Positions 1 through 64,000 of a stretch of DNA of 64,000 nucleotides are shown here, piece after piece. Each line of letters starts with the position of its first letter. Positions within the stretch are counted from its first letter, which is position 1. The stretch lies in contig SCSE01000001.1 in assembly GCA_004298015.1 (NCBI GenBank), positions 1 to 64,000 on the forward strand, written 5' to 3'. This stretch comes from Rhodanobacter sp. Its GTDB lineage: Bacteria; Pseudomonadota; Gammaproteobacteria; Xanthomonadales; Rhodanobacteraceae. Under the pieces are notes generated by a model. It saw nothing but the letters and a program-made list of their open reading frames with translations, was not told the DNA's origin and did not search any database. A program made the position numbers and the translations under genes.

Positions 1-74
1 GAACTCAGAAGTGAAACGCGCATGCGCCGATGGTAGTGTGGCTTTGCCATGCAAGAGTAGGTCACCGCCAGGGG
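1..74 (+). rRNA. rrf: 5S ribosomal RNA, 3' part only
   Basis: The window opens inside a 5S rRNA gene. The segments GAACTCAGAAGTGAAACG, GCGCCGATGGTAGTGTGG and AGAGTAGGTCACCGCCAGG are the conserved 3' half of bacterial 5S rRNA, and the final GGTCACCGCCAGG would pair with the 5' strand lying outside the window. The 5' part and the rest of the rrn operon are missing. The 3' end is set by the expected closing stem and may be off by a few bases. Confidence 0.93.
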
Positions 75-89
75 CTTTATCCTGAACAA

Positions 90-117
90 CCCTCACCGGC
101 AACGGTGGGGGTTTTTC
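90..117 (+). terminator. Rho-independent terminator of the rRNA operon
   Basis: CCCTCACCG and CGGTGGGGG form a nine-pair stem (one G-U) around a GCAA tetraloop and are followed by TTTTTCTTT. It lies about 15 bases after the 5S end and fits the terminator of the rrn operon. Confidence 0.88.
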
Positions 118-160
118 TTTGCGGCCGTTGCTGCTGCGACGTAAGCATCACCCACGTCCC

Positions 161-190
161 TCAAGAATGGCCAGCTCAAGCGATTCTCTA
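161..190 (+). repeat. Dispersed intergenic repeat, copy A
   Basis: These 30 bases match 13760-13789 at 26 of 30 positions in the same orientation, including an unbroken CTCAAGC and ATTCTCTA. Within the repeat, AGAATGGC and GCGATTCT form an imperfect inverted repeat, so the unit could fold. Weaker similarity continues past the right end of both copies. I do not recognise the family. The two copies bracket slt and the A/T-richer glucan block. Confidence 0.6.
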
Positions 191-242
191 GAGGGCGCTG
201 CCGATGGGTGATGAGGACTTCCATCGCAACTCGTGCATCGGC

Positions 243-314
243 GTAGGGCGGGCACCGCCCGCCGGTCCTGCCCAGATCATCATGACGAAGAGCGGTGCAC
301 GGTGTCCGTCCTAC
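243..314. repeat. REP-like elements in inverted pair (REPIN-like)
   Basis: The left unit starts with GTAGG and continues GCGG-GCA-CCGC as a hairpin. The right unit, on the other strand, starts with GTAGG and continues ACGG-ACA-CCGT. The 15-base arms at 243-257 and 300-314 match at 13 of 15 positions when one is reversed. A GTAG tetranucleotide followed by a small palindrome, in head-to-head pairs, is the architecture known for REP sequences mobilised by RAYT transposases. It sits 11 bases past the slt stop and may also act as a 3' hairpin for slt mRNA. No RAYT gene is in the window. Confidence 0.6.
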
Positions 315-324
315 CAGCCTGACC

Positions 325-2385
325 TCAGAGCGATGCCGCGGCAGGCGGGTTGTTCCGGGAGTGCTTGGCCGGAGCATGCGCTGTTTCCGCAATAACCGGA
401 CACTGCACCGATTTACGCGGGGAAAGCGTCGTTGGAGGGGTATAGGCTGTGCCTATGGCATTCAGGCGGGAACTCATGGCGGTAACACTGCCATGCAGGC
501 GCCAGTCGTAGATCACGCTGAATGCCATGACGCGGGCAACGTATTCACGTGTTTCCTTGAACGGCATGGTAGCGATGAAAAGATCCGGTGGCAGCGTGCC
601 CCGGCTTTGCAGCCACTGATCCACGCGATTGGGTCCTGCGTTGTAGGCCGCGCTGGCGAGCCAGGGTGAGCCACCAAAGCGTGCGGACATCTGCGCGAGG
701 TAACGGGTGCCGAGCGCAATGTTCACCGTCGGATCGTAGAGCGTGTCGCCGCCGCCCCAAACCATGCCGTTTTGCCGTGCGACGAGGGCTGCAGTCTGCG
801 GCAACAACTGCATCAGGCCGCGCGCATCGGCGGCGGAGCGTGCGTCGCTCATCCACGCGCTCTCGGCACGCAGCAGTCCGTAGGCCCAGGCTGGTTCGAT
901 ACCGGCCTCTTCGGCTTGGGGAACCACGCCGTCCTGACTGGCCAGCGGGAAACGCAAGCGGTACAAGCGCAACGCTTCTCCGTGGGACAGGGCGAATATC
1001 GCACGGTCGTACCAGCCTTTGCGGTTGGCGAGATCGACCGCCAGCCGTCGCGTGGTCTGGTCGGCACCTTTCAGTGCACGGTTCCACTCACGCCGTGCCA
1101 GCCGCGGCAGATCGACCGCATAGAGCTCGAATGCGCGCTGCAAGCCGGAGTTTTGCTGCAGCAGCTTCGAGCCCTCCGGGTTGTCAGCGAGGCTCAATGG
1201 GCAGATGGCGTAGGGTTGGTCGAGCCGGTCAGCGGCGAGAAAACCGTAGAAGGTCGCCTGATCGGCGAGTATGTTGAATTGGCGTCGAGCCGCCGTGTGC
1301 TGGCCGGTCTCGGCCAGTGCTCGGGCATGGAAGTAGCGCCACTCCCCATCCTGCCGCTGTTCCAAGGGCATGGCATCGATCGCCGCGAGCACGGCGGGCC
1401 AGTCCTGCCGCACCAGCGCAACGCGTACTCGCCACTCCCGGGTGGCGTCACTTTGGGCCGCCGCCGGCAGTGCCACCAGTCGTGACAACGCGTCGTCGGT
1501 AAAGTCGGTGGCGTTGAACAGGGCCAGGACCTGCAGTACTCGGTCTCGCGCCGAGGCACTGAAATCGAAGCGCTGTTTCAGCTTCCCCCACGCGTCGTCG
1601 GCCTGCGTCGAGTCGCGCCGCGCCAACCGGCTCAGAGCCAGGACGACGGCCTCACGGTAGCGCGGGGTATCTGGCCAATTTGCGGCAGCCCTGGCGGCGG
1701 CGGAAGGGTCTCGAAGCGCCTGCACCAGGGCCATCGCCTGGGCGCGCTGCTCCTTGGGCAACCAGCCGGCAAGACTGGCAACGGTGCCCGCATGTTTGTC
1801 TTGGGCCGCGTGTTCGATGCGGGCCCACAATCGCGTGCTGGTCAACAAGCCCTGATCGTGCGCTGCGTTCAGTACCGGATCGCACGCCGATGGCAGGCTT
1901 GGCTTGGCCCACAAGGCGGCGAGGTCCGCCGAAAATTTCAGTTTTTTGCCAGCGGCCATGCGCGCCTGCAGCGCATCACAGCTCAGTGCCGCACCGAGGC
2001 CGGGCACATACAGCGTCTGGAAGTCCGCCCAGTCCTGGCGTCGCGCCAGTTCGCCGAGGAAATGCCGCCGCAGATCGCCGGCGGGGATCCAGTGCGGATA
2101 GCGCTTGAGGTAGGCATTTACCGTGCCGATATCGATCTGCCGGATATCGTGTTCGAGCGAAGCCGCCTGCAGATACGGATACAGCGGATAGTCTTTCAAG
2201 CCCGCAGCCAGACTCCGCCATGCGTCGCCGCCCTGCTGCGCAGCGGCATAGGCCTGCTTGAACGCGGCGCGCTGGGCCTTCACTGGCTCCCTCGCCGATG
2301 CGGTCGAGGTGATCAATAGCAGCCAGACAGCTGGCAACAACAGGCGAACAAGTGGTGCGCGCCGCGGCGGGGCACAGAAAGGCAT
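325..2385 (-). CDS. slt: Soluble lytic murein transglycosylase
   Basis: Periplasmic enzyme that cleaves the MurNAc-GlcNAc bond of peptidoglycan with formation of 1,6-anhydroMurNAc. After a signal peptide (Arg-rich start, hydrophobic LLLPAVWLLLI, cleavage after SASA) comes a long alpha-helical U/L-type superhelix of about 450 residues. A C-terminal SLT domain follows with the catalytic Glu in LLRAESAW, then GLMQLLP and AAYNAGPNRV, all diagnostic of Slt70. The reading frame extends upstream to a TTG at 2445. I prefer the ATG at 2385 because a GGAG lies eight bases before it and the signal peptide then begins at residue 1 (686 residues). No operon partner is on this strand. An Ala-rich tail follows the SLT domain. 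Confidence 0.95.
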   Translation of the reverse strand: MPFCAPPRRAPLVRLLLPAVWLLLITSTASAREPVKAQRAAFKQAYAAAQQGGDAWRSLAAGLKDYPLYPYLQAASLEHDIRQIDIGTVNAYLKRYPHWIPAGDLRRHFLGELARRQDWADFQTLYVPGLGAALSCDALQARMAAGKKLKFSADLAALWAKPSLPSACDPVLNAAHDQGLLTSTRLWARIEHAAQDKHAGTVASLAGWLPKEQRAQAMALVQALRDPSAAARAAANWPDTPRYREAVVLALSRLARRDSTQADDAWGKLKQRFDFSASARDRVLQVLALFNATDFTDDALSRLVALPAAAQSDATREWRVRVALVRQDWPAVLAAIDAMPLEQRQDGEWRYFHARALAETGQHTAARRQFNILADQATFYGFLAADRLDQPYAICPLSLADNPEGSKLLQQNSGLQRAFELYAVDLPRLARREWNRALKGADQTTRRLAVDLANRKGWYDRAIFALSHGEALRLYRLRFPLASQDGVVPQAEEAGIEPAWAYGLLRAESAWMSDARSAADARGLMQLLPQTAALVARQNGMVWGGGDTLYDPTVNIALGTRYLAQMSARFGGSPWLASAAYNAGPNRVDQWLQSRGTLPPDLFIATMPFKETREYVARVMAFSVIYDWRLHGSVTAMSSRLNAIGTAYTPPTTLSPRKSVQCPVIAETAHAPAKHSRNNPPAAASL

Positions 2386-2601
2386 GAAAACTCCGGGATC
2401 GTTCTGACGGAAGTGTAGTCGAAGAGGACGTCGTTGCTGAGTCAAGGAGATTTTTGAGGCTGCGCTCTGTGCCTGCTAAGCTCCCGCAGTAAGCGTTCAG
2501 GATTCGGCTGATGAAAGTCTTCGCGATCTTCTCACAGGTTAATCTCTACTTGCTCTTGCTAGCTGATGTCAGTTTTACTTACTCCCCGGCAGGTGAGTAA
2601 C

Positions 2602-2961
2602 ATGTTGTCCCGCTACGCGGCATGGTTTGGTCTTGCTTTAGTGATAGCGATGTTCGTTTGGCTGAGATTGGGATGGATTCAACAGGCAGTGGTGACCCAG
2701 CAATGCTTGGCGGGTGCAGTCACCATAGGCTGCAGCATCAGAGCGTGGGCGGTGGCTGCAAGTCACGGGTGGGTGACTATGGTGGCGCTTTTGTTTACTG
2801 TGCTGTCGCTGCGCTGGAGCTTTCCACTGACCGCATGGCTTGCCGCGGCAAGTGGTGGGGTCGCGATGGTGCTTTACCATCCCGAACCGGGTGCCGCAGC
2901 ACTATTAATAGGGGTGTTGCGATTGGCGCGCTATCAAGTTGTTCTGCACAAGCGCGCTTAG
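2602..2961 (+). CDS. Small multi-pass membrane protein of unknown function
   Basis: The 119-residue product consists almost entirely of three to four hydrophobic segments (for example WFGLALVIAMFVWL, WVTMVALLFTVLSL and LTAWLAAASGGVAMVLY) with a basic C-terminus, so it should be an inner-membrane protein. I do not recognise a family. An ATG at 2566 is also in frame. The ATG at 2602 is preferred because AGGTGAG stands just before it. Its last 57 bases overlap the 3' end of the GH17 gene tail to tail, which suggests a long-standing association with it. A role in glucan handling is only a guess from position. Confidence 0.6.
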   Translation: MLSRYAAWFGLALVIAMFVWLRLGWIQQAVVTQQCLAGAVTIGCSIRAWAVAASHGWVTMVALLFTVLSLRWSFPLTAWLAAASGGVAMVLYHPEPGAAALLIGVLRLARYQVVLHKRA

Positions 2962-4533
2962 TATTACGGGAGCCGCTAGCAGCAAGTTGCAGGCGAGCCA
3001 ACCCAAAACTTCCTTATTCGCTGCGTGATTGTAAGCAAAAAGGCCAGTCGCGGCTATCAGCACCCAAGCTGCCAAGATTCTCGTTTCGATGATGTTATAG
3101 GCTGTTATGGCCCCGGTTACCGCTGTACAAAGTGCAAATGCTACAGCCGGTGCCGCAAAAACTGCGACTGGATAGTCACGATAACGACCATCAAATACCA
3201 ATAGTAAATCGATATAGGCTAAGGAAAGCAACCAAAGTCCATGCATAAATGGTGAAACAAACATGGCCCAAAAGGCGGCGGAGGCCGAATTCTCATCGAC
3301 CAACCAGGCGGCAAGAAGTCGCGTACAAGCGAAAGCGACTAGACCTGCAAGAGCGCACATGGTAAGGCCCAATAACCACAGCCACGGTCCTTGCAGTGAG
3401 TAGGACATTGACCTCATGGCCTCGGCCAGAACCGAGCCAGTACCAATGCCCCCCAAGACCCCAATTAAGCGTCGTCGAGCTCCTGTCCCGCAAAATGTCG
3501 CGAACAACATTCCGACAGCGAAGGAGGCAAGCCACCCAAACCACCAGTTTTTAACTTCAACAACGGGTCCTTGCAGCGCGAACTTCGGTTTGGCATTAGC
3601 CCCGAATAGTCCCCAATAGCCACCAACCGTACCCTCTAGGCCTCGCTTCCATGGTTGATCGAATGACTCGATTAGATTGTAACGCACTGCATGTTTGTTA
3701 GCGTAAATCAGAAACCGCCGCACATAGCTTGCTTCGTTGATGCGGCTTGGCACCGCGTCTTCCCGAGCCTTTCCCTCACTCGGCCAGCCGGTCTCGCCGA
3801 TTAGAATCGGCTTATTTGGTAGCGCCCGCTCCATATCGTGATAAATCCGGTTGACATACGCCACTGCCTGATCTGCCGATGGAGGGTTTTTGTCCCAATA
3901 GGGCAAGATATGTACGGTTACGAACGAGACAGCATTCGCCAATTCGTCGTTGTGCGCATATTGCAACCAAAGTGTCCACCCGTCGGCGTAGGTAACGGGA
4001 ACGGTGGTTGCGGCACGTACTTCGCGGATGTAGCCGACGAGTTGGTGCGGCGACAGCTCGCCGCGCATAAGTACTTCGTTACCCACGACAATGGCGCGAA
4101 CGGTCTTTGGATACGCTCTGGCGGTCTGTATGCCCTGTGCCACTTCGTGTGCATTGGCGGCTTTGTCGGAAGATAACCAGATGCCAAGGAGCACTTTCAT
4201 TCCGTAGCGTTTGGCGAGACGTGGCACCGCACTCAACCCCATGGCTTGCGAGTAGGTTCTAACGCAGTCAAATCGTCCCGATAGCCGTTTGAGATCATCG
4301 TCAATGCGCTGTGACGAAACAAAGGCATGCGGATTAGCGGGGTCCTCACCCACGCGCCGAAAAGGGGCATAGGATACGCAGGCGATTTTCGATGACGGCG
4401 CGTCTGGAAGATGAATCGGAAGACCAAGTAGCCCCCAATAGAGCACGCCCCCAATTGCCGCTAGCAATATCACCGCGAACACGAAGACGCGTTGCCATAG
4501 CGATGGTGTACATCCATTCACTTGGTTACGCAT
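2905..4533 (-). CDS. GH17 family glucanase/transglucosylase with C-terminal membrane domain
   Basis: Residues 14-36 are a signal anchor. Residues about 48-335 form a GH17 (beta/alpha)8 domain with the probable acid/base Glu153 in VVGNEVL and nucleophile Glu247 in ILIGETGWPSEG. Roughly seven or eight hydrophobic segments follow to the C-terminus. GH17 acts on beta-1,3-glucans, and bacterial members fused to membrane helices are often labelled beta-(1,6)-glucan synthase (NdvC-like) because they can transfer rather than hydrolyse. The catalytic domain should face the periplasm. AAGGT precedes the ATG. The gene ends the minus-strand glucan cluster but has its own 490-base upstream gap, so separate transcription is likely. 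Codon use is A/T-richer than in the flanking housekeeping genes. Confidence 0.85.
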   Translation of the reverse strand: MRNQVNGCTPSLWQRVFVFAVILLAAIGGVLYWGLLGLPIHLPDAPSSKIACVSYAPFRRVGEDPANPHAFVSSQRIDDDLKRLSGRFDCVRTYSQAMGLSAVPRLAKRYGMKVLLGIWLSSDKAANAHEVAQGIQTARAYPKTVRAIVVGNEVLMRGELSPHQLVGYIREVRAATTVPVTYADGWTLWLQYAHNDELANAVSFVTVHILPYWDKNPPSADQAVAYVNRIYHDMERALPNKPILIGETGWPSEGKAREDAVPSRINEASYVRRFLIYANKHAVRYNLIESFDQPWKRGLEGTVGGYWGLFGANAKPKFALQGPVVEVKNWWFGWLASFAVGMLFATFCGTGARRRLIGVLGGIGTGSVLAEAMRSMSYSLQGPWLWLLGLTMCALAGLVAFACTRLLAAWLVDENSASAAFWAMFVSPFMHGLWLLSLAYIDLLLVFDGRYRDYPVAVFAAPAVAFALCTAVTGAITAYNIIETRILAAWVLIAATGLFAYNHAANKEVLGWLACNLLLAAPVILSALVQNNLIARQSQHPY

Positions 4534-5026
4534 TTGACCTTACCCTCGAACTTCGTGTCCCATAACCTTGATCATGGATTAGATTGTTTGGCCCGATCGG
4601 CAAGCCAACGTTTCTCAAACTGCATCGGGCTGTGAAATAGTTCAAGGTGGAATGAAGGGCCTCGGTGTGCAAGAGCAGACAGGCGAGGGTCTCATCCTTG
4701 ACGTGCCGGCAAGTGACAAAGCGCTGTCCGTGTAACCGTTCTGCATTCGATGATTCAAACGACGTTCTGTTGCAAGTACTCTGCCTGGGGAAGGCTACGC
4801 GCTACAAGCTTCTCCCGCGCCGGGACGTCCAAGAGGACGTCCCGGCAGTACTGGCCGAGGTGAACGCTGCGGACGCTCAGATCTGTCTATTTACTGGGGG
4901 CGTTTTACCACGCCATGCGCAGTCCGTCGATGATGATGTTGCGCGTCTCTGTCTCGACCACCGCCATCATCTCCTTACGATCAAGCGGGACCTGAGATTT
5001 AACTACTCCGCGATGCCTCTATCCGC
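4534..5026. other. Intergenic region between the GH3 and GH17 genes
   Basis: About 490 bases with no convincing gene. The plus-strand frame that runs through it continues into the antisense of the GH3 gene and has no family signature. The region contains the 28-base perfect hairpin described separately. A GCGCTGTC (4721-4728) matches half of the candidate LacI operator at 13311-13328 but lacks the other half. It probably holds the GH17 promoter, though I could not assign -35 and -10 boxes with confidence. Confidence 0.5.
4819..4846. repeat. Perfect 12-bp inverted repeat with tetraloop
   Basis: GCCGGGACGTCC and GGACGTCCCGGC are perfectly complementary around AAGA. Neither strand has a T-run after it, so it is not a standard terminator. 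It lies about 290 bases upstream of the GH17 start and about 180 bases past the GH3 stop. Possible roles are an operator, an mRNA 3'-end stabiliser for the GH3 transcript, or a mobile palindrome. The core AGGACGT/ACGTCCT recurs as an inverted repeat upstream of the TonB receptor at 13274-13301. Confidence 0.65.
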
Positions 5027-7240
5027 TTACAGGAGAGGAGTCGAAGCTGATAAGGACAGTGCCGTCTGCGCATCAGCCTGCATGGCATTGTGGGCTACCT
5101 CCAGCTTGTACTTGCCAGAATTTAATTGCCAGCGGTGCGCCAAGGCGTCGTAGTGAGCTAGCGATCGCGTGGCCACGACCAAATGCACATAACGATTCTG
5201 ACCTGGAGCAAGGGATAGCTTGGTCCAGGCGACAAGACGACGCGTGGTGTCACCATTAGGTGGGGTGCCGTAGATTTGTGGCACCGCCTCACCGCTTCGT
5301 TTGCCAGTGTTGCGAATGTCGAAGTCCACCACGACACGCATATTCGTCCCTGAGCCGTGAACGTGAGCGTAAAAATGGGTGTAAGCAAAGTGGGTATAGC
5401 TTAGGCCGAAGCCAAATGGAAAGAGCGGGTTCAGCCTACGCTTTTGATACCATCGATAGCCAACATCAGGACCCTCAATATTGTAGTCTACGGTTGTCGG
5501 CGGCGGAGCCTTGTTCCCATAACCCGCCGCTGGCAGCTTCGGTCGCGGTAACTGCGATAGACTGACTGGCCAGCTCAGCGGTAAGTGACCGGAAGGGTTT
5601 GCCATGCCGAATAGCAGGCGTGCTATGGCTGGACCTCCCCCAGCTCCTGGGTACCAAGCCTCCAGCACGGCGTCTACTTTATGTAGCCACGGCATGGCGA
5701 TCGGGCCGCCGTTCTCTAGTACCACGATGGTACGCGGATTGGCTGCGGCCACCGCTTCGACCAATGCATTCTGGTTGTTGGGTAGCTCCAAGGATGCGCG
5801 ATCAAATGATTCAGCCATCCATTGGTGTACGAATACTATCGCCACGTCGGCTTTGGCCGCGGCACGCGCAGCTGTCACCAGGTTGGCGCCTGAATCGTAT
5901 TGAACGTTGATTTTTGGGGCCAGCCTGCGAAACGCAGCCAGTGGCGAGGAGGGTAGATACATGGGTGGCCCAGGCCATTGCGCTGGCCTGCCGTCTTGGA
6001 CTACGTTGCCGCCCGATGGCCGCACCGTTGACGATCCGCCGCCGCTTAGTACTCCCTTGTCGGCGTGGGTACCGATAAGAACGATGTGATGAAGGTTTAC
6101 CGACAACGGTAACAGTCCGTTGCGATTGCGAAGCAGAACCGCACCGGCCTCTTCGGTTTTCTGTGCCACTTGACGGTCAGTGGCGAAAGCGATCGGTTGC
6201 TTGTGTGGCGGGTGGTCGAATACACCAACGGCGAACATCGAACGCAGGATACGATGGACCATATCGTCGATACGTGACTGCGGTACCGCGCCATCGGCCA
6301 CGGCTGCGCGTAAAGGTTTGCCGAAATAGACTTGCTTGTCGAAGTCGGCAGCGGCCGACTCTTGGTCCAAGCCGGCCATGGCCGCCTTGGTGGCGCTGTG
6401 CGTGCCGCCCCAGTCGGACATCACGAAGCCCCTGAAACCCCAGTCTTGCTTCAATATCTGGTCGAGCAGTAGCTTGTTTTCGCAGGCATAGGTGCCGTTG
6501 ACGCGATTATATGAGCACATGACCGCACCAGGATGGCCCTCGGTGACGACGATGTGAAAGGCCAGCAGGTCCGATTCGCGCATGGCCGCCTGGTTAAGTT
6601 CCGAGCTGATGGTCGTGCGGCCAGTCTCCTGGTCGTTGATTGCGTAGTGCTTGACCGTGGAGATTACATGCTGCGACTGGATGCCGCGCACGGCCTGGGC
6701 CACCATGGTGCCGGCCAGCAGCGGATCCTCGCCGGCATACTCGAAATTGCGACCGTTGCGCGGCTCGCGCAACAGATCCACGCCGCCAGCCAGCAGAACG
6801 TCGAAGCCCTTTGCATGTGCTTCGGCACCAATCATGGCACCACCATCGAATTCGACCTTTGGGTCCCAGCTAGCTGCGCTGGCCAGTCCGGAGGGCAATG
6901 AGGTTGCACCTTCGCCGCCTGGATGCGGCTTGGCCACACCCATGCCTGCATCTGTTTCCTGCAGTGCTGGCACCTTCAACGATGGAATGCCTGGAACATA
7001 GCCCGCCGATCCTAGTGCACCATGGGGCATGCCATGACCGTGGTAGGTGGATCCGTAATCGGAGCGGATCAGGCGAAATTTTTGCGCCTGAGTCAGATGG
7101 GCCTCCAGAAGGTGGGCCCGTTTGTCCGGGCGTAGCGACAGGTTCATCCAAGGTAGCGACGCAGCGCTGATAGCCGCCGAACACAAGCTGCTTGCAATCA
7201 GTAGTCCCAGCAAGCATTGCTTGCTAACTGCATTTTTCAT
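5027..7240 (-). CDS. Glycoside hydrolase family 3 beta-glucosidase, secreted
   Basis: Releases glucose from the non-reducing end of beta-glucosides or glucan oligosaccharides. A signal peptide (LLGLLIASSLCSAAISA) precedes the GH3 N-terminal barrel with LQETDAGMG, KHYAINDQE and GFVMSDWGGT, where Asp276 is the expected nucleophile. The alpha/beta sandwich domain and a C-terminal fibronectin-III-like domain (GFGLSYTHFAYTHF onwards) follow. The length of 737 residues is normal for three-domain periplasmic GH3 enzymes of the BglX type. It lies 207 bases downstream of the lacI gene on the same strand. The exact linkage preference cannot be read from sequence; the GH30 and GH17 neighbours suggest beta-1,6 or beta-1,3 glucooligosaccharides. 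Confidence 0.92.
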   Translation of the reverse strand: MKNAVSKQCLLGLLIASSLCSAAISAASLPWMNLSLRPDKRAHLLEAHLTQAQKFRLIRSDYGSTYHGHGMPHGALGSAGYVPGIPSLKVPALQETDAGMGVAKPHPGGEGATSLPSGLASAASWDPKVEFDGGAMIGAEAHAKGFDVLLAGGVDLLREPRNGRNFEYAGEDPLLAGTMVAQAVRGIQSQHVISTVKHYAINDQETGRTTISSELNQAAMRESDLLAFHIVVTEGHPGAVMCSYNRVNGTYACENKLLLDQILKQDWGFRGFVMSDWGGTHSATKAAMAGLDQESAAADFDKQVYFGKPLRAAVADGAVPQSRIDDMVHRILRSMFAVGVFDHPPHKQPIAFATDRQVAQKTEEAGAVLLRNRNGLLPLSVNLHHIVLIGTHADKGVLSGGGSSTVRPSGGNVVQDGRPAQWPGPPMYLPSSPLAAFRRLAPKINVQYDSGANLVTAARAAAKADVAIVFVHQWMAESFDRASLELPNNQNALVEAVAAANPRTIVVLENGGPIAMPWLHKVDAVLEAWYPGAGGGPAIARLLFGMANPSGHLPLSWPVSLSQLPRPKLPAAGYGNKAPPPTTVDYNIEGPDVGYRWYQKRRLNPLFPFGFGLSYTHFAYTHFYAHVHGSGTNMRVVVDFDIRNTGKRSGEAVPQIYGTPPNGDTTRRLVAWTKLSLAPGQNRYVHLVVATRSLAHYDALAHRWQLNSGKYKLEVAHNAMQADAQTALSLSASTPLL

Positions 7241-7306
7241 AATAAACGTCCCGATAGTGAATCAGTGGTAGACATCGTGCGATGCAGCGGAGCCAGTAGG
7301 AGAAAG

Positions 7307-7358
7307 TTGGTGGCTCTGAATTGTTTGGATACAACCACCAATTGCCTGATGTTAGGCA
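7307..7358. promoter_or_regulatory. Inverted repeats between lacI and the GH3 gene
   Basis: TTGGTGG (7307-7313) and CCACCAA (7335-7341) form a seven-pair inverted repeat. It is followed by TGCCT-N6-AGGCA (7343-7358). They lie 67-118 bases before the GH3 start codon, where a promoter or operator would be expected. Neither has the central CG typical of LacI-family operators and no T-run follows, so the function is open. Confidence 0.35.
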
Positions 7359-7447
7359 TCGCGCGGTTCGGCTTACTGATATATGTCCGCTAACTGGGTA
7401 AACAGGTTGAAAAATGCGTGCAGGTCTTAAAATGGCGGCTCTTGCAT

Positions 7448-8464
7448 TCAGCGACCACTTGTCGATGGCTTCCCCGTAGACGCTCGCACACAAAGTGAAT
7501 AGTTGGCCAGAACCATATTCGCCTTGACGTTGTGGTGGATGATCTTGAACAACTCCGTCGCGGCGATTCGCCCCATGTCAAGACACGGTTGATGAATCGT
7601 CGTGATCGACGGCCATACCTGTCGGGAGATTGGTGTGTCGTCGAAGCCACATACGGACAGATCGTCAGGTATTCGCAATCCCATCTCCAATGCAGTGGAG
7701 ATGACGCCAGCCGCCATGTCATCGTTGGCGGCAAAGATTGCAGTGGGCCGATTTTCTGCAATGAGAAATCGGTGCGCGCACTCTACGCCTGATTGGTACG
7801 AAAACTGCCCCTGAAGAACCAGTGATTCGCGATAAAGAAGTCCGGAACGGGCCAAGCCTTCCGCGTAACCCTTGAGGCGTAACTCGGAACCACCGTGTCG
7901 TGGGTGCCCAATGATATGAGCGATTGAGGTGTGCCCCAGCGATACCAGGTGTTCGACCATGTCGCATGAGGCTGCAGTTTCGTCCAAGGCTACGCCGGAA
8001 AAAGTATCTGGCTCCCGCGGTGAGATACAGGTAAAAGGGATGTCGCGTGTTCTCAATTCCGCTATGACACCGGGGTGCTCGGTAATTGGTGGTGTCAGTA
8101 CTAAGCCATCTGGGCGTCGACTGGAGATTAGCTTGGCTACCCGACTGACTAGATCTGCGCTGCTGGAATCGATGGGTTGCGCCATCATGCCGTAGCTATA
8201 GGAATCGCAGACTTGGAGGACCCCGGTTTGGACTTCCATCACGTAGCTTGGCGACGGATTGTCGTAGAGCAGCGCCACTATGAATGAGCGGTTTGCTGCC
8301 AAGCTTCTTGCCGAGGGATTTGGAAGGTAATCCAAGGCCTCAATCGAGACCGCGACCCGGCGGCGTGTCGACTCACGAACATTAGGCTCGTTGTTTAGCA
8401 CTCTTGAGACCGTCTTCGCGGACAGTCCGGCGTGAGCAGCAACATCTTCAAGGCGAGGACGCAT
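7448..8464 (-). CDS. LacI-family transcriptional regulator of the glucan locus
   Basis: A LacI-type helix-turn-helix covers residues 1-25 (LEDVAAHAGLSAKTVSRVLN), followed by the hinge NPSARSLAANRS that inserts into the minor groove. A periplasmic-binding-protein-like sensor domain (about residues 60-338) has FVALLYDNPSPSY, FAANDDMAAGV and VCGFDDTPISRQVWPSITT. The ATG at 8464 follows AAGG; a TTG one codon upstream is also possible. It lies 30 bases after the GH30 stop on the same strand and is probably co-transcribed with it. Its likely job is to repress the locus until a sugar product (glucose dimer or gentiobiose-like) binds. The inducer is inferred only from the neighbours. Confidence 0.92.
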   Translation of the reverse strand: MRPRLEDVAAHAGLSAKTVSRVLNNEPNVRESTRRRVAVSIEALDYLPNPSARSLAANRSFIVALLYDNPSPSYVMEVQTGVLQVCDSYSYGMMAQPIDSSSADLVSRVAKLISSRRPDGLVLTPPITEHPGVIAELRTRDIPFTCISPREPDTFSGVALDETAASCDMVEHLVSLGHTSIAHIIGHPRHGGSELRLKGYAEGLARSGLLYRESLVLQGQFSYQSGVECAHRFLIAENRPTAIFAANDDMAAGVISTALEMGLRIPDDLSVCGFDDTPISRQVWPSITTIHQPCLDMGRIAATELFKIIHHNVKANMVLANYSLCVRASTGKPSTSGR

Positions 8465-8494
8465 CAAGAAGGAAACCTTTTCAGAGCAAGCGAG

Positions 8495-9949
8495 TCAGCC
8501 ACCAGGGCGAACGCGACTGTACCGTGGTGACCAGACGAAGGTGGCAACGCTGCGTGGTGGCATCGTATATTGAAACGATATCGAAGACTGATTAACCGAA
8601 ATCTTTCGGGGCTTCGGTTTTTCGTTCACTACCACCAGTACCACGGAGCCATGGTCCTTGTTCTGGAACGCCACATTGGATACGCCGCTTACTGTGCCGC
8701 TGGAGGCCACGCGGACTGCGTCGCGACGAACGAAGCGACTGAAATGGGCAAGCGCATAGTAGTCGCGGTTGTACGTTACGTCGCCGGTCTTTCGATCGAT
8801 GGTCACCACGCCGATGCATTTATCGCAGCCCTTGAGGTGTGGCCCGTGATGCGCATCCAGCGCTAGGTTCCAGAACAACACACCGCGCGCCCAGTTGCGA
8901 GTAGCGTCAAGCAAAATATTGCGTGTAAGCCATACCAGGCCGGAGCTGTTGACCGGATCCCACTCGCCATCGGAGCATTCGGTTAAGAACGCCGCCTTGC
9001 GGGGGAACGCTTTGTGGACTAACGATTGCGCTTTGGCATTGCCTTCATAGCAATGCCAAGCGACCCCGGCGATATAGCGTGAAGCGTTTGGGTCGGCTAA
9101 TACCTGTAGTGGCTGCTCGGGGTGATTCCAGTTGTGGTCCCAATCCAAGATCAACGTTTTATGCTTGCGCTTGGCCAGTGCGGGTCCCAAGTACTGCGAA
9201 ATGATATGCGCCCGCAAGCTAGCACTCATCTTCATGCCGGGGTAAGTGCTGGGTGAAAAGCCCGGTTCATTCTGTAAAGTTAATGCGTAAATGGAAATCT
9301 TGTGTCGTTGATAGGCTTCCAAGTACTTCAGCAGGTAGTCAACGAAGGTCTTCTGATATTGTGGCAACAGTGTGCCGCCGATGAGGCTGTCGCTGGTCTT
9401 CATCCATGCCGGGGGACTCCACGGTGAAGCGATCAGTCGCAGTCGTGGATTGATAGCGATCGCTTCTTTAATTGTAGGAATTACGGTATGTAGGGTTCGG
9501 TTGACGCTGAAGTGGGTAAGGTCTGGATCAACCCTGCCTTTCGGAACCATGTCCAGGCTATAGCGTTGCGGCGAGAAATCCGAGGCGCCGATGGTCAGCC
9601 GTAACATGCTTAGCCCAATACCGGGCGAACGACCGAAGAGATCCCGCAACAGCGCACTGCGTTGTATAGGTGTCATGTCGTGTTGTATCAGCTCTGCCGA
9701 GGCGTCGGTCACGGCCGCTCCAAAGCCCACAATAGTTTGGTAATGTTTTCCAAGGTTGATTGCGATGTTTATAGGAAGTACGACTTTGCCCGAAGCGCTT
9801 ATCTCGGATCGGTGTGAAAGCTTCAAATGCGTGCCGGTCACGCTGAGCCACAGCTGGATTCGGGCGGGTTCAACATTGCCTGCGCGCGCGCTGCCCGCTA
9901 ATGCGCTGATTAAAAGACATAATAGATAAGCTTTGATTGGTCGTTTCAA
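8495..9949 (-). CDS. Glycoside hydrolase family 30 (beta-1,6-glucanase or glucosylceramidase type)
   Basis: A secreted enzyme with signal peptide LLCLLISALAGSARA. The GH30 barrel shows QTIVGFGAAVTDASAE, LRLIASPWSPPAWMKT, LTLQNEPGF (acid/base Glu228) and FLTECSDGEW (nucleophile Glu324). A short C-terminal beta domain ends with PPRSVATFVW, as in other GH30 enzymes. Characterised GH30 members cleave beta-1,6-glucan (subfamily 3) or glucosylceramide (subfamily 1). The pairing with a GH3 enzyme and a TonB receptor resembles Bacteroides pustulan loci and favours beta-1,6-glucan. It is 143 bases downstream of the receptor gene and just upstream of lacI. Base composition is clearly A/T-richer than the housekeeping genes. 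Confidence 0.9.
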   Translation of the reverse strand: MKRPIKAYLLCLLISALAGSARAGNVEPARIQLWLSVTGTHLKLSHRSEISASGKVVLPINIAINLGKHYQTIVGFGAAVTDASAELIQHDMTPIQRSALLRDLFGRSPGIGLSMLRLTIGASDFSPQRYSLDMVPKGRVDPDLTHFSVNRTLHTVIPTIKEAIAINPRLRLIASPWSPPAWMKTSDSLIGGTLLPQYQKTFVDYLLKYLEAYQRHKISIYALTLQNEPGFSPSTYPGMKMSASLRAHIISQYLGPALAKRKHKTLILDWDHNWNHPEQPLQVLADPNASRYIAGVAWHCYEGNAKAQSLVHKAFPRKAAFLTECSDGEWDPVNSSGLVWLTRNILLDATRNWARGVLFWNLALDAHHGPHLKGCDKCIGVVTIDRKTGDVTYNRDYYALAHFSRFVRRDAVRVASSGTVSGVSNVAFQNKDHGSVVLVVVNEKPKPRKISVNQSSISFQYTMPPRSVATFVWSPRYSRVRPGG

Positions 9950-10092
9950 GTCAACTTTCCATACGTTTATGGCACATCATCGGCACTCATTTTCGGACCA
10001 AGCCTGAGCTCTTTCGTGACGTGCGCCTCCCACCGCCATCACGCAGTAGGAGGCTTGCAACCTGCGGTATCAAGTTACGCGGCGTGAAGAAT

Positions 10093-13026
10093 TTAAAGTT
10101 TGTAGTTCACGCCGAATAGCACGGTACGTCCCCAAGTATCGTATTCAAGTGGTCGGCCTACCTTCACACCATTTGGCAGTCCCGAAATTTGCTGCGAACG
10201 AAAGGGCGTGTCCGTTAGATTGCTGACCTGAAGCAGCAGCGACAGGCCTTTGAGTTTGCCAGTGGGGAAATTGTAGCCGGCTTGGAAGTCGGTCTCTTTA
10301 TTCGACATTATTCGGGTGTACCCGATCTGATCGAATAACGCCACGGCCTCTCCGGTGTACGAGGATCGGTAGCGTTCAGCCACCCGTACCGAGAAACCAC
10401 CTTTCTCATAGTAAAGTGTCAGGTTTGCCACCTTTCTCGATAGGCCCGGAAGAGTTTTTGGCCCACCTGGAATGCTGGAAATAGTGCTCTGCGGGATAGC
10501 GCTGTTCGTCAGTGAAAAGTTAGCTTGGGCGCCAAATCCATCAAGCGCATTGGCTAACAATCCGCCTTCCATGGCGCCGGACAGTTCCACACCCTGAATC
10601 CTACCGCCAGTGCCGTTTTGGGGAGTTGTAAAGGAACCGATGTTGCTAGTTGGCGTTAAAGTCGGGTTGGTGTTGGTGTATCCGGAAAAGTCGTAGTTGA
10701 CCACCGTTTGAGTATAGATATAGTTCAACAGGTTTTTGTTGAACAAATCGACTCCGACGTAACTAGCTTTGCCGAAATACTTGTCCCACGCCAGATCGGT
10801 ACCGACAGCGACATACGGCTTGAGCTTCGGATTTCCGCCGCTTCCCGACCAGAGAACTCGTCCGGCAGCCGGTCCAGTCTGAATTTGCGACACCCCTGCC
10901 GAGCTTGAAACCTTCTCGTCGTCAATTCGACCTCGCACCATCTCTTTGGCCAATCCAAAGCGCAAGTACTGCCTGTTGCCGAGATCCGCCACCAAGTTCA
11001 AACTCGGCAGCACATTATTGTAAGACGTTCCCCCCCGCAGCATTCCGACATTGTTGTTGCCGTTGGTCTGAATTGCCACAGACGACTGGCTGGTATGGAC
11101 AAATTGGACGCCAACATTGCCACGAATCGGCACGTTTTTCATCATGGTGTCAATGTTGAACATCATGTAGCCCAACGGCACCTTTTCTTCGACTGAATAG
11201 TTGCGGTTCCAATCGTTTTGTCCGTTGGCAAGGGTCAGGTAAAACTGATTGGACAGCGCGCCGAGCACATTGTAATTGATGATTCCAGGGATCCCGCCAT
11301 AAGCTAGGGAACTAGGATTGTAGAGAGAGCTCGAGCCGATTGGCGCGCTGTAGTTGTGATTATACGTCGCGCTTGTTGAGCCGTTGCCGTTAAGCCATGC
11401 GAAGTAGACGTCGGCCTGCTTGGTCTTTTTGCGGTCAGAGTAGTCAAAGCCGATATCTACGCTATCGAAAATCCATCCGAGTTCGTGCGTGAAGTCCAGA
11501 CGTATGGCCTTTATTTCGTCCTTTTGATGGTCGAATTCACTGCGGCCGTTATAACCATAATTACTCGGGTCGGTGAACAGCACCGCTGAGGGATCGGTGA
11601 AATTTACCGAAGAATCAAAACTCGGGAAACCAAAGTTGGATGGCAGGGTGAAGTTCGTGCTGGTAACGCCGCCGTTCGGCAGGCCACTAAAAAGGTAAGC
11701 GTCATGCAGCTTTACCCGAGCACTGGAGTAGGAAAGGTCCGCGGTCGCCGACCAGGCACCGGGAAGTTTGAATTCATTCTTCCAGCCAGCCGAGAAGAGC
11801 TTGTCGTGCTCTTGGTTGTAGTCATTCTGGAGAATTGGCTTGAGACCGTTGATGGTGCCGGAAATAGCTAGCGGATACGGTTCGCCGGGTCGGGTCTGTA
11901 CGTTTGCGTACGAGATGTTGTCCCAAGGGGTGCTTGACCACTGGAGTCCGTTTGTATAAGCCTTTTTGTTGAAGGTGGAATAGAACACGTCCAAGGTTGA
12001 ACTGTAGTCGTCGCTGGGATCCCATTGCACAACGGCCATCAGGCTGTTACGCAACTGGTGTTCGGACCTTGAGCGCAACTGCATGCCTTCCTGCGAAATG
12101 ACATTGTCGGGCATGCCGGGCGTATATGGCGCACCCCAATTCGTGTTGGCGCCGGCGGAGCCGTTGTCGACAGCCCACCACCACGACTGATATTGCTTTT
12201 GCTGCACGGTTGCGTCGAGTTGGGCAAAACCGACCGCCACGCCTAATGTGTGATGGAAGAACTGGTCGATATAGGAAAAACTGGCGCGATGCCCTGTATT
12301 GCCTACGCCTACCCCCGGATTGAGTGCGCCGTTTGAGGTTCGTTGGCCGCGAACGTTCGCGGCCACTTCCATCTTGTGGTAATCCAGAGGCTTGATGGTG
12401 TGCAGGTTGATCGTGCCAGACAAACCCTGTCCTATCAGAGTGGCATCAGGGGTCTTGTAGACCGTGACGCCGCTGATGAGTTCGGCGGGATACTGGTTGA
12501 AGTCAACGCCGCGATTCTCACCGGTGGAGGCCTCCTCGCGCCCATTGAGCGTGGTGCCGACGAAGTCCGACGACAGGCCTCGGATGGAGATCTTGTTGGC
12601 CAGGCCGTCGCTACCTCGCTGAGTAGCCAAGCCAGGTAAGCGGGACAGACTCGCGGCGATGCTGGCATCGGGGAGCTTGCCGATGTCCTCGGACGTAATG
12701 GCCTCCACGATCTCATCCGAATCTTCCTTGATTTGCAGCGAGCTCTCGATGCTGCCACGGATACCTGTCACGACTACTGCATTGAGATTACTGACGGGCG
12801 GCTTGGCAGTCTTTTTCTTTTTCGCGTGGGTTGCCTTGTGTGTGGACGTTGTCGTCTGGGATTGTGGCGCTGACGTTTTGGAAGCTGCACTGTTGCCGAC
12901 GTCGGAGGCTATCGCAGATCCGGCTATGGCAAACATGATTACTCCCGCGCAGGCCGCCGCGATGGGCCGTTTTCGCAAGCCATTGGATTCGACTGTTGGA
13001 AGTTGCCGCGTAAAATTTTGATTCAT
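10093..13026 (-). CDS. TonB-dependent outer-membrane receptor, carbohydrate type
   Basis: Energy-dependent importer for oligosaccharides across the outer membrane. The signal peptide (AACAGVIMFAIAGSAIA) is followed by a Ser/Thr/Lys-rich linker containing AKKKK. The plug domain starts NLNAVVVTGIRGSIESSL and has IGKLPDASIAASLSRLPG, typical of the Xanthomonas/Caulobacter TonB receptor subfamily (TIGR01782). The rest is a 22-strand barrel with alternating aromatic strands ending at VLFGVNYKL. The length of 977 residues is normal. GGGGAG stands eight bases before the ATG. It is the first gene of the minus-strand glucan cluster and lies downstream of the operator candidate at 13311-13328. Glucan specificity is inferred from the enzymes next to it. 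Confidence 0.93.
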   Translation of the reverse strand: MNQNFTRQLPTVESNGLRKRPIAAACAGVIMFAIAGSAIASDVGNSAASKTSAPQSQTTTSTHKATHAKKKKTAKPPVSNLNAVVVTGIRGSIESSLQIKEDSDEIVEAITSEDIGKLPDASIAASLSRLPGLATQRGSDGLANKISIRGLSSDFVGTTLNGREEASTGENRGVDFNQYPAELISGVTVYKTPDATLIGQGLSGTINLHTIKPLDYHKMEVAANVRGQRTSNGALNPGVGVGNTGHRASFSYIDQFFHHTLGVAVGFAQLDATVQQKQYQSWWWAVDNGSAGANTNWGAPYTPGMPDNVISQEGMQLRSRSEHQLRNSLMAVVQWDPSDDYSSTLDVFYSTFNKKAYTNGLQWSSTPWDNISYANVQTRPGEPYPLAISGTINGLKPILQNDYNQEHDKLFSAGWKNEFKLPGAWSATADLSYSSARVKLHDAYLFSGLPNGGVTSTNFTLPSNFGFPSFDSSVNFTDPSAVLFTDPSNYGYNGRSEFDHQKDEIKAIRLDFTHELGWIFDSVDIGFDYSDRKKTKQADVYFAWLNGNGSTSATYNHNYSAPIGSSSLYNPSSLAYGGIPGIINYNVLGALSNQFYLTLANGQNDWNRNYSVEEKVPLGYMMFNIDTMMKNVPIRGNVGVQFVHTSQSSVAIQTNGNNNVGMLRGGTSYNNVLPSLNLVADLGNRQYLRFGLAKEMVRGRIDDEKVSSSAGVSQIQTGPAAGRVLWSGSGGNPKLKPYVAVGTDLAWDKYFGKASYVGVDLFNKNLLNYIYTQTVVNYDFSGYTNTNPTLTPTSNIGSFTTPQNGTGGRIQGVELSGAMEGGLLANALDGFGAQANFSLTNSAIPQSTISSIPGGPKTLPGLSRKVANLTLYYEKGGFSVRVAERYRSSYTGEAVALFDQIGYTRIMSNKETDFQAGYNFPTGKLKGLSLLLQVSNLTDTPFRSQQISGLPNGVKVGRPLEYDTWGRTVLFGVNYKL

Positions 13027-13045
13027 TTGAATCTCCCCATTAATA

Positions 13046-13061
13046 GCGTAGTTATCTACGC
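13046..13061 (-). promoter_or_regulatory. Small palindrome in the receptor 5' leader
   Basis: GCGTAG-TTAT-CTACGC is a perfect six-pair inverted repeat starting 20 bases before the TonB receptor ATG and just above its GGGGAG. As RNA it would form a small hairpin next to the ribosome-binding site. The function is unknown. Confidence 0.35.
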
Positions 13062-13265
13062 GTTCATTGCGTAAAGCCTAACCTGCCGCGCTTTTGCACG
13101 ATGTCTGTCTTGCGGCACCCCAAAAACTTACGGTAGTTCAATCTCCGAGCATACGGACGCGTGATGACTGCGCTGTCATTCGCGGGTTCAAAGACAAGGC
13201 TCTGATTTGTTCGCTTCCGGCCATCGAAGGTGTTTCAAGGAAATTTATCTCAAGAACAAGGCGAA

Positions 13266-13332
13266 CAAGATTGACGTCCTCGCTGTACTCAGGGAGGACG
13301 TTACGCCTCAATTGACAGCGCAGTCAATCTTG
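13266..13332. promoter_or_regulatory. Candidate LacI-type operator within nested inverted repeats
   Basis: ATTGACAGCGCAGTCAAT (13311-13328) equals its own reverse complement at 16 of 18 positions and has the central CG expected for LacI-family operators. Its right half is also part of a wider inverted repeat, CAAGATTGAC (13266-13275) against GTCAATCTTG (13323-13332). Inside that lies ACGTCCTC (13274-13281) against GAGGACGT (13294-13301). It stands about 290 bases upstream of the TonB receptor start, in the direction of its transcription. The best guess is the binding site of the LacI regulator encoded in the locus. Confidence 0.5.
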
Positions 13333-13759
13333 CGGTGCAACATGAAACGTCCTGTAACTCATTGAAATAAAGGCCATCAAGTAGTTCGACAATTTGCTTA
13401 GATTTAGAGTCGGGTCAGCCGGTTCTTTCGGGGGCGTCGCAGAAGGAGAACCGGTTCGAAGAGTTGCACTTGATGCCCCCTCGTGCAGACATGGTGTTGC
13501 GAGCTCCCCCTGCAGTATGTGGCGTCCAAACCGCTGGCACCGAATGCCCGACTACGCCCATATGGAGTCGCGGGACAGATCCATGAAAACGGGCATGCGT
13601 CGGTGCCAAAGCATCGTCAGGAAAGCCTGACTAGGCAAGATCAGGCGATTCAAGCCATCTCTTGGTTCCCAACGTGTAACATCCTCATTTCCGCGGATCT
13701 GCGTCATATGGCCGATTGCAGCAGCGATCAGCCGGATTGTTCTTATAATCCGAACCCTT
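13333..13759. other. Intergenic region upstream of the receptor
   Basis: No convincing gene. Short plus-strand frames here have no family signature. A hairpin CCGGTTCT-TTC / GAA-GG-AGAACCGG spans 13419-13454; neither strand shows a T-run behind it. The region marks the return from the A/T-richer glucan block to ordinary GC-rich sequence. Confidence 0.4.
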
Positions 13760-13789
13760 CAAGGATAGCCATCTCAAGCCATTCTCTAA
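13760..13789 (+). repeat. Dispersed intergenic repeat, copy B
   Basis: Second copy of the 30-base repeat found at 161-190, with 26 of 30 positions identical and the same orientation. It lies 50 bases beyond the stop codon of the neighbouring endonuclease-family gene. With copy A it brackets a 13.6-kb segment. Confidence 0.6.
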
Positions 13790-13838
13790 ACGAGGGGCAA
13801 CAGATGGATGGGGAACCACGAACGCCATGTCGTCGCGC

Positions 13839-14648
13839 TCATCGATCCGCTCGCGGCGGCGGGGCGACGTATACCGGCAGGCGGATTTCTGCCGCCAGCG
13901 GCAGATGATCGGAGAATGCCTGCGGCAGGGTCCAGACCTTGTCCAACTGGATCGACGATGAAATCAGGATGTGGTCGAGGGCACGCCGTGGCTTCCAACT
14001 GGGAAAGGTAGGCGTCGTCTGAGCCGGGGGCTGCAGGTTGCACTTTCCGAACAATTGGCGCATTTCCATGCTGGCGGGCTCGGTATTGAGGTCACCCATC
14101 AGCACCGCGTGTGGAAAATCCTGCAGCAACTCGGCGATAAAGCCGAGTTGTCTTGCACGCGCCTGCGCGCTCAGCGACAGATGGGCGATCATCACGGCCA
14201 GTGCGCTGTCGCCTTCACCGAACTGAACCAGCAGTGCCCCGCGGCCCGGGATTCGGCTGGGCAGCGGATAATCGAACACCGAATGCGGCTCCAGGCGGCT
14301 GATCAAGCCATTGGCCGAGTGGGCGAGCCTTGCCATGGGGCGGTTCGGCTGATGGCTCCAGAACGGCATGCCGGCCGTCTCGGCGAGATAACGGGTCTGG
14401 TTGAGAAAGCCCGAACGCAGACTTCCAGCGTCAGCCTCCTGCAGCCCGATCACATCGAACTGCGGCAGCACTTCGGCGAGCCGGTCCAGATTGTCCATCT
14501 TGCTGCGTCCCGGCAAGACCGCATTGATGCTGCGGGTCACATACTCGCTGTAACGCTGAACGCTGGCACCGGCCAGGATATTGCAGCTGAGCAGGCGCAG
14601 CCGGCGTTCGGCGGGCGCGGCAGATTGAGGTGGAGCGAGGGGCTTCAT
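13839..14648 (-). CDS. Endonuclease/exonuclease/phosphatase family protein
   Basis: The metal-dependent EEP fold is shown by LLSCNILAG (Asn), VIGLQEADAG (metal-binding Glu), VLMGDLNTEP (Asp and Asn), RALDHILIS (Asp-His pair) and AFSDHLPLAAEI (catalytic His). The 269-residue single-domain protein has no signal peptide. Family members act on DNA, phosphoinositides or nucleotide phosphates, and the substrate here cannot be told from sequence. It is the last gene of a minus-strand run after cytochrome c4 and two DsbA-type genes, an order I recall from xanthomonads. The ribosome-binding site before the ATG is weak. Confidence 0.85.
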   Translation of the reverse strand: MKPLAPPQSAAPAERRLRLLSCNILAGASVQRYSEYVTRSINAVLPGRSKMDNLDRLAEVLPQFDVIGLQEADAGSLRSGFLNQTRYLAETAGMPFWSHQPNRPMARLAHSANGLISRLEPHSVFDYPLPSRIPGRGALLVQFGEGDSALAVMIAHLSLSAQARARQLGFIAELLQDFPHAVLMGDLNTEPASMEMRQLFGKCNLQPPAQTTPTFPSWKPRRALDHILISSSIQLDKVWTLPQAFSDHLPLAAEIRLPVYVAPPPRADR

Positions 14649-14795
14649 TACGACAGATTACGCGGTAGTGAAAGGGATGCCACGGTGGCTCGCATCACTG
14701 ATTGCGACCGCGATGCCTGTCGTGAGCATGTTCCAGTCCAAATGAATGCCGCGTCAGCCATCCTGCCGGGCTTGACAAGACTCCCGCCGCGAAGC

Positions 14796-15464
14796 TTACC
14801 GTTTGCCGTGTTCCTTGAGCTCACGCTTGGCAAGCCACAGCGCGACGTCTGCCATTTCCTGCTGGGAGTGCATCGCGGACGTCTGAACCCGATACTTGCC
14901 GTCGATCACCAGCGTCGGGGTGCCATCGACTCCCCATTTCTGGATCAGGGCCAAATCACTCTTGAGCTTGGCCGTGGTTTCAGGCGACATCGCAATGCGC
15001 ATGAATTTCGCCCGATCGACGCCTTGCCGGGCATAGAAGTCGGCCAGCTCGCCCATCGAGCTGATCGGATAGTGCTGGTCAAACTTCGCCTTGAACAGCT
15101 TCAGGTGCGTGCGATCGACCACACCCAGTTCACTGGCAGCGTAATATGCGCGTGCATAGGGAACCCATGCGGCGCTGAACGGTGCCGGCATCAGCTTGAA
15201 AATGGCGCCGGCCGGCAGCGCCTTGCGCAGCTTTTCGGCGATCGGCGCGAAATGCGCGCAGTGGATGCAGCCATAGGAAAACACCTCGACCACTTCCACC
15301 TTGCCATCGTTGCTGTAGCGCTGGTGCGGGGCTGGCAACGTGACGTATTGATTGCCTTCCGCATAGGGCGCCGAAGCGCCGGATTGCGCGGAGCATGCGG
15401 TTGTCAGCAACAGGCCACCCAGCAGCAGGGCAAGCATGTGGATACGGGCGAAGCGGGTGGACAT
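14796..15464 (-). CDS. dsbA: Thiol:disulfide interchange protein, DsbA family (CIHC)
   Basis: Periplasmic thioredoxin-fold oxidase that donates disulfides to secreted proteins. After a signal sequence with a possible lipobox cysteine (LLLTTAC), the active site FSYGCIHCAHF is followed by the helical insert (MPAPFSAAWVPYARAYYAA) and the cis-proline loop GVDGTPTLVI. The ATG at 15464 is chosen over an upstream in-frame start because it begins the signal sequence and follows GGAG. At 222 residues it has normal DsbA length. It is paired with a second DsbA-type gene 59 bases upstream. The His-containing CIHC dipeptide is unusual among DsbA enzymes, where CPHC is common. Confidence 0.9.
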   Translation of the reverse strand: MSTRFARIHMLALLLGGLLLTTACSAQSGASAPYAEGNQYVTLPAPHQRYSNDGKVEVVEVFSYGCIHCAHFAPIAEKLRKALPAGAIFKLMPAPFSAAWVPYARAYYAASELGVVDRTHLKLFKAKFDQHYPISSMGELADFYARQGVDRAKFMRIAMSPETTAKLKSDLALIQKWGVDGTPTLVIDGKYRVQTSAMHSQQEMADVALWLAKRELKEHGKR

Positions 15465-15523
15465 GGGATCTGTCTCCATGAAGACGGCGCATTGCCGTCG
15501 GGGGAGGGGTCCGCGTGGGACGG

Positions 15524-16420
15524 CTATTTGCCGGCAGCCACCTTGGAGACCAGCCATTGGGTGAGTTCGACGGTCTGGGCATAGCCGCCAGCGCTGCTCG
15601 GCCCGTAACGGTACTTGCCGTCAACGATCATGGTCGGCGTGCCCTCCACACCGTAGGCTTTGACCAGCTCGTCCGCGCGCTTCATTTTCACGTTGACGCT
15701 GAACGAGTGGGCGACCGCCACGAACTCCTTGGGGTTGGCGCCGTACTTGGCGTAGAACTTGGCCGCATCCTGAATCGTGGGCCACGCAGCACGCGGCTTG
15801 AGCTGGCCGGTGGTCAGATTGTCGGTGGCCAGCTCGCCGGTCTTCCAGATGGCGTCGAACATCGCATCCTGGGTCTTGCTGGCCACGCCCATGGCCTGGG
15901 CGGCATAGAACGCGCGCTGGTACATCGGCCAGTTTTCGTCCGGGCGGAAAGACGCCGGCAGGTAATTCATCACCGCACCGGCAGGAAGGCTCTTGGCGAT
16001 CTGGTCAACGGTTTTATGAAAGGCGTTGCAGGCCGGACAGCCGTAGGAAAAGACCTCGGTTACCTCGATCTTTCCCGGATGACTGGTGGGCTGCGCCGGC
16101 TTGATGCGGAAGTAGTTTTTGCCTTCGACCCACTTGCCGTTGTCGACAAACGGCGCGGCGGCTGCCGCCGTCTTGGGCGCGGCGACGCTGCCGGCTGCCG
16201 CCGGCGAGGTGCTGGCGGATGTTGCGGGCGAGGTGCTGGCGGATGTTGCGGGCGTGGTCGCTGGAGTCGTCGTGGTGCTGGAGGCAGCATCCGCTGGCGC
16301 ACTGGTGGCGTTGCTGGTGCTGGCGGCGGCCGGTGCCGGCGCATTGTGGTTGCCACTGTCATGGCTGCAGGCGGCGAGCGCCAGCAGGGCGACACAAAGA
16401 ATCGGCAGACGCTTCAACAT
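15524..16420 (-). CDS. DsbA-family lipoprotein with long Ser/Thr/Ala/Pro linker (CPAC)
   Basis: A lipoprotein signal (LCVALLALAAC) tethers the product to a membrane. Residues about 20-90 are a low-complexity Ala/Ser/Thr/Pro linker that includes the duplicated peptide TSASTSPA. The DsbA-like domain follows, with active site FSYGCPACNAF and cis-proline loop GVEGTPTMIVDGKYRYG. It likely works as a membrane-tethered disulfide oxidase together with the second DsbA. At 298 residues the extra length over DsbA is all linker. It is in a minus-strand row with cytochrome c4 upstream and the CIHC protein downstream. The CPAC dipeptide may shift the redox potential compared with CPHC. Confidence 0.9.
   Translation of the reverse strand: MLKRLPILCVALLALAACSHDSGNHNAPAPAAASTSNATSAPADAASSTTTTPATTPATSASTSPATSASTSPAAAGSVAAPKTAAAAAPFVDNGKWVEGKNYFRIKPAQPTSHPGKIEVTEVFSYGCPACNAFHKTVDQIAKSLPAGAVMNYLPASFRPDENWPMYQRAFYAAQAMGVASKTQDAMFDAIWKTGELATDNLTTGQLKPRAAWPTIQDAAKFYAKYGANPKEFVAVAHSFSVNVKMKRADELVKAYGVEGTPTMIVDGKYRYGPSSAGGYAQTVELTQWLVSKVAAGK
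16204..16251. repeat. 24-bp perfect tandem repeat, two copies
   Basis: The unit starting GCGAGGTGCTGG occurs twice head to tail without a mismatch inside the linker of the DsbA lipoprotein, adding eight residues per copy in frame. Such a repeat can change copy number by slippage and so vary the linker length. Confidence 0.85.
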
Positions 16421-16485
16421 GGAGTTACCTCAAACAGTGGGACACAAGGTCGACAGCGCCGACATGGTGTCGGAACGTCGGTCGT

Positions 16486-17238
16486 TCATGGCGCGGTCGC
16501 AGCCGGTGCGGCGGTACTGTGCAGGCCTTCGATGTAGCTGGCCAGGGCAGCGATATCGTCGCTGTCGAGCTTCCTGGCAATCGCCGGCATGATTTTCGCG
16601 TGGGCATTGCTGCCCCAGGTGGTTCCGTCGTGCCAGGCTTTCAGTGTTGCCTGGATGTATTGCGCGTGCTGACTGGTCAGCTGTGGGTACATCGCGCCGG
16701 GATTCCCGCGGCCATCGATCATGTGGCAAGCCATGCAGGCTGGAATGCCGCGGGTCGCATCACCTTCGCGGAACAGCATCTGACCGTGCTCCACCAAGGC
16801 CTTGTCGGCGACGCCGGGCAACGGGGTCTTGCTGGCGAAGTAGGCGCCGATATCATGCATGTCCTGCTCGGACAAGGGTGTGGCCATGCCCATCATTATT
16901 GGGTTCTGCCGCTTGCCGGACTTGAAGTTGTTGAGCTGATGAACAATGTACTGCTCGCTCTGGCCCGCCAACTTCGGGTACTGCGGATCGCTTGAGTTGC
17001 CATCCAAGCCATGGCAGGCGCCGCACACGGCCGCCTTGGCCTGGCCGGCTTTGGCGCTTCCGGGTTTGATCGCGGGGGCGGTTGCGACATCGGTGGGCTT
17101 GGCCGCTACGCTGGTTACCGGAACCGGTGCATTCTGCGCAGTGCCCTGAGCCATTACCGCGTTGGTCGACAGTACGAATACGAGGACCGCGATGGGCGCA
17201 AGAACAGGGAGTCGAAAACCAGCGGGCCGAAAACTCAT
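16486..17238 (-). CDS. Diheme cytochrome c4
   Basis: Periplasmic electron carrier. The signal peptide (VLAPIAVLVFVLSTNAVMA) is followed by an Ala/Pro-rich spacer. Two heme-binding motifs follow, CGACH and CMACH, each with a distal Met (for example NPIMMGMA and AKIMPAIA), the pattern of cytochrome c4. The ATG at 17238 is preferred to a start 20 codons upstream because GGGAG lies eight bases before it and the signal peptide then starts correctly. It probably feeds terminal oxidases such as the aa3-type enzyme encoded at 36-40 kb. It is divergent from engB and is the first gene of the run with the two DsbA-type genes. Confidence 0.92.
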   Translation of the reverse strand: MSFRPAGFRLPVLAPIAVLVFVLSTNAVMAQGTAQNAPVPVTSVAAKPTDVATAPAIKPGSAKAGQAKAAVCGACHGLDGNSSDPQYPKLAGQSEQYIVHQLNNFKSGKRQNPIMMGMATPLSEQDMHDIGAYFASKTPLPGVADKALVEHGQMLFREGDATRGIPACMACHMIDGRGNPGAMYPQLTSQHAQYIQATLKAWHDGTTWGSNAHAKIMPAIARKLDSDDIAALASYIEGLHSTAAPAATAP

Positions 17239-17352
17239 ACACTTGACTCCCGAGATACTTGCGAACACTGCCATCGATTGCCACCAAAAGGCAGGCAACA
17301 GGCAGAAACCCGAGAATTATCCCTTCGCCATAGCACCCTGGTCAAACCATTC

Positions 17353-18012
17353 ATGTCCAACCCCCTTCAAGGCGCGCAATTCGTGCTGGCCGCTCATCGC
17401 ATCAGTCAATTGCCCGCCGACCTGGGCGCCGAGGTAGCGTTCGCCGGTCGCTCCAATGCCGGAAAATCCAGTGCGCTGAATGCCCTGGCCGGTCACAAGG
17501 GGCTTGCCCGAACCTCCAAGACCCCCGGGCGAACCCAGCAGATGGTGGCCTTCAGCCTGCCTGCCTGCCTTTCGGACGAAGGCCGGCCCCAGGCCGATGT
17601 GCGGCTGATTGACCTGCCCGGTTACGGCTACGCCAAGGTTCCGCTGGAAATGCGCGAACACTGGAAGTTGGAGATCGACGCCTACCTGCATCAGCGTCGC
17701 AGTCTGCGTGGGCTGGTATTGATCGTCGACATCCGTCATCCGCTGAAGGAATTCGACCGTTTGATGCTGGAATTCTGTTTTGCCACCCAGTTGCCGTGCC
17801 ATTTGTTGCTGACCAAGGCGGACAAATTGTCGCGGGGTCAGGCAACCCAGGCACTGGCGGCCCTGCGCAAGCAGTTTGTGAACGAGAGTTTGCACGCTAC
17901 GGCGCAGATCTTCTCCTCGTCTGCGGGTACCGGGGTGGAGGAGGCGCGGGAGGCTGTCAGGACCTTGCTGCTGCAGCCTCGCGCAGGCGCACATCAGTCG
18001 CGCGAGCGCTGA
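17353..18012 (+). CDS. engB: Ribosome biogenesis GTPase EngB (YihA/YsxC)
   Basis: Essential GTPase for assembly of the 50S subunit. All G motifs are visible: GRSNAGKS (G1), TPGRTQ (G2), DLPGYGYA (G3), TKADK (G4) and FSSS (G5). The start MSNPLQGAQF at 17353 gives 219 residues, the usual family length; the frame is open far upstream but that part overlaps the cytochrome c4 gene antisense. It is divergent from cytochrome c4, and the 114-base gap should hold both promoters. Confidence 0.95.
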   Translation: MSNPLQGAQFVLAAHRISQLPADLGAEVAFAGRSNAGKSSALNALAGHKGLARTSKTPGRTQQMVAFSLPACLSDEGRPQADVRLIDLPGYGYAKVPLEMREHWKLEIDAYLHQRRSLRGLVLIVDIRHPLKEFDRLMLEFCFATQLPCHLLLTKADKLSRGQATQALAALRKQFVNESLHATAQIFSSSAGTGVEEAREAVRTLLLQPRAGAHQSRER

Positions 18013-18034
18013 TCGACTTGATGATTCCCGCCGC

Positions 18035-18526
18035 TCAGTTGCGCACGGTCTCCATGAAGGCGGCACACAGGGCCTGCATGCCGGCACGGTCGTCTTCGTC
18101 AAACCGCTCCGTGAGCGGGCTGTCCACGTCCCACACGCCGAGCAGGCTGCCGTCAGCCTTGATCAGCGGCACCACGATTTCCGATTGCGAGGCCGCGTCA
18201 CAGGCGATGTGATCCTCGAAGGCGGCGACGTCGCGCACCAGCTGCACTTCGCGTGTCTGCGCCGCAGTGCCGCAGACACCGCGCCCCAGTGCAATGCGGA
18301 TACATGCCGGCTTGCCCTGGAACGGCCCGACCACGAGCTCGCTACCGTCATACAGGTAGAAGCCGGCCCAGTTCAGCTCGGGCAGGCTGTGGTAGACGAG
18401 AGCGCTGAAATTGGCGGCATTGGCGATCAGGTCGTGCTCGCCGTCGAGTAGCCCGCGCATTTGCGACAACAGGTCATCGTAATGCTCCTGCTTGCTCCCA
18501 TGATGCGGCGGTTTCAGTTCAAACAT
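18035..18526 (-). CDS. msrC: Free methionine-(R)-sulfoxide reductase, GAF domain
   Basis: Reduces free Met-R-sulfoxide in the cytoplasm. The 163-residue GAF domain has the three family cysteines at 75, 85 and 109 (GKPACIRIALGRGVCGTAAQ and HIACDAASQSEI) with the same spacing as E. coli YebR (fRMsr). The C-terminus VWDVDSPLTERFDEDD is also typical. It is transcribed towards engB and divergent from bioD. Confidence 0.93.
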   Translation of the reverse strand: MFELKPPHHGSKQEHYDDLLSQMRGLLDGEHDLIANAANFSALVYHSLPELNWAGFYLYDGSELVVGPFQGKPACIRIALGRGVCGTAAQTREVQLVRDVAAFEDHIACDAASQSEIVVPLIKADGSLLGVWDVDSPLTERFDEDDRAGMQALCAAFMETVRN

Positions 18527-18647
18527 GCGACGTGTCCGGCTGCAAAGTCCTATTATGCGCCGGGCGCCCCGGCCCGATCCATGGCTTCCATGTGGGGCTG
18601 TCAGGCCGGCCGGCTGCCGGCGTCACGCGTCAACGGAGACCCATCAA

Positions 18648-19334
18648 TTGTCTGATACCTCACGAGCGGTTTTCATCTCGGGCACCGATACCGGCATCGG
18701 CAAGACCCATGTTGCGTGCACGCTGCTGTACGCGCTGCGTGCTGCCGGGCAACGCGCATGTGGCATGAAGCCCGTCGCCAGTGGCTGCGTCGAGACACCC
18801 GATGGTCTGCGCAACGACGATGCGCTGGCGCTGCAGGCTGCCAGCAGCCAGCTGCTGCCTTACCCCGAGATCAATCCGGTTGCGCTGCGGGCGCCACTGT
18901 CGCCCCATCTGGCGGCGATGCGCGAGCAGGCGACGATTTCCCTGCCGCCGTTGCGTGCCGCGTTCGAACGGCTGCGTGCGCAGCACGAGGTGGTGGTGGT
19001 CGAGGGCGTGGGTGGCTGGCTGGTGCCGCTGGCCCCGGATTTGCTGGCGTCGGAGATCGCGCGGCAATGGCAGTTGCCAGTCATCCTGGTGGTGGGATTG
19101 CGCCTGGGTTGCCTCAACCATGCGTTGCTCAGTGCCCGTGCGATTGTTGCCGACGGCTGCCGGCTGATCGGCTGGATCGGCAATGCGGTCGATCCGGCGA
19201 TGCAGGCCCCGGAGGAAAATCTCGCCACCCTGCGTGCGTTGCTGCCGGCCCCGTGTTTGGGCGTGTTGCCTCATGCGATGTCCCCAGCGCAGGCTGCGAC
19301 ACAGATCCCGGCGGCAGTCGCGGCGCTGGGCTGA
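18648..19334 (+). CDS. bioD: Dethiobiotin synthetase
   Basis: ATP-dependent closure of the ureido ring in biotin synthesis, from 7,8-diaminopelargonate and CO2 to dethiobiotin. The P-loop FISGTDTGIGKT, the MKPVASGC substrate loop, VVEGVGGWLVPL and the GLRLGCLNHALL segment identify BioD. No ATG gives the right N-terminus. The TTG at 18648, nine bases after GGAG, begins the protein just before the P-loop strand (228 residues). Other bio genes are not in the window, so the pathway is split in this genome. Confidence 0.92.
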   Translation: MSDTSRAVFISGTDTGIGKTHVACTLLYALRAAGQRACGMKPVASGCVETPDGLRNDDALALQAASSQLLPYPEINPVALRAPLSPHLAAMREQATISLPPLRAAFERLRAQHEVVVVEGVGGWLVPLAPDLLASEIARQWQLPVILVVGLRLGCLNHALLSARAIVADGCRLIGWIGNAVDPAMQAPEENLATLRALLPAPCLGVLPHAMSPAQAATQIPAAVAALG

Positions 19335-19415
19335 AACCGTCGTCAAGCCGCCTTCACAGACGCTGTGCGTGTATACCCGGGTACGCCCCTTGCCCCGTCA
19401 ACTGCTGGAGGCCTC

Positions 19416-19763
19416 TTGAGTCGAAATCGCTACTACCTTTCCATCGCTGACCTGGCGCATGCGCACGGCGATGATCCGCGCTTTGCCTATGCGGGAGCCG
19501 GACCGAACGATTTCGCCGCGGCGTTGCAGGCGGCACTGCGCAGTGCGGACCTGTTCGAGCGCTGGCGCGTTGCCCAGCCGGACCCCGATGCGGTGGATGT
19601 CGCGCTCGGCGCGATCGACCCCGGCGCCGAGGTCAGCGCGCAGGTTGCCGATCTGCGCACCGATGTCGAGCTGGTGACCCGGCTGCCGATGAGCGTGGTG
19701 CGGCATCGCCTGTATCTGCTGATTGGAGCTGGCTGGCAGCTGCGCGACATGCGTTCGGCCTGA
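19416..19763 (+). CDS. Conserved-looking small protein of unknown function
   Basis: The 115-residue acidic protein starts with TTG directly after a strong GGAGG. It begins LSRNRYYLSIADLAHAHG and ends with MSVVRHRLYLLIGAGWQLRDM. There are no membrane segments or known catalytic motifs. I do not recognise the family. Codon use (G/C third positions throughout) supports real coding. It lies 80 bases after bioD and before the M3 peptidase, perhaps in the same transcript. Confidence 0.7.
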   Translation: MSRNRYYLSIADLAHAHGDDPRFAYAGAGPNDFAAALQAALRSADLFERWRVAQPDPDAVDVALGAIDPGAEVSAQVADLRTDVELVTRLPMSVVRHRLYLLIGAGWQLRDMRSA

Positions 19764-19902
19764 TATCGGGGCTTTCGCCGGTGTCGGCAGCCACTACGGC
19801 GCAGGTGCCATGCCGTGCACTTGGAAAAATTCCTCGAGGGTGAGTACAGTCGGCGGTCACGACCTGACCATGTCCGGCCACGGACGCACCACTTGGGGAA
19901 AA

Positions 19903-22104
19903 ATGATGTTTCGTCTTCGCACGATTGTGATCGCCACCTCGGTGGCCCTGGCGGCCTGTTCGCAGCAGCCCGACCAGAGCGCCAGCTCACCCACTCCGGC
20001 CAGCCCGGTCGCCACCACCCACAGCGCGCCGGCGCCGGCCGCCTCGACCATGACCAGCAACCCGTTCTTCACCGCCAGCACGCTGCCGTTCCAGGCGCCG
20101 CCCTTCGACAAGATCAAGGACGGCGACTACCAGCCGGCGATCGACGAGGGGATGAAACGGCAACTGGCGCAGATCCGGAAGATTGCCGACAACCCGGCAC
20201 CGCCGACGTTCGAGAATACCTATGTGGCGATGGAGAAATCCGGTGCCATGCTGACCCGGGTGATGCGGGTTTTCAGCGCGGTGACGGGGGCCAATACCGA
20301 TGACGCGCTGCAAAAGGTGCAGGAGATCGAGGCGCCGCGGCTGGCCGCGCATCAGGATGCGATCTATCTCAACGACAAGTTGTTCCAGCGGATCGAAACG
20401 GTCTACAACCAGCGCGACAAACTCAAGCTCGACCCGGAATCGAGGCGCCTGGTGGAGGTGGTCTACCGCAAGTTCGTGCACGAGGGGGCCAAGTTGTCCG
20501 CTGCCGACAAGGCCAAACTGAAAACCCTGAACAAGGAGGAATCCACGCTCAGCACGCAGTTCACCAGCAAGCTGCTCGCGGCTACCAAGGATGCCGCATT
20601 GGTGGTGGACGACAAGGCCAAGCTGGCCGGGCTGTCCGCTGCCGAGCTTGCCGCCGCCGCACGGGCGGCCAAGGATCGTGGATTGGTCGGCAAGTGGGTG
20701 TTACCGCTGCAGAACACCACCCAGCAGCCCGAACTGCAGGATCTGAAGGACCGCGCCACCCGCAAGGCGCTGTTCGAGGCGTCGTGGAATCGCGCAGAAA
20801 AGGGCGATGCCAACGACACCCGCAAGACCATCGAACGACTGGCCAAGTTGCGTGCCGAGCAGGCCAAATTGCTCGGCTTCCCGAATTTTGCGGCATGGAA
20901 GCTGGAAGATCAGATGGCCAAGACGCCGGCCACGGCGATCAAGTTCATGCAGCAGCTGATCCCCGCGGCGACCGCGCGTGCGCGCAGCGAGGCGAAGAAC
21001 ATCCAGGCGCTGATCGACAAGCAGCACGGCGGCTTCAAGGTGCAGCCGTGGGACTGGAACTTCTACGCCGAGCAGGTACGCAAGGCGAAATACGATCTCG
21101 ACGAAAATCAGATCAAGCCGTATTTCGAACTCAACAACGTGCTTGAGAACGGCGTGTTCTACGCGGCCAACCAGCTTTATGGGCTGACCTTCAAGGAGCG
21201 CAAGGACATCCCCGTGTACCAGCCGGACGTGCGCGTGTTCGAGGTATACGACAAGGACGGCAAGCCGCTGGCGCTGTTCTACGCCGATTACTTCAAGCGT
21301 GACAACAAGAACGGCGGCGCGTGGATGGACAACCTGGTGGGACAGTCAAAACTGCTGGGCACCAAACCGGTGATCTACAACGTCGCCAACTTCACCAAGC
21401 CGGTGGCCGGCCAGCCCGCGCTGTTGACCTTCGACGACGTGATCACCATGTTCCACGAGTTCGGTCATGCCTTGCACGGCATGCTCGCCGACGAGGAATA
21501 TCCGACCCTTTCCGGCACCAACACGGCGCGGGACTTCGTCGAGTTCCCGTCGCAGTTCAACGAGCACTGGGCGAGCAACCCAAAGGTGTTCGCGCATTAC
21601 GCGATCAACTACAAGACCGGCAAGCCGATGCCCAAAGCATTGGTCGAGAAGATGAAGAAGGCCGGCAACTTCAACAAGGGCTACGACATGACCGAGCTGG
21701 TGGCGGCCGCCATGCTCGACATGAACTGGCATACGCTGAGCGCCAGCACGCCGCTGGAGAACGCCGACCAGTTTGAGACCGCCTCGTTGAAGAAGGATCA
21801 CCTCGACCTGAGCTATGTGCCGCCGCGCTATCGCTCCAGTTATTTCCAGCACATCTGGGGCAACGGCTACGCCGCCGGCTATTACGCCTACCTGTGGACC
21901 GAGATGCTGGCCGACGACGGCTACCAGTGGTTCCAGCAACATGGTGGCCTGACCCGGGCCAATGGCGATCGATTCCGCCAGATGGTGTTGTCGCGTGGCA
22001 ATACCGAAGATCTGGCGAAGATGTACAAGGATTGGCGCGGTCGTGCGCCGAGCATCAAGGCGATGCTGAAGGATCGTGGCTTGGAGACGGCGCCGAAGAA
22101 ATAA
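19903..22104 (+). CDS. dcp: M3-family peptidyl-dipeptidase, exported lipoprotein
   Basis: Zinc metallopeptidase that removes dipeptides from the C-terminus of peptides. A lipoprotein signal (IVIATSVALAAC) is followed by a Ser/Pro/Ala linker and a long helical M3 domain. The zinc site MFHEFGHALHGML supplies the two His ligands and the catalytic Glu, and ARDFVEFPSQFNEHW supplies the third ligand region. At 733 residues it fits Dcp rather than oligopeptidase F. The frame is open upstream; MMFRLRT at 19903 (or the ATG one codon later) is chosen because it starts the signal sequence behind GGGGA. A strong hairpin follows the stop. Confidence 0.92.
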   Translation: MMFRLRTIVIATSVALAACSQQPDQSASSPTPASPVATTHSAPAPAASTMTSNPFFTASTLPFQAPPFDKIKDGDYQPAIDEGMKRQLAQIRKIADNPAPPTFENTYVAMEKSGAMLTRVMRVFSAVTGANTDDALQKVQEIEAPRLAAHQDAIYLNDKLFQRIETVYNQRDKLKLDPESRRLVEVVYRKFVHEGAKLSAADKAKLKTLNKEESTLSTQFTSKLLAATKDAALVVDDKAKLAGLSAAELAAAARAAKDRGLVGKWVLPLQNTTQQPELQDLKDRATRKALFEASWNRAEKGDANDTRKTIERLAKLRAEQAKLLGFPNFAAWKLEDQMAKTPATAIKFMQQLIPAATARARSEAKNIQALIDKQHGGFKVQPWDWNFYAEQVRKAKYDLDENQIKPYFELNNVLENGVFYAANQLYGLTFKERKDIPVYQPDVRVFEVYDKDGKPLALFYADYFKRDNKNGGAWMDNLVGQSKLLGTKPVIYNVANFTKPVAGQPALLTFDDVITMFHEFGHALHGMLADEEYPTLSGTNTARDFVEFPSQFNEHWASNPKVFAHYAINYKTGKPMPKALVEKMKKAGNFNKGYDMTELVAAAMLDMNWHTLSASTPLENADQFETASLKKDHLDLSYVPPRYRSSYFQHIWGNGYAAGYYAYLWTEMLADDGYQWFQQHGGLTRANGDRFRQMVLSRGNTEDLAKMYKDWRGRAPSIKAMLKDRGLETAPKK

Positions 22105-22139
22105 CCGGTACAGTTCAGGGTGATGCCGCCCTGGATTGG

Positions 22140-22166
22140 ATCAGGCCCGCTTGATGCGGGCCTGAT
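22140..22166 (+). terminator. Strong hairpin after the peptidase gene, probable terminator
   Basis: ATCAGGCCCGC and GCGGGCCTGAT form a perfect 11-pair stem with loop TTGAT, 35 bases past the stop codon. Only CGTTCC follows, so the T-run is weak. It may act as a terminator or a 3'-end stabiliser. Confidence 0.65.
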
Positions 22167-22423
22167 CGTTCCGGCTTGCCGTGGTACCAGCGCAGGGTTT
22201 GACCAGGGCGCGCCGCACCGGCTGGTGTTGCATGGAATAATCGACCTGGGAAGTTTGTCGGGCTTTGACGGTCGAGGCGAGAATTCGGCGCTGCGCGAGG
22301 GCGGATGTTCGACGACCCAGAATGGTTCCATGCGGCAAGAATCGGCGGAAATGGGACCGCGCAGATGGATTCGCCGACCGATCAAAGTCCGACAGCCTCA
22401 TCGGGCATCAGGAGTCGCTCCAC

Positions 22424-24256
22424 GTGAACAGCCAGCATTTTCTGCAGACAGCGGTGGTGTTTTTGCTGGCTACCGTGATCGCAGTGCCGTTGACCAAGCG
22501 CTTCCGGCTTGGCTCGGTGCTGGGTTATCTGCTCGCGGGTATGGTGATTGGACCGCAGATGCTGGGCTTGATCGGCGATACCTCCGGCGTCAGCTCCATT
22601 TCCGAGTTCGGCGTGGTGCTGATGCTGTTCGTGATCGGGCTGGAGTTGTCGCCACGCCGCCTGTGGGTGATGCGACGTGCAGTGTTTGGAGCCGGCCTGC
22701 TGCAGGTGTTCAGCGCGTCGCTGGCGATCGGCGCGATCGGCTATTACCTGTTTGGACTGAGCGGTGGCGCCGCCGTGGTCGTGGGTGGCAGCCTGGCGTT
22801 GTCGTCTACCGCTTTCGGGCTGCAGATTCTCGCCGAGCGCAAGGAGGCGGGCTCGGCCTACGGTCGGCAGGTGTTTTCGATCCTGCTGTTTCAGGATCTG
22901 GCGGCGATTCCGCTGATCGCTGCGGTGCCGCTGCTGGCTTCATCCTCATCGGCACGGGGTTTCGATCTGCATGCCGTGTTGCGCACGGTCGGCGTGATCG
23001 TGGCGGTGGTGGTCGGCGGCCGCTACTTGTTGCGGCCGGTGTTTCGCTTCGTGGCACGTGCCGATGCGGTCGAGGTGTCGACGGCCACCGCCCTGCTGGT
23101 GGTGATCGGTGTGTCGTGGTTGATGGAGCTGGCTGGCGTCTCCGCCACGCTGGGTGCGTTTCTTGCCGGCGTACTGCTGGCAGATTCCGAATACCGGCAT
23201 GAGCTGGAATCGCATATCGAGCCTTTCAAGGGCTTGCTGCTGGGTTTGTTTTTCATCAGTGTCGGGATGTCGATGGACCTTTCGTTGCTGCTGACCCGCC
23301 CCGGCCTGGTGCTGGCCCTGGTCGGCGCCTTGCTGCTGCTGAAAGGCCTCTTGCTGTGGCCGGTGGGGCGGTTGCTGGGGGCACTCAACCGCGCCGACAC
23401 GCTGCGGCTGGTCGTGCTGTTGGCATGCGGCGGCGAATTCGCCTTCGTGTTGCTGCGGCAGGCAGCCGGGCAGGGGTTGATCCCCGCCAGTCAGCGCGAT
23501 GCGCTGATCCTGGCGATTACGCTGTCGATGGCGTTGACTCCCCTGCTGGTGGTGTTGGCGGCAAAGTTGCTGGATGTGCAGCCGAACAAGCCAACGCGCG
23601 AGTTCGACCGGATCGATACCGACACGCCGCGGGTCATCATCGCCGGCTTCGGCCGGGTCGGGCAGATCATCGCGCGCGTGTTGCGGGCTCAAGGCATCCC
23701 GTTCGTGGCCCTGGAGCATTCGGTGGAGCAAGTGGATTTTTCACGCCGCTTCGGCAACGTCAACCTGTTTTTTGGTGATCCGGGACGGCCTGAACTGCTG
23801 CGGGCGGCGCAGGCCGACAAGGCCGAGGTATTCGTGTTGGCCACCGATGATCCGGAGGCCAACCTGCGCACGGCGCGGCTGGTGAAGCGGCAATACCCGC
23901 ACCTGAAAATCGTCGCACGGGCACGCAATCGCCAGCATGTGTTCCGGCTGATGGACCTGGGCATTGCCGAGCCGGTGCGCGAGACCTTCCACTCCAGCCT
24001 GAAGATGACCCGCAAGACGCTGGAGGCACTCGGCCTGTCGGCGGACCTGGCCGCGGACCGGGTGGAGCGTTTCCGACGACACGACGAGACGTTGCTGAAA
24101 ACCCAGTCGCTGGTTTATGACGACGAAACCAAGCTGATGCAGACCTCGCGCGAGGCGATGCTCGATCTGGAGCAGTTGTTCGAAGCCGATACCGGTCGTG
24201 CCGCAGAGCGCGAGCGTCGACGTGACGTGGACACGTCTTTGGGCGCGGACGACTGA
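22424..24256 (+). CDS. Kef-type monovalent cation:proton antiporter with RCK domain
   Basis: Residues about 5-390 form the 12-13 helix CPA2 exchanger domain (LATVIAVPLTKRF, VLGYLLAGMVIGP, FQDLAAIPLIA and LGAFLAGVLLADSEYRHELE). Residues about 400-520 are a TrkA-N/RCK domain with VIIAGFGRVGQIIARVL and ATDDPEANLRTARLVKR. This matches KefB/KefC/YbaL potassium-efflux proteins, gated by nucleotide or glutathione adducts. The GTG at 22424 follows AGGAG by nine bases and gives 610 residues; the frame runs further upstream without family similarity. No KefF/KefG partner gene is adjacent. A charged C-terminal tail follows the RCK domain. Confidence 0.9.
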   Translation: MNSQHFLQTAVVFLLATVIAVPLTKRFRLGSVLGYLLAGMVIGPQMLGLIGDTSGVSSISEFGVVLMLFVIGLELSPRRLWVMRRAVFGAGLLQVFSASLAIGAIGYYLFGLSGGAAVVVGGSLALSSTAFGLQILAERKEAGSAYGRQVFSILLFQDLAAIPLIAAVPLLASSSSARGFDLHAVLRTVGVIVAVVVGGRYLLRPVFRFVARADAVEVSTATALLVVIGVSWLMELAGVSATLGAFLAGVLLADSEYRHELESHIEPFKGLLLGLFFISVGMSMDLSLLLTRPGLVLALVGALLLLKGLLLWPVGRLLGALNRADTLRLVVLLACGGEFAFVLLRQAAGQGLIPASQRDALILAITLSMALTPLLVVLAAKLLDVQPNKPTREFDRIDTDTPRVIIAGFGRVGQIIARVLRAQGIPFVALEHSVEQVDFSRRFGNVNLFFGDPGRPELLRAAQADKAEVFVLATDDPEANLRTARLVKRQYPHLKIVARARNRQHVFRLMDLGIAEPVRETFHSSLKMTRKTLEALGLSADLAADRVERFRRHDETLLKTQSLVYDDETKLMQTSREAMLDLEQLFEADTGRAAERERRRDVDTSLGADD

Positions 24257-24398
24257 TCGCGCTGGAGCCGGAATGGCCGCTGGCATGCCGGTCGGCCGGC
24301 GCGGGGGATCCTTGTTCTCATGAACCACCCGTCGCCCTCATCGTGGTGGCGGGCGATCAGCTGTCAACCGTTCACCGGGTCGGGCGTTCAGCGAAAGC

Positions 24399-25526
24399 AT
24401 GGCTCCAACCCAAAGCCCGGTCGTAATCCGCTTCGGTCGCCTCGGCGACACGGTGCTACTGCAGCCGTTGTTGCGCAAATTGCACCTGCGCTACGGTCGT
24501 CCCTGTCGGCTGTTGACGCTCGGCAGCTGGTCGCCGGTGCTCTATTCGGCCCAAGCGGAGGTGGATGCCTTCATCCCGCTGCGCAGCCAGTATGGCCCCC
24601 TATGGCTGCACCCCGAGCGCTGGCGTGTGGCGCTGTCCTTGCGTGGGCTGCGTGATGCGCCGTTCTATGTTTGCGAGCCGGAGCTGCGCACGCGGACCAA
24701 GATACGGCCGTTGCTGGCCCTGGCCGGCGTGCCCGGCGAGCATTGCCAATTCATCGAGGACATGCCATTGGCCGAGGGCGAACACTGGGTGGACTGGTTG
24801 CTGCGCTTTGGCGATACCACGCCGCCGGCCTTCCACCAAGCCTGTGGAGCGGTCCCGGCGTATTGTCGCGCTGTGCCACAGTTGCAGGTCGGCGTCGCCG
24901 AACGCCGCGATGGCGCGGCGTGGCTGCAGGCACACGGCATGGCGGATCGGCCACTGGTGCTGCTGCAGCCGGCCAACAAGCGCACGCTGCGCTGGAATGG
25001 GGTACGACGACCCCACGAGGACGACAAATCCTGGCCCGTCGAGCGCTGGGCGACGCTGGCGCGCTCGATCAGTCAGCGACTGCCGCAGGCGCAGATGCTG
25101 CTGTGCGGAGCACCCGCCGAGGCCGGCTATCTCAACACCTTGCTGGCCTCGATGGATACCGCATCGATCCGGATCGATGCGGCGGCATTGCCGCTGGGGC
25201 GGTTGAAGGCGTTACTGGAACACGCACATAGTATGGTTTCGGTGGACACCGGGCCCGCCCATCTTGCCGCTGCGCTGGGCTGTCCGCTGGTGGTGTTGTT
25301 TGGCGCACGCTCACCGCAGCTATGGTCGCCGCGCAGCAATCCGGGGAGCACGGTGACGCTGCTCGGCGGGCTGCCGCTGACCCGGCGGGTCGATGAGATC
25401 GATACGGCCCAGGTGGTGGCCGCATGGCGTCGCCTGCCAGCGCGGGCGCGAGCACCCGCGGAAGCCGGGCCACAGCGCGAACCGGTTTGCAGGAATGATC
25501 GTCAATCCGTGGGTTGCGACGGTTGA
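24399..25526 (+). CDS. Glycosyltransferase family 9 protein (heptosyltransferase-like)
   Basis: The N-terminus VVIRFGRLGDTVLLQPLLRKL and the C-terminal motif SMVSVDTGPAHLAAALGCPLVVLFGA are hallmarks of GT9 ADP-heptose:LPS heptosyltransferases, with LVLLQPANKRTLRW as the central hinge strand. The substrate could be ADP-heptose for LPS core, but the surroundings contain no other LPS genes, so the acceptor is open. The 375-residue length is normal. The 3' end overlaps the ankyrin gene tail to tail by 25 bases. Confidence 0.87.
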   Translation: MAPTQSPVVIRFGRLGDTVLLQPLLRKLHLRYGRPCRLLTLGSWSPVLYSAQAEVDAFIPLRSQYGPLWLHPERWRVALSLRGLRDAPFYVCEPELRTRTKIRPLLALAGVPGEHCQFIEDMPLAEGEHWVDWLLRFGDTTPPAFHQACGAVPAYCRAVPQLQVGVAERRDGAAWLQAHGMADRPLVLLQPANKRTLRWNGVRRPHEDDKSWPVERWATLARSISQRLPQAQMLLCGAPAEAGYLNTLLASMDTASIRIDAAALPLGRLKALLEHAHSMVSVDTGPAHLAAALGCPLVVLFGARSPQLWSPRSNPGSTVTLLGGLPLTRRVDEIDTAQVVAAWRRLPARARAPAEAGPQREPVCRNDRQSVGCDG

Positions 25527-28500
25527 CGCAAGGTTTGTCGCACGCTGGGAATCGCGCCGCCACGGGTGCCCAGTTCATGCGCGATATCGATATAGCCAAG
25601 CTGGCGTGCCACATCGGCGGCGGTGCGACCGAACGCGTCGCAGGCCTGGCGCTCGGCGCCGCGCGTCAACAGTACACGTGCGGGTGGCAGCAGTGCGTGC
25701 ATGGCGCAGGCATGCAGCGCGGTGACGCCGCGTTGGTCGGCATGTGTCACCTTGGCGCCGGCGTCGAGCAGCAGCGGCACCAGGGAGCCGATATGCGTGG
25801 CATCGCAATCGCTGCCTGGCCGAAGTTGCGCTCCGAGCAACAGCAGCAACGGTGTCTTGCCTTCGCGATCGGCCTGATTGATCTCGGCGCCGCGGCTGAG
25901 CAGGGCATCGAACAGTCGCCGGGTGCGCAGGCTGTCGCTATGTTCGAAGCCAAACTGCGCGGCCGCGTGCAGGGCGCTGCGGCCATGGCTGTCGACGGCG
26001 TGGATGTCGGCTCCGGCGTCGAGTAGCCGGGTGACGATTTCAGGATGGCCCACGGCAGCGGCGACCATCAACGCGGTGGCGTCGCTCGGCAGTCGCTGCT
26101 CGAGCGCCACCTGCCGGCTCAACAGCAGCTCGACCAGGGCTTCGCGTCGGGCGATGACGGCGGCGGAAAGCGGCGTCACGCCACTGTTCGAGGTGAGGCC
26201 AGGATCGGCTCCGGCGTCGAGCAGGCAGCTGGCGATCTCCTGGTGCCCGGCCCCGCACGCGCGCAGCAGCGCCGACGCGCCCTGGTCGTCACGGGCGTCG
26301 ACCGCAAATCCCAGTTCCAGCAGTCGCTGCACGCTTGCCAGTGCGCCGTGGGCCGCGGCGGCAGGCAAGTCGTCGTCACGCAGTGTGCGGCCGGGGAGGC
26401 TCCAGTCGTGCCAGTCCAGCCAGCGCTCTACGGCCGGGTGCTCCAGGGCCAACCCCAGCGGGGTATCTCCGTTGGCGTCCGCCGCCTCGGGGTCGGCGCC
26501 GTGCGCGATCAGGGCGCGAACCAGCGGCCGTGCCGCAGCACCGTGTTCCAGCGCCGAAAACAGTGGCGTACGCCCTTCGCGATCCCGGGTATTCGGGTCG
26601 CATCCCGCCGCCAACAAGGCCTGCAGCAGCGCCAGTTGCGCGTTGGCGGCCGCCAGCTGCAACGGCGTGCGGCCACGGGCATCCGGTCCAAACGGATCGG
26701 TGCCACGTTGCAGCATGGTCAGCGCTAGCGCGGTGCCTTGCGCCGCGTCCCCCATTCGGGACAGTGCCTGGGCCAGCAGGCCGGCACCGGCCGGACTGGC
26801 GCCGGCCTGCAGCAAATCCTCGATCGCCTCGGTTGACCCGGGAAGTTGCAGCAGCAAGGCATCGAACAGGCGCAAACCCAGGGGTGGCAGCGTTTCGGTG
26901 GCGGCTTCGACGGTGTCGGCATCGTCCGGCCACTGGGCTGGCAGTCGGGTTTCAGGGTCCAGGCCCCGCTCCAGCAGCCAGCGGCGTGCGGACGCAAGTC
27001 CGGCCGACGACAAGTCCAGATAAAGCTGGGCCAGTTGTGCCGGCGGCCAGTCGCGCAGCACTTGCGAAAAGCCGGAAACGGTCGCCCAGTGACCGAAGCG
27101 CAAGGCCTCGGCAAGATGCGCGGGCGTGTTTGCGGCCTCGCCCAGTGCGTCGCTGCTGTGGCTGGATGGCAACGGGGTGTCGGGATCGAGCAAGGCGACC
27201 AGATCCCAGCGACCGGAGGCGGCGGCGTGATCGAGGGCACTGCGTCCGTCACCACCGGGGACTTTGGGTGCTGCGCCCAGACCAAGCAGGATACTGACCG
27301 TCTCGGCATGGGCGTGCGGCGACTGGCACGCCAGGGTGAGCGCATCACGGCCGTGCACATCGCGTTGATGCACGTCTGATCGTGCTTCTGCCAGCAACTG
27401 TACTATGCCGCTGGCGCCCGCGTGCGCGGCCTCCATCAATGCATTGCGGCCATGCCGATCGACCAGGGCAATGTCGGCACCGGCGGAACAAAGCGCCCGC
27501 GCAATCGCCTCATGGCCTTCGGCGGCTGCGCTCAGCAGTGCGTGACGCCCACGCCCGTCGACGGCATTGAGCGCAGCGCGATGCTTGAGCAGCAGGCGGA
27601 CCCCGGTTACGTCGTCGTCGGCGATGCCGGCAGCGGCCACCAGTGCGGGCTCGCCATGGGCGGGAGCCGTGCTGGCACCGCGTTCGAGCAGAAATCGGGC
27701 CAGCGTCCAGTTGGCGGCGCGACAGGCAACCGCGAGCGGACTCAGGCCCGCCTCGTTCAGGACGTCCAGCGGCGCCTCCGCGTCCAGCAGCATCGCAGCG
27801 ACAGCCGGTTCGGCACTGAGCACGGCGCCATGCAACGGCGTGTTGCCTTCGGGATCGCTGGTCAGCGGGCTGGCACCATTGGCAAGCAGGGTGAGCACGG
27901 CTTCGGGTCGCCCGTGCCAGCTGTCGCGTGTGGCTGCCAGCAGGGGCGTCAAGCCGCCGCTGCAGCGATTGACGTCGGCACCTTGGGTGATCAGTGCACG
28001 CAGCAGGCGGGTGTCCGGCAGCAACGCCGCCAGCATCAGTACCGGGCGTTGATCACGATCCTCGGCGGCCGGTGCGGTGTCGGGGTCGGCACCGGCCTCA
28101 AGCAGTGCCAGCGCACGCTCGATGTCGCCGCTGCGGGTCGCTGTCAACAAGGCGTGCGCCTGCTCGGTGGAGCCGGCAGCACCTTCTTGTGGGCTCAGTT
28201 GCACGGCGGCGGCAGGCGTTGCAACATCGCCCGTGTCGCGACGGCTGTCTGTCCCGTGCTGTTTGTGCCGGCTTTCGCACAGCAAGGCTTTCAGCGTGCG
28301 ATTGGCAATCACCAGGCAGCCAGCCGGCAACAGCACGATAGCGTAGATCGCCAGTGCTGCTGCACGCGGGCCGACGGGGAGTACACCGTAGGAGCCGGTC
28401 AGCGCGATCGCACCGAACGCGAGCACCAGCAAGGCCACGGATGCCGGCAGGAAGTGGGTGAAGAAATGCTCTTCGTCTGACAAGTGGCGACCGAAGGCGA

Positions 28501-28960
28501 TGCTGCGGATGCTGGCGGTGAAGATCCACGAGCCATCGCGTTGGGCCGGATAGGCATCGTCCCAGACGAAAACCAGTCCGAACGCCGGCCACAGGCGCCA
28601 CAGAATGGCGAGGGCCAGCACCAGTGCGGCGGTCAGCATCAGCGCCGCGCCCAGGGTGGGCGTGTGGCTCAGCTCAAGCAGAGGCCATGCGACCAGGGCG
28701 AAAACCAGTGCACAATACGCCGTGAACAGCACCAGGTAGGTCACCCCACGGCGCATGACCGTGCGGCCGAAGTGTGGCTCCGGGTCGAAGCCGATCGCGT
28801 GGCATACGGCCGCCATGGTCAAGGCATTGCCCAGCAGCAGGGGAATCAAGGCCAGCGGGTGAGCCGTCCATCCAGCGGCAGCGACGGCGGCCAGGCCGGG
28901 GATGAACCAGGCGAGGGCCTGCATGAGGGAGGGGCGACGACGTGATTTGGGCGGATTCAT
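25502..28960 (-). CDS. Very large membrane-anchored ankyrin-repeat protein
   Basis: Residues 1-215 contain about six hydrophobic segments (including LAWFIPGLAAVAAAGWTA, YLVLFTAYCALVFALVAWPL and LLVLAFGAIALTGSYGVL). The remaining 900 residues are ankyrin repeats recognisable from recurring G-TPL-A, G-D and LL-GAD patterns. Examples are NTPLHGAVLSAEPAVAAMLLDAEAPLD and GRSALHAAAQFGFEHSDSLRTRRLFDALLSRGAEI. No enzymatic domain is visible. It should present a long solenoid at the inner membrane for protein-protein binding. No effector signal or toxin domain can be seen. I recall similar ankyrin proteins in xanthomonads, but the function is unknown. Confidence 0.85.
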   Translation of the reverse strand: MNPPKSRRRPSLMQALAWFIPGLAAVAAAGWTAHPLALIPLLLGNALTMAAVCHAIGFDPEPHFGRTVMRRGVTYLVLFTAYCALVFALVAWPLLELSHTPTLGAALMLTAALVLALAILWRLWPAFGLVFVWDDAYPAQRDGSWIFTASIRSIAFGRHLSDEEHFFTHFLPASVALLVLAFGAIALTGSYGVLPVGPRAAALAIYAIVLLPAGCLVIANRTLKALLCESRHKQHGTDSRRDTGDVATPAAAVQLSPQEGAAGSTEQAHALLTATRSGDIERALALLEAGADPDTAPAAEDRDQRPVLMLAALLPDTRLLRALITQGADVNRCSGGLTPLLAATRDSWHGRPEAVLTLLANGASPLTSDPEGNTPLHGAVLSAEPAVAAMLLDAEAPLDVLNEAGLSPLAVACRAANWTLARFLLERGASTAPAHGEPALVAAAGIADDDVTGVRLLLKHRAALNAVDGRGRHALLSAAAEGHEAIARALCSAGADIALVDRHGRNALMEAAHAGASGIVQLLAEARSDVHQRDVHGRDALTLACQSPHAHAETVSILLGLGAAPKVPGGDGRSALDHAAASGRWDLVALLDPDTPLPSSHSSDALGEAANTPAHLAEALRFGHWATVSGFSQVLRDWPPAQLAQLYLDLSSAGLASARRWLLERGLDPETRLPAQWPDDADTVEAATETLPPLGLRLFDALLLQLPGSTEAIEDLLQAGASPAGAGLLAQALSRMGDAAQGTALALTMLQRGTDPFGPDARGRTPLQLAAANAQLALLQALLAAGCDPNTRDREGRTPLFSALEHGAAARPLVRALIAHGADPEAADANGDTPLGLALEHPAVERWLDWHDWSLPGRTLRDDDLPAAAAHGALASVQRLLELGFAVDARDDQGASALLRACGAGHQEIASCLLDAGADPGLTSNSGVTPLSAAVIARREALVELLLSRQVALEQRLPSDATALMVAAAVGHPEIVTRLLDAGADIHAVDSHGRSALHAAAQFGFEHSDSLRTRRLFDALLSRGAEINQADREGKTPLLLLLGAQLRPGSDCDATHIGSLVPLLLDAGAKVTHADQRGVTALHACAMHALLPPARVLLTRGAERQACDAFGRTAADVARQLGYIDIAHELGTRGGAIPSVRQTLRQPSQPTD

Positions 28961-29044
28961 GCGGGCAGTATAGAAATCGTCGAGTCCGTTGGGGGTAATA
29001 CGGCGTTAACGAAAGTGCATCAAGGTTGTTCCCGTTGATTCCGC

Positions 29045-29326
29045 TCACGCCGTCGGGTGTTGCCCATAGTCGAGAAGACGGTCGCCGGCCAACGCGTCGG
29101 TTGGCGGCAGTTGCAAGTGCCATCCCTGGGCATGAAGGTGCTCCAGTACCGTTGCAGCGTCTTCCGCCGGCAGCTTGCGTTGCGGGTCAAGCTCGACCTC
29201 CAACACTGGCCGTAGCTCACCCAGCAGGTTTTTGAGCGGCTCGGACAGCACCTCGAAGTCATCCTTGCGTGCCAGCCACAAGTAACTGCCGCTCCGGCGT
29301 TGGCTGGCGTAGACAAAGCACTGCAT
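29045..29326 (-). CDS. YcgL family protein
   Basis: A 93-residue protein with the YcgL fold signatures CFVYASQRRSGSYLWLARKDDFEVLSEPLKNLLG and LHAQGWHLQLPP. YcgL proteins are conserved in gammaproteobacteria and often lie near rnd or minCD; a role in RNA metabolism has been suggested but is not settled. Here it is alone on its strand, between the ankyrin gene and the FadL-type gene. Confidence 0.85.
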   Translation of the reverse strand: MQCFVYASQRRSGSYLWLARKDDFEVLSEPLKNLLGELRPVLEVELDPQRKLPAEDAATVLEHLHAQGWHLQLPPTDALAGDRLLDYGQHPTA

Positions 29327-29597
29327 GATGGGGCCTGGCGAATGGATGGGTGCACGGTGAATGTGGCTGTGCCAAGGGTAGCAGTGCGAACGATGGGTTG
29401 CTTGTGCAGGTGGCGGCTTGCGGAAGAGGCGTTATTTTTGCAAGGAAGTCGCTTCAATTTGCTGCGCAAGCACTTGCAACGCCATGGCTGAGTGGGCAAA
29501 GTGCGGCGCAAGGGCTTCAAACGCGCGTATGAATTTGAAAGCGGGACGCCCTGGCTACCCAACCCGATTCGCACACGATAATAAGCAGGAGCAAGCG

Positions 29598-31016
29598 ATG
29601 TACAAGTCACTCCGTTCCCTCACGGGCGCCGCCCGTCCGCTCGCACTCGCCGCGCTGAGCGTTGCCATCGTTGGCGCGCTGGTGGCGCCAGGTACCGCCA
29701 GCGCCAGTGCCTTCCAACTCAAGGAAAACAGCGCCAAGGGCCTGGGCCGCGCCTATGCCGGCTCCGCCACTGCCGGTGGCGATGCCTCGGTCGTGGTAAA
29801 CAATCCGGCCGCCATGTCGGATCTCAAGGGCACCTATCTGCAGACCGATATCACCGCCATCAATTTCAGCACCAAGTTCAGTGGCAGCGCGACGGATGCA
29901 TCGGGACGCCCGATCAGTGGTGGCAATGGTGGTGACGGTGGTACCACGTTACCGGTACCTGCCTTGTTCTTCGTGACCCAGCTCAACGACCGCGTGCATG
30001 TCGGTGCCGGTTTCTCGGTACCGTTTGGCTTTCAGACCGAATACAACCAGAACTGGGTCGGTCGCTACAACGCCATCAAATCGCGGTTCCAGTCGCTGGA
30101 TACCACGTTGTCCGGGTCGTATGACGTGAGTGACAGCTTCAGCGTCGGCGCCAGCTTCATCGCGCAGAAGACGACCGCTGAACTGACCAACGCGATCAAT
30201 TACAACAGCGTCGGTCTCGGTCAGGTACAGCAGGCCCTGATGGCCGGTCTGATCACGCCTGCCATGGCGCAGGCGCAAGCGGCGCAAATCAATGCGGTGG
30301 TGCCACCGGGTACGGACGGCCGCGCGCGCATCTACGGCACCAGCTGGGCCTATGGCTGGCAGCTGGCTGCCCGCTGGAAAATCACCTCGCAAGACAAGCT
30401 GGCCTTCAACTACCGGTCGAAGATTTCGCACACGCTGAAGGGCAGCGCCAACTTCACGGTGCCGCCGAATGCGGCGGCGGCGTTTGGTGTCGGCGGACCC
30501 GGTACCGCGTTCTCGCACACCCAGGGCACCGCCGGCTTCACCACGCCCGCGGTCGCCAGCCTGAGCTACTGGCATCAGGCGGAAAAGTTCGGTCTCGGTG
30601 CCGATGTGGCGTGGACCAAGTGGGACGTGTTCAAGAAGCTGGAAGTCACCTATGCCAATCCGGCCCAACCCACCAGTGATCAGGTGTTCAACTGGAAGAA
30701 CAGCTGGTACGTCTCGTTCGGTGGCGACTACTACCTCAACGACAAGGTGACACTGCGCGCCGGTGTTGCTTACGACAGCACGCCGACCAACTCGACCTAT
30801 CGCGATCCGCGGGTACCTGACGAATCGCGCACCTTGGCGACGTTCGGTATCGGCTACAAGGCCAGCGAGCATTTCGAGATCAATGCCTCGTATGCCCATA
30901 TCTTTGTCAACACCGCGAACATCAACGGCGTGCACAGCGCGACCGGCGATGTGTTGACCGGATCGTTTCAGGACTACGGCAATCTGCTGAGCCTGTCGGC
31001 ACAGTACAAGTTCTAG
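29598..31016 (+). CDS. FadL/OmpP1-type outer-membrane transporter of hydrophobic compounds
   Basis: A 14-strand barrel porin for long-chain fatty acids or aromatic hydrophobics. The signal peptide ends TASA; mature ASAFQLKENSAKGLGRAYAGSA and the NPAAMSDL loop are the FadL family signature. The C-terminus DYGNLLSLSAQYKF ends in the aromatic residue needed for barrel insertion. The ATG at 29598 lies seven bases after AGGAG; the frame is open upstream but without a signal peptide. At 472 residues it has usual length. A strong bidirectional terminator follows. The aldehyde dehydrogenase on the far side might act on related hydrophobic substrates, but this is inference. Confidence 0.92.
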   Translation: MYKSLRSLTGAARPLALAALSVAIVGALVAPGTASASAFQLKENSAKGLGRAYAGSATAGGDASVVVNNPAAMSDLKGTYLQTDITAINFSTKFSGSATDASGRPISGGNGGDGGTTLPVPALFFVTQLNDRVHVGAGFSVPFGFQTEYNQNWVGRYNAIKSRFQSLDTTLSGSYDVSDSFSVGASFIAQKTTAELTNAINYNSVGLGQVQQALMAGLITPAMAQAQAAQINAVVPPGTDGRARIYGTSWAYGWQLAARWKITSQDKLAFNYRSKISHTLKGSANFTVPPNAAAAFGVGGPGTAFSHTQGTAGFTTPAVASLSYWHQAEKFGLGADVAWTKWDVFKKLEVTYANPAQPTSDQVFNWKNSWYVSFGGDYYLNDKVTLRAGVAYDSTPTNSTYRDPRVPDESRTLATFGIGYKASEHFEINASYAHIFVNTANINGVHSATGDVLTGSFQDYGNLLSLSAQYKF

Positions 31017-31048
31017 CCCGTCGCGGATGCCGTTTTGCCGAGCAGGAC

Positions 31049-31080
31049 AAAAAACCTCCCCGCTGGCGGGGAGGTTTTTT
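31049..31080. terminator. Bidirectional rho-independent terminator
   Basis: AAAAAACCTCCCCGC pairs perfectly with GCGGGGAGGTTTTTT around a two-base TG. It has an A-run on one side and a T-run on the other, so it can end both the FadL-type gene (plus) and the aldehyde dehydrogenase gene (minus). Confidence 0.95.
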
Positions 31081-31123
31081 CATCCAGGTCACTCGGTCGG
31101 CCACCGCCAGCGTAGCGCGTGAA

Positions 31124-32536
31124 TCAGCCCCGCTTGAGCAAAAGATCAAGCACTTTGCGGAAGCGCGCCCCGTAGGGTGGGTCGAGCAGGCCGACACCAT
31201 TCAGCCGGGTCTGACGAAACACCGGTTTGTAGTGGGAGAAGGTGCGAAAGCCGGCTTCGCCGTGATAACCGCCCATGCCCGATGCACCCACGCCGCCGAA
31301 TGGCAGCTGGTGCTGGGCGATGTGATACAGCGTGTCATTGACGCTGACACCACCTGCCACGGTGTGCGCCAGCACCCGTTCGACCAGCGACGAATCCTGC
31401 TCGAACAGGTACAACGCGAGCGGATGTGCGTGGCTGCTGACATAGGCGATCGCGTCGTCCAGCGAATCATAAGGTACCAGCGGCAGCAGCGGGCCGAAGA
31501 TCTCCTGCTGCATCAGTGCCATGCTGTCGTCGACCTCACTCAACAATTGTGGCGGCAGCATACGCCGTGACGGGTCTTCCCCGGCGTCGCTCAGCGCGTG
31601 TACCCGGGCGCCGGCAGCGACCGCATCGTCGCGCAAGGCGATCACCCGCTGGTACTGCCGGTCGGACACCACGCTGGCATACTGGGTATTCTCTCTCAGC
31701 TGCGGATACATCCGCGCAACCGTCTGCCTGGCAGTATCGACAAAGGCCTGTACGCGGTCGCGTGGCAGCAGCACGTAATCCGGTGCGATACAGGTCTGGC
31801 CCGCATTCACCATCTTGCCGAACACGATGCGCTCCACCGCATGCTCAAAACGTGCGCCCGGTCCGATGATCGCCGGCGACTTGCCGCCCAGCTCCAGCGT
31901 CACCGGGGTCAGGTTGTCCGCTGCGGCACGCATCACATGGTGGCCGACGGCGGTGGAACCGGTAAACAGCAGATGGTCGAATGGCAGTCCGGAGAACGCC
32001 TGGGCTACCTCGGCGTCACCGGTGACCACCTGCACTTCCTCGGGCTGGAAATAGCGTCCGATCTGCTCGGCGAACAGCGCGGAAAAGCGCGGCGTGTACT
32101 CGCTCATCTTGACCATCGCCCGATTGCCGGCGACCAGCGCGTCGACCAGCGGCCCGATCGCGAGATACAGCGGGTAGTTCCATGGCACGATGATGCCGAC
32201 CACACCCAGCGGCTGCGGCATCAACGTGTTGCGAGCAGGGAGAAAAGCCAGGCTTGCCAGCGAGCCCCGCGGATGCATCCAGCGGCGACCGTGGCGCAGC
32301 GCATGGCGGATGCTGGACAGGCTGGGAAACACTTCCAATAGTTGGGTTTCTTCCCGCGGGCGCTGGCCAAAATCGTCATGGATGGCCGCCGCGAATGCGT
32401 CGTGCTGCGCCTGCAGCAGGGTTTCCAGCGCGCGCAGTCGTCGGGCCCTGGTTGCCCAGGTGGGCATGGGAGCCTGCGTGTGCGCCTTGCGCATCCGTTG
32501 CAGCTGTGCGGCCAGGCCGGTGCGGGTCGTATCCAT
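31124..32536 (-). CDS. calB: Aldehyde dehydrogenase, coniferyl aldehyde dehydrogenase type
   Basis: NAD(P)-dependent oxidation of an aldehyde to an acid. The fold is ALDH with catalytic Glu in TLELGGKSPAI, catalytic Cys in NAGQTCIAPDYVLLP, the VPWNYPL cofactor loop and the FTGSTAVG Rossmann turn. The 470-residue length without an extra domain, and C-terminal GVGASGMGGYHGEAGF and FSHYKPVF, match the CalB/fatty-aldehyde (class 3) subgroup. Substrates may be aromatic or long-chain aldehydes; the sequence cannot decide. Transcribed as a single gene between terminators. Confidence 0.85.
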   Translation of the reverse strand: MDTTRTGLAAQLQRMRKAHTQAPMPTWATRARRLRALETLLQAQHDAFAAAIHDDFGQRPREETQLLEVFPSLSSIRHALRHGRRWMHPRGSLASLAFLPARNTLMPQPLGVVGIIVPWNYPLYLAIGPLVDALVAGNRAMVKMSEYTPRFSALFAEQIGRYFQPEEVQVVTGDAEVAQAFSGLPFDHLLFTGSTAVGHHVMRAAADNLTPVTLELGGKSPAIIGPGARFEHAVERIVFGKMVNAGQTCIAPDYVLLPRDRVQAFVDTARQTVARMYPQLRENTQYASVVSDRQYQRVIALRDDAVAAGARVHALSDAGEDPSRRMLPPQLLSEVDDSMALMQQEIFGPLLPLVPYDSLDDAIAYVSSHAHPLALYLFEQDSSLVERVLAHTVAGGVSVNDTLYHIAQHQLPFGGVGASGMGGYHGEAGFRTFSHYKPVFRQTRLNGVGLLDPPYGARFRKVLDLLLKRG

Positions 32537-32626
32537 GAGATTCTCGCGTGGACGCCAAATCTATAGATAACACACGCCGACCCGGACAGCGGCAGGCTCC
32601 AGGGCGCATCCAGCGCCCTTGGTGGG

Positions 32627-35600
32627 CTATTCGCCGATCGTCAGCAGTGAGGCGTTACCACCGGCGGCGGTGGTGTTGATGGTCAGCGTGCGTTCACCGG
32701 CGAAGCGCAGCAAGTAATGTGGACCACCGGCCTTGGGGCCGGTACCGGAGAGCCCTTCGCCGCCGAACGGCTGCACCCCGACCACCGCGCCGATCTGGTT
32801 GCGGTTGACGTAGCAGTTGCCGACGCGGGCATGCCGGCTGATGTAATCCACGGTGGCATCGATACGGCTGTGGATACCCAGCGTGAGGCCGTAGCCGGTG
32901 GCGTTGATCTCGTCGACGACCTGTTTGAGGTGGCTGGCCTTGAAGCGGATCAGGTGCAGCACCGGGCCGAATACTTCGCGCTGCAGCACCGACAACGAGG
33001 CAATTTCGTAGGCGCGCGGGGCGAAGAACGTGCCGTGCCCGGTTTCCTCCGGGTCCATCGGCGCCTCGGCGATTTTTTTGGCCTCGCGATCCATCCGTTC
33101 GGCATGGGCGACCAGGATGGCCTTGGCCTCCTCGTCGATCACCGGGCCGACATCGGTCGAGAGCTTGCCCGGGTCGCCGACCTTCAGTTCGTCCATCGCG
33201 CCAGCCAGCATGGTGATGACCTTGTCGGCGATGTCGTCCTGGATGTACAGCACCCGCGCGGCCGAGCAGCGCTGGCCCGCGGACTGGAAGGCCGAGGCGA
33301 TCACGTCCTTGACGATCTGCTCGGGCAAGGCGGAGGAATCGGCGATCATCGCGTTCTGGCCGCCGGTCTCGGCGATCAGCACGGCGATCTGCGAATCACG
33401 CGCTGCCAGCGCACGATTGATCGCCCACGCAGTTTCGGTGGCGCCAGTGAACACCACGCCGGCAACGCGCGGGTCCTTGGTAAGGCGTGCGCCCACGGTC
33501 GGGCCATCGCCGGGCAGGTATTGCAGGACGTCCTTCGGAATGCCGGCGTCGTGCAGCAGCTGCGTCGCCACGAACCCGATCAGGCTTGTCTGTTCGGCGG
33601 GCTTGGCCAGGACCGTGTTGCCGGCCGCCAGCGCGGCGCTGACCTGGCCGACGAAAATCGCCAGCGGAAAGTTCCATGGACTGATGCCGACGAACACGCC
33701 GCGACCATCGAGAAACAACTGGTTGGTCTCGCCGGTGGGTCCGGGCAGCAATTCGGGTTCGGCAAACAGGCGGCGGGCCATGGTGGCGTAGTAGCGCAGA
33801 AAATCGGCCGCCTCGCGAATTTCGGCGATGGCGTCGGGCAGGCTCTTGCCGGCCTCGCGCACGCATAACGCGATGAACTCGGCGCGTCGCGCTTCCAACT
33901 GGTCGGCCGCGTATTCGAGCATCGCTGCACGGTTGGTTACCGGTAGCGTGTTCCAGCTGTCCTGCGCGGCGGCGGCATTGGCAAGGGCCTTGTCCACGGT
34001 CGCCTCATCGGCGGTGACGTAGCTGCCAACGATGCGGCGGCGGTCGGACGGGTCGGTAACCTCGACCGTGGCGCCGTTGCTGCTGGCGCCGGGCACCAGT
34101 GGGCCAGCCTTCCACGGCCCTTGCTGGGCATTGACCGCCTCGGCCAGTTCTTTCAGTTCGTTGTCGTTGGCAAAGTTGACGCCCATGGAATTCTTCCGAA
34201 GTTCACCGTAGAGATTGGCCGGCAGCGGGATGCGCGGGTGAGGAATCGAGTCAAAGGCCCGTACCGTCTGGCAGGGGTCGGCCACCAGCTCGCGCGGCGA
34301 CAGGCTCTCGTCCACGATGCGGTTCACGAAGCTGGTGTTGGCACCGTTTTCCAGCAGGCGGCGCACCAGGTACGGCAACAGATCCTGATGCGAGCCGACC
34401 GGCGCGTAGACACGGCAGGGCACGTTGAAGGTCTTCTTGCTGATGACGTCGGCATAGAGGTCGACGCCCATGCCGTGCAGTCGCTGAAATTCGAACGGCC
34501 GGCCTTGTGCCATGTGATGCACGGCAGCGATGGTATGCGCATTGTGCGTGGCGAACTGCGGATAGATCAGATCCGGGCCGGCATTGAACAGGCGCCGGGC
34601 GCAGGCCAGGTAGGAGACGTCGGTGCTCGGCTTGCGGGTGAACACCGGGTAGCCGCTGAGGCCGTGCTCCTGTGCTTTCTTGATTTCGGCGTCCCAGTAC
34701 GCGCCCTTGACCAGTCGCACGTACCAGCGGCGTCTGGTGGCCAGCGCCGTCTCGACCAGCCAGTCGATCACGAACGGGGTACGCTTGGCGTAGGCCTGGA
34801 CGACGATGCCAAGACCGTTCCAGCCCTCCAGTGACGGATGCTTGAACACATCGCCGATCACATCCAGTGAAAGCTCCAGCCGATCGGCCTCCTCGGCGTC
34901 CACCGACAGCGCAATGCCCTGCGCCATCGCCAGCTGCGCCAGTTCCAGCAGTTTTTCAGTCAGGGCCGCGTAGGCGCGGTCACGCTGGGCTACTTCGTAG
35001 CGCGGAAACAGCGCCGACAGCTTGACCGAGATCGATGGTGCCTCAGTGTGACTGGCGTACGGGCCGCGCCCACCGATGGCGGCAATCGCGTTGCGATAGT
35101 CCTGCTGATAGCGTTCGGCGCCGCGCGAAGTAACTGCCGACTCGCCGAGCATGTCGTAGGAGTAGCGGTAGGGCGCATTCTCCTTTTTCTCGGCACGCTC
35201 CAGTGCCTCGGCAATGGTTCGTCCCATGACGAACTGGTAACCCATGACGCGCATGGCCTGGCGGACCGCCACCCGGATGGTGGGATCGCCGACGCGGGTG
35301 ATCAGACGGCGCATGGCGCCGCCAAAATCCTTGCGCGTGCCGTCCAGGCTGACCAGTTGGCCGGTCAGCATCAGCCCCCAGGTCGAGGCGTTGACCAACA
35401 GTGATTCGCTGCGCCCCAGGTGCTTGCGCCAGTTGGCGTCGCCAAGTTTGTCGCGGATCAGCTTGTCGGTGGTTGTCGTATCCGGAATCCGCAGCAACGC
35501 CTCGGCCACACACATCAGCAGCACACCTTCCTCGCTGGACAGGTCGTACTGACGCATGAAGGAGTCGACGACGCTTTGGTCGCTGACCCGGGCCCGCACC

Positions 35601-35779
35601 CGGCTGACCAGCGCGGCGGCGCGATCCATCACCAGTTCGCGATCTTCCGGCGGCAAGTCGGCCTGGTCGAGCAGGTCGTTGACCGCTTCGGTTTCATCAC
35701 GCAGCCACGCGGCCGTGATGCGCGCGCGCGCGGGTTCGATATGGTCGGGTAATCCGAGGTTGAGAATGGGCTGGGTCAC
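32627..35779 (-). CDS. putA: Bifunctional proline dehydrogenase / glutamate semialdehyde dehydrogenase PutA
   Basis: Oxidises proline to glutamate in two steps, linked to the quinone pool and NAD. The N-terminal PRODH barrel (about residues 180-480) shows RYSYDMLGESAVT, VRLVKGAYWDAEIK and YPVFTRKPSTDVSYLAC for FAD binding. The P5C dehydrogenase domain has GISPWNFPLAIF, IAETGGQNAMI (Glu) and SAGQRCSAARVLY (Cys). At 1050 residues it lacks the ribbon-helix-helix DNA-binding domain of E. coli PutA and the C-terminal extra domain, so it cannot self-repress. The start is GTG at 35779. A terminator-like hairpin with eight Ts lies about 20 bases upstream on the same strand. Confidence 0.95.
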   Translation of the reverse strand: MTQPILNLGLPDHIEPARARITAAWLRDETEAVNDLLDQADLPPEDRELVMDRAAALVSRVRARVSDQSVVDSFMRQYDLSSEEGVLLMCVAEALLRIPDTTTTDKLIRDKLGDANWRKHLGRSESLLVNASTWGLMLTGQLVSLDGTRKDFGGAMRRLITRVGDPTIRVAVRQAMRVMGYQFVMGRTIAEALERAEKKENAPYRYSYDMLGESAVTSRGAERYQQDYRNAIAAIGGRGPYASHTEAPSISVKLSALFPRYEVAQRDRAYAALTEKLLELAQLAMAQGIALSVDAEEADRLELSLDVIGDVFKHPSLEGWNGLGIVVQAYAKRTPFVIDWLVETALATRRRWYVRLVKGAYWDAEIKKAQEHGLSGYPVFTRKPSTDVSYLACARRLFNAGPDLIYPQFATHNAHTIAAVHHMAQGRPFEFQRLHGMGVDLYADVISKKTFNVPCRVYAPVGSHQDLLPYLVRRLLENGANTSFVNRIVDESLSPRELVADPCQTVRAFDSIPHPRIPLPANLYGELRKNSMGVNFANDNELKELAEAVNAQQGPWKAGPLVPGASSNGATVEVTDPSDRRRIVGSYVTADEATVDKALANAAAAQDSWNTLPVTNRAAMLEYAADQLEARRAEFIALCVREAGKSLPDAIAEIREAADFLRYYATMARRLFAEPELLPGPTGETNQLFLDGRGVFVGISPWNFPLAIFVGQVSAALAAGNTVLAKPAEQTSLIGFVATQLLHDAGIPKDVLQYLPGDGPTVGARLTKDPRVAGVVFTGATETAWAINRALAARDSQIAVLIAETGGQNAMIADSSALPEQIVKDVIASAFQSAGQRCSAARVLYIQDDIADKVITMLAGAMDELKVGDPGKLSTDVGPVIDEEAKAILVAHAERMDREAKKIAEAPMDPEETGHGTFFAPRAYEIASLSVLQREVFGPVLHLIRFKASHLKQVVDEINATGYGLTLGIHSRIDATVDYISRHARVGNCYVNRNQIGAVVGVQPFGGEGLSGTGPKAGGPHYLLRFAGERTLTINTTAAGGNASLLTIGE

Positions 35780-35799
35780 GGGGGCTGTCAGTATTGGTC

Positions 35800-35821
35800 A
35801 AAAAAAACCGCCTGTGGGCGG
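35800..35821 (-). terminator. Terminator-like hairpin in the putA leader
   Basis: Read on the minus strand, CCGCC-CACA-GGCGG is followed by eight Ts. No minus-strand gene lies upstream until galE, 4.9 kb away. The element therefore sits in the putA 5' leader and could act as an attenuator, or simply stop antisense transcription. A TACAAT box (35832-35837, minus strand) stands just upstream of it. The stem is only five pairs, all G-C. Confidence 0.55.
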
Positions 35822-35980
35822 GAATGGCGAAATTGTACGCCGGAAAGCGTATACAGCGTGTGGCCGGGCCGGGTCGCAGGCTGGAGCGGGATTGCTGGTC
35901 TGGCGATCTCACCAGAGCGGGGTTCGTTGGCTATGGAGCACGTAGGATCGGCGATCTTGCCCAGGGTCTCGTCGCAGCCT

Positions 35981-36487
35981 ATGATTAAAGCGCTTCAGGC
36001 ACGCTGGATACCCATGATCGTGCTTCGACCAGCTGCAGTCGGCCTGCCGTATGTGACGATCTGGCTCAGGCCAAATCGCACATTGAGTCGGCGCGGCCTG
36101 CGGCGGTTGATCATGGTTCTGGTGGTGCTGGTGCTGACAACGGCCGGGCTGGGGGCTTGGCAGGGGAATGTATTTGCTCCACTGTTTGCGTCGGTAGAAT
36201 GCGTCGCCGTGGCCTGCGCATTGCGCGTGGCCTGGCGAGGTGGCAGCCGGAGTGAACGCATTATCTTCGACGGATCGAAGCTGGAGGTGCAGGCATGGCC
36301 CGGTCGCGGCGCCACGCAGTTCCCGTCGTACTGGGTGCGCGTGCTGCTGGAACCCGGCGATGGTCATCATCGGCTATGGTTGTCGTCGCATGGCCACCGC
36401 AGGGAGGTGGGCGCTTTCCTGGCGGAGCAGGAGCGCATCGAGCTATCGAAGAGGCTCAGGGGGTTGTTGGCCGATTTCAACCGGTAG
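35981..36487 (+). CDS. DUF2244 membrane protein at the head of the cox cluster
   Basis: The product shows the DUF2244 pattern: a beta segment IVLRPAAVGLPYVTIWLRPNRTLSRRGLR, two transmembrane helices (LIMVLVVLVLTTAGLGAW and a second short one), and a soluble C-terminal domain with SYWVRVLLEP and FLAEQERIELSKRL. DUF2244 genes commonly precede cytochrome c oxidase genes in proteobacteria, but their function is not known. The start is uncertain: ATG at 35981 or at 36014; neither has a strong ribosome-binding site. It ends 60 bases before ctaC. Confidence 0.8.
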   Translation: MIKALQARWIPMIVLRPAAVGLPYVTIWLRPNRTLSRRGLRRLIMVLVVLVLTTAGLGAWQGNVFAPLFASVECVAVACALRVAWRGGSRSERIIFDGSKLEVQAWPGRGATQFPSYWVRVLLEPGDGHHRLWLSSHGHRREVGAFLAEQERIELSKRLRGLLADFNR

Positions 36488-36546
36488 CCGGTGCGGGACG
36501 GGGCGACGTACTCATATTTTTGAGACAAAAACTTAGGGTGCAAGAC

Positions 36547-37491
36547 ATGACATCTGGCGGCATCAGGCGATCATTCGCGGCTTGGGCAGGGTTGGCCTTT
36601 GCGTTGTTCGGCGGCGCGGTGCAGGCCGCACCCCATCCGTGGCAGCTGAACATGGAGCGCGGCGCGAGCACCTGGTCGCAAGTGCCCTACCACCTGAACA
36701 ACATTTCGCTTGGCGTATGCGTGGTAATCGGCGTTCTGGTGTTCGGGGCGATGTTCATTGCCATGTTCCGCTTCCGCAAATCGCGCGGCGCGGTGGCCGA
36801 AACCTGGTCACACAACACCAAGTTGGAAATTGTCTGGACGACGATCCCCGTGCTGATCCTGATCGTGCTGGCCTATCTGGCTACCGGGGGCCTGACCTCG
36901 TGGGCGGATACCACCGGCTCGCAGATGACGGTCAAGGTCACCGGCTACCAGTGGAAGTGGCGCTACGACTACATCAGTTATCACGGCAAGCCGATCGAGA
37001 AGGTCGGTTTCATGTCCAAGCTGGACAAGCTGAGCAACGAGACCCGGCAACTCGATTCAGGCATGAATCCCTATGCCGTTAAGGTGGGCAATCAGAATAC
37101 CTACCTGCTGAATGTCGACAAGCCGCTGGTGGTGCCGATCAATACCAAGATCCGCTTCCTGATTACCGGTGGCGATGTGATCCATTCGTGGTGGGTGCCG
37201 GCACTGGGCTGGAAGCTCGACGCGATCCCCGGAATCATCAACGCAGCCTGGACCAACATCAAGACGCCGGGCACCTATCGCGGCCAATGCGCCGAGTTGT
37301 GCGGCCAGGATCACGGCTTCATGCCGATCGTGGTGGTAGCCAAGTCGAAAGCGGACTTCGCCAAGTGGCTGGCCGAGCAAGAGGCAAAATCCGCCAGACC
37401 GGCCGCCGCAACGGCTGCGGCCACACCTGCAGCGGCTGCCGCGAAAACGTTGCAGCTTGCGGCGGTTCCATCCAAGGCCAAGCAGGGCTGA
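36547..37491 (+). CDS. ctaC: Cytochrome c oxidase subunit II
   Basis: Accepts electrons from cytochrome c through the binuclear CuA site. It has a signal peptide (LAFALFGGAVQA), two transmembrane helices and a cupredoxin domain. The copper ligands are His in DVIHSWWVPALGWK and Cys-Glu-Cys-His-Met in CAELCGQDHGFM. The aromatic patch TGYQWKWRYDY is conserved. The C-terminal 45 residues are an Ala/Lys/Pro-rich tail without a heme c motif, so this is the aa3 type rather than caa3. AGGGTG lies before the ATG. First structural gene of the operon. Confidence 0.95.
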   Translation: MTSGGIRRSFAAWAGLAFALFGGAVQAAPHPWQLNMERGASTWSQVPYHLNNISLGVCVVIGVLVFGAMFIAMFRFRKSRGAVAETWSHNTKLEIVWTTIPVLILIVLAYLATGGLTSWADTTGSQMTVKVTGYQWKWRYDYISYHGKPIEKVGFMSKLDKLSNETRQLDSGMNPYAVKVGNQNTYLLNVDKPLVVPINTKIRFLITGGDVIHSWWVPALGWKLDAIPGIINAAWTNIKTPGTYRGQCAELCGQDHGFMPIVVVAKSKADFAKWLAEQEAKSARPAAATAAATPAAAAAKTLQLAAVPSKAKQG

Positions 37492-37552
37492 TCGTCCTTC
37501 CCCATGCCATTCCACGCAGACGCATTCAACAACCGGTTAGAGGTGTACGGCC

Positions 37553-39169
37553 ATGTCCCACGCAGCCACCCATGATCAGCACGATGATCACCACGGCGCG
37601 CCGAAGAATTTCTTCCAGCGCTGGTGCATGTCCACCAACCACAAGGACATCGGTACGCTGTACCTGATCTTTGCGCTGACGATGTTCTTCATCGGCGGCA
37701 GCTTCGCGATGGTGATTCGCGCCGAATTGTTCAAGCCGGGCCTGCAACTGGTGCAGCCGTATTTCTTCAACGAAATGACCACCATGCACGCGCTGGTGAT
37801 GATCTTCGGCGCGATCATGCCGGCGTTCGTCGGCCTCGGCAACTGGATGATCCCGTTGATGGTGGGGGCGCCGGACATGGCGCTGCCGCGCATGAACAAC
37901 CTGTCATTCTGGATCTTGCCGTTCGCCTTTACCTTGCTGCTGTCCACGCTGTTCATGCCCGGTGGTGGTCCCGCCGGTGGCTGGACCATGTATCCGCCAC
38001 TGTCGCTGCAGAGCGATTCGCTGGCCTACGTGGTGTTTGCGATTCATCTGATGGGTATCAGCTCGATCATGGGTGCGATCAACATCATCGCGACCATCCT
38101 CAACATGCGTGCTCCCGGCATGGACTTGCTTAAAATGCCGGTATTCGTGTGGAGCTGGCTGATCACCGCCTTCCTGCTGATTGCCGTGATGCCGGTGCTG
38201 GCCGGCGCGGTGACCATGCTGCTGACCGACAAGTATTTCGGCACCAACTTCTTCAACCCCGGCGGCGGCGGCGACCCGGTGCTGTATCAGCACATCTTCT
38301 GGTTCTTCGGGCATCCCGAGGTCTACATCATGATCCTGCCGGCGTTCGGGATCATCTCGGAGGTGATCCCCACCTTCGCCCGCAAGCCGATCTTCGGTTA
38401 TAAGGCGATGGTGTTCGCGATTGCCTCGATCGCCTTCCTGTCATTCATCGTGTGGGCGCACCACATGTTCGCGGTCGGCTTGCCGCTGGGTGCCGATATC
38501 TTCTTCATGTACGCGACGATGCTGATCGCGGTACCGACCGGGGTGAAGGTATTCAACTGGGTAGCCACGATGTGGGGCGGTTCGATGACGTTCGAAACGC
38601 CGATGCTGTTCGCCGTCGCGTTCGTGATCCTGTTCACCATCGGCGGGTTTTCCGGGTTGATGCTGGCGCTGGTGCCGGCTGACTTCCAGTACCAGGACAC
38701 CTACTTCGTGGTGGCGCATTTCCACTACGTGCTGGTCACCGGCGCCTTGTTTGCGATCATTTCGGCGACCTACTACTGGCTGCCGAAATGGAGCGGCCGC
38801 ATGTACAGCGAGTTCTGGGGCAAGGTGCATTTCTGGAACAGCGTGGTATGGGTCAACGTACTGTTCTTCCCGCAGCATTTCCTTGGCCTGGCCGGCATGC
38901 CACGCCGCATTCCTGACTATAACGTGGCGTTTGCCAACTTCAACATGATCAGCTCGATCGGTGGCTTCCTGTTTGGTGCCTCCCAGCTGATTTTCCTCGG
39001 TGTACTGATCCACGGCGTGTTTTTCTCGAAGAAAAAGGCCACCGATCGCGTCTGGGAGGGTGCCAAGGGCCTGGAGTGGACGGTGCCCTCGCCAGCGCCA
39101 CACCATACCTTCGAGGTGCCGCCGGTAATTCATGACGAGGAGTTGGCGCACGGCAACGTGAACGCCTGA
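37553..39169 (+). CDS. ctaD: Cytochrome c oxidase subunit I
   Basis: Catalytic subunit with heme a and the heme a3-CuB centre that reduces O2 and pumps protons. There are twelve transmembrane helices. TMHALVMIFG supplies a low-spin heme ligand. FWFFGHPEVYIMILPAFG has the CuB His cross-linked to Tyr. VWAHHMF is the CuB His pair. PTGVKVFNW contains the K-channel Lys, and VVAHFHYVLVTG contains the heme a3/a ligands. The length of 538 residues is normal for family A oxidases. It follows ctaC by 61 bases. Confidence 0.97.
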   Translation: MSHAATHDQHDDHHGAPKNFFQRWCMSTNHKDIGTLYLIFALTMFFIGGSFAMVIRAELFKPGLQLVQPYFFNEMTTMHALVMIFGAIMPAFVGLGNWMIPLMVGAPDMALPRMNNLSFWILPFAFTLLLSTLFMPGGGPAGGWTMYPPLSLQSDSLAYVVFAIHLMGISSIMGAINIIATILNMRAPGMDLLKMPVFVWSWLITAFLLIAVMPVLAGAVTMLLTDKYFGTNFFNPGGGGDPVLYQHIFWFFGHPEVYIMILPAFGIISEVIPTFARKPIFGYKAMVFAIASIAFLSFIVWAHHMFAVGLPLGADIFFMYATMLIAVPTGVKVFNWVATMWGGSMTFETPMLFAVAFVILFTIGGFSGLMLALVPADFQYQDTYFVVAHFHYVLVTGALFAIISATYYWLPKWSGRMYSEFWGKVHFWNSVVWVNVLFFPQHFLGLAGMPRRIPDYNVAFANFNMISSIGGFLFGASQLIFLGVLIHGVFFSKKKATDRVWEGAKGLEWTVPSPAPHHTFEVPPVIHDEELAHGNVNA

Positions 39170-39181
39170 GTTTTTTTACGA

Positions 39182-39207
39182 CCCCCGCCTGCTGGTCAGG
39201 CCGGGGG
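39182..39207 (+). other. Hairpin between ctaD and the small membrane gene
   Basis: CCCCCG-CCTG and CAGG-C-CGGGGG form a ten-pair stem with one bulged base, immediately after the ctaD stop. The T-run (seven Ts) lies before and not behind it, so it is not a terminator. It may be an mRNA processing or stability element that sets different levels for ctaD and the downstream genes. Confidence 0.6.
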
Positions 39208-39219
39208 CTGCCGAGAGAG

Positions 39220-39360
39220 ATGATCAACATGACGCAGCAGATGACCGAGCAGTATCTGGCGAACAGCCGCAGGGGCGTGCGCAGGACCGTGACGATTCTG
39301 GTCGGGGTTGTGGTGGCGTTCTTCCTGCTGTCGTTTCTTCAGATCCTGCTGATGAAATAG
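39220..39360 (+). CDS. 46-residue single-pass membrane protein in the cox cluster
   Basis: The short frame starts MINMTQQMTEQYL, continues with a basic NSRRGVRRT segment and then one transmembrane helix (VTILVGVVVAFFLLSFLQILL), ending MK. The position directly after ctaD and the layout (basic N-side, single helix) fit the small cytochrome oxidase assembly proteins usually found between subunit I and Cox11 genes in proteobacteria. GAGAGA precedes the ATG. No Cox11 gene follows; the next gene is ctaE. Confidence 0.75.
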   Translation: MINMTQQMTEQYLANSRRGVRRTVTILVGVVVAFFLLSFLQILLMK

Positions 39361-39477
39361 CCTGGTCGCGGCAACGGCACGCATTCCTCAATCGTTCGGG
39401 TTGATACGACCGACATGAAGTCCCCCGGGTGTTACCTCGGGGCAAAAGTCATCAAGAGAAGTCCACGGGGTCTCATC

Positions 39478-40365
39478 ATGAGTCAGCAGCACGACGCTTA
39501 CTTTGTTCCGGTCGCAAGTTACTGGCCGTTCGTGGCCGCAGTGGTCATGTTCACTACCATGTTCGGCGCCGCACATTGGCTGAATGCGGCACCCGGGGAG
39601 ACGGGCTTTGGCAAGACGGTATGGCTGGTGGGCATGGTGGGCGTACTGGCGATGTTCTTCGGCTGGTTTCGCTCGGTGATCAGAGAGTCATTGGCAGGAA
39701 GCTACAACCATCAGGTAGATACCTCATTCCGCATGGGTATGATGTGGTTCATCTTTTCCGAGGTGATGTTCTTCGGCGCGTTCTTCGGTGCGCTGTTTTA
39801 TATCCGTATGTTTTCGGTACCCTGGCTCGGTGGCGAGGGCCACGGGGTCCTGACCCATCAATTCCTGTGGAACGACTACGCCGCGTCGTGGGGCGCCAAT
39901 GGAGGCAATGGCCCGCAGCACCTCGGCGGCGCGTTCCGGACGGTGCCGGCTTGGGGGCTGCCGTTGCTCAACACCCTTATCCTGCTGAGCTCCAGCGTTA
40001 CCGTGACGATCGCTCATCACGCGCTACGCGCCGGGCATCGAGGCAAGATTCTACTGTTTCTCGGGCTGACGGTGTTGCTGGGTGCCTTGTTCGTCAATTT
40101 CCAGGCGCATGAGTACATCGAGGCCTATCACGAGTTGAACCTGACGCTGCACAGCGGCGTCTACGGCTCGACGTTCTTTCTGCTTACCGGCTTTCACGGC
40201 CTGCATGTGACCCTGGGTACCATCATGTTGGCGGTGATCTGGTTCCGGGTGCTGAAGGGGCATTTCAGCAAGGAACATCACTTCGGCTTCGAGGCGGTGG
40301 CGTGGTATTGGCACTTTGTCGACGTGGTCTGGCTTGGCCTGTTCTTGTTTGTCTACATTCTCTGA
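39478..40365 (+). CDS. ctaE: Cytochrome c oxidase subunit III
   Basis: Seven-helix membrane subunit that stabilises subunit I and proton uptake. It shows MMWFIFSEVMFFGAFFGALFY, FVNFQAHEYIEAY, STFFLLTGFHGLHVTLGTIML and the C-terminal WYWHFVDVVWLGLFLFVYIL. The ATG at 39478 starts MSQQHDAYFVP, the conserved beginning. It is separated from the 46-residue protein by 117 bases. A strong hairpin follows and seems to end this part of the cox operon. Confidence 0.96.
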   Translation: MSQQHDAYFVPVASYWPFVAAVVMFTTMFGAAHWLNAAPGETGFGKTVWLVGMVGVLAMFFGWFRSVIRESLAGSYNHQVDTSFRMGMMWFIFSEVMFFGAFFGALFYIRMFSVPWLGGEGHGVLTHQFLWNDYAASWGANGGNGPQHLGGAFRTVPAWGLPLLNTLILLSSSVTVTIAHHALRAGHRGKILLFLGLTVLLGALFVNFQAHEYIEAYHELNLTLHSGVYGSTFFLLTGFHGLHVTLGTIMLAVIWFRVLKGHFSKEHHFGFEAVAWYWHFVDVVWLGLFLFVYIL

Positions 40366-40384
40366 ACAGCCATAGATGAAGTTG

Positions 40385-40422
40385 ACAGCAAGAAGCCCGC
40401 CGTCATGCGGGCTTCTTGCTGT
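40385..40422. terminator. Strong terminator hairpin after ctaE
   Basis: ACAGCAAGAAGCCCGC and GCGGGCTTCTTGCTGT form a perfect 16-pair stem with a six-base loop, 20 bases past the ctaE stop. The TTCTT inside the stem may serve as the release tract on the plus strand, and the mirror A/G segment does the same on the minus strand (galE side). Confidence 0.8.
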
Positions 40423-40670
40423 TCCGGGCCACGATTGCGCTTGTGCCGAACGCCCTGTTCGCAGCCGCAGTAATGGATTGCGGCTATCTGGACTGAGCGG
40501 CAAGCCGGTATTTTTCGCCTGCATTGGGCTGACGAGTTGCGGGAGATCCGGTTGGCAGCTTGGTGGGGTGAATGCACGCGCTGGCAACTGCCGCCGCTGC
40601 GTGATTTTATCGCTCGACGAGCCTGGTCAGGGAACGTGGTGGCCTCAGCCGCTGCACCGCCCACCCCGGC

Positions 40671-41660
40671 TCATGGCGAAGTTTGCGCCGCGAGTTTGCG
40701 CTCCCAGTCCATCGCGGTGCGAACGATGAAATCCAGGTTGTCGTGCCGAGGTTCCCAGCCTAGCCGCTGGCGCAGGCGATCCGCGTGTGCAATCAACATC
40801 GGTGGATCACCGGCACGCCGAGGTTGCTCGATGACATTCAGTGCAGCACCGCTGACCCGCTGCACCGCATCGATCACTTCGCGCACGCTGTACCCATGGC
40901 CGTAGCCGCAATTCAATGTCAGCGACTCGCCATCGGCGCGCAGGTGGTCGAGTGCACGCAAATGCGCTGCGGCGAGGTCCTCGACATGAATGTAGTCGCG
41001 GATGCCGGTGCCGTCCGGCGTATCGTAGTCGGTACCGAAGATCGACAGGCTCGGCCGCTTGCCGACGGCATGTTCGCAGGCCACCTTGAGCAGCAGCGTT
41101 GCATTGGGTGTGGATTGCCCGATGCGGCCGTGTGGATCGCAGCCGGCGACATTGAAATAGCGAAGGATCACGTAGTCCATGGCTCCCGCAGCGCCGAGAT
41201 CCCGAAGCATGGTCTCGGACATCAGTTTGGACATGCCGTAGGGGTTGATGGGCTGCAGCGGGGTGTCTTCGTCGGCGATACCGCTTGCGGGCATACCGTA
41301 AACGGCGGCGGTCGAGGAAAACAGGAGCCTGCGCACACCAGTGGCGGCGCAGCTGGCCAGCAGGCTGCGGGTATTGCAGGTATTGTTGCCGTAGTACTTC
41401 AACGGATCGCGCACCGATTCGGGCACCACGGTGTGCGCCGCGAAATGCAACACGGCGTTGACCTTGTGCTCGGTCAACACCCGTTCGACCAGTAGTCGGT
41501 CGCCGACATCGCCGACTACCAGCTCGGCATCCCGTACCGCGTCGCGAAACCCGCTTGTCAAATTGTCGATGACGACGACACGTTCGCCGCGCTCTCTTAA
41601 CTGCTGCACTACATGGCTGCCGATATAACCGGCGCCGCCGGTGACCATGATGCTATTCAT
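40671..41660 (-). CDS. galE: UDP-glucose 4-epimerase
   Basis: Interconverts UDP-glucose and UDP-galactose with bound NAD. It is an extended SDR fold with TGGAGYIGSHV at the N-terminus, LLFSSTAAVYG (Ser/Thr) and NPYGMSKLMSE (Tyr and Lys of YxxxK). The C-terminal RAGDPPMLIAHADRLRQRLGWEPR is typical of GalE. Full length at 329 residues. It is divergent from the UDP-sugar dehydrogenase across an 840-base gap. With the next two genes it forms a sugar-nucleotide module placed inside the cox cluster. Confidence 0.94.
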   Translation of the reverse strand: MNSIMVTGGAGYIGSHVVQQLRERGERVVVIDNLTSGFRDAVRDAELVVGDVGDRLLVERVLTEHKVNAVLHFAAHTVVPESVRDPLKYYGNNTCNTRSLLASCAATGVRRLLFSSTAAVYGMPASGIADEDTPLQPINPYGMSKLMSETMLRDLGAAGAMDYVILRYFNVAGCDPHGRIGQSTPNATLLLKVACEHAVGKRPSLSIFGTDYDTPDGTGIRDYIHVEDLAAAHLRALDHLRADGESLTLNCGYGHGYSVREVIDAVQRVSGAALNVIEQPRRAGDPPMLIAHADRLRQRLGWEPRHDNLDFIVRTAMDWERKLAAQTSP

Positions 41661-42504
41661 GCGGAAGTACTCGTAAGGTCCGGGGAAGGTAGCGGGGGAG
41701 GCTGAGTTGTAGGAGCTTCAGCGATGATGAGCGGCAAGTACCGCAGGTAGTCATCCAGAATCCATGGGTGATCAGTATCATCGAAAAAGTCGTCCATGAG
41801 TTCGGGGTAGGCAGTAGAGCGGCAAAAGTATTCGTGAGCTGCTGCGGTAGATTGCAGTGGCGGGTCACCTCGTCACTGCAAGATAAAGCACAGCTTGAGT
41901 CCGTGGTCAAACGTTCCGCATGGCTCTTGGGCCGCGATGAAACATAAAGTACATGCCACGCCGGAGTTCCATACGCGGGTTTTCCAGGGGGCTGCGCGAG
42001 AGATCCAGGGCGCGTCCCAGCCTCCCGTGTTCAGCGGTGGCGGCCCGAACTCATGTCCGTAAAATCCCGGGGCGGGGTGAGTGTAGTTGTCCAGAGAAAT
42101 AACCGGGGACATTCTTGGGTCGCGGTGGGTGTGCGGTCGGTAATCTTTATGGTTGTTGGCGAGCTTGAGCAGGCCGTCACGGCGCCCTTGTACCGGCTGA
42201 ATAGCGTTTCTCCAACCCATTCGAGGGGCTTGATGATACCGCCAGGCAATTTGACCGCCTTCGACCCACCGCACAACCTCTTGCCTGAATTCGAGCGTGC
42301 AGCGGTCCTGCGCCTTTTTCGTGGGGGCATTGTTCGTGGACGGATTGCATTACGTAACAAGGGATGTGTTTCTCGGTGGCAAAGCTACGGGGCCACCGTG
42401 CACGAAACTGATCGCTTCGCTGCAACTGCTTTTTAGTCTACCTTTGTGTCCGGGCTGAGCCCAGCTCAGTCGCGACTACCCCTAGGCAACAGAGATAACC
42501 ATGG
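41661..42504. other. Long intergenic region between galE and the dehydrogenase gene
   Basis: About 840 bases without a gene I can support. Several short frames on both strands lack family signatures, and their codon use is unlike that of the flanking genes. TTGTAGGAGC at 41710 resembles the start of REP-type repeats. A hairpin CTGAGC-CCA-GCTCAG (42455-42469) lies about 40 bases before the dehydrogenase start and could be part of its leader. The region must carry both divergent promoters, but the length is more than needed; remnants of a lost gene are possible. Confidence 0.45.
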
Positions 42505-43791
42505 ATGTGCCCTATGCAATCGCTTGAGAATACCCGAATCGCCATCATCGGCCTGGGATATGTCGGCCTGCCGCTGGCGGTGGAGTTCGCCCGGCGATAC
42601 GACACCACCGGCTTCGATATCAACACAGACCGCGTCGAGGCGTTACGCGCAGGAACCGACAGCACGCTGGAAGTTGACGAGGCTGAGCTGGCGCAGGCGA
42701 AACGGCTCGCATTCAGCGCCCAGCTTGAAGATATTCGCGCTTGTCAGGTCTATATCGTCACCGTGCCGACGCCGATCGACATGGCACGGCGTCCGGACCT
42801 GACGCCGTTGATCAGGGCCAGCGAGACTCTCGGCAAGGTGATCAAGTCGGGCGATATCGTGGTGTACGAATCCACGGTCTATCCCGGCTGCACGGAGGAG
42901 GTCTGCGTGCCGATCCTGGAGCGCGTATCCGGTCTCGCCTGCAATCGCGACTTCTTCGTCGGCTACAGCCCGGAACGGATCAATCCCGGCGACAAGCAGC
43001 ATCGGGTGAGCAGCATTCTCAAGGTCACCTCGGGCTCCACGCCCGAAGTCGCCGACTTCGTCGATCGACTGTACGGCTCGATCATCACCGCCGGCACGCA
43101 CAAGGCCAGCTCACTGAAAGTGGCCGAGGCGGCCAAGGTGATCGAGAACACCCAGCGCGATCTGAACATTGCCCTGGTGAATGATCTGGCCAAGCTGTTC
43201 AACAAGCTCGGCATCGACACGCTGGAAGTGCTGGAGGCGGCCGGAACCAAGTGGAATTTCCTGCCGTTCCGCCCCGGCCTGGTTGGTGGCCACTGCATCA
43301 GCGTCGATCCGTACTACCTGACCCACAAGGCGCAGGAGATCGGCCATCATCCTGATGTAATTCTGGCCGGGCGGCGTACCAACGACAGCATGGGTGAGTA
43401 CATCGCCGGCGAGGTGATCCGCTTGATGGTGTGCAAGGGCATCAATCCGGTGCGCGCGCGTATCCTGGTGCTGGGGCTGGCGTTCAAGGAGAACTGTCCG
43501 GATCTGCGCAATACTCGCGTGATCGACATCGTGACTGCGTTGCAGGGCTACAACGCCGACGTGCAGATTCACGACCCGTGGGTGGATGCGGCGGCGGCGA
43601 TGCACGAATATGGCGTCGAACTGATCGAAGCGCCGCCCACAGGGGAGTACGATGCGGTGATTGTCGCGGTGGGCCACCACCAATTTGCCGCGCTGGGTGC
43701 CGAGGGCATCCGCGCCTTCGGTCGGCCGTCATCGGTGCTGTACGACGTCAAGTATGTACTGCCGCTTGCTGCCGTCGACGGGCGGCTTTAA
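42505..43791 (+). CDS. Nucleotide sugar dehydrogenase (TviB/WbpO-like UDP-sugar 6-dehydrogenase)
   Basis: Two-fold oxidation of the C6 of a UDP-hexose, giving a UDP-uronic acid. The N-terminal Rossmann domain is IAIIGLGYVGLPLAVEF, the middle has SGDIVVYESTVYPG and GYSPERINPGDK, and the catalytic Cys is in GLVGGHCISVDPYYL. The overall pattern is closest to TviB/VipA and WbpO (UDP-GlcNAc or UDP-GalNAc dehydrogenases) rather than plain UDP-glucose dehydrogenase, but substrate cannot be fixed by eye. An ATG at 42514 is an alternative start. It runs 47 bases ahead of the epimerase gene and probably supplies it. Confidence 0.88.
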   Translation: MCPMQSLENTRIAIIGLGYVGLPLAVEFARRYDTTGFDINTDRVEALRAGTDSTLEVDEAELAQAKRLAFSAQLEDIRACQVYIVTVPTPIDMARRPDLTPLIRASETLGKVIKSGDIVVYESTVYPGCTEEVCVPILERVSGLACNRDFFVGYSPERINPGDKQHRVSSILKVTSGSTPEVADFVDRLYGSIITAGTHKASSLKVAEAAKVIENTQRDLNIALVNDLAKLFNKLGIDTLEVLEAAGTKWNFLPFRPGLVGGHCISVDPYYLTHKAQEIGHHPDVILAGRRTNDSMGEYIAGEVIRLMVCKGINPVRARILVLGLAFKENCPDLRNTRVIDIVTALQGYNADVQIHDPWVDAAAAMHEYGVELIEAPPTGEYDAVIVAVGHHQFAALGAEGIRAFGRPSSVLYDVKYVLPLAAVDGRL

Positions 43792-43838
43792 ACCCGTCGC
43801 AGCCGGTGGGTCACCGTCATATCCAGGACAGGCAGGCA

Positions 43839-44852
43839 ATGAAAATCATGGTAACCGGCGCGGCCGGATTCATCGGCTCGCATGTCGCCCTGCGTCTGCT
43901 CGAGCGCGGGGACGAGGTCATCGGCATCGACAATCTCAGCGACTATTACGACGTAAACTTGAAGAAGGCGCGTCTTGCCCGCTTCAATGAGCATCCGCGC
44001 TACATCCATGTGGCGGCAGATTTGGCCGATCGCCAGGCGATGGAGGAAGCCTTTGCCCGCTACAAGCCGCAGCGGGTGATCAACCTGGCGGCCCAGGCCG
44101 GGGTGCGCTATGCGGCTGAGAATCCGCATATCTACGTTTCGACCAATATCACCGGCTTCCTGCACGTCATCGAGGGCTGCCGCCAGCACGAGGTGGAACA
44201 TCTGGTGTTCGCCTCCACCAGCTCGGTGTACGGGGCGAATACGCGGATGCCGTTTTCCGAGCACCAGTCGACCGAGCACCCGTTGACCCTGTATGCGGCG
44301 TCGAAGAAAGCCAACGAGATGATGGCGCACAACTATGCGCATCTGTACGGCCTGCCTTGCACCGGTCTGCGTTTTTTCACGGTTTATGGCCCATGGGGTC
44401 GCCCCGACATGGCGCTGTTCCTGTTCACCAGGGCAATCCTGGCGGGTGAGCCGATCAAGGTCTTCAACTACGGTCATCACAAACGTAGCTTTACTTACAT
44501 CGACGACATCGTCGAAGGGGTGATTCGTGCGCTCGACCAGGTGCCCGTCGGCAACCCGGATTGGCGTGGCGAGGCACCCGACCCTGCATCGAGCCATGCG
44601 CCATATCGTATTTTCAATATCGGCAACGAGCAGCCGGTGCCCTTGCTGCGCTATATCGAGGTGCTGGAACAGTGCCTGGGACGCAAGGCGACGATGGAAA
44701 TGCTGCCATTGCAGGCCGGTGACGTACCCGACACCGAGGCCGACATGTCGGCGCTGGCAGGGGCCGTCGGCTACTGCCCCTGCGTGCCGGTGGAAGAGGG
44801 CGTGGCTCGTTTTGTGCGCTGGTACCGGGATTACTACCGGGTGCCGGGGTAA
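43839..44852 (+). CDS. NAD-dependent epimerase, UDP-glucuronate 4-epimerase type
   Basis: Extended SDR protein of 337 residues with VTGAAGFIGSHVALRLLERGD, IDNLSDYYDVNLKKARL, FASTSSVYGAN and TLYAASKKANEMMAHNY (catalytic Tyr/Lys). The DNLSDYYDV segment and FTVYGPWGRPDMALFLFT are characteristic of UDP-glucuronate 4-epimerases (CapI/LspL), which make UDP-galacturonate for surface polysaccharides. The ATG at 43839 follows AGGACAGG; the upstream part of the open frame overlaps the dehydrogenase gene out of frame. Together with the dehydrogenase and GalE it should provide precursors for an exopolysaccharide or LPS made elsewhere. Confidence 0.9.
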   Translation: MKIMVTGAAGFIGSHVALRLLERGDEVIGIDNLSDYYDVNLKKARLARFNEHPRYIHVAADLADRQAMEEAFARYKPQRVINLAAQAGVRYAAENPHIYVSTNITGFLHVIEGCRQHEVEHLVFASTSSVYGANTRMPFSEHQSTEHPLTLYAASKKANEMMAHNYAHLYGLPCTGLRFFTVYGPWGRPDMALFLFTRAILAGEPIKVFNYGHHKRSFTYIDDIVEGVIRALDQVPVGNPDWRGEAPDPASSHAPYRIFNIGNEQPVPLLRYIEVLEQCLGRKATMEMLPLQAGDVPDTEADMSALAGAVGYCPCVPVEEGVARFVRWYRDYYRVPG

Positions 44853-45022
44853 CCGTTCACCAGGGCGTGGCCCGCGGATGGTGCGATGTGGTGTCGGGCT
44901 TCGATCGGGTGTTGCTGGGCGGTGCGTGAGGTGGTTTCTGTCATGTGACGCTCATGGGAGACCACTGCAGTCAACGCGATTTATCGCGGGGCGAAGGCAA
45001 CGATCCCGCACCGCGGGTACAA

Positions 45023-45238
45023 TTATCCGCCGACGCCATGCGGATGCAGCCACCCCATCCAGATGCCAAACACCACCATGGCGATCAAAAACAGCGACAG
45101 GCCGATGCGACGGGTCAGCGCCCAGACTGTGCGCTTGTCGTCGTCCTTGTCTTTCATCATGAAATACAGCGCCTGGCCGAGGCTGAAAATCACCACCAGC
45201 AGCACGACTACCAGGGCAGCTTTGTAGATGGTTTCCAC
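45023..45238 (-). CDS. Twin transmembrane protein, DUF2909 family
   Basis: The 71-residue protein has two transmembrane helices, AALVVVLLVVIFSLGQALYFMM and IGLSLFLIAMVVFGIWMGWL, separated by the charged KDKDDDKRTVWALTRR. This is the DUF2909 pattern, seen next to SURF1 in many proteobacterial cox clusters. Here it points away from SURF1 instead of lying in line with it. The function is unknown; it is probably connected with oxidase assembly. Confidence 0.82.
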   Translation of the reverse strand: METIYKAALVVVLLVVIFSLGQALYFMMKDKDDDKRTVWALTRRIGLSLFLIAMVVFGIWMGWLHPHGVGG

Positions 45239-45288
45239 GTGATTGATCCAATCCGTTCAGACATCGGCAGTATAGCCACGGGCGGCGG

Positions 45289-46029
45289 TTGTTCAGCGTG
45301 ATCGGATTTCGCCGTCCATCGTGGTGGGCATTGCTGCTGACGGTAGCGGGAGCCTTGCTGTTCATACGTCTGGGGATCTGGCAGCTGCACCGGGCCGACT
45401 TCAAGGACGCACTTCTGCGGCGCTATGCCGCATCGGCAACCGCGCCCCTGCAGGATTTTGCCGCCGTGGCGCAGAACCCGCCGCCGGACCGCTTTCCGCG
45501 GGTCCGGGTACGTGGGCGCTATCTGACCGATCGCCTGTACCTTCTGGACAACCCGAAGCACGACGGGCGCGGCGGGGTTGAGGTTTTTGCCCCGTTCCAG
45601 ATTCCCGGCCAGTCACCGTTGCTGCTGGTCGACATGGGCTTTTTGCAGGGCAATGGCAACGGAGAAATCCCGCCGCTACCGCCGCTGCCGCAAAGCTTGG
45701 TCAGGCTCCACGGTATGTATGTGCCGCCACCACCACCTGGCTTCGAGATGGGCGGCGACGCGCTGACGCGGCAGACGCACTGGCCCAAGGACAGCATTTT
45801 TCTCGACCTGGCGGAGGTCGCCCGGGATCTCGGGCGTCCGCTGTATCCGCGCGTGCTGGCACTGGATGCCGACCCTGCCTCAGCCTATGTTCGCGTGCAT
45901 ACGCTGGATTTTTCCGCGATGCCGCCGGCGCGCCATCGCGCCTATGCCTTCCAGTGGTTCACCTTTGCCGCGGCTGCGGTGGTGATTTTGCTGGTACTGC
46001 ACCGCAAGCGCCGGCGGCCGAAACTCTGA
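45289..46029 (+). CDS. SURF1 family cytochrome oxidase assembly protein
   Basis: SURF1 helps insert heme a into subunit I. The N-terminal helix (WWALLLTVAGALLFIRLGIWQLHRADFK), the GRYLTDRLYLLDNPKHDGRGGVEVFAPF region and LLLVDMGFLQ (equivalent to VNRGWV) are family motifs. A second helix near the C-terminus (YAFQWFTFAAAAVVILLVLHRKRR) completes the fold. No ATG is available: the start is TTG at 45289 or GTG at 45298. It is divergent from the DUF2909 gene, with only 50 bases between them. Confidence 0.88.
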   Translation: MFSVIGFRRPSWWALLLTVAGALLFIRLGIWQLHRADFKDALLRRYAASATAPLQDFAAVAQNPPPDRFPRVRVRGRYLTDRLYLLDNPKHDGRGGVEVFAPFQIPGQSPLLLVDMGFLQGNGNGEIPPLPPLPQSLVRLHGMYVPPPPPGFEMGGDALTRQTHWPKDSIFLDLAEVARDLGRPLYPRVLALDADPASAYVRVHTLDFSAMPPARHRAYAFQWFTFAAAAVVILLVLHRKRRRPKL

Positions 46030-46051
46030 CCATGACTATCGATGAGCTCCC

Positions 46052-46624
46052 ATGAAACCTGCTGATCCCATCGCTTTGCGCAAGAGCCGCCGGTTCCTGC
46101 TGATGATCGGCCTGGTGTTTGCCGCGCCGATGATCGTTGCCGGCTTGCTCACGGTGAGTGGCTGGCAGCCATCGGCCAAGGGCAATGGTCAGCCGATCCT
46201 GCCGCAGCGAAACTTCATCGCCGAAAAGCTGCAGGTACGCCTGGCCGACGGACAGATCTACCCCTGGCGGGACAGCGAGCCACGGATGACTCTGGTGGCA
46301 CTGGCCGGACCGGACTGTAGCGTGCACTGCCTGGCCGCGCTTACCGGTATGGCCAAGGCACGGGTCATGCTCAATCGCAACCAGTCACGACTGCGCCTGC
46401 TCTACCTCGGCACGCCACCGGCGAAGGCGATCGACCGAACGGCGATGGAGGACTACTGGCAGTTGGGTCATGATGTCGATGGCAGGCTCGCCCGCTACCG
46501 CCCGACCGCACCGGATACTGTCAGCGCCGTGCTGGTGGAATCCAATGGCACCGCCTTGTCGTTCTACCCGGCGGGTTTTGATACATCCGGGTTGCTCCGG
46601 GACCTGAGAAAGGTGATTCGCTGA
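46052..46624 (+). CDS. Membrane-anchored CxxxC protein in the oxidase assembly cluster
   Basis: A 190-residue protein with one N-terminal helix (FLLMIGLVFAAPMIVAGLL) and a periplasmic domain. The domain has a thioredoxin-like pattern: MTLVALAGPDCSVHCLAALTGMAKARVMLNR, then LRLLYLGTPP and VLVESNGTALSFYPAGFD. The CSVHC pair matches the CxxxC copper/thiol site of Sco proteins. Its place between SURF1 and ctaA is where small uncharacterised oxidase-assembly proteins occur in other proteobacteria. It could be a Sco-like CuA chaperone or thiol reductase; the distal His of Sco is not obvious. Its stop overlaps the ctaA start (TGATG). Confidence 0.75.
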   Translation: MKPADPIALRKSRRFLLMIGLVFAAPMIVAGLLTVSGWQPSAKGNGQPILPQRNFIAEKLQVRLADGQIYPWRDSEPRMTLVALAGPDCSVHCLAALTGMAKARVMLNRNQSRLRLLYLGTPPAKAIDRTAMEDYWQLGHDVDGRLARYRPTAPDTVSAVLVESNGTALSFYPAGFDTSGLLRDLRKVIR

Positions 46625-47799
46625 TGTCGTCTCGTTCACAAAGAATCCTGCGTGGGCTGTCGTTGTGTGCCGCGTTGTTTGCGCTTGGACTGGTGATGTT
46701 CGGTGCCTTCGTGCGGCTTTCCAATGCGGGCCTGTCCTGCCCTGACTGGCCGACCTGCTATGGCCAGGTGACATGGCCCGAGCATGCGCAGGCGGTGGCG
46801 AAGGCCGATGCGGCCTATCCGAACCGGCCCTACCAAGCCCATAAGGCCTGGCGTGAGCAGGTGCATCGGGTACTGGCCGGGACGCTGGGCGTGATGGTGC
46901 TGGGCATGGCGCTGCTGGCCAGCTGGCGCAAGCGGCGCGAGCGGCTGGCGGTGATCGTGGGCGCGGTATTCGCGGCAGCTGGGGTTGCCCTGTACATGCG
47001 CGGTGAGCATCAGTGGTCGTCATGGCTGGCATGGCTGGCCATCATGCTGCCGCTGATCGCGGCGATGACGTTGAGACGGCCGGGCGCGTGGCGGATCTGC
47101 GTGCTGGCGCTGGCGGTGATCATTTTCCAGGCCATGCTCGGCATGTGGACGGTGACCTTGCTGTTGAAACCGATCGTGGTGATGGGGCACCTGCTCGGTG
47201 GCATGACCACATTCGCCTTGCTGGCCTACGCGGCATTGCGCTTTGCCGGAGTGGGTTCGCCGGACGATCGTCTGGCCAATCTGCGCAAGCTGGTGGTGAT
47301 CGGCATGGTGTTGCTGTTCTGTCAGATTGCGCTGGGTGGCTGGACTTCGGCCAACTATGCGGCACTCGCCTGCGGCTACGGGCCGGGCTCGTTTCCGCAA
47401 TGCCTGAACCAGTGGCTGCCGCCGACCGACTTCCACCAGGGTTTCGTGCTCTGGCGCGGCATCGGCGTCAACTATGAGGGTGGGATCCTCGATATGGCGG
47501 CACGCAGTGCGATCCAGATTGCGCACCGGATCGGCGCCCTGGTGGTGTTCTGCTATCTGGCGTGGCTGGCCCACAAGACCTCCCGGCGTGGCTTGCGCTG
47601 GTATGGCATCGCCATTGCAGTGTTGCTGGTGACACAGGTGCTGCTGGGTATCAGCAACGTGTATTTCGGCCTGCCGCTGGCGGTGGCGACAGCGCACAAT
47701 GGGGGGGCGGCCCTGCTGCTATTCACCTTGGTGGCGACCCTCGCGCGGACGCAGCGGCGGCAGGGCGACACGATGTTCGCGTCGACGGGATCGTACTGA
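46624..47799 (+). CDS. ctaA: Heme A synthase CtaA (COX15)
   Basis: Oxidises the C8 methyl of heme O to the formyl group of heme A. Eight transmembrane helices are visible, with the type-1 signature [20 protein letters not shown] near the N-terminus. Conserved His occur in [23 protein letters not shown] and [13 protein letters not shown]. Length of 391 residues is normal. It starts on the stop codon of the CxxxC protein, and ctaB follows after one base, showing translational coupling. Confidence 0.95.
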
Positions 47800-47800
47800 G

Positions 47801-48706
47801 ATGGCGCTGCATGTTCGCGAGTATCTGGAGCTGACCAAGCCGCGCGTCGTCGCGTTGCTGGTGTTCTGCGCGGTGATCGGCATGTTCCTGGCGGTGCCCG
47901 GGATTCCCCCCTGGCGTGCGCTGGTGTTCGGCACGCTGGGAATCTGGATGGCCTCCGGTTCGGCCGCCGCATTCAACCACCTGATCGACGAGCGTATCGA
48001 CAAGCTGATGGTGCGTACTGCACGGCGCCCGCTGGCTACCGGCAAGCTGACGCCGCGCCAGGTACTGCTGTTCGCGGTCGCGCTGGGGATCGTCTCGATG
48101 CTGGTGCTGTGGCTGCTGGTCAATCCGCTTACCGCGCTGCTCATCTTCGGCGGGTTGATCGGTTATGCCCTGGTATATACCGCCTACCTGAAACGCGCCA
48201 CGCCGCAGAACATCGTGATCGGCGGCCTCGCCGGGGCGATCCCGCCGGTGCTGGGCTGGACCGCGGTAACCGACGCGTTGCATCCGTTCGCCCTGCAGCT
48301 GTGCCTGATTATTTTCGTCTGGACGCCACCGCATTTCTGGGCGTTGGCGATCTTCCGGCGCGACGACTATGCGCGTGCCAAGATTCCGATGTTGCCGGTC
48401 ACCCACGGCGTGGTCTACACACGCTGGCATGTGTTGTTCTACACCATCTTGCTGGTGCTGGTGACGATGTTTCCCGCCCTCACCGGGATGAGCGGGATGA
48501 TCTACCTGGGCGGCGCGGTGGTGCTTGGGGCCGGCTTTCTCTATTACGCCGTACGCCTGCTGCATCCTCCCGATGAGCTGTTCGCGATGAAGGTGTTCAA
48601 GTACTCGATCGTCTATCTGATGGCATTGTTCGCGTTCCTGCTGGCCGACCACTGGCTAGTATCGCCCTTGCTGCAGCCGGGGTTCGTGTTGCAGTCGGTC
48701 GGTTGA
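47801..48706 (+). CDS. ctaB: Protoheme IX farnesyltransferase CtaB (COX10)
   Basis: UbiA-family prenyltransferase that makes heme O from heme B and farnesyl diphosphate. The motifs are [44 protein letters not shown] (Asp-rich prenyl-diphosphate site), [26 protein letters not shown] and [27 protein letters not shown]. Nine transmembrane segments and 301 residues are normal. Last gene of the cox assembly cluster; a Sco1 gene often found next to it is absent here. Confidence 0.96.
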
Positions 48707-48729
48707 GCCGATGCATCCGGGGGCTGGTG

Positions 48730-49395
48730 ATGCGCCTGTTGATTGTTGAGGACTCCGTCAACCTGGGTCGTGACCTCAGTACGGCATTGGTGCGTGATGG
48801 CCACGTGGTGGATCTCGCTGAGGATGGCGCCGTCGCGCTGCAGTTTCTCGCCGGTTATAGCTACGATGTGGTGACGCTGGATCTGACCATGCCGCGACTG
48901 GACGGCTGGGCCGTGTTGCGGCAATTGCAGGGGCATGGCGACCGTCCGCGTGTACTCGTGCTCTCCGCGCGCGACCAGGTGGCCGATCGGGTCGGGGCGC
49001 TCAATCTCGGTGCCGACGACTACATGATCAAACCCTTTGCCTACGCCGAGCTGCATGCGCGGCTGCATGCGCTGGCGCGTCGTGGCGAGAGTGGCTCGAC
49101 GCGGCTGCAATGGGGTTCCCTCACGGTGGATCAGCGTGCCCGCGTGGCCAGCGTGGATGGTGTCGCGCTGGCACTGTCGCCCAAGGAATACGCGCTGCTG
49201 GAAATCCTGCTGGTGCAGCGCGGCAGTGTGCTCTCGCGGACGGTGCTGTTTGAAAAGCTCTACGATGCCCGCAGTGAAGCGTCCAGCAAGGTGATCGAGG
49301 TGATCGTGAGCACGCTTCGCACCAAGCTGGCCCGGGCCGGTCTGCGTGACCTGATCGAGACACGGCGGGGTTTCGGTTATGTCGTGGCCGGCTGA
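48730..49395 (+). CDS. OmpR/PhoB-family response regulator
   Basis: Receiver domain (residues 1-120) with acidic pair VEDS, phosphoryl Asp in VVTLDLTMP, Ser in LVLSAR and Lys in MIKPFAY. A winged-helix DNA-binding domain follows (LSPKEYALLEILLVQRGSVLSRTVLFEKLY and ETRRGFGYVV). The ATG at 48730 begins MRLLIVEDS. The 3' end overlaps the sensor kinase by 17 bases. It probably activates the metal-efflux operon downstream, like CusR/CzcR, but the binding site was not identified. Confidence 0.92.
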   Translation: MRLLIVEDSVNLGRDLSTALVRDGHVVDLAEDGAVALQFLAGYSYDVVTLDLTMPRLDGWAVLRQLQGHGDRPRVLVLSARDQVADRVGALNLGADDYMIKPFAYAELHARLHALARRGESGSTRLQWGSLTVDQRARVASVDGVALALSPKEYALLEILLVQRGSVLSRTVLFEKLYDARSEASSKVIEVIVSTLRTKLARAGLRDLIETRRGFGYVVAG

Positions 49396-50791
49396 ACGCT
49401 TGCGTGGATCGATCCGGGGGCGCTTGCTGCTGTTCCTGTTTGGCGGACTGGGTGCCCTGATGCTGGTGCTGTTCCTGCTGTTGGACTTCAGCATCGATCG
49501 GCAGATTTATGGCCGCCTCGACCATCGCTTGCTGGCACGTGCCCATAGGGTGGTGGCGCTGCTCGAATCGCACCCGGCCGGCGAGGCGCTGGCGGAACTT
49601 CAGCGTATCAGTCCCGAGTATGCCGGAGGGGGCCATACCGATTTCCTGCAGATATGGGGCAGCGGCGGCCGTACCGTGCTGTCCTCAGCCAGCAACGCCG
49701 CTGCCACGCTGCAGCGGCCACCGCACGCGGTACCGGCCAATGCGCCATTTTTCTACGACCTGCATCTGCCTGACGGGCATCACGGTCGCGCCGTGGCGTT
49801 GCGGCTCGCGTTCCCCGGTAGCCGGGGCGAGGCCACGCTGGTGGTGGCCGAAGAACGCGAGCAGATCGACCTGCTCGAACGGCAGATCCACATCGTGTTG
49901 TTGAGTGGCATCGCGGGCACCGCCTTGCTGGCCGCGCTGCTGGCCTTTCTTGCGGTACGCGGCGGCCTGCGTCCGTTGCTGACGTTTCGCGCCGACGCCG
50001 AGGCGGCCATGGGGCCGCGTGCGGAAACACTGCCGACCGAAGGCATGCCGCGTGAGTTGATGCCCTTTGCGCTGGCCCTGAACCGGGCCTTCCAGCAACT
50101 GCATGCCACGCTGGCCCGCGAACGTCGTTTTGCCCGCGACGTGGCCCATGAATTGCGCACGCCGCTGGCCGAAGTGCGCATGGCGCTGGATCTGGCCCAG
50201 CGCGACGTTGTCGACTCGGTGCCGTTGCAGGGTGCGGTGGTGTCGATCGAACGGATGCGGCGGTGTGTCGATGCGCTGCTGGCGCTTTCGCGCTACGAAT
50301 CCGGCATGGATCGGGCCTTGATGGAGCCGCTGGATCTGGTCGAACTGCTGCGCAAGGCATGCACGGCCGCACCGACGATGCCGCGCGCCGTGTCGCTGGA
50401 TATCAAGCTGCCGGATGAGTACTGGGTGGTATCCGATGCCGCCCTGCTGGAGCGCATCGTCGACAACCTGTTGCAGAACGCGCTGGAGTACGCACCCGAG
50501 CGCAGCCGGGTGCAACTGCTGCTGGAGCCCATGCCGGGTGGGGCTCGGCTGCGCATCGGCAACGATGCACCCGAGCTGGAGCCGCAGGACCTGGCCCGCA
50601 TGGGCGAGCGCTTCTGGCGCAAATCGCCAGAGCGCGATTCCAGTCGCCACGGCGGCCTGGGCCTGGCACTTTCACAGACCCTGGCCGAGGTGCTTGGGTT
50701 GCAGCTGAATTTTGAACTCGAGCATGGGGTGTTCTGGGCCGTGCTCACGCCGCTGCGGGATATCGACAGCCTCGACGGGGAAGTTTCTTAA
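49379..50791 (+). CDS. Sensor histidine kinase of the metal-efflux locus
   Basis: Membrane kinase with first helix LLLFLFGGLGALMLVLFLLLDF, a periplasmic domain of about 130 residues and second helix IHIVLLSGIAGTALLAALLAFLAV. A short HAMP-like region leads to the H-box FARDVAHELRTPLAEVRMA. The ATPase domain has the N-box DNLLQNALEYAP and a G-box near HGGLGLALSQTL. The periplasmic part contains several His (GGHTDF, DGHHGR) that might bind a metal ion. It overlaps the regulator gene, so the pair is co-translated. Confidence 0.92.
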   Translation: MSWPAERLRGSIRGRLLLFLFGGLGALMLVLFLLLDFSIDRQIYGRLDHRLLARAHRVVALLESHPAGEALAELQRISPEYAGGGHTDFLQIWGSGGRTVLSSASNAAATLQRPPHAVPANAPFFYDLHLPDGHHGRAVALRLAFPGSRGEATLVVAEEREQIDLLERQIHIVLLSGIAGTALLAALLAFLAVRGGLRPLLTFRADAEAAMGPRAETLPTEGMPRELMPFALALNRAFQQLHATLARERRFARDVAHELRTPLAEVRMALDLAQRDVVDSVPLQGAVVSIERMRRCVDALLALSRYESGMDRALMEPLDLVELLRKACTAAPTMPRAVSLDIKLPDEYWVVSDAALLERIVDNLLQNALEYAPERSRVQLLLEPMPGGARLRIGNDAPELEPQDLARMGERFWRKSPERDSSRHGGLGLALSQTLAEVLGLQLNFELEHGVFWAVLTPLRDIDSLDGEVS

Positions 50792-50853
50792 GCTCGTTCA
50801 AAGCAAGCCTGCGGAATCCTTGCAATTGATTGGCCTGGATTTCGAGGTGTTGC

Positions 50854-51906
50854 ATGCATCGCTTGCTGTTTGCCCTGGCGGTAGTTGCCGTCGTGTTGCC
50901 CTGTCATGCCGTTGCACAACAGATCGTGCTGACCGCGGCGCAACGGCAGGCGATGGATGTCCGCGTGGGCAAGATCGAGCCGGCAGCCGACGTTCCCCTG
51001 GACGGCTTGCCTGCAGTGGTGCGTGCGCCGCTGGAGGACAGCGCCGTGGTCACCGCACCGTTTGCGGGCGTGGTGGTGGCCGTACTCGCGCGCCAGGGGC
51101 AGATGGTCGGCCGCCATCAACCGCTGGCGCGGATCCAGAGCCGTGAGGCGATGACCCTCGGCGCCGACCTGGCTGCGGCGCGCGGTGATTCCCGCGTCGC
51201 AGCCGCACAGGCAGCGCGGGACCGGCAGCTGCTGCTCGAAGGGATCATTCCCGCGGCCCGGGTTCAGGCAGCGCAGGCGCGTCGCGAGGCCGCCGCCGCG
51301 CGCCTGCACGAACTGCAGGCGGCGCGCGCGATGGCACCTGCGGCGGCGGGTGTGGCACCTGGCATTTACGAGCTGCGTGCGCCGCTCGCCGGCCGGGTGC
51401 TCGAACGCAGCGTGCGACTGGGCGAGTCGATCGCGGCGCTGGCCAAGGCCTATGTGATCGCTCGGCGTGACCGCGTGATGCTGGAGCTGCACGTGCCGGC
51501 ACGCCACGCTGCCGCGGTGCGCGTGGGTCAGCGGGTGCGCGTGCCCGGCGGGGCGCAAGGCAAGGTCACTGAAACCGCCGGTGCCATCGATGCGGCAAGC
51601 CAGAGCGTGCTGGTGCGGGCGCAGATCGATACCGAGAGCTTGCGGCCCGGGCAGCAACTCACGGCAACCTTGTTGCTGCCGGCGCCGGCCGACGCCTGGT
51701 CGGTACCGTCATCCGCGCTGGTGGAGCGTGGCGGAGGCTATGTGTTGTTTGTCGCCCGCGGGGCAGGCTATTCGGCGGTCCCGGTAAAGCTGCTGGCGCA
51801 GACCTCCGCGGGTCGCAGCGTGGTGGTGGCGGCACTGGCGGTGGACACCAAGGTGGTGGTCTCCGGCGCCGGTGCGCTCAAGGTGATGGCGCAGGGGGCG
51901 CGTTGA
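50854..51906 (+). CDS. RND efflux periplasmic adaptor (CzcB/CusB-like)
   Basis: Membrane fusion protein that links the RND pump with the outer-membrane channel. It has signal peptide LLFALAVVAVVLPCHAVA, a split lipoyl domain (VVTAPFAGVVVAVLARQGQMV and IYELRAPLAGRVLERSVRLGES), a short alpha hairpin rich in Ala/Arg/Gln, and beta-barrel and membrane-proximal domains. The start at 50854 is preceded by GAGGTG. It has no long N-terminal Met/His metal-binding extension. Its stop lies one base before the RND gene start. Confidence 0.9.
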   Translation: MHRLLFALAVVAVVLPCHAVAQQIVLTAAQRQAMDVRVGKIEPAADVPLDGLPAVVRAPLEDSAVVTAPFAGVVVAVLARQGQMVGRHQPLARIQSREAMTLGADLAAARGDSRVAAAQAARDRQLLLEGIIPAARVQAAQARREAAAARLHELQAARAMAPAAAGVAPGIYELRAPLAGRVLERSVRLGESIAALAKAYVIARRDRVMLELHVPARHAAAVRVGQRVRVPGGAQGKVTETAGAIDAASQSVLVRAQIDTESLRPGQQLTATLLLPAPADAWSVPSSALVERGGGYVLFVARGAGYSAVPVKLLAQTSAGRSVVVAALAVDTKVVVSGAGALKVMAQGAR

Positions 51907-51907
51907 G

Positions 51908-54900
51908 ATGATGCGTCGTCTGGTCGAATTTGCCCTGACCCAGCGGCTGCTGACGTTGCTGTTTGCGATTGGCATCGCGGCGGCAGGCAGCTGGGCGTTC
52001 GTGCAACTGCCGATCGATGCGTACCCCAATATCGCGCCCACCCAGGTCAAGTTGATTCTGAAGGCCCCGGGCATGACCCCGGAAGAGGTCGAGACACGGG
52101 TGGTGACGCCGCTGGAAATGGAGCTGCTGGGCATCCCTCACGCGCAGATGCTGCGCTCGACGGCGAAGTATGCGATCGCCGATGTCACACTCGACTTCAA
52201 GGACGGCACCGACATCTACTGGGCACGCCAGCAGGTGGCCGAGCGTTTCGCCGCTGCCTCAGGAGCGCTTCCGTCGGACGTCAGCGGCGGGTTGGCGCCG
52301 ATTGCCACGCCGCTGTCGGACATGTTCATGTTCACTATCGAAGGCGGTGGACTCAGCCTCGCCGAACGTCGCAGCCTGCTCGACTGGACGATTCGCCCGG
52401 CCTTGCGCACGATTCCCGGCGTCGCCGACCTGAATGCGCTTGGCGGCAAGGTGCGAAGCTATCTGGTGGTGCCAGACCGCGCGCGGCTTTCGGCTGCCGG
52501 GCTGCATTTTGGCGATGTGGTCTCGGCACTGCAACGTAACAACCGCAACGATGGCTCCGGCCGCCTGCGGCAAGGGGAAGATGCAGTAATCGTGCGTGTC
52601 GAAGGTGCCATCCGCACCCTCGCGGACGCGCGCCGCGTGGTGGTGACGATGCGCGATGGCGTGCCGGTGCGGGTAGGTGACGTCGCCGACGTGGCTTACG
52701 GCAGCATGACCCGCTACGGCGCGGTGACCCGCGATGGTGTGGGTGAATCGGTGGAGGGCCTGGTGGTAGGCCTGCGTGGCGCCGATGCGTCCAGGGTGGT
52801 CGCCCAGGTACGCGACAAGCTGGCGGCGCTGAAGTCCTCATTGCCGCCAGGCACCCGGATCGAAGTGTTCTATGACCGCAGCGCCTTGATCGAGCGTGCC
52901 GTGGGTACCGTCAGGAATGCGTTGATCGAGGCCACCGTGCTGGTGGTGATCCTGCTGTTGCTGTTTCTGGGCGATCTGCGCGCGGCGCTGGTGGTGTCGC
53001 TGACCCTGCCGCTGGCGGCGCTGACTACCTTCCTGTTGATGCACCTGTTCGGCATGAGTGCCAACCTGATGAGCCTGGGCGGATTGGCGATTGCGCTGGG
53101 CATGCTGGTGGACGCCGCGGTGGTGGTGGTGGAAAACACCACCAGTCACCTGGCGCCGGGTGGCGAAGCTTCGACCTTGCCGCGGCGTCATCGGGTGTAC
53201 CGCGCGGTGGCCGAGGTAGCCACCCCGGTCACCGCCGGCATCGTAATCATCTGCCTGGTGTTTGTGCCCCTGCTGACACTGCAGGGTCTCGAGGGCAAGC
53301 TGTTTGCGCCGGTGGCGCTGACCATCGTGTTTGCGCTGGCGGCATCGCTGCTGTTGTCGTTGACGGTGATACCCGCATTGTGCGCGATGCTGTTGCGGGA
53401 ACGCCCACACCACGTGCCATGGCTGATGCGCGTGCTCGACCGGGCCTACCGGCCGCTGCTGGACTGGTCGCTGGCGAACGGCCGCTGGATGGGGGTGGCC
53501 GCCGGGCTGACCTTGCTGTTGGGCGTGCTGGCTTACCTGGGTACCGGCAAGACCTTCATGCCGACGATGGACGAGGGCGATGTGTTGATGCAGCTGACCA
53601 AGCAGCCGTCGATCAGCCTGCAGGCGTCGCGGGACCAGGACCTGGCAGTGGAACGCGCAATCAAGGCCAGCCTGCCCGAAGTGGAGCATGTGGTGGCGCG
53701 GCTGGGCGCCGACGAGCTCGGTCTGGATCCGATGAGCCTCAATGAAACCGACATGTTCCTGCAGCTGAAGCCGAAGTCGAGCTGGCGCGAGCCGAGTCGT
53801 GCCTGGCTGGAAGCTCAGCTGCGCGAGGTGATGAAGAACTTTCCCAGTATCGAATACGGCTTTACCCAGCCAATCCAGATGCGGGTTTCGGAAATGCTTA
53901 CCGGCAGTCGCGGCGATGTGGCGGTGAAAGTATTCGGCCCGGAACTGGCGACCCTCAACCAGCTCGCCAATCGGGTGGCGGCGATCCTGGCGAAGACCCG
54001 GGGCGGTCAGGACGTGATAGCGCAGACCCAGGAGGGTGTGCGCTACCTTGGCGTGCAAATCGACCGACAAGCAGCCGGGCGCTATGGTCTGGACGTGGCC
54101 ACGATCCAGGACGAACTGCGCGCGCAACTGGAGGGCCAGGGTGCCGGCACGGTGATCGAAAGAGAACAGCGCACGCCGATCATCGTGCGCGGCTCGCGGC
54201 ATATCGCCGATACACCGATGCTGTTCGAGCGGCTGAGTCTGGCGCGCGGCGGCGCGGGGGAGGTGCCGCTCGATCAGGTCGCCCGCTTGCAGGCCACCAC
54301 CGGCCCGGTACAGGTTCGTCGCGAGAATGGCTCGCGCTTTGCGCTGGTGCAGGCCAACGTGGCCGGACGGGATCTGGTCGGCTTTGTCGAGGAAGCACAA
54401 GCGACCGTGGGGCGCGACGTCCATCTGCCGGCTGGCTACAGCATCAGCTGGGGCGGTCAGTTCGAAAACCAGCAACGCGCGGCCGCGCGGCTGGCGATCG
54501 TGGTGCCGGTCGCCCTGGTGCTGATTTTCCTGGTGCTGTTTTCCACCTTCGGCTCGATCCGCCAGGCGCTGCTGATTCTCTGCAACGTGCCGTTTGCGCT
54601 GGTCGGCGGCATGCTCACGCTGTGGTTGACCGGGCAGTACCTGTCGGTGCCGGCCTCGGTCGGTTTCATTGCCCTGCTCGGTATCGCGGTACTCAATGGT
54701 CTGGTGCTGGTGTCCCATTTCAACCAGCTCCGCGCCACCGGCCTGCCGATGACCGAGGCAGTGCGTGAAGGCGCGCTGCGCCGCCTGCGTCCGGTGATGA
54801 TGACCGCATCGATCACCGCGCTGGGCCTGGTGCCGTTGTTGCTGGCCAGCGGTCCCGGTTCCGAGGTGCAGCGGCCGCTGGCAGTGGTGGTGATCGGTGG

Positions 54901-54970
54901 CCTGGTCAGCTGCACCGCCTTGACCCTGCTGTTGCTGCCCGTGTTGTACCGCCGCTATGGCGAGGCTTGA
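51908..54970 (+). CDS. RND efflux transporter permease, heavy-metal (HME) type
   Basis: Proton-driven pump of 1020 residues with twelve helices and two large periplasmic loops. It is HME-like by TGKTFMPTMDEGDVLMQLTK and the IQMRVSEMLTGSRGDVAVKVFG region. The helix 4 motif GGLAIALGMLVDAAVVVVEN keeps Asp402 and Glu409, but has Ala396 where CzcA-type Zn/Co/Cd pumps carry a first Asp; in this it resembles CusA. The Met triad of CusA is only partly present. The substrate metal is therefore open. It is flanked by its adaptor, a DUF3240 protein and a TolC-family channel. Confidence 0.9.
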   Translation: MMRRLVEFALTQRLLTLLFAIGIAAAGSWAFVQLPIDAYPNIAPTQVKLILKAPGMTPEEVETRVVTPLEMELLGIPHAQMLRSTAKYAIADVTLDFKDGTDIYWARQQVAERFAAASGALPSDVSGGLAPIATPLSDMFMFTIEGGGLSLAERRSLLDWTIRPALRTIPGVADLNALGGKVRSYLVVPDRARLSAAGLHFGDVVSALQRNNRNDGSGRLRQGEDAVIVRVEGAIRTLADARRVVVTMRDGVPVRVGDVADVAYGSMTRYGAVTRDGVGESVEGLVVGLRGADASRVVAQVRDKLAALKSSLPPGTRIEVFYDRSALIERAVGTVRNALIEATVLVVILLLLFLGDLRAALVVSLTLPLAALTTFLLMHLFGMSANLMSLGGLAIALGMLVDAAVVVVENTTSHLAPGGEASTLPRRHRVYRAVAEVATPVTAGIVIICLVFVPLLTLQGLEGKLFAPVALTIVFALAASLLLSLTVIPALCAMLLRERPHHVPWLMRVLDRAYRPLLDWSLANGRWMGVAAGLTLLLGVLAYLGTGKTFMPTMDEGDVLMQLTKQPSISLQASRDQDLAVERAIKASLPEVEHVVARLGADELGLDPMSLNETDMFLQLKPKSSWREPSRAWLEAQLREVMKNFPSIEYGFTQPIQMRVSEMLTGSRGDVAVKVFGPELATLNQLANRVAAILAKTRGGQDVIAQTQEGVRYLGVQIDRQAAGRYGLDVATIQDELRAQLEGQGAGTVIEREQRTPIIVRGSRHIADTPMLFERLSLARGGAGEVPLDQVARLQATTGPVQVRRENGSRFALVQANVAGRDLVGFVEEAQATVGRDVHLPAGYSISWGGQFENQQRAAARLAIVVPVALVLIFLVLFSTFGSIRQALLILCNVPFALVGGMLTLWLTGQYLSVPASVGFIALLGIAVLNGLVLVSHFNQLRATGLPMTEAVREGALRRLRPVMMTASITALGLVPLLLASGPGSEVQRPLAVVVIGGLVSCTALTLLLLPVLYRRYGEA

Positions 54971-54979
54971 GGAGGTCGT

Positions 54980-55291
54980 ATGACGATGCTGTTGAAACGG
55001 CTGACGATGGTCGTGCCGCGTGAAATCGAAGAGTCCCTGGTGGCCGTCTTGCTGGACATCGAGCCGGCGTTGCCTGGCTTCACCACGATGGCAGTGGATG
55101 GCCATGGCGAAGGTTTCGCCCAGGCCAGCGTGCGTGAAAGCGTGCGTGGCCGTGTCGACCGCCGGATGCTGTGGATGGTCTTGCCGCAGGGTGACGAACA
55201 GCGCGTGCTGGCGCAGCTGTCCGCGCGCTTGCCACACAGTCAGATCGTGTGGTGGATCGAGCCGGTCGAGGCGATGGGGAGGCTGGCATGA
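54980..55291 (+). CDS. DUF3240 family PII-like small protein
   Basis: A 103-residue protein with the pattern of DUF3240: KRLTMVVPREIEESLVAVLLDIEP, GFTTMAVDGHGEGF and LSARLPHSQIVWWIEPVEAMGRL. Its size and beta-alpha-beta arrangement resemble PII signalling proteins. DUF3240 genes occur beside heavy-metal RND pumps, so it may sense a ligand and modulate the pump. A GGAGG precedes the ATG, and the stop overlaps the start of the channel gene (ATGA). Confidence 0.85.
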   Translation: MTMLLKRLTMVVPREIEESLVAVLLDIEPALPGFTTMAVDGHGEGFAQASVRESVRGRVDRRMLWMVLPQGDEQRVLAQLSARLPHSQIVWWIEPVEAMGRLA

Positions 55292-56562
55292 GGCATGCGT
55301 TCTGGCTTATCGCATTGTGGGCGGCGGCCGGCCATGCGCAGCCGCCAGCCCGTGATACCTCGCTGCCGCCGCAGGAGCTGGTGCTGCGGGCGATCGAGGC
55401 CACCCCCGAAGTCCATGCCGCCGAGGCGCAACTGGCACGCGCCGAAGCGGAGCAACGCATGCGTCGCGTAGGCTCCCACGAGACCCAGTTGACGGTGCTG
55501 CCGCAACAGCGCCAGGTCGAGGGCGGTGCGCGCTATCGTGAGTGGGAAGTCGCGCTCGCACGGGGCGTACGCTGGCCCGGCAAGGCGCGGCTCGATCGCG
55601 AGATTGGTGCGCAGGGGTATGAAGCCGCCCGGCTGCTGCTGGAGGACGCACATCATGCCGGGGCGCGGCGCCTGCTGGCCCTGTGGACGGACTGGCAGCG
55701 TGCCGGCGTAGTGGCGGATGTTCAGCAGAGCCAGGTGGCGCTGTGGCAACGTGACCTGGCCGTGGTGCGGCGCCGGGTGCAGTTAGGTGACGCCGCGCGT
55801 CGCGATCTGGTGACGGTCGAGGCGGCCCTGGCGCAGGCACGGGCCAGCGCCTTGCAGGCCTTGGCCGCGCAGATGTCGGCGCGGCTCGCACTGGTCAGCG
55901 AGTTTCCCGGCTTGCCGTTGCCGCAACAGGTCTTTTTGCCGACGGTACCGCCCCGTCTGGGCGACAACGACTGGGTCGCCCTGGTGCTGCAACGCAGCCA
56001 CGAAGTGGGCGCCGCCGAAGCCATGGTGCAACAGAGGCGGGCCGAGGCAGCGCGCGCCCGTGCCGAGCGCATGCCCGATCCGGTGGTGGGGATCCGTGTG
56101 CTCAATGAGCGCGGTGGGCGCGAACGGGCGCTGGGCCTGACGCTGTCGATCCCGCTTGGGGGCAGCTACCGCGGTGCCGTGGCTGCCGCCGCCGGTGCTG
56201 ATGCGCTGGCAGCCGAGGCTCGCCTGAGCATGGTGCGTCGCGAGGCGAAACACGATGTACAGCTGGCCGTGGCGATGGCGCGCAGCCTGCATGGTATCTG
56301 GCAACAGCAAAAGGTGGCGCGCACTGCCGCCGAGGCAAGTGCGAGCAAGGCCGAGCGTGCGTACGCACTGGGCGAGAGCAGCCTGACCGATGTGTTGGCG
56401 GCGCGGCGGGTGGTGCAGGAAACCGCATTGGCCGAACGACGAGCCAGCATCGACGCGGTCGAGGCCGTGGCGCGGGTCGAAGTGGATGCACATGAGCTCT
56501 GGCATCGTCATGAGGGTGCGGACGACGACGCGGCGCCGAGCCTGCCGAGCCTCGATTACTGA
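55288..56562 (+). CDS. TolC-family outer-membrane channel of the RND pump
   Basis: Outer-membrane efflux protein (CzcC/CusC-like). After the signal peptide FWLIALWAAAGHAQ come two repeats rich in Ala/Arg/Gln helices, ending in LRLARRVVQ-type helices such as AERAYALGESSLTDVLAARRVVQETALAERRA, the typical end of OEP repeats. There is no lipobox Cys. At 424 residues it has CzcC length. It starts on the DUF3240 stop and is the last gene of the operon. Confidence 0.88.
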   Translation: MRHAFWLIALWAAAGHAQPPARDTSLPPQELVLRAIEATPEVHAAEAQLARAEAEQRMRRVGSHETQLTVLPQQRQVEGGARYREWEVALARGVRWPGKARLDREIGAQGYEAARLLLEDAHHAGARRLLALWTDWQRAGVVADVQQSQVALWQRDLAVVRRRVQLGDAARRDLVTVEAALAQARASALQALAAQMSARLALVSEFPGLPLPQQVFLPTVPPRLGDNDWVALVLQRSHEVGAAEAMVQQRRAEAARARAERMPDPVVGIRVLNERGGRERALGLTLSIPLGGSYRGAVAAAAGADALAAEARLSMVRREAKHDVQLAVAMARSLHGIWQQQKVARTAAEASASKAERAYALGESSLTDVLAARRVVQETALAERRASIDAVEAVARVEVDAHELWHRHEGADDDAAPSLPSLDY

Positions 56563-56658
56563 TCACAGCGACAGCACTGGACCGCAAAAGTCGGCTTTCC
56601 ACGTGATCGGGCTTGCCTTGGCGCAATAACTTTCGGGCACCTGATGGCCAGTTTTGCG

Positions 56659-56690
56659 TTGACATTTCCGCATCGCAGCAGAACAATATA
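56659..56690 (+). promoter_or_regulatory. Candidate sigma70 promoter upstream of the mgtA leader
   Basis: A consensus TTGACA (56659-56664) is followed, 18 bases on, by ACAATA, or 20 bases on by AATATA. The -35 box is perfect while the -10 box is only fair. It lies about 230 bases before the small ORF and would produce a leader holding all the paired segments described for 56758-56917. Confidence 0.45.
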
Positions 56691-56757
56691 CGCGCTACCG
56701 GGCATGTTGCGCACGGCGGCTCCCAGTCCAGACAAACCAAAGGCATATGGACGTTTA

Positions 56758-56917
56758 CCCTAGTCGCAACGTCGACATCCGCTCGCTTCGGGTGCCGGCG
56801 TCACACAATCCGTTGAACGCCTGCGGCGACCGCCTGCGGTCGGCTGGCGCTTTCCTCGACTAGGGAAGCCCGGCCCACCCTGACGACGCCAATGGCGTCG
56901 TTACGAGGAGATGGGCC
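56758..56917 (+). promoter_or_regulatory. Structured RNA leader with alternative pairings at a ribosome-binding site
   Basis: Several complementary segments converge here. CCCTAGTCG (56758-56766) pairs perfectly with CGACTAGGG (56857-56865). CGACCG and CGGTCG make a hairpin (56827-56842). TTTCCTCG (56851-56858) can pair with the ribosome-binding segment CGAGGAGA (56904-56911). Alternatively, CTTTCC (56850-56855) can pair with GGGAAG (56863-56868). GGCCCA (56872-56877) can pair with TGGGCC (56912-56917), which would form a pseudoknot with the previous helix. TGACGACGCC and GGCGTCGTTA form a ten-pair hairpin (56881-56903) filling the space directly before the ribosome-binding segment. Alternative sequestering or freeing of GAGGAG is the logic of a translational riboswitch. 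The location upstream of an Mg2+ transporter suggests a Mg2+ or related signal. I do not recognise it as a known class. Confidence 0.6.
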
Positions 56918-56918
56918 A

Positions 56919-57131
56919 ATGAAGCTCCTTCGCGATTTGATCTGCCTGCGTGCCCATGGCCGCAGCCTTTTGCAGGGCCGGCGACGTGCGCCGGACCGTC
57001 GCTATGCGGTGACCGTGCCGCAACCGCTAGCCGCTCATGCGTCTGCAGCCACCGCCAGCGGTGCGGTGGCGACTGCCCAGGCGGTAGACACTACGCCGCC
57101 TGCCCCGTTCGGTTGGCTGTCCAGCTGCTGA
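56919..57131 (+). CDS. 70-residue small protein or leader peptide upstream of mgtA
   Basis: An ATG eight bases after GAGGAG opens a frame beginning MKLLRDLICLRAHGRSLLQ, followed by a very basic GRRRAPDRR, an Ala-rich middle and a Pro-containing end DTTPPAPFGWLSSC. I do not recognise a family. The strong ribosome-binding site lies inside the structured leader, so translation of this frame is what that structure would control. It ends 98 bases before mgtA. It may be a regulatory leader peptide, comparable in position to MgtL of enteric bacteria (no sequence similarity), or a small membrane-associated protein. Confidence 0.5.
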   Translation: MKLLRDLICLRAHGRSLLQGRRRAPDRRYAVTVPQPLAAHASAATASGAVATAQAVDTTPPAPFGWLSSC

Positions 57132-57165
57132 TCGGGCTTCTCATACTCCGCTTCCACCGCTGATG

Positions 57166-57189
57166 TGTGGCACGCGATTGTGTGCCGCA
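57166..57189 (+). promoter_or_regulatory. Hairpin between the small ORF and mgtA
   Basis: TGTGGCAC and GTGCCGCA form an eight-pair stem with one G-U pair and an eight-base loop. It lies about 40 bases before the mgtA ATG, whose own ribosome-binding site is weak. It could be part of the control of mgtA by translation of the small ORF upstream. Confidence 0.4.
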
Positions 57190-57229
57190 TCGTCACCAGC
57201 CGCAGCACGTCGAAACACGGTAGCCGTCC

Positions 57230-59878
57230 ATGAGCAAGCAAACGATCCAGGCGACGGTGAAGACCGCGCCCGCGGCACAGCGCGCGGTAGTGGCTGCCGA
57301 AGCGTTCCGCGGCAATGAGGAGCTGTTGACCGCGCTGCAGACCACGCCGAGCGGGTTGGACGAGGAGCAGATCAGCGAGCGGCTGCACCGCGACGGCCTC
57401 AACGAGGTGTCGCACGAAAAGCCGCCGCACTGGGCGCTGCAATTGCTGCGGGCGTTCAAGAACCCGTTCATCATCGTGCTGCTGCTATTGGCCGTAGTGG
57501 AGATTTTCGCGGCACCCGACGATCTTTCCGGACCGATCATCATCGCGGTGATGGTCAGCGTCAGCGTGCTGCTGAACTTCAGCCAGGAATACCGTTCATC
57601 GCGTTCCGCCGAGAATCTCAAGGCGATGGTGCGCAATACGGCAGCGGTCACCCGCAAGGCATCGGACGGACACAGCGAACAGATCGAGGTGCCGGTGGTC
57701 GAACTGGTGGTCGGCGACATCGTTCATCTGGCGGCCGGCGACATGGTGCCGGCGGATCTGCGTCTGCTCAGCGCAAAGGACCTGTTCATCAGCCAGGCGA
57801 TCCTGACCGGCGAATCCTTGCCGGTGGAGAAGTCCGCGCCGTCGCGCATGGCGAATCAGGACGCTGGCCAGGCCGCAACCGGTAGCGCGCTGGATCTGCC
57901 GACGGTCTGCTACATGGGCACCAACGTGATCAGCGGTACCGCGGCGGCCGTGGTGGTGGCCACCGGGGCGCGCAGCTACCTGGGGTCGCTGGCGCACAGC
58001 ATGACGGGTCAGCGTGTGCAGACCAGTTTCGACCGGGGCGTGAACAGCGTCAGCTGGCTGCTGATCCGCTTCATGGCGGTGATGGTGCCGATCGTTTTCC
58101 TGATCCAGGGTTTTGGTAAACACGACTGGCTCGAAGCGTTCCTGTTCGCGCTGTCGGTGGCGGTGGGGCTGACCCCGGAAATGTTGCCGCTGATCGTCAC
58201 CGCCAATCTGGCCAAGGGCGCGATGGCGATGTCCAAGCGCAAGGTCGTGGTCAAGCGGCTCAACGCGATCCAGAACTTTGGTGCGATGGATGTGCTGTGC
58301 ACCGACAAGACCGGCACCCTGACGCTGGACAAGATCGTGCTCGAGCGCCACCTCGACCTGGACGGTGAGGAATCCAACGAGGCACTCGAATACGGTTACC
58401 TCAACAGCCGTTTCCAGACCGGGCTGAAGAACCTGATGGACAAGGCGGTGCTGGAGCATCGCGACCTGGAATCCGCGGCGATGCGCTACCGGGTGATCGA
58501 CGAAATCCCGTTCGACTTCCAGCGCCGGCGAATGTCGGTGGTGGTCGCCAACGATGACGGCGAGCATCTGCTGATCTGCAAGGGTGCGGTGGAGGAGATG
58601 TTGTCGATCTGCACGTTTGCCCGCACCGGCGACGTCACCGAGCCGATGAACGAGCAGCGACGTCAGGAAATCAAGGCGATGACGCATCGGCTCAATGAAG
58701 ACGGATTGCGCGTGCTGGTGGTCGCCGTGCGGCGCTTGCCGGCCCAGGACCGCCCCTACAGTACGGCCGACGAGGATGACCTGGTGGCGGTTGGCTGCCT
58801 GGCCTTCCTCGATCCGCCCAAGGACTCCGCGGCCACCGCGATCCGCGCGCTTCACCACCATGGCGTCGAGGTGAAGGTGATCACCGGCGACAACGAGGCG
58901 GTGACGCGCAAGATCTGTCGCGAGGTCGGGCTGGACGTCACTCACTCCGTACAGGGTAGGGACATCGAATCGCTCGACGATGGCGCGCTGGATGCACTGG
59001 TTGCTCGGGTTACGGTGTTTGCCAAGATGTCGCCGATGCAGAAGGCGCGGGTGGTGCGCTCATTGCAGCGTCAGGGGCATACCGTCGGCTTCCTCGGCGA
59101 CGGTATCAACGATGCGCCCGCCCTGCACGATGCGGATGTGGGCATTTCGGTGGATACCGCCACCGACATCGCCAAGGAGTCGGCGGACATCATCCTGCTG
59201 GAAAAGAACCTGATGGTGCTGGAGGAGGGGGTGCTCGAAGGACGCATCACCTTCGGCAACATCATGAAGTACATCAAGATGACTGCCAGCTCCAATTTCG
59301 GCAACGTGCTGAGCATGCTGATTGCCAGCATCTTCCTGCCGTTCCTGCCGATGCTGCCACTGCAGATCCTGGTGTTGAACCTGTTGTACGACATCTCGCA
59401 GCTGTCGATTCCCTTCGACCGGATGGACGAGGAATACCTGCGCAAGCCGCGCAAGTGGGATGCCGGCGACATCGGGCGCTTCATGGTATGGATCGGCCCG
59501 GCCAGCTCGCTATTCGACATGACCACCTTCGTGTTGCTGTGGTTCGTGTTCGGCGCAAACAACATGGCGCACCAGTCGCTGTTCCAGTCCGGCTGGTTCA
59601 TCGAGAGCCTGCTGACGCAGACCCTGGTGGTGCACATGATCCGTACCCGAAAAATCCCCTTCCTGCAGAGCATCGCTGCCGCGCCGGTGCTCGGCCTGAC
59701 CACGGCGATCATCGTGATCGGCATGCTGATTCCGTACAGCACGATCGGCGCCAAGCTCGGCATGGTCGAACTGCCGCCGGTGTATTTCGCCTGGCTGGCG
59801 TTGACCGTGCTCGCCTACAGCGTGCTGACCCAGCTGATGAAGCTGATCTACATGCGGCGCTATGCGCGTTGGCTGTAG
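57230..59878 (+). CDS. mgtA: Magnesium-translocating P-type ATPase (MgtA/MgtB type)
   Basis: P3B-ATPase importing Mg2+ into the cytoplasm. It has the N-terminal cation ATPase domain (LNEVSHEKPPHWALQLLRAFKNPF), actuator motif ILTGES, phosphorylation site VLCTDKTGTLTL, nucleotide-binding domain with KGAVEEML, and hinge VGFLGDGINDAPAL. Ten membrane helices include VGLTPEMLPLIVTANLAKGA, the MgtA-type helix 4. At 882 residues it is near normal length. It lies downstream of the structured leader and small ORF. A weak ribosome-binding site before the ATG suggests that expression depends on the leader. Confidence 0.95.
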   Translation: MSKQTIQATVKTAPAAQRAVVAAEAFRGNEELLTALQTTPSGLDEEQISERLHRDGLNEVSHEKPPHWALQLLRAFKNPFIIVLLLLAVVEIFAAPDDLSGPIIIAVMVSVSVLLNFSQEYRSSRSAENLKAMVRNTAAVTRKASDGHSEQIEVPVVELVVGDIVHLAAGDMVPADLRLLSAKDLFISQAILTGESLPVEKSAPSRMANQDAGQAATGSALDLPTVCYMGTNVISGTAAAVVVATGARSYLGSLAHSMTGQRVQTSFDRGVNSVSWLLIRFMAVMVPIVFLIQGFGKHDWLEAFLFALSVAVGLTPEMLPLIVTANLAKGAMAMSKRKVVVKRLNAIQNFGAMDVLCTDKTGTLTLDKIVLERHLDLDGEESNEALEYGYLNSRFQTGLKNLMDKAVLEHRDLESAAMRYRVIDEIPFDFQRRRMSVVVANDDGEHLLICKGAVEEMLSICTFARTGDVTEPMNEQRRQEIKAMTHRLNEDGLRVLVVAVRRLPAQDRPYSTADEDDLVAVGCLAFLDPPKDSAATAIRALHHHGVEVKVITGDNEAVTRKICREVGLDVTHSVQGRDIESLDDGALDALVARVTVFAKMSPMQKARVVRSLQRQGHTVGFLGDGINDAPALHDADVGISVDTATDIAKESADIILLEKNLMVLEEGVLEGRITFGNIMKYIKMTASSNFGNVLSMLIASIFLPFLPMLPLQILVLNLLYDISQLSIPFDRMDEEYLRKPRKWDAGDIGRFMVWIGPASSLFDMTTFVLLWFVFGANNMAHQSLFQSGWFIESLLTQTLVVHMIRTRKIPFLQSIAAAPVLGLTTAIIVIGMLIPYSTIGAKLGMVELPPVYFAWLALTVLAYSVLTQLMKLIYMRRYARWL

Positions 59879-60004
59879 CGGGGCGGGCGTCGGGGCGTCG
59901 TACTGCTGCGGCAAGCGGATCGGCACCGGGTGGAGCGGAGCGGGTGCGAGGTCGGCGCAGGGTGTTCAGCGGATAGCGGGCTGCCACTCAGCAGCCGTGG
60001 CGAA

Positions 60005-60637
60005 TCAGTCGGCGCATGAGTCCGCTTTCGCGCGCCGTCGACGTCGACGTCGCCACCACAGCAGCACACCGATCAGCAGCACGAGGCCGACGAGGCCCCA
60101 CAGGCTGGCTTGCCCGCGGTGAATCCAGGTAATCAGCCATTGATGATTGTGGGCACCGAAATAGCCCAGATAAACCCAGATCGGTACGCTGATCAGGGCC
60201 GCCAGGGTATCGATCAGCAGAAAACGCGGGAATGAGACCCGGTGGGTGGTTCCCGCGGTGACATAAATGGTGGTGCGCATGCCGGGCAGGAAGCGCGCGA
60301 AAAACAGCATGCGGTTGCCGTAACGGTCGAACTTCTCCTGCACCTTGGCGTAGCGTGCCGGCGTGAGTACCCGGGCGACCAGCCGCCATTTGAGCATGCG
60401 ATCGCCGTAGTGGTGGCCGAGCAGGAAGATGCCCGAGTCGCCCAGCAGCACGCCGAACATGGTCAGCGCGAACATCGCATGCACATTGGCATAGCCGAGC
60501 CCGGCAATGACGCCGCCAGCCACCAGGGTGATGTCCTCGGGCAACGGTAGGCCGGCGCCACAGATCATCAGTGCGATGAACACGGCCAGATAGCCGTTGC
60601 GGGCGAAAATGGTCACCAGTGGTTCAAGCAGGTCCAT
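60005..60637 (-). CDS. DedA family membrane protein
   Basis: A 210-residue inner-membrane protein with VFIALMICGAGLPLPEDITLVAGGVIAG, LGDSGIFLLGHHYGDRM, FDRYGNRMLFFARFLPGMRTTIYVTAG and LIDTLAALISVPIWVYLGYFGA, all DedA/VTT domain motifs. DedA proteins are linked to lipid scrambling, membrane potential and envelope stress resistance. The C-terminus is highly basic (WWRRRRRRRAK). It is convergent with mgtA and lies just downstream of dnaG on the same strand. Confidence 0.92.
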   Translation of the reverse strand: MDLLEPLVTIFARNGYLAVFIALMICGAGLPLPEDITLVAGGVIAGLGYANVHAMFALTMFGVLLGDSGIFLLGHHYGDRMLKWRLVARVLTPARYAKVQEKFDRYGNRMLFFARFLPGMRTTIYVTAGTTHRVSFPRFLLIDTLAALISVPIWVYLGYFGAHNHQWLITWIHRGQASLWGLVGLVLLIGVLLWWRRRRRRRAKADSCAD

Positions 60638-60724
60638 CGAGATCCAGGATTGTCGCGCGCAGGCCGCGCGTTGGTGGCAAGACGTGATGAAGGCGTCGGT
60701 GCTCGTTTCGCCGCTGCGAGGGCC

Positions 60725-62452
60725 TCATGTACCTTGATCCGGCGTTTCCCGCAATGGCAGCAGCATGCGCAATTCGGCCTTCTCCTCCTCGCTGAGCTGC
60801 TGGCGCCTTGCGCTGAGCAGGTTGCGGCGTTGAATCAGGGCCTGGTGTTCCATTCGCGCCAGTGCCTGCAAAAATTCGGTACGTTGGGTTTCCGGTTCGC
60901 CAACCATCATGGTCGCCATCAATTTTTGCAAGGCAGGGTATTCAGGCCGTTCGGCGAAATGCTCGACCAGCCGTGCCGAGTTGATTCCGCTGCGTGAACG
61001 GGCGAGGTCGAGAAGTTCAGCGAGCAGCGGCACACCGGGTCGATCCAGCTGCAGGAACTGGTAGGGCTTTGCCACCTCGGCGGCCATGCCCGGCTGCGCC
61101 AGCAGCAGCGCAATCGCGCTGCGCACCAGCGAGCGCTGTGCAGCGGCGGGTCGCTGCGTGGCGCGCTGTGGCGTGCTGCCCGTCGGCAACCGCGCACTGA
61201 CGCCGCTGCGCTTCTCCAGCTCCTGCGTCATCAGGTCGCGGAAGGCACCATCGGGCAGTCGACCGAGCAGTGGGCGAGCCCGCTCGGCGAGTCGTGCGCG
61301 TCCATCCAGGCTGCCCATGCCGACGTCACGCGACAGCTCGCCGTAGAAATAGTCCGACAAAGGCATCGCCTCCGTGATGCGTTGTTCGAACCCATGCCGG
61401 CCCTCCTTGCGGATCAGCGAGTCCGGATCCTCGCCGTCGGGGAGAAACAGGAAATAGGCCTGACGCCCGTCGCGCAGACGCGGCAACGCCGACTCCAGCG
61501 CTTTCCATGCCGCGGCGCGTCCGGCACGGTCGCCATCGAAGCAGAACACCACATCCGGGGCGGCGCGGAACAGCACTTCGGTATGCTCCGGCGTGGTTGC
61601 CGTGCCCAGCGTGGCCACCGCGATCGGCAGGCCGGCCTGGTGCAGCGCGATCACGTCCATGTAGCCCTCGACCACCACGATGCGGCTGAGATGCTGGTTC
61701 GCCTGCTTCACCTGCCACAGCGCAAACAGCTCCCGTCCCTTGTGGAACAGCGGCGTCTCCGGTGAGTTGAGATACTTGGGCGCCTGATCGGCCTGCAGCA
61801 CCCGGCCCCCGAAGGCGATGACCCGGCCGCGACGGTCGAGAATCGGAAACATCAGCCGTTCGCGAAAACGATCGTACTTGCTGCCCTTGTCGTTGCTGGC
61901 GACCATGCCGGCCTCGGCGAGCAAATCCATGCGCCGCGGGCTGTTGCCGAGCGACTTGATCACGCCGTCATAGCCGGCCGGTGCCCAGCCAAGGCGGAAG
62001 CGCTTGATGGTTTCCGCGTCGAGTCCGCGCTTGCTGCAGTAGGCCTGCACCTCGGCGTGGCCCGGCAGTTCGCCTTCGTACCAGCTGGCGGCGGCTTCCA
62101 GCAGCGCGTACAGGTCCGTCTTGTCCTCGCGAGGCACCGCTTCCCCGTTGCCCTCACGCGGTACGGTCAGGCCTGCCGTCTGGGCCAGCTCCTCCACCGC
62201 GTCGGGAAACTCCAGGCGATCAAAATCCATCAGGAACTTGATCGCACTCCCGCTGACCCCGCAACCGAAGCAGTGGAAGAACTGCTTGGCCGGGCTGACA
62301 TAGAACGACGGTGTGCGCTCGTCGTGGAACGGACAGCACGCAGTCCATTCGCGTCCGGCCTTTTTCAGCGGCACGCGCCGCTCGACCACGTCGACGATGT
62401 CGACGCGGGCCAGCAGTTCGTCGATGAAGCTGTCGGGAATCAGGCCGCGCAT
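60725..62452 (-). CDS. dnaG: DNA primase
   Basis: Makes RNA primers at the replication fork. The N-terminal CHC2 zinc finger is CPFHDERTPSF and FHCFGCGVSG. The catalytic core has the TOPRIM motifs VVVEGYMDVIALHQAGL and VVFCFDGDRAGRAAAWKAL. The C-terminal helicase-binding domain ends EEKAELRMLLPL. At 575 residues it has typical length. It lies in the macromolecular-synthesis neighbourhood with rpsU and tsaD, but separated from them by two small genes. Confidence 0.96.
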   Translation of the reverse strand: MRGLIPDSFIDELLARVDIVDVVERRVPLKKAGREWTACCPFHDERTPSFYVSPAKQFFHCFGCGVSGSAIKFLMDFDRLEFPDAVEELAQTAGLTVPREGNGEAVPREDKTDLYALLEAAASWYEGELPGHAEVQAYCSKRGLDAETIKRFRLGWAPAGYDGVIKSLGNSPRRMDLLAEAGMVASNDKGSKYDRFRERLMFPILDRRGRVIAFGGRVLQADQAPKYLNSPETPLFHKGRELFALWQVKQANQHLSRIVVVEGYMDVIALHQAGLPIAVATLGTATTPEHTEVLFRAAPDVVFCFDGDRAGRAAAWKALESALPRLRDGRQAYFLFLPDGEDPDSLIRKEGRHGFEQRITEAMPLSDYFYGELSRDVGMGSLDGRARLAERARPLLGRLPDGAFRDLMTQELEKRSGVSARLPTGSTPQRATQRPAAAQRSLVRSAIALLLAQPGMAAEVAKPYQFLQLDRPGVPLLAELLDLARSRSGINSARLVEHFAERPEYPALQKLMATMMVGEPETQRTEFLQALARMEHQALIQRRNLLSARRQQLSEEEKAELRMLLPLRETPDQGT

Positions 62453-62559
62453 AAGCGGCCTAGTCTAACGGACGGGGAAGCCGAAGCCCGCCCATGTTTC
62501 GTGCTCCGGCGGGGAAAAGCGCGCAGCCATCCCGCCTGCGCGCTGGGCGGACGACGTCG

Positions 62560-62730
62560 CTAGACGATATGGAAGATACCCACCACGGCAAGCAGCGCCA
62601 GCAGGAACAGGATCAGGAAAATCGCGAACAGGATCTTGGCGATGGTGCCAGTGACCCCGGAAACCCCGCGGAAACCGAGCAAGCCGGTCACCAGCGAGAT
62701 GATGGCGAAGATGATGGCCCACTTCAGCAT
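62560..62730 (-). CDS. DUF1328 small membrane protein
   Basis: A 56-residue two-helix protein: MLKWAIIFAIISLVTGLLGF, GVSGVTGTIAKILF, then AIFLILFLLALLAVVGIFHI. This is the DUF1328 (YtjA) pattern, found in most proteobacteria and often induced by stress. AGGAG stands eight bases before the ATG. It lies between yqeY and dnaG on the same strand. The function is unknown. Confidence 0.85.
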   Translation of the reverse strand: MLKWAIIFAIISLVTGLLGFRGVSGVTGTIAKILFAIFLILFLLALLAVVGIFHIV

Positions 62731-62870
62731 GGCTGACTCCTGTAAGGGTCGGGGCGCTCGTTTGGCCCAGGCCAGCTCTTTTTAGCGAGCCGGATGTGAA
62801 CGGGATGCATCGTCCCTGAGGTAACCACGCAGTGCCTCTGGGGCTTGGGTTTCCCCCGTAGCCAGGCCGC

Positions 62871-63317
62871 TCAGTCAGCCAGCCGAGCCTTGATCTTGCT
62901 GGAGACCATCGCCATGTCGGCGCGCCCGGCGAGTTTGGCCTTCACCGCCGCCACCACCTTGCCCATGTCGCGGGGTGAACTGGCGCCGGTCTCGCGGATC
63001 GCGGCACCGACCAGGCTGTCGACTTCGGCCTCGTCGAGCTTGGCCGGGAGATAGGCGTCGATCACCGTCATTTCAGCGCGCTCGATAGCGGCAAGGTCTT
63101 CGCGTCCGGCGGCGTCAAACTGGCTGACCGAATCCCGTCGCTGTTTGAGCATCTTTTCCAGCGTGGCCAAAATTTGCGGGTCGTCGAGCTCGATCCGTTC
63201 ATCCACTTCGCGCTGCTTGATCGCCGCCAGCATCAGCCGGATCACCCCCAGCCGATCCTTGTCGCCTGCGCGCATGGCGGTCTTCATGTCTTCGGTAAGC
63301 TGCTGCTTGAGTGTCAT
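62871..63317 (-). CDS. yqeY: GatB/YqeY domain protein
   Basis: A 148-residue helical protein with MTLKQQLTEDMKTAMRAGDKDRLGVIRLMLAAIKQREVDE at the start and GASSPRDMGKVVAAVKAKLAGRADMAMVSSKIKARLA at the end. The latter is the YqeY domain shared with the tail of the GatB amidotransferase subunit and thought to bind tRNA. The ATG at 63317 is used because upstream codons in the open frame carry no family similarity. It follows rpsU in the conserved order rpsU-yqeY-dnaG. Confidence 0.93.
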   Translation of the reverse strand: MTLKQQLTEDMKTAMRAGDKDRLGVIRLMLAAIKQREVDERIELDDPQILATLEKMLKQRRDSVSQFDAAGREDLAAIERAEMTVIDAYLPAKLDEAEVDSLVGAAIRETGASSPRDMGKVVAAVKAKLAGRADMAMVSSKIKARLAD

Positions 63318-63391
63318 GGCAGGAATCTCCGGATTCACGCGAGGGCATCCGCACACAGCGGACGGGAAAACCATTCTACGGAAACGACAAA

Positions 63392-63420
63392 GCCGGCGTT
63401 GCCCTGGGGGCAACACCGGC
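63392..63420 (-). terminator. Hairpin between rpsU and yqeY, probable partial terminator
   Basis: On the minus strand GCCGGTGTTGCC and GGCAACGCCGGC form an eleven-pair stem with one mismatch, followed by TTTGTCGTTT. It would reduce transcription past rpsU, giving more rpsU than yqeY and dnaG message, as is known for the rpsU-dnaG operon of other bacteria. Confidence 0.75.
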
Positions 63421-63501
63421 CAGATCGAACCGGAATACCTGCGGTGGCTGCGAGAACCCGCGCCGACCGCTCTTCGCCGGGCTGCGCCAGGCACAGCACC
63501 G

Positions 63502-63520
63502 ATCCACCCAACGGGTGGAT
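63502..63520 (-). other. Small hairpin directly after rpsU
   Basis: ATCCACCC-AAC-GGGTGGAT is a perfect eight-pair hairpin seven bases past the rpsU stop codon. It has no T-run. It may protect the 3' end of rpsU mRNA or mark a processing point. Confidence 0.55.
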
Positions 63521-63527
63521 TCGAAAC

Positions 63528-63743
63528 TCAGTACATCCGGACCTTGCGCGAAACATCACGAGACAGGCGGCGCAGGTGACGCTTCACCGCGGCGGCACGC
63601 TTGCGCTTGCGCTCCTGGGTCGGCTTTTCGTAAAACTCACGCTTGCGCGTTTCGGCCAGCACGCCGGCCTTTTCGCAGGTACGCTTGAAACGACGCAGAG
63701 CGATTTCGAACGGCTCGTTCTCGCGAACTTTTACGTTGGGCAT
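63528..63743 (-). CDS. rpsU: 30S ribosomal protein S21
   Basis: A 71-residue basic protein, [19 protein letters not shown] then [21 protein letters not shown], ending with Arg/Lys-rich [14 protein letters not shown]: standard S21, needed for mRNA binding at initiation. The ATG at 63743 follows CGGAG. It is divergent from tsaD and heads the row rpsU-yqeY-DUF1328-dnaG. Confidence 0.97.
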
Positions 63744-63803
63744 GGAAACTCCGAGTGGTAATCTGCCCGCGATTGCAGGACAGTGAAATATGGTGAGCCG
63801 CGA

Positions 63804-63833
63804 ATTATACCGTGCATAACGAAAAATTTTCAA
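63804..63833 (-). promoter_or_regulatory. rpsU promoter
   Basis: On the minus strand TTGAAA (63828-63833) and a perfect TATAAT (63804-63809) are 18 bases apart and lie about 60 bases before the rpsU ATG. The boxes overlap the first codons of tsaD on the opposite strand, so the two genes share a compact control region. Confidence 0.75.
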
Positions 63834-64000
63834 AGCCCCCGGCAGGCGGGATCATTCTGGGCATCGAGACCTCGTGCGATGAGACCGGTGTGGCCTTGCT
63901 GCGCTGGGAGCCCGATGCGCCAGGCCGTGGCCTGCTGGCCCATACCCTGTACAGCCAGATCAAGCTGCATGCCGATTACGGCGGTGTGGTGCCGGAACTG
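63812..64000 (+). CDS. tsaD: tRNA threonylcarbamoyladenosine synthase TsaD (5' part, runs off the window)
   Basis: The first 63 codons read [12 protein letters not shown], then [18 protein letters not shown] and [27 protein letters not shown] is the ATP-binding signature and [15 protein letters not shown] the conserved second block of TsaD (Gcp/Kae1), which transfers threonylcarbamoyl to A37 of ANN-decoding tRNAs. The start is GTG at 63812, with only a weak ribosome-binding site. The rest of the gene, including the metal-binding HxxxH, is beyond the window edge. Confidence 0.93.

Follow-up and report, generated by a model that had tools for sequence, protein, structure and literature searches.

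A conserved leader with a small open reading frame upstream of mgtA in Rhodanobacteraceae, a candidate translational switch for Mg2+ uptake

Described Mg2+ leaders and the region upstream of mgtA

To our knowledge, translational control of Mg2+ uptake through an upstream ORF (uORF) has been known from enterobacteria only. In the Salmonella mgtQ-mgtB system, as presented in the available text of PMC8092293, Asp2 and Glu5 of mgtQ, a uORF of 8 codons lying between two genes, destabilise ribosomes and so free the ribosome-binding site (RBS) of mgtB. Region 1 of this RNA lies inside the uORF, a 1:2 plus 3:4 fold alternates with a 2:3 fold, the RBS of the Mg2+ transporter gene is hidden in 3:4, and the output is translational. 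In the mgtL-mgtA and corL-corA leaders of E. coli and Salmonella, inefficient uORF translation at low Mg2+ turns the transporter gene on, the control acting at the level of Rho-dependent transcription termination (PMC11282234 and PMC11552253, in the parts available). For E. coli MgtL, ribosome drop-off at low Mg2+ is attributed to an EPDP motif (PMC11282234, same part). The short leader ORFs mgtM and mgtP of Salmonella mgtCBR also switch alternative stem-loops (PMC3641672, in part), and the M-box riboswitch, according to excerpts of PMC4072509, is one RNA class placed before unrelated Mg2+ importers, MgtA and NRMT-type Nramp included.

The leader analysed here lies in the first 64,000 nt of a contig of Rhodanobacter sp. 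(the whole stretch, hereafter the window). It shares with mgtQ-mgtB, as far as the available text of PMC8092293 describes it, a uORF with Asp2 and an early Pro, a region 1 inside this uORF, the 1:2 plus 3:4 versus 2:3 folds, an RBS hidden in 3:4 and a predicted translational output. Unlike mgtQ as there described, it contains a uORF of 33–41 codons within a leader, the hairpins are inside the frame, the uORF stop is at the 2:3 loop, the leader usually drives a small ORF (ORF2) before the transporter, and it precedes many different operons. With the mgtL leaders, as covered in the available parts of PMC11282234 and PMC11552253, it has in common early acidic and proline codons and alternative RNA structures; however, we noticed no relation in sequence, and the place of Rho-dependent termination would be taken by a hairpin sequestering the Shine-Dalgarno (SD) segment. 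Of the features of the mgtL/mgtQ kind, an RBS hidden in one of two alternative folds and an Mg2+ transporter downstream are present here, as is a conserved open frame whose translation is predicted, with one invariant acidic residue against two in both mgtQ and MgtL. The mgtCBR leader differs in that transcription attenuation answers ATP and proline (PMC3641672, in part). The M-box, an aptamer with mostly intrinsic-terminator output (PMC4072509, excerpts), differs from this leader, which has no M-box match or terminator-like site.

The leader region (56717–56943) is located between a CzcA-type efflux operon and mgtA. Comparative values in the following list refer to a set of 72 leaders, made up of 52 close leaders thinned at 93% identity and 20 distant ones, some of them below 70% identity; the swap test is described in the next section. 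All features are on the + strand.

56659..56687, +, sigma-70-type promoter, TTGACA-17-AACAAT (10/12 matches; shuffle mean 0.0)
56747..56863, +, uORF, 38 codons plus TAG, MDVYPSRNVDIRSLRVPASHNPLNACGDRLRSAGAFLD; in frame, stops avoided
56758..56766, +, 5' strand of helix P1, CCCTAGTCG, uORF codons 4–7 including the Pro5 codon; swap test
56857..56865, +, 3' strand of P1, CGACTAGGG, holding the uORF stop codon; swap test
56770..56800, +, P2 hairpin within the uORF; swap test, changes on both sides in 8/11 pairs
56827..56842, +, P3 hairpin within the uORF; consensus fold only, swap test unsupportive
56838..56879, +, P4ext, alternative (anti-sequester) hairpin with the uORF stop at its loop; both sides changed in 10/17 pairs
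56870..56879, +, shared strand CCGGCCCACC, partner of P4ext or of the SD hairpin
56872..56917, +, SD-sequestering hairpin (P5 and P6); mean z −4.6 over 72 leaders, swap test
56905..56911, +, SD segment of ORF2, GAGGAGA; read from the sequence
56919..57131, +, ORF2, 70 codons, small basic protein with a TVP(x)P motif; third-position excess
57230..59878, +, mgtA, Mg2+-translocating P-type ATPase; TIGR01524 equivalog, 1275.8 bits (cut-off 610.75)

Transcription is expected to start near 56694; in a 30-locus alignment, the TTGAC of the promoter was invariant and the AACAAT stretch mostly kept. ORF2 is predicted to be the first gene under leader control. It ends 98 nt before mgtA, whose start was taken as that of the longest ORF, the true start possibly being further in, and because of this gap mgtA may respond via polarity or through its own start. 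There were 0 sites with the form of an intrinsic terminator (a G+C hairpin followed by a T run) in 56560–57240. The genes directly upstream (51908–56562) encode a CzcA/CusA-type RND pump, a DUF3240 (PII-like) protein and a TolC-like protein, an operon class that is itself preceded by the same leader type at other loci. On the other side, convergent to mgtA on the minus strand (60005–60637), is what we take, from its sequence by eye, to be a DedA-family gene. A Xanthomonas DedA protein has been reported to be important for magnesium (PMC10470534, in part).

The earlier note on this DNA did not match the region to a known riboswitch class, and this agrees with Rfam: the five matches obtained in 55500–60000 at E values up to 10 were all under the gathering score and none was in the leader, and 18 loci yielded 0 matches at the gathering score. 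Among the open-licence papers listed for Rhodanobacter and its family, none concerned this leader, and Rhodanobacter, Frateuria, Dyella, Luteibacter and mgtA all go unmentioned in the main text of a survey that reports new RNAs from 50 genomes (PMC11109978). The region is a conserved regulatory RNA, and probably not a plain riboswitch.

Competing folds and their covariation

The perfect 9-bp helix reported in the earlier note, CCCTAGTCG (56758–56766) with CGACTAGGG (56857–56865), is present and covaries (P1); it ties the early uORF codons to the uORF stop region. Taken singly, the pairings of that note are weak evidence, because dinucleotide shuffling of the leader produces a perfect 9-bp inverted repeat in 126/1000 cases and the leader fold has a z-score of only −2.0 against shuffles. 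It is the conservation of the leader across relatives that establishes the element as real.

When the leaders were folded individually, two local hairpins were found to compete for one strand, P4ext (mean z −2.5 over the 72 leaders) and the hairpin burying the SD segment (for which the mean z is listed above). In P4ext, the partner of CCGGCCCACC is the 3' half of the uORF, and in the SD hairpin its partner is the SD region of ORF2. In 71/72 leaders, 4 nt or more of this shared strand (mean 7.7) were paired in both folds, and changes in it were matched on both partners, as in CCGG, GGCC and CCGG (L096) versus CTGA, GACT and TTGA (L266), given in the order P4ext partner, shared strand, SD-hairpin partner. 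Since strands are shared, P1 together with the SD hairpin excludes P4ext, the 1:2/3:4 versus 2:3 logic of an attenuator.

In the swap test, the own arms of each helix were compared with arms swapped between leaders in 5000 permutations, for leaders below 70% identity (n = 9) and below 80% identity (n = 17). Swapped arms were as good as the own arms of P1 in 1/5000 permutations with either set (4/9 pairs change on both sides), and the corresponding counts with 9 and 17 leaders were 1 and 0 for P2, 1–2 and 0–1 for P4ext, 16 and 24 for the outer P4 stem by itself, 2 and 0 for the SD stem, and 1 and 0 for P6. For P3, own arms were no better than swapped ones (2336 and 2138 of 5000). Two leaders with unsure or shifted landmarks were excluded, L251 from this test and L025 both from this test and from the ribosome-footprint folding described below. 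Both sides had changed in 10 of the 17 P4ext pairs and in 12 of the 20 pairs of P1 and P2 combined, with 0/500 shuffles as high and lower values for slid controls in each case; this alignment had been guided by P1 and P2 but not by P4ext. An R-scape-like covariation analysis of all pairs with a tree-based null, which has low power with the 52 close leaders, gave a best pair at E 0.417.

The other helices of the earlier note fared unevenly. Covariation was found for P1, the SD stem and P6; the proposed anti-SD segment TTTCCTCG (56851–56858) can indeed pair with CGAGGAGA (56904–56911), but it does not covary with the SD, and this pairing was rejected as a conserved one (permutations as good in 4506/5000 with 9 leaders and 3254/5000 with 17). 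The partial pairing of TTTCCTCG with GGGAAG (56863–56868) can be read in the sequence, as can the hairpin ACGACGCC-AAT-GGCGTCGT (56883–56901) before the ribosome-binding segment. GGCCCA (56872–56877) does pair with TGGGCC (56912–56917), but as a nested stem enclosing that hairpin, and it would amount to the proposed pseudoknot only in combination with the anti-SD pairing. Around the ORF2 RBS there are mutually exclusive pairings that covary, the conserved alternatives being P4ext and the SD hairpin.

Two further candidates were rejected, their own arms having no advantage over swapped ones: a stem of GTCC with GGAC surrounding the uORF start, and base-pairing between ORF2 codons and the SD. 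Pairings that failed the test serve as controls for those that passed. A diverged leader before an OprB porin gene (L051:2926–3144, G022) has 7/9 P1 pairs and a uORF of 38 codons ending in TGA, and its folds are the weakest (P4ext z −0.3, no better than shuffles; SD hairpin z −1.9).

The upstream ORF and ribosome position

The uORF, which was absent from the earlier note, was open to the expected TAG in 30/30 of the first loci and in 77/78 and 79/80 leaders of overlapping sets, and in 70/72 leaders the frame ran through to its predicted end at TAG or TGA, uORF lengths being 33 and 37–41 codons. The distance from ATG to stop was 111, 114 or 117 nt in 79/80 leaders (107 in one), so that length changes inside the uORF amounted to whole codons in 79/80; the distance from the stop to ORF2 took every value from 51 to 59 nt, and 61 nt, in the same 80 leaders. 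These 80 were chosen by pattern (ATGGAC, later CCTAGT or CCCAGT), which partly builds Asp2 and Pro5 into the set; among loci L001–L113 the pattern lost only L051 and L077. Natural frame breaks were observed in L089 (G172), where the uORF stops at codon 28, and in L251 (G115), where it overlaps the ORF2 start; both were excluded from the stop simulation and from the count of synonymous changes.

In the simulation (tree-based, 70 in-frame leaders, sites of change kept and the new base redrawn, 300 runs), in-frame stops were expected in a mean of 24.1 tips, with a minimum of 10, versus 0 observed, and 14.4 changes to stop were expected versus 7 inferred. Over the whole uORF there was no synonymous excess in these 70 leaders (178 synonymous changes versus 178.1 expected). 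Changes at codon positions 1, 2 and 3 numbered 275, 258 and 210, third positions changing least, and 38, 38 and 27 in 17 loci of the own genus. Because stops are avoided and yet synonymous changes are not in excess, we conclude from these substitution patterns that the frame of the uORF is kept and its peptide mostly not, with Asp2 and Pro5 as exceptions. The uORF begins with Met-Asp-x-x-Pro in the 72-leader set (Asp2 72/72; Pro5 72/72, with two synonymous codons), and a pattern-free alignment check found Met, Asp2 and Pro5 in 159/159 distinct leaders reaching the start, 77 alignments short of the start and one off the end of its locus not being counted. The early acidic and proline codons that mark uORF-controlled Mg2+ leaders are therefore present, although with a single invariant acidic residue. 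That the uORF is translated is something we infer, given that its peptide is unconserved beyond the RNA and its SD is weak (AAGG, short spacing).

We suggest, with a probability of about 0.6, that the leader is a uORF-controlled translational switch that answers low Mg2+ and is built like Salmonella mgtQ. With region 1 being the early uORF codons, region 2 the uORF end, region 3 the shared strand and region 4 the SD region, the early Met-Asp-x-x-Pro codons would make ribosomes falter or dissociate at low Mg2+, and region 1 would stay covered; P4ext could then form and the SD hairpin would weaken, so that ORF2 and, through ORF2, mgtA would be expressed. With enough Mg2+, ribosomes would reach the UAG and cover P4ext, the SD hairpin would form and expression would drop. 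We commit to one direction, with the switch ON when ribosomes falter early and OFF when they complete the uORF; it is inferred from the analogy with mgtQ and from the folding of nascent RNA. In this folding, with the ribosome footprint imposed, P4ext averaged 10.0 bp over 71 leaders when no ribosome was placed; this rose to 13.2 bp when codon 5 was occupied and fell to 0.4 bp when the stop was.

In favour of the same direction, the SD stem of the window's own full leader had 9.3 bp with no ribosome, 2.7 bp when one occupied codon 5 and 6.9 bp with one at the stop. Against it, the means over 71 full leaders were 9.5, 8.3 and 7.9 bp, the lowest being at the stop, and at equilibrium no ribosome position freed the SD: the mean probability of its being unpaired was 0.23–0.24 throughout (about 77% paired; 71 leaders). 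The values for the own leader (0.47 with no ribosome, 0.35 at codon 5 and 0.47 at the stop) go in the wrong direction, since the SD finds other partners. As equilibrium folding fails to free the SD, the proposed switch would have to be kinetic and co-transcriptional.

Distribution, downstream genes and alternative readings

A DNA search of 60 relatives gave a match in 36. In the own genus, the leader was found in 34/36 genomes searched, the own one included, with 2 weak matches in another family, and 162/233 genomes of the family had it at E ≤ 0.01, a few of those near E 0.001–0.01 possibly being due to chance. A covariance model (R1), built from 52 leaders in alignment A2, matched 101/398 genomes of the order, 100 of them in the own family and one a partial 25-bit match lacking a uORF. 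Among 369 genomes of the class, R1 matched one, the own genome, and this indirect comparison revealed no sequence relation to mgtL or mgtQ. MgtA was found in 0/3 genomes of family f3, a search that lacked a positive control and carries no weight. Two genomes hold four leader copies, and no plasmid copies were detected at the sensitivity of the search. The core pattern was found, among the 80 of 104 stretches listed, in Rhodanobacter, Dyella, Frateuria, Luteibacter, Fulvimonas, Dokdonella and bins labelled Lysobacterales or Proteobacteria; the named records carrying it identify the family as Rhodanobacteraceae. It also occurs in a 4.4-kb contig labelled Candidatus Eremiobacteraeota (L191), a label that is probably due to mis-binning. 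Left out of the 72-leader set were L052 and L055 (no model match), L053 and L054 (which matched only DNA beyond the leader start of ORF2), L267 (G502, 25 bits, without a uORF) and L077 (cut by a contig end).

The first recognised gene downstream of the 72 leaders was MgtA in 47, a count that reflects sampling because close leaders were thinned at 93% identity. The earlier proposal of a structured cis-acting RNA before a small ORF and an Mg2+ ATPase is supported, with a link to Mg2+ importers. An AdoMet-decarboxylase-like (SpeD-like) gene came first in 10/72 (followed by Nramp and OprB in 7 and by a TonB-dependent receptor in 3), an HlyD adaptor with a CzcA-type pump in 7/72, a Na/Pi cotransporter in 4/72, and a Na/H antiporter, Nramp and OprB once each. 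The gene downstream of L259 matched none of the reference proteins used, and its first long ORF is presumably a TonB-dependent receptor, judging by eye. For CzcA-type efflux, TonB-dependent receptors and OprB, a role in Mg2+ handling is not obvious. In L255 and L257, the hairpin buries the start of the Na/Pi carrier gene directly, and this suggests that the output is translation of the gene that follows. The nearest solved structure to the Nramp protein is 7qia (E 3e-56, 194 bits; the next at 86 bits), the magnesium transporter EleNRMT (PMC8806188, in part), and the sharing of this leader type by two unrelated Mg2+ importers, MgtA and the NRMT-like Nramp, points to Mg2+ as the signal. In Salmonella, low Mg2+ induces importers as well as polyamine synthesis, according to the available text of PMC12421838. 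A Na/Pi cotransporter gene also follows mgtA, 3.3–3.6 kb past the uORF start, at seven loci (L071, L107, L110, L049, L104, L095 and L096), linking phosphate and Mg2+ carriers beyond the leader.

The proposed mechanism could operate with another input, a cation stress such as Mn2+, heavy metals or acid rather than Mg2+ shortage. The leaders before CzcA-type efflux (7/72), Na/Pi (4) and Na/H antiporter (1) genes would fit such a signal; however, both MgtA (47/72) and the NRMT-like Nramp belong to families of Mg2+ importers, and we consider this version unlikely. A true riboswitch, as envisaged in the earlier note, would bind Mg2+ or a metabolite directly, the open frame being incidental or secondary. 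Nucleotides are indeed more conserved than codons, with no third-position excess, P1, P2, P4ext and the SD hairpin covary, Mg2+ transporters lie downstream, and for the E. coli mgtA leader direct binding of Mg2+ by the RNA is still regarded as possible (PMC11552253, in part). However, uORF length changes by whole codons in 79/80 leaders and stops are avoided, L051 keeps its frame with the weakest folds (P4ext z −0.3; SD hairpin z −1.9), and Rfam gave no aptamer match. Moreover, a conserved ORF runs through P1, P2, P3 and the 5' half of P4ext, which makes the passage of ribosomes a likelier input than a ligand. The ligand-binding part of the earlier proposal is therefore unsupported, and we regard a riboswitch as quite improbable.

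Two other readings keep the ribosome as the agent. In the one, ribosomes finishing the uORF would open the SD hairpin or re-initiate at ORF2, switching ORF2 on by translational coupling. This fits a uORF stop 51–61 nt upstream of ORF2, a mean SD stem that is at its weakest when the stop is occupied (7.9 bp, versus 8.3 at codon 5 and 9.5 with none) and an SD accessibility with no preference for an early ribosome position. However, the stem is mostly formed even with a ribosome at the stop, and P4ext, which covaries, would have no purpose, so that coupling also seems rather improbable. In the other, a specific nascent peptide would sense a small molecule such as arginine or a polyamine and stall the ribosome. 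Several residues are near-invariant, as in ...DRxRSAGAF.D-stop at many C termini, and an AdoMet-decarboxylase-like gene is present in 10/72 operons. However, the whole uORF lacks a synonymous excess, the C-terminal codons coincide with the 5' arm of P4ext, and leaders before Na/Pi carriers (L255 and L257) encode quite different peptides; we consider such an arrest highly improbable.

If the preferred reading, a uORF-controlled switch answering low Mg2+, is extended to the family, leaders of this type would jointly control a Mg2+-shortage regulon throughout it, with an RNA that reads the position of the ribosome and not a molecule. We put this wider reading forward tentatively, and as one that may well fail; in it, the RNA would gauge ribosome performance at low Mg2+, because selection keeps the frame and the folds and not the peptide. 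The leader, which recurs across Rhodanobacteraceae in front of many operons, would then define a testable Mg2+ regulon, and a second form of control with no detected sequence relation to the first would suggest that Mg2+ is repeatedly gauged by ribosomes faltering on acidic and proline codons. More than 150 distinct natural variants would provide a set for working out how ribosome position is converted into an RNA switch.

The small ORF behind the leader evolves differently from the uORF. In the 17 own-genus loci, ORF2 changes at the three codon positions numbered 256, 264 and 361, and because of this third-position excess it is, by its codon pattern, a real and fast-evolving small protein. 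It had no Pfam match, and its peptide, used as a query against the genome contigs, found no confirmed relative. ORF2 of MgtA-type operons keeps the TVP motif, usually as TVPxP, and a stretch like W-x(n)-G-x-x-ARW was read by eye in many ORF2s of mgtA-, CzcA- and Nramp-type operons. In SpeD-type operons, a tail like HADMRPPSR is conserved (L248, L249, L251, L254, L256, L258 and L264), and this Arg-Pro-Pro tail may be a second stalling peptide. RPPSR also occurs a few residues before the ORF2 end in L250, L252, L259 and L261.
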